From Anaerolineales bacterium (GTDB lineage Bacteria > Chloroflexota > Anaerolineae > Anaerolineales > DRMV01), in contig JALVOR010000018.1 of the NCBI GenBank assembly GCA_027026295.1, forward strand, positions 1-7,656: DNA of 7,656 nucleotides. Reading direction: 5' to 3'. The position numbers and the translations under genes are program-made. Positions 1 through 7,656 of this stretch are shown one piece after another (positions within the stretch are counted from its first letter, which is position 1; every line of letters begins with the position of its first letter). A model generated the notes under the pieces. It had not been told where the DNA came from. It ran no database searches and was given only the letters and a program-made list of their open reading frames with translations.

Positions 1-9
1 AAGTTGCGA

Positions 10-33
10 GTAGGGCAGGATGCCGTCCTGTCC
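10..33. repeat. Dispersed hairpin repeat, copy 1
   Basis: An 8-bp stem (13-20 with 26-33, one G-T pair) closes a 5-nt loop. Its first 13 bases (GTAGGGCAGGATG, 10-22) recur exactly at 1596-1608, just after glgA, where another small hairpin forms. There is no T-run, so a simple intrinsic terminator is not supported. It may be a small dispersed palindromic element or the 3' end of an upstream transcript. A run of nine C (39-47) follows. Confidence 0.45.
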
Positions 34-53
34 CACCACCCCCCCCCGGCCAT

Positions 54-125
54 CTGACTATCCGACTACCTGACTATCCGACTATCTGACTATCTGACTA
101 TCTGACTATCTGACAACTCGACCAC
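54..125. repeat. 8-bp tandem array upstream of glgA
   Basis: Nine consecutive 8-bp units: mostly CTGACTAT, with variants CCGACTAC, CCGACTAT, CTGACAAC and TCGACCAC. The array ends 14 bp before the glgA start codon. Because 8 is not a multiple of 3, the TGA in CTGACTAT falls in all three forward frames (for example 55, 71, 87). The TAG read from CTA on the other strand falls in all three reverse frames (58, 66, 74). Related arrays lie at 4734-4821 and 7519-7558 in the same orientation. Confidence 0.93.
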
Positions 126-139
126 CCTTCGAGGCGCCC

Positions 140-1582
140 ATGAACATTCTCTTCCTGGCGGCTGAGGCTGCACCGTTTGCCAAAGTGGGCGGGCTGGGCG
201 ATGTGGCGGGTTCCCTGCCGTGGGCGCTGAAGCACGCCTTGCCCGCTGCCGACGTGCGGCTGGTGCTGCCCCTGCACCCCACGATTGACGCTGCCTATTG
301 GGGCCTGCGTCCGCTGACGGCGTTCACCATTGCTCATCGCAACGGCCCGATTGCCGCCGAAGTTTACGTCACCCAATACAGCGATCTGCCCGTTTATTTC
401 GTGACCGGCGTGCCGGTGCTGGCAGTGCCCGGTGTTTACAGCCCCGACCCCCACGCCGATGCGGTGAAATATGCCTTTTTCTCCCTCGCGGCGTTGGCTT
501 TGGCCCGCTATCTGGACTGGCAGCCCGACATTCTGCACGCCCACGACTGGCACACCGCCTTAGCCGTGCATGTGCTTGCTCATCGCCGCGGCAGCGATGC
601 CTTCTTTGCTCACACCCGCACCGTGCTGACCGTGCACAACCTGCCTTACATGGGTTCGCCTTCGCCCTTGCTGCTGGAAGCCTTTGGCATTCCTCCCGCG
701 GCGGAGGATAGTGGCCTGCCCGAATGGGCGCGCACCACGCCTTTGCCCATGGGGCTGGCTGCCGCCGATGCCATCACCACCGTTTCCCCCACCTACGCCC
801 GCGAAATTCAAACCCCCGAGTTCGGCCACGGGCTGGAAGGCTTCCTGCGCGCCCGCCGCGAGCGGTTGTTTGGCATCCTCAACGGGCTGGATACCGACCT
901 GTGGAATCCGGCCACCGACCGGGCGTTGGATGTGCGCTATACCCGCTCCACGGTGGCGCTGCGGGAACGCAACGCCGCGGCGCTGCGGCGCGAGGTGGAA
1001 CTGCCTCAGCCCGAGGGGCGGGTGCCGTTGGTGGGGCTGGTGAGCCGCCTGACCGTGCAAAAGGGTGTGGATGTGGCCGCCGAAGCCCTGCGGCTGCTGG
1101 CCGATTTCCCGTGGCAGGCGGTGCTGCTGGGCACGGGCGACCCCGAACTGGAAGACGCCATGCGCCGTCTGGAAGCCGAATTCCCCCAGCGGGTGCGGGC
1201 GGTGCTGCGTTACGACGATGGCCTGGCGCGGCGTATTTACGCCAGCGCCGACATGCTGCTGGTACCTTCCCGCTACGAACCCTGCGGGCTGGCGCAGATG
1301 ATTGCCATGCGCTACGGGGCGGTGCCTGTGGCGGCGGAGACCGGCGGCTTGGCCGACACTGTGCGCGATTTCGACCTTGCGCCGCGCCGCAGCACCGGCT
1401 TTTTGTTCCCCGAAGCCACCCCCAAGGCGCTGGCTTTTGCCCTGCGGCGTGCTTTCGCCCTCTTTGCCGACCGCCGCCGCTGGCAGGCGCTGCAGCAGCG
1501 CGGCATGGCGCAGGATTTTTCGTGGGAGCGCCCTGCCCGTGCTTACATTCGGCTGTATCGGCAGTTGCCGGATTTCGTATAG
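140..1582 (+). CDS. glgA: Glycogen synthase (ADP-glucose type, GT5)
   Basis: Transfers glucose from ADP-glucose to the non-reducing end of an alpha-1,4-glucan; cytoplasmic. The 480-aa product matches the family's usual length (about 477 in E. coli). It opens with the GT5 nucleotide-sugar motif KVGGLGDV (K15). HAHDWHT at 133-139 is the conserved active-site His region. NGLDTDLWNP is at 248-257. SRLTVQKG (302-309) holds the Arg and Lys that contact the ADP-glucose phosphates in this family. SRYEPCGL (377-384) carries the conserved Glu, E380. A TGGL.DTV segment follows. The start at 140 fits the family N-terminus and has GAGG at 131-134. Downstream glgC and malQ on the same strand support a glycogen role, but a 370-bp repeat-rich gap separates glgA from them, so cotranscription is uncertain. 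Nothing appears truncated or missing. Confidence 0.97.
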   Translation: MNILFLAAEAAPFAKVGGLGDVAGSLPWALKHALPAADVRLVLPLHPTIDAAYWGLRPLTAFTIAHRNGPIAAEVYVTQYSDLPVYFVTGVPVLAVPGVYSPDPHADAVKYAFFSLAALALARYLDWQPDILHAHDWHTALAVHVLAHRRGSDAFFAHTRTVLTVHNLPYMGSPSPLLLEAFGIPPAAEDSGLPEWARTTPLPMGLAAADAITTVSPTYAREIQTPEFGHGLEGFLRARRERLFGILNGLDTDLWNPATDRALDVRYTRSTVALRERNAAALRREVELPQPEGRVPLVGLVSRLTVQKGVDVAAEALRLLADFPWQAVLLGTGDPELEDAMRRLEAEFPQRVRAVLRYDDGLARRIYASADMLLVPSRYEPCGLAQMIAMRYGAVPVAAETGGLADTVRDFDLAPRRSTGFLFPEATPKALAFALRRAFALFADRRRWQALQQRGMAQDFSWERPARAYIRLYRQLPDFV

Positions 1583-1595
1583 CCAGTGTTTGTGT

Positions 1596-1625
1596 GTAGG
1601 GCAGGATGTCATCCCATCCTCCTGT
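1596..1625. repeat. Dispersed hairpin repeat, copy 2
   Basis: GTAGGGCAGGATG (1596-1608) is identical to 10-22. A 6-bp stem AGGATG (1603-1608) / CATCCT (1615-1620) closes a 6-nt loop. It begins 13 bp after the glgA stop codon, so it could stabilise or end the glgA message. It lacks a T-run, so intrinsic termination is not shown. Confidence 0.45.
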
Positions 1626-1668
1626 ATGGCGCCCAGTTGAGACTCTATCCGGAAAATATCATGGTAAT

Positions 1669-1766
1669 GTCATTGCGAGCCTCGAAGGGGCGAAGCAATC
1701 CCCTTTTCGGCCGTCAGGAGACTGCTTCGGCGGGCTTCGTCATTGCTCAGCCCGCCTCGCAGTGAC
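1669..1766. repeat. REP/MITE-like palindromic element
   Basis: The ends are GTCATTGCGAG (1669-1679) and CTCGCAGTGAC (1756-1766), an 11-bp inverted repeat with one mismatch. An inner pair, CGAAGCAATCCCC (1691-1703) and GGAGACTGCTTCG (1717-1729), is complementary at 11 of 13 positions. Imperfect outer arms at 1640-1656 and 1781-1796 may extend the structure to about 157 bp. Palindromes of this 'CATTGCGAG...CGAAGCAATC' type are familiar as multicopy noncoding repeats in several bacterial phyla. There is no coding capacity, so movement would need a transposase encoded elsewhere. I see no clear target-site duplication. Confidence 0.8.
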
Positions 1767-1844
1767 ACATCTATGAAGAGTTTTCGGAGGGACTCTGAAT
1801 GTTTTAGTGGGCAGAACGGATTCTCGTCCTTCACAATCCCGCCC

Positions 1845-1889
1845 AATCGGTGTAATCTGTGCTAATCTTTGTGGATGCGCTAATCCGTG
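1845..1889. repeat. AATC-periodic intergenic phrase
   Basis: AATC recurs at 1845, 1854, 1864 and 1882, each followed by a G/T-rich stretch such as GTGT or TGTG, giving a degenerate 9-10-bp period. Similar 'AATCTGTG' phrases are common as intergenic microrepeats in some metagenomic bacterial genomes. No function is evident. It lies 64-108 bp before glgC, so it probably falls in or near the 5' untranslated region. Confidence 0.5.
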
Positions 1890-1952
1890 GTTCCCCCTCG
1901 CCGAGGCTGAGCGTGTGCGCCCGGCCTTCCTTCCCTTTTCTGGAGGCGACCT

Positions 1953-3215
1953 ATGGATAAAACCCGCGTTGTCATTTTGGCCGGCGGCGAGGGTTCGCGC
2001 CTGGGCGTGCTGACTTCCAAGCGCACCAAGCCCGCTGTGCCCTTTGCTGGAAAGTACCGCATCATTGACTTCGTGCTTTCCAACTGCGTCAACTCCGGCC
2101 TGTTCGATGTCATGGTGGTGGCGCAATACCGCCCGCATTCCCTCATCGAGCACATCGGCTCCGGTGCCCCGTGGGACCTCAACCGGGATTGGACGGGCGG
2201 AGTGCGCATTTACACACCTTACCGCGCCCGCAACGCATCGGGTTGGTTCGTGGGCACGGCAGATGCGGTGCAGCAGAATTTTCGCTTTGTCAAGCATGCT
2301 GGCCCGCGCGATGTGCTTATCCTTTCCGGCGACCACATCTACAAGATGGATTACGAGCCGATGATTGCTTTCCACCATGACCATCAGGCCGACCTCACCA
2401 TGGCGGTGATTCGGGTGCCGATGGAAGAAGCCCCGCGCTTCGGCATTGTGGGGGTGGACGACGATCTGCGGGTCAATGCCTTCGTGGAAAAGCCCGCCGA
2501 CCCGCCTTCCAACCTTGCCAACATGGGCGTGTATCTCTTCGACCTGGATGTGCTCGACAAGGTGCTGCTGGAAGACCACAACAACCCCGATTCCAGCCAC
2601 GACTTCGGCAAAGATATTTTGCCCCGCATGGTGGCGGAGGGCTACCGCGTGTTTGCCTATCCCTACGCCGACTACTGGCGCGATGTCGGCACGGTGCAGT
2701 CTTACTGGGAAGCCCACATGGATTTGCTGGAAGTGCCGCCGCCGCTGAATTTGTATGACCGCCGCTGGGTGATCCACACCCGCACCGAGGAGCGCCCACC
2801 CATGCGCATTGCCGACGGCGCAGTGGTGCGCGACAGCATGATTTCCGATGGCTGCATCATCGAAAGCGGCGCGGTGGTGGAACGCAGCGTGCTTTCGCCG
2901 GGCGTGGTGGTGCGCGCCGGGGCGGTGGTGCGCGAATCGGTGGTGCTGACCGACACCATTGTGGGCGAGGAAGCCGTGCTGGAACACGCCATCCTTGACA
3001 AGCGCGTGCGGGTTGGCCGCCGTGCGCGGGTGGGCGCTTTGGCAACACCAGTTGACCTCACCATGGTGGGGAAGGGCAGCGAAATTCCCGAGGGCGCGGT
3101 GCTGGAAGCCGGCGTGCGGGTGGGCACCGACGTCATTGCCTCCGACTACCTCTCCGATTTGCACCTGCGCCGCGGGCAACTGCTGGAAACCCAGCGCCGC
3201 GCCCATCAAGTGTAA
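1953..3215 (+). CDS. glgC: Glucose-1-phosphate adenylyltransferase (ADP-glucose pyrophosphorylase)
   Basis: Makes ADP-glucose and PPi from glucose-1-phosphate and ATP, the committed step of bacterial glycogen synthesis. The product has 420 aa (E. coli 431). The N-terminal nucleotidyltransferase domain carries the pyrophosphorylase signature (GGEGSRL, residues 11-17, then KPAVPFAGKYRIIDF from K26). K23 aligns with the E. coli activator-binding Lys. GTADAVQQN, SGDHIYKMDY (125-134), FVEKP (177-181, with the glucose-1-phosphate-binding Lys at K180) and YWRDVGT (241-247) follow. From about residue 285 to the end, repeated hexapeptides predict the left-handed beta-helix used for tetramer contacts and allosteric control. 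Start at 1953 is supported by GGAGG at 1942-1946 with 6-nt spacing. malQ starts 34 bp downstream, so the two are probably cotranscribed. The effector cannot be read from the sequence. Confidence 0.97.
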   Translation: MDKTRVVILAGGEGSRLGVLTSKRTKPAVPFAGKYRIIDFVLSNCVNSGLFDVMVVAQYRPHSLIEHIGSGAPWDLNRDWTGGVRIYTPYRARNASGWFVGTADAVQQNFRFVKHAGPRDVLILSGDHIYKMDYEPMIAFHHDHQADLTMAVIRVPMEEAPRFGIVGVDDDLRVNAFVEKPADPPSNLANMGVYLFDLDVLDKVLLEDHNNPDSSHDFGKDILPRMVAEGYRVFAYPYADYWRDVGTVQSYWEAHMDLLEVPPPLNLYDRRWVIHTRTEERPPMRIADGAVVRDSMISDGCIIESGAVVERSVLSPGVVVRAGAVVRESVVLTDTIVGEEAVLEHAILDKRVRVGRRARVGALATPVDLTMVGKGSEIPEGAVLEAGVRVGTDVIASDYLSDLHLRRGQLLETQRRAHQV

Positions 3216-3236
3216 CTGCAACCTGCATCCTGCACC
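3216..3236. repeat. 7-bp microrepeat after glgC
   Basis: Three tandem 7-bp units, CTGCAAC, CTGCATC and CTGCACC, begin directly after the glgC TAA (3213-3215). They fill most of the 34-bp gap to malQ. This is a different unit from the 8-bp family in this window but sits in the same place, at a gene's 3' end. Confidence 0.7.
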
Positions 3237-3249
3237 CCTCGGGGTTTTT

Positions 3250-4749
3250 ATGCGCGCATCCGGTTTGTTACTTCACCCCACCAGCCTGCCCGGCCCCTAC
3301 GGCATCGGCGATTTGGGCCCCGAAGCCCGTAACTTCGCCGCAGCCCTGGCGCGGGCAGGCTGCACGTTCTGGCAGGCGCTTCCCCTGGGCCCCACCGGCT
3401 ACGGCGATTCGCCCTACCAGACCTTCTCGGCCTTCGCGGGCAACCCTTACCTCGTCAGCCCCGATGACCTGCTTGCCGAGGGCCTGCTCCGCCCCGATGA
3501 TTTGCGCGACATGCCCGCCTTTCCGCCCGGCAGGGTGGACTACGGCGCGCTCATCCCCTGGAAACGGGGGCTGTTGCGGCAGGCGTTTCGACGCTTCCGC
3601 GCGGGCGGCTTTCCCCAAATAGAGCGCGAGTTTACCGCCTTTCGGGAAGCCCACGCCCACTGGCTGCCCGATTTCGCTCTTTTCATGGCGCTCAAGGAAG
3701 CCCACGGCGGCGCGCCGTGGACGCAGTGGCTGCCGCCGCTGCGTTCCCACCAGCCCGATGCGCTGGCAACCGCCCGCCGCGATCTGGCCGAGGCGGTTGC
3801 CCAGGTGGAATTTGAGCAGTTCCTGTTCTTCCGCCAGTGGGGGGCGCTGCGCCGGGCTGCCGCAGGCCACGGCGTGCGCTTCATTGGCGACGTGCCCATT
3901 TTCGTGGCGCACGACAGCGCCGATGTTTGGGCGCACCCCGAACTGTTTTTGCTGGATGCCGATGGCAACCCCACCGTGGTGGCGGGTGTGCCGCCCGATT
4001 ATTTCTCGCCCACCGGCCAGCGGTGGGGCAACCCCCTTTACCGCTGGGAAGCCCACCGGCAACAGGGCTTCGCGTGGTGGCTGGCGCGGCTGCGGACGGT
4101 TTTGGGGCTGGTGGATGTGGTGCGTTTGGATCATTTTCGCGGCTTTGCGGCCTGTTGGGAAATTCCTGCCGAGGCGCCCACCGCCGAAACCGGCCAGTGG
4201 GAACCCGCCCCGGGTGTGGAACTCTTCGCCGCGGTACGCAATACGTTAGGCGACCCGCCGCTGATTGCGGAAGACCTGGGCGTGATTACCCCCGATGTGG
4301 AAGCCCTGCGCGACCAGTTTGGCTTCCCCGGCATGAAAGTTTTGGTGTTTGCCTTCGGCAGCGGCCCCGAAAACCCCTTCCTGCCCCACAATTACGCCCA
4401 CCCCAACTTCGTGGTTTACACCGCCACCCACGACAACGACACCACCGTGGGTTGGTGGCAGCGGGCAACCGAGGAAGAACGCGACTTCGCCCGCCGCTAT
4501 CTGGCTTCCGATGGCAGCGATATTGCGTGGGATTTGATGCGCGCCGCGTGGGCTTCGGTGGCGAAGTGGGTGTTAGCGCCGGTGCAGGATGTCTTACGGC
4601 TGGGCAACGAGGCGCGCATGAACTACCCCGGGCGCATGGGCGGCAACTGGGCGTGGCGCATGACCGCGCCGCTGCCCGCAGAGGCCATCGCCCGCCTGCG
4701 GGAATTCAACGCCATCTACGGGCGGCTGCCCGGCGACGCGACGACCTGA
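3250..4749 (+). CDS. malQ: 4-alpha-glucanotransferase (amylomaltase, GH77)
   Basis: Moves alpha-1,4-glucan segments between maltodextrins, releasing glucose; cytoplasmic. The 499-aa length and residue numbering nearly match Thermus aquaticus amylomaltase. The nucleophile D294 is in RLDHFRGF (292-299), the acid/base E341 in IAEDLG (339-344), and the third carboxylate D395 in THDND (393-397). The N-terminus, MRASGLLLHPTSLPGPYGIG, is typical of the family and fixes the start at 3250. The frame stays open far upstream into glgC, but that part is antiparallel-free shadow coding rather than MalQ. GGGG at 3241-3244 is a modest ribosome site. It is the last gene of a glgC-malQ unit. The final residues, GDATT, and the TGA are encoded by the first unit of the 16-bp repeat array, so the extreme C-terminus looks repeat-derived. 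Confidence 0.97.
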   Translation: MRASGLLLHPTSLPGPYGIGDLGPEARNFAAALARAGCTFWQALPLGPTGYGDSPYQTFSAFAGNPYLVSPDDLLAEGLLRPDDLRDMPAFPPGRVDYGALIPWKRGLLRQAFRRFRAGGFPQIEREFTAFREAHAHWLPDFALFMALKEAHGGAPWTQWLPPLRSHQPDALATARRDLAEAVAQVEFEQFLFFRQWGALRRAAAGHGVRFIGDVPIFVAHDSADVWAHPELFLLDADGNPTVVAGVPPDYFSPTGQRWGNPLYRWEAHRQQGFAWWLARLRTVLGLVDVVRLDHFRGFAACWEIPAEAPTAETGQWEPAPGVELFAAVRNTLGDPPLIAEDLGVITPDVEALRDQFGFPGMKVLVFAFGSGPENPFLPHNYAHPNFVVYTATHDNDTTVGWWQRATEEERDFARRYLASDGSDIAWDLMRAAWASVAKWVLAPVQDVLRLGNEARMNYPGRMGGNWAWRMTAPLPAEAIARLREFNAIYGRLPGDATT

Positions 4750-4821
4750 CGACGCGACTACCCGACGACGCGACGACCTGACGACGCGACTACCCGACGA
4801 CGCGACGACCTGACTACACGA
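4734..4821. repeat. 16-bp (2 x 8) tandem array between convergent genes
   Basis: Five 16-bp units alternate CGACGCGACGACCTGA (4734, 4766, 4798) and CGACGCGACTACCCGA (4750, 4782), followed by a half unit CTACACGA (4814-4821). In 8-bp phase the units read NNGACKAC, the same family as 54-125 and 7519-7558. The array starts inside malQ and contains its TGA (4747-4749). It ends inside the convergent SDR gene and contains its TAG, read from CTA at 4814-4816. The 64 bp between the two genes is entirely repeat. Confidence 0.95.
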
Positions 4822-5581
4822 GCAATTTTTGCACTTTCTCGTCGTAATAGGCCACGAACTCACCGCTCCACGCCCGCGGGGCGCGCAGTGCCACCGCAAC
4901 GAGGGGGCGGGCGACCACTTCGGGCGGCTGCAGGCGGCCTTCCCGCTGGTAGGCGAGGAATTTGGCGTGCAGGTCGGGGGGCATCACGCCCGCGCCCTGC
5001 TGCCGAATTTGGGCCTGCATGTCGGTATCCACAATGCCCGGTCGGAATGCCACGGTGGTGACGGCAGGCTCTTCGGCGGCCAGCACCGCCGCCAAATGGT
5101 TGAGGGCGGCTTTGGAAGCGCAATACGCGCCCCACGTGGGGTAGGCGTGGATGGCCGCGCCGCTGGAAACCAACACCGCGCGGCCTGCGCTTTTTCGCAG
5201 CAGGGGCAGGGAAGCCTGCAGCAGCGCCACCGCGCCAAGCAGGTTGACCCGCCAGTTGGTTTCCCACGCGGCGAGGTCGGCCTGGGCCACCGGGGCGATG
5301 GGCGGCAGCACGCCCGCGTTGTGGATGACGGCGTCGATGCGGCCAAAGGCATCGGCGGCGGCCTGCGCCATGCGGCGGGCGGTTTCGGGGGCGCCGATGT
5401 CGCCGGGGACGGTGAGGGCTTCGCCGCCGAGGGCGCGGCATTGGGCGGCCACGGCGGCGAGGCGGTCGGCGCTGCGGGCGTTGAGCACCAGGTTAGCGCC
5501 CTGCCGGGCGGCCTCTATGGCCGCCGCCGCGCCCAGCCCCCGCGACGCGCCGCTGAGCAGGATGACGGGGGTGGGGTTCAT
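4814..5581 (-). CDS. SDR-family NAD(P)-dependent oxidoreductase
   Basis: Classical short-chain dehydrogenase/reductase of 255 aa, the usual length; cytosolic, substrate unknown. SGASRGLG (10-17) is the Rossmann glycine motif, with S10 replacing the usual Thr. R14 and R36, and no Asp at the end of the second strand, favour NADP(H). D61 follows, then HNAG (87-90), N113, S140, Y153 and K157 (YCASK), which complete the Asn-Ser-Tyr-Lys tetrad. PG at 181-182 leads into VDTDMQAQIR, reminiscent of the benzil reductase / yeast YIR035C-like group. Start at 5581 is chosen over an in-frame ATG at 5638. It has AAGGAGG on the - strand (5588-5594 reversed), and the partial duplicate at 7045-7157 has an indel between the two ATGs that breaks the longer frame. 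The gene converges on malQ, and its stop lies in the repeat array. Confidence 0.93.
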   Translation of the reverse strand: MNPTPVILLSGASRGLGAAAAIEAARQGANLVLNARSADRLAAVAAQCRALGGEALTVPGDIGAPETARRMAQAAADAFGRIDAVIHNAGVLPPIAPVAQADLAAWETNWRVNLLGAVALLQASLPLLRKSAGRAVLVSSGAAIHAYPTWGAYCASKAALNHLAAVLAAEEPAVTTVAFRPGIVDTDMQAQIRQQGAGVMPPDLHAKFLAYQREGRLQPPEVVARPLVAVALRAPRAWSGEFVAYYDEKVQKLLV

Positions 5582-5652
5582 GAGGTTCCTCCTTGGGGTT
5601 TTGTATAGCCTGCAAAAAGCAGAAGAAGACTTGTTCATTGTTAGTGTAAACT
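5539..5652. repeat. ~114-bp direct repeat, copy 1 (intact SDR 5' end)
   Basis: This block covers SDR codons 1-15 and about 70 bp of its upstream region. It aligns with 7045-7157 in the same orientation. The first 24 bases are identical, the next 20 differ at four positions, and the noncoding remainder has scattered transitions and a few single-base gaps, roughly 80% overall by eye. Its right end is a 17-mer, CATTGTTAGTGTAAACT (5636-5652), that differs at one base from copy 2. Similarity stops at 5652, where the peptidase remnant begins. Confidence 0.88.
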
Positions 5653-5871
5653 ATATTTAGGACAGGTCATCAGCAACCATCAACGATTGGGCATTACATG
5701 GTTGTGGTGGGGTATGACGCAGAGCATGTCCAGGTGTTGGATCCGGCTGACCCTTTACACTCGCCGTCAAAACCCTGGTCATGGCAAGATTTTCTTTCCA
5801 AATGGGGCCAAGGGAACTTTGCGATTGAGCCTGGAAGTATGTGGGTAATATCAAAGGAGTCAGTACCATGA
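5650..5871 (+). pseudogene. C-terminal remnant of a C39-like cysteine peptidase
   Basis: An open frame closed upstream by TAA (5647-5649) reads through GHYMVVVGYD (from 5689) to a TGA at 5869-5871. The motif H-Y-x-V-V-V-G-Y-D, then VLDPADP and, near the end, WQDFLSKWGQGNFAI, is the pattern of the C-terminal half of Peptidase_C39_2-type papain-like domains. The His (codon 5692) and the Asp of the DP pair would be two members of the triad. The N-terminal part with the catalytic Cys is missing: similarity to the SDR upstream block ends only a few bases before this frame opens. The first internal ATG (5698) falls inside the core and has no good ribosome site. The stop overlaps the next gene's start as ATGA, so the lost gene was probably translationally coupled to it. 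Family call is by motif only. Confidence 0.7.
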
Positions 5872-6875
5872 AAACCGACAAACTTCTCCTTTGGGTTGGG
5901 CTATTCCTTATAGGAGTTATGTGTTGTGGTAGTGTTGCCTGGCGTGTGGGGAGCATTTTTCCCAAAAGAACGGTTCTCTCAATCCCAAGACGGGATATTG
6001 TCTATCAAACTTACGTGACTGGCTCATTGAAGGATCGCGACGGTAAGTTAGGGTTTGTAAATCAAGACGGTTCTCGTAAAGAAGTCATCACAGTGGCTTC
6101 GAAAGGCTCAGTAGTGCACTCACCAATGGTGGAAGGAGGAATGCTGCTTTTCCTTGTGGATGACTGGCCGGAAATTATACATGGAGGGGCCTTGTGGATT
6201 TACCACCAAGGAAAGGCGTTTTCATGCGATTTACGTTTAGCGTGGCGGCCTTCTCGCGTCGGTCACACGAAGCAGTACGTTGGACGGCATCTTTGGTTGG
6301 ACGATGGAGGGATTGGGTTATTTCGTCTTGATCAGAAAGGTTGCCACTTCGACCATGATCTTTTCTCGCCAGCGGAAATGAGGTCTTTGGGTATAACAGC
6401 AGTCTCTGGGTTTCATACAGAAGACAAGATTCTATTGGTAGGAGAGCACGCCTATGTGTATGAATTGCACACTCAGCAAATGGAATCATTGGCGTTGCCC
6501 CCGATGATACAATGTAGGCTTTCGCCTGATGACCGACAAATTGCGTGTGTGAAAGATGAGGGTGGTTCGGCATGGATCTATGTATTTTGGGCAGACGATT
6601 TTAGCTTGCGATTGAAGCGCCATTGGCCTTCAAAAGAACTTCCTTCCACCGGCATTCGAGACCTTTCGTGGTCTCCAGATGGGAAGGAGATTGTCTACCA
6701 TCGTTGTGTAGATGAACAAGAATGCGGGGTTGTGGGAGACCCTAAAAATCTTCAAACAATGGGCATTTACCGCTTGAATCTGGATACTGGTGAAGAGGAA
6801 CTGGTTACGACAGGTGGCATTATGCCCTATTGGATTGACTGGGGAGGCGTTTCCACCGAAACGCCATCACCCTGA
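5868..6875 (+). CDS. Membrane-anchored TolB/PD40-like beta-propeller protein
   Basis: A 335-aa protein of unknown function. Residues 6-25 form one hydrophobic segment after a short Lys-containing N-terminus, which suggests a signal anchor with the rest outside the membrane. C19/C20 lack a proper lipobox, so a lipoprotein is unlikely. The C-terminal half has propeller-blade signatures: LSPDDRQIACV (SPDD at 219-222), LSWSPDGKEIVY (SPDG at 269-272) and IYRLNLDTGEEELVTTGG (from 300), as in PD40/WD40-like repeats. The first half is more divergent, and I recognise no catalytic motif. Start at 5868 has AAAGGAG (5853-5859), and its ATG overlaps the peptidase remnant's TGA. Base composition is clearly lower in GC (about 45-50% by eye) than the glycogen genes, which suggests transfer. 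The last codons form a hairpin. A plausible role is binding or sensing at the cell surface, but that is inference. Confidence 0.82.
   Translation: MKTDKLLLWVGLFLIGVMCCGSVAWRVGSIFPKRTVLSIPRRDIVYQTYVTGSLKDRDGKLGFVNQDGSRKEVITVASKGSVVHSPMVEGGMLLFLVDDWPEIIHGGALWIYHQGKAFSCDLRLAWRPSRVGHTKQYVGRHLWLDDGGIGLFRLDQKGCHFDHDLFSPAEMRSLGITAVSGFHTEDKILLVGEHAYVYELHTQQMESLALPPMIQCRLSPDDRQIACVKDEGGSAWIYVFWADDFSLRLKRHWPSKELPSTGIRDLSWSPDGKEIVYHRCVDEQECGVVGDPKNLQTMGIYRLNLDTGEEELVTTGGIMPYWIDWGGVSTETPSP
6846..6865. terminator. Perfect 8-bp hairpin at the end of the propeller gene
   Basis: GGCGTTTC (6846-6853) pairs perfectly with GAAACGCC (6858-6865) around a CACC loop. It lies within the last ten codons of the propeller gene, ending 7 bp before the TGA at 6873. 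No U-tract follows, so intrinsic termination is not certain. It could be a message-stabilising hairpin or a small palindromic repeat that became part of the C-terminus. Confidence 0.4.
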
Positions 6876-6891
6876 AGCGCGCCACCGCTGA

Positions 6892-7023
6892 GGGCAAAGC
6901 AGTAGCAATCCCCTGCTGCACAACCCTCGCCTGCTCATCAATGGCGAAGTGCACCTGACCGCCGCCGCCTCAGGCCGCACGCTCCAGCCGGCCCCAGCCC
7001 CACCGCGTGACGGCAAGCCATAG
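6892..7023 (+). pseudogene. Possible decayed C-terminal coding fragment
   Basis: GC-rich sequence lying directly after the low-GC propeller gene. The frame 6892-7023 reads 43 residues, including NPLLHNPRLLINGEVHLT, to a TAG at 7021, and has no ATG and no ribosome site. It follows an in-frame TGA at 6889. Upstream, another frame gives protein-like text (ITLKRATAEGKAVA, about 6866-6909), so a frameshifted remnant of one gene is conceivable. I do not recognise the family. Its composition resembles the host genes rather than the insert. Confidence 0.3.
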
Positions 7024-7087
7024 CTACATTGCTACTTCTATTATCCCGCGACGCGCCGCTGAGCAGGAGGATGGGGTTTGGGTTCAT
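6938..7087 (-). pseudogene. Truncated SDR start (second copy)
   Basis: Reading leftward from ATG at 7087, the first 15 codons give MNPNPILLLSGASRD against MNPTPVILLSGASRG in the intact SDR gene (12 of 15 identical). Similarity ends inside the Rossmann glycine motif, at 7045. The frame then runs through unrelated, low-quality sequence to a TGA at 6938-6940, giving 49 residues with no NAG, YxxxK or other SDR element. It is therefore a 5' fragment of a paralogue or of a duplicated SDR gene and cannot be functional. The ribosome site is weakened relative to copy 1 (AAGAAGA instead of AAGGAGG). Confidence 0.8.
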
Positions 7088-7157
7088 GGGGTTTTCTTCT
7101 TGGGGCTTCGTATAGCCAGTAAAACGAAAGAAAGTTTGCCCATTGTTGGTGTAAACT
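7045..7157. repeat. ~114-bp direct repeat, copy 2
   Basis: The counterpart of 5539-5652, same orientation, about 1.5 kb away. It spans the truncated SDR codons and the whole upstream region up to CATTGTTGGTGTAAACT (7141-7157). Here the block leads into a small membrane-protein gene at 7190. Recombination between the two copies would remove the peptidase remnant, the propeller gene and the decayed fragment, leaving an intact SDR gene divergent from the 7190 gene. Confidence 0.88.
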
Positions 7158-7189
7158 CTTGGTAAGAAATTCTTCAGGAGACAAGCAAT

Positions 7190-7495
7190 ATGCCCGGCTT
7201 GTATTTTGTTTACGCTCTATGGTGGCTGTTTTTCTTTTGGCAGGTGTATAGGGCCGAAAAGATGTGCAAAAGAGAACCTCAAAGGGTGCCTTGGGCTTTG
7301 GATCCTCCAGCCTGGTTTGTTTACAAGATGCTCGTCGTAATTTTGGGGGAGAGCAGAGCAAAAGAATATGCTGAGGCAAGGAGGAATGTCATCCGCACCC
7401 GTTACTGCAGGTTTGCCAGAATGGCTGAATTTCTTGCGCTTGTTTTCGCTGTGTTGAGTTTACTTCAATGCCTGCTTTCTGTTTTGACGACCTGA
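7190..7495 (+). CDS. Small two-helix membrane protein, unknown function
   Basis: 101 aa. An aromatic-rich hydrophobic stretch spans residues 4-20 (LYFVYALWWLFFFWQVY), and a second one residues 81-99 near the C-terminus. Between them lies a basic, soluble stretch of about 60 residues rich in Arg and Lys, with Cys at 26. This suggests two membrane helices with both ends on the same side and a cytoplasmic middle. No family is recognised. AGGAG (7176-7180) lies 9 nt before the ATG, a good ribosome site, which supports a real gene. GC content is lower than in the glycogen genes. The last codons, ACG ACC TGA, match the end of malQ and belong to an 8-bp repeat unit. It is divergent from the truncated SDR and converges on the right-edge gene. 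Confidence 0.65.
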   Translation: MPGLYFVYALWWLFFFWQVYRAEKMCKREPQRVPWALDPPAWFVYKMLVVILGESRAKEYAEARRNVIRTRYCRFARMAEFLALVFAVLSLLQCLLSVLTT

Positions 7496-7558
7496 GCCGA
7501 ATGTGACACCGCAGTTGCCCAACTACTCGACTACCTGGCTGCTCGACTACCTGATTTC
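7484..7558. repeat. 8-bp repeat units at convergent gene ends
   Basis: TTGACGAC followed by CTGA (7484-7495) forms the end of the 101-aa gene. After a 23-bp gap come CCAACTAC, TCGACTAC, CTGGCTGC, TCGACTAC and the degenerate CTGATTTC (7519-7558). The units match the NYGACKAC family of the other two arrays and have the same orientation. The TGA at 7493-7495 ends the + strand gene. CTA at 7547-7549 gives the TAG of the - strand gene at the right edge. Confidence 0.85.
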
Positions 7559-7656
7559 CCCCAACACCTCTAACCCTTTGACAACCTCCTCCCGCCACCC
7601 CTCGCGCAGGGGCAGCCAGTAGGCGCGGCTGCCGGTGCGCCAGGGCGGGGGCAGGG
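7547..7656 (-). CDS. C-terminal end of an unidentified protein (partial)
   Basis: The - strand frame entering from the right edge reads 35 complete codons to a TAG at 7549-7547. The text is protein-like and GC-rich: it opens LPPPWRTGSRAYWLPLREGW and ends in an amphipathic stretch, EEVVKGLEVLGEIR. Codon choice and composition resemble the glycogen genes. The competing - strand frame is Gly/Arg-rich and runs on through the repeats, so it is unlikely. Too little is visible to name a family. The N-terminus lies outside the window. The stop codon falls inside an 8-bp repeat unit. Confidence 0.6.
   Translation of the reverse strand, partial: LPPPWRTGSRAYWLPLREGWREEVVKGLEVLGEIR

Follow-up and report, generated by a model that had tools for sequence, protein, structure and literature searches.

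The window analysed here, a stretch of 7,656 nt from a contig of an Anaerolineales bacterium (GCA_027026295.1), carries arrays of an 8-bp tandem repeat into which neighbouring genes run and end, raising the question of whether such arrays punctuate gene ends or occupy these places for another reason. The first-pass annotation favoured punctuation, on the grounds of three arrays and a lone pair of units with the consensus NYGACKAC, and four stop codons inside units.

A dispersed octamer family

The repeat is real: two-unit matches with at most one mismatch number 18 in the window (shuffle mean 0.07), and the window's own genome holds 59 exact three-unit matches (0 in the backward control). Inner units, which were not themselves required to match, instead give the consensus YGACYAYC, with T>C>G at position 5. 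Arrays 1 and 2 (Table 1) were found by TRF with scores of 105 and up to 165, respectively; array 3 is short and degenerate, though sister genome G004 has an array at the same mfd-like gene end (L210). The pair at 7484–7495 is at chance level and contributes a single exact unit; away from the arrays, the + strand has five such strays, this one included, and the − strand has none. Three of the four stop codons do lie inside units, those of malQ, the SDR gene and the right-edge gene, which matches the C-terminus of an Mfd/TRCF protein of G004. The fourth was assigned to a 101-aa open reading frame that has no Pfam hit, was uncalled by the codon model and ends in the chance-level pair; it was not counted.

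Table 1. Repeat arrays in the window and the stop codons within them
Feature	Position	Strand	Description
Array 1	54..125	+	Nine units; C-form leader of glgA; found by TRF
Period-7 array, CTGCAAC/CTGCATC	3216..3234	+	Immediately past the glgC stop, ahead of malQ; a different unit family in a similar setting
Array 2	4734..4821	+	About eleven units with higher-order periodicity of 32 bp; flanked by malQ and SDR, which converge; found by TRF
malQ stop, TGA	4747..4749	+	Inside a unit; final part of tail GDATT array-encoded
SDR stop, TAG	4814..4816	-	CTA of the last exact unit
Array 3	7519..7558	+	Degenerate; 3′ end of mfd-like gene; unit mismatches 1, 0, 2, 0
Stop of edge-truncated mfd-like gene, TAG	7547..7549	-	Inside a unit

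Sister MalQ proteins have different ends after YGR, and malQ ends without an array in four sister genomes. The SDR protein is 2–6 residues shorter at its end than its closest orthologues. Because malQ and a close SDR lie apart in both sisters in which both were found (G003 and G004), either recombination may have joined the two genes at array 2 or the MAG assembly may have misjoined the contig at this repeat. The glgA ATG is at 140, 14 nt past the last unit of array 1, and GAGG is kept; glgA of the five sister genomes has no array in front. TGCATCY arrays like the period-7 array were found again in G004 gaps.

In all, 96 arrays were found across 84 fetched stretches from four genomes, 83 of the stretches fetched for exact units and one (L216) for glgA–malQ. 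G000 contains 33 arrays on 28 contigs. Among 234 units from all four genomes the GAC.A core is nearly invariant and the Y positions are free to vary; core and pyrimidine positions are alike across genomes and in all contexts, and G-form arrays have a unit core identical to that of C-form arrays (those presenting the C-rich strand). Higher-order periods of 16 and 32 bp are present, and the arrays have no clear gradient of unit mismatches of the kind that marks one-ended growth. Comparison stretches, chosen by number and position away from the array stretches, yielded no array from G000 (86 kb) and 1 from G004 (393 kb), indicating that unlisted arrays are rare but yielding no density. The window had no Rfam match at the gathering score, positions 4700–4850 had no plasmid match, and in viral contigs four units were present in 8 stretches. 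Six unit strings of 15–16 letters occurred in no paper found in the literature searched. Pairing of the unit with 16S rRNA, by way of a GGTAGTC match to a primer site, would be a further possibility, as would an origin as a Rho site or a telomere-like sequence. Some named loci duplicate fetched ones (L087/L229, L118/L223, L122/L181 and L132/L187), and named loci are excluded from all counts.

Placement at starts and stops

Genes were called with a home-made codon-usage caller, which missed some genes (among them a 335-aa open reading frame at 5868–6875) and misplaced some starts (L033 and L034). Gap counts use the 85 arrays flanked on each side by a called gene, leaving out nine without a called neighbour on one side and the only two of the 96 that lie inside called genes (L183, and L055 by way of a miscalled start). 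As a null, each array was moved to random positions inside its own gap, with a 24-nt overlap with gene 3′ ends allowed by our choice. Against this null, a stop codon lay inside 24 of the 85 arrays (26.8 expected; 25 of 96 over all arrays), so that the overall stop count is at chance level and gene-end punctuation is refuted as a general rule. Whatever the frame, 24 bp of array suffice to meet a stop, TGA in units beginning with T and TAG (CTA reversed) in GACTA units, which makes stop codons inside arrays nearly automatic. A start codon lay within 17 nt of 45 arrays, compared with 14.4 expected.

The rule that the arrays follow is polar: the C-rich strand has its 3′ end next to a codirectional start codon or an opposing stop codon, and start codons are the stronger association. 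In the YGACYAYC reading, 69 of 85 arrays have their 3′ end closer to a gene than their 5′ end (P = 5 × 10−9). C-form arrays outnumber G-form arrays 48:17 in tandem gaps (P = 1.5 × 10−4), where 38 of the 48 lie within 17 nt of the codirectional gene's ATG (null 12.8) and only 2 of the 17 G-form arrays lie near a start. The proposed link to stops survives by orientation, in G-form arrays in tandem gaps (stop inside 13/17, null 5.9) and in convergent arrays (7/7, null 4.0), and fails for C-form arrays, which avoid the upstream stop (4/48, null 16.9). Six close inverted pairs were found, with 3′ ends outward in all six and inward in none. By gap type, 65 arrays are tandem, 13 divergent and 7 convergent, roughly proportional to gap bases in the G004 stretches (69, 20 and 11%), and convergent gaps are not enriched. 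Of the 65 arrays with a codirectional gene downstream, 4 have 5 or 6 matches to TATAAT within 22 nt of their 5′ end; at L055, outside those 65, TATAAT stands just before the array by eye.

Leaders and Shine–Dalgarno motifs

A Shine–Dalgarno (SD) motif preceded 13 of 56 array-led ATGs compared with 422 of 678 other ATGs, the latter drawn from array and comparison stretches alike (P = 1.9 × 10−8). Within single genomes the deficit was not significant (G000, 7/16 versus 112/169, P = 0.10; G048, 1/11 versus 14/39, P = 0.14). It is partly geometric, since an array ending 3–7 nt before the ATG occupies the space that an SD would need; an SD is retained behind certain arrays (glgA, L045 and L048). 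Predicted folding of C-form arrays gave −0.02 kcal/nt versus −0.088 for shuffled sequence. Single arrays folded alone formed no stable RNA hairpin, with G-form arrays at −0.167 kcal/nt and folding weaker than shuffled on average; inverted pairs could pair with each other. Array-led leaders were predicted to be less folded than others (−3.2 versus −12.4 kcal/mol; 48 versus 682). Leaders with another unit family were more folded (−6.0 to −9.3 kcal/mol), as were two rluB-like leaders (−12.1 and −9.7 kcal/mol), so lack of structure is not common to all octamer leaders. According to the part of PMC3121790 drawn on here, lack of local structure suffices for SD-independent initiation.

Our preferred reading, to which we give about an even chance, is that one 8-bp family, YGACYAYC, occupies untranslated gaps, its C-rich strand serving as a structure-free, SD-independent leader and its inner stops being a by-product. 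Ribosomes would start on this unstructured leader without an SD, and orientation would act as a filter. The C-form can reach up to the AUG; the G-form cannot, and would therefore stay behind the SD and be found at stop codons. A gene running into an array would end there, through its T-first or GACTA units. Array leaders would be well translated and kept up for that reason, and units would multiply by slippage. G-form arrays keep the unit core of the C-form, which a role in sense RNA alone does not predict.

Sister species, rival readings and precedents

In one sister species, many of the same gaps again contain arrays, whose units have turned over, and other sites are found only in G000. In G004 stretches not fetched for arrays, 2 of 5 sites were shared by eye (L048, and L041 partly; not L042, L045 or L049), a figure that errs low because array stretches were avoided; overall site sharing mixes both kinds of G004 stretch. 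At the seven G000 sites with both flanking orthologues in fetched G004 stretches, the two are neighbours there too, a result favoured by the need to find both in one stretch. L042, the sole case showing SD loss, has a 17-nt AGGAG leader in G004, whereas in G000 its leader is array-borne, about 73 nt long and without an SD. Lag-8 periodicity marks all five dnaE leaders that were read; these comprise three or more unit families and appear SD-poor in every species read. Since SDs are kept behind some arrays and dnaE is SD-poor throughout, arrays may settle in leaders that already lack an SD instead of replacing one.

A possible, though less probable, alternative is neutral or selfish filling, in which repeats of 7–8 bp seed and expand by slippage in untranslated DNA with no host benefit, and nothing but purifying selection, acting on promoters, SDs and the margins of coding sequence, limits their extent. 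The same gaps do contain several families with units of 7–8 bp (15 of 30 noncoding versus 1 of 61 coding TRF arrays in G004 stretches), the higher-order periods point to duplicated unit blocks, and both chance-level stops and array gains and losses among sisters fit such filling. It accounts less well for a core and pyrimidine positions constant over four genomes and all contexts, for the C-form bias, for start-codon abutment at three times the null and for period-8 leaders kept at the same genes in most sisters.

That last pattern, at dnaE and an ABC-transporter gene, admits a more tentative and rather improbable reading, namely that what is conserved is the leader's 8-nt period and not its sequence, units having been swapped among the unrelated families YGACYAYC, AACNARGY, CCCTCAAT and CTATCTTC. 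Such octamer-periodic, G-poor leaders might exchange units in the manner of eukaryotic satellite turnover; if so, something in translation initiation would read an 8-nt step. Also rather improbable is a global DNA- or RNA-binding regulator reading GAC.A once per 8 nt. A core near-invariant in both orientations, dispersal at many genes and inverted pairs would suit it, as would the annotation of tandem octanucleotide pairs in Geobacter as regulator sites (PMC2700814) and the S1, Csp or Csr-like readers that MacGregor proposes for TAACTGA (PMC4679880), as far as the parts of both accounts used here go; yet the unit family differs among sister species at the same genes and array length varies. 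Gene-end punctuation or transcription termination is very improbable: some ends (MalQ, SDR and Mfd) are array-written, a quarter of arrays contain stops and G-form arrays sit at them, but stops do not exceed the sliding null, convergent gaps are not in excess, C-form RNA is nearly structureless and starts are more strongly associated.

Short tandem heptamer units of other sequences, the STRR of cyanobacteria, are also dispersed between genes. The closest precedent is the TAACTGA heptamer, present as direct repeats with a patchy distribution in marine Beggiatoaceae, Cyanobacteria and Bacteroidetes (MacGregor 2015, PMC4679880). In the portions of that paper drawn on here, arrays are mostly start-oriented, end a few nucleotides before the start codon and overlap the expected SD, which is present in about 10% of repeat-bearing regions; a minority overlap a stop codon upstream, which that paper treats as automatic, and a role in translation is only proposed. 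YGACYAYC arrays resemble these in being dispersed mostly between genes, in their forward orientation ending before starts and in the rarity of SDs, and differ in being octamers of period 8, not heptamers of period 7, in other bacteria. They add to that account a second rule at opposing genes' stop codons, outward-facing inverted pairs, corresponding gaps compared between sister species and changes of unit family at one and the same gene. Predicted regulator sites of Geobacter metallireducens (GTTGCTYN and related repeats, some near insertion sequences) are likewise dispersed tandem octamers with opposite-strand pairs between genes but, in the part of the source used, have a fixed four units, are mostly paired and are given no position relative to start codons (PMC2700814); here the consensus differs, unit number varies and 12 of 96 arrays form close inverted pairs. 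Prokaryotic satellites include short-repeat satellites scattered in Chloroflexus aurantiacus, of the same phylum as many named YGACYAYC carriers and similar in placing short tandem families across one genome; the listed family has a 14-nt repeat, and the sections of the PMC6749651 account used here connect these satellites with neither start codons nor the loss of SDs.

Under the preferred reading, the YGACYAYC repeat would be a testable case of bacterial translation start without a Shine–Dalgarno sequence, offering natural, repeatedly gained and oriented leaders. dnaE is among the array-led genes, and in sister species a different octamer precedes the same gene. Protein C-termini are rewritten too where a gene meets a repeat that offers stops in many frames, as at MalQ, SDR and Mfd.

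Octamer arrays in the window and their spread

All three arrays claimed by the first-pass annotation are present, the first two with high TRF scores, and two-unit matches in the window number 18 against a shuffle mean of 0.07. A scan for 8-bp-spaced unit runs across the organism's own genome (G000; 2.15 Mb, 388 contigs including the window as C18, 82.5% complete), as the annotation had proposed, returned 59 exact three-unit matches and none for a backward control. Unit matches occur on 30 contigs, and 33 arrays on 28 contigs satisfy our criterion of at least three units with at most one mismatch, at least two of them exact. By this criterion, 84 stretches of four genomes, all but one chosen for exact units, hold 96 arrays (30 stretches from G000, 19 from the sister genome G004, and 18 and 17 from two further carriers, G023 and G048). 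The consensus, taken from inner units that were themselves unconstrained and had two exact neighbours (n = 234), is Y-G-A-C-Y-A-Y-C, with a core of G2 (226), A3 (232), C4 (232) and A6 (230); position 1 is C/T in 126/101, position 5 T/C/G in 177/41/15, position 7 C/T in 166/60 and position 8 C in 195.

Features of the window
Feature	Position	Remark
Array 1	54-125	
Array 2	4734-4821	
Array 3	7519-7558	
glgA		
glgC		
malQ		
SDR gene		
mfd-like gene end	right edge	
Two ORFs	between the SDR-flank repeats	no Pfam match
SDR gene start with upstream flank	5539-5652	
Downstream recurrence of that segment	7045-7157	94/112 aligned bases identical
GTAGGGCAGGATG-type element, near array 1 start	4-28	
GTAGGGCAGGATG-type element, past glgA	1590-1614	21/25 identical to first copy
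Hairpin-like dispersed element, CATTGCGAGCC...GCGAAGCAATCCCC...TCGCAGTGACA	1665-1770	in glgA-glgC gap

The DNA enclosed by the two SDR-flank repeats is atypical and A+T-richer, and may represent an insertion whose flank was duplicated. The hairpin-like element recurs 5′ of the array in another stretch of this genome (L048, about 2300-2420).

Counting G000 itself, matches were found in 19 of 81 genomes searched: in five of the six members of the genus and in other families of the order, with no match among the 12 remaining genomes of its own family; class-wide, 45 of 396 genomes had matches. A scan of named-species genomes yielded at least 114 matching stretches, and at least 49 of those listed are Chloroflexota by title, including Thermoflexus and Oscillochloris, which we take to belong there. 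Outside Chloroflexota, many listed matches (Streptomyces and Sorangium are examples) consist of GACGAC runs within ORFs and are probably unrelated to the octamer repeat; some others, from Desulfobacterales, Lewinella and Aeromonas, fall outside long ORFs. Long near-perfect arrays of 8-20 TGACTACY or TGACTATC units were also seen outside long ORFs in the unrelated bacteria Robertkochia, Neolewinella, Alicyclobacillus and Aeromonas (L088, L128, L129, L068).

Stop codons and array polarity

The first-pass annotation held that arrays contain gene stop codons, and a neighbour's stop does lie within 25 of the 96 arrays. However, there is no general excess: among 85 arrays with both neighbours called, 24 contain a stop, whereas 26.8 are expected on average when each array is slid to uniformly drawn positions in its gap, allowing 24 nt of overlap with gene 3′ ends but none with 5′ ends. 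The stops are attributable to the unit sequence itself, which supplies TGA where T comes first and TAG (CTA reversed) in GACTA units; MacGregor likewise explains stops within TAACTGA repeats by the repeat sequence (PMC4679880). In the comparison of C-termini with orthologues that the annotation had suggested, MalQ has gained an array-written tail and the SDR protein ends 2-6 residues short of its three close orthologues. The C-terminus of Mfd in G004, SDSRIVR, is also array-written.

Array placement is polar. Read as YGACYAYC, 69 of 85 arrays had the 3′ end closer to a gene than the 5′ end (22/29 in G000 alone, p = 0.008). In tandem gaps, 48 arrays were C-form (C-rich strand in gene sense) versus 17 of the reverse G-form. 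Most C-form arrays ended within 17 nt of an ATG (38/48; slide null 12.8) and few contained the upstream stop (4/48; null 16.9), whereas G-form arrays typically contained the stop of the gene pointed at (13/17; null 5.9) and rarely lay near a start (2/17). All seven convergent arrays held a stop (null 4.0), and 7 of 13 divergent arrays lay near the start pointed at (null 1.7). Opposing stops sat at offset -4 from the array end in 13 of 26 cases and at -12 in six, corresponding to the CTA of the last and next-to-last unit, respectively. Six inverted pairs less than 120 bp apart (L041, L047, L057, L209, L213, L231) all had their 3′ ends outward and none inward, with each array at or almost at its own gene edge in five. 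C-form, G-form, divergent and convergent arrays share one unit core (inner units: 118, 31, 24 and 20, respectively). A core that does not differ with orientation suggests that copying or binding at the DNA level underlies whatever role the arrays have as leaders.

Array-led start codons

ATGs with an array 3′ end between 3 nt past and 60 nt before them were depleted of Shine-Dalgarno (SD) motifs (13/56 versus 422/678 for other ATGs, p = 1.9e-8). By genome, the counts were 7/16 versus 112/169 in G000 (p = 0.10), 5/15 versus 254/377 in G004 (p = 0.01), 0/14 versus 42/93 in G023 (p = 0.0007) and 1/11 versus 14/39 in G048 (p = 0.14). Predicted folding from -45 to +20 was -3.2 kcal/mol for array-led leaders (n = 48) versus -12.4 for others (n = 682), with a predicted unpaired probability at the start of 0.73 versus 0.53. 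Plausible N-termini directly follow arrays in DnaE (MFVHLHVHSEYS) and, by our own translation, in DnaJ-like (MPRDYYEVLGVSR) and sugar-nucleotidyltransferase-like (MKGIILAGGKGTRL) proteins. Local absence of structure suffices for SD-independent initiation, according to Scharff and others (PMC3121790). At several loci of G023 and G048, L184, L188, L218 and L230 among them, the gap order is upstream stop, heptamers, octamers, ATG, the heptamers being a degenerate period-7 G-rich repeat, GGACGRY.

Turnover between sister genomes and nature of the repeat

G000 and G004 have arrays in common at corresponding sites (L034/L205, L046/L208, L048/L265, L050/L215, L057/L209, L055/L214 and the mfd end, L210), partly at L041/L271 and in a degenerate period-8 form at L058/L213 (lag-8 p = 0.0002). 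Those at L042, L045, L049, glgA and the malQ end are present in G000 only. The L042 leader is 17 nt with AGGAG in G004, whereas in G000 it extends over about 73 nt, contains an array and lacks an SD; the L045 array is flanked by a TATCAT box on one side and a retained SD on the other. The L050-site array is present in G000, G003 and G004 and absent from G002. Of five glgA leaders scored, only that of G000 is periodic, and all five retain the SD motif.

The unit itself can switch. All five dnaE leaders read adjoin the ATG with period 8 (lag-8 p < 0.001 each), the unit being YGACYAYC for G000 and G003, AACNARGY-like for both G001 and G004, and CCCTCAAT for G002; the G005 match, without a start, stood outside these five. 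Ahead of an ABC gene, G000 and G003 have YGACYAYC, G001 has an AACNARGY-like unit and G002 has CTATCTTC (p ≤ 0.0004 each); in G004, which the script's start pattern missed, two to three AACCAGGY units are visible by eye, and the pyrimidine-rich G005 leader gave no lag-8 signal (p = 0.38; lag 7 best). An rluB-like gene has YGACYAYC-like units in G000, G003, G004 and G005 (lag-8 p = 0.0002 to 0.008) and, by eye, no such units in G002. These three genes were selected for their G000 arrays and are therefore examples, not a sample. Matches to a second family, AACNARGYAACNARGYAAC, and YGACKAY triples numbered 107 and none in G002, 18 and 59 in G000, 17 and 34 in G004, 15 and 2 in G001, 27 and 10 in G005, and 6 and 25 in G003. 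In G004 comparison stretches, 15 of 30 noncoding TRF arrays had period 7-8 versus 1 of 61 coding ones, and 15 of 151 leaders reached 50% identity or more at lag 7 or 8; in G000 comparison contigs, 1 of 9 TRF arrays had period 7-8. A further G004 family comprises period-7 TGCATCY arrays on both strands, in gaps and leaders (L254, L255, L256, L263, L264, L270). Leaders of the other families are less structure-free than YGACYAYC ones, with predicted folding of -6.0 to -9.3 kcal/mol for those with AACNARGY-like units.

The most economical account is an octamer repeat that turns over within untranslated DNA, its array edges being fixed by translation and the stops incidental by-products. The C-rich strand could extend up to the AUG, because folding is minimal and an SD perhaps not needed; the G-rich strand presumably could not. 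The main rival is gap filling without benefit to the host. For the turning-over repeat, the nearest known kind is MacGregor's TAACTGA repeats, which are similarly dispersed, SD-poor and directed at start codons, with a minority overlapping upstream stops. YGACYAYC arrays differ in unit, period and hosts, and additionally show the G-form rule at stop codons, outward pairs and unit switching; the repeat is classed as a variant akin to the TAACTGA kind, outside that family itself.
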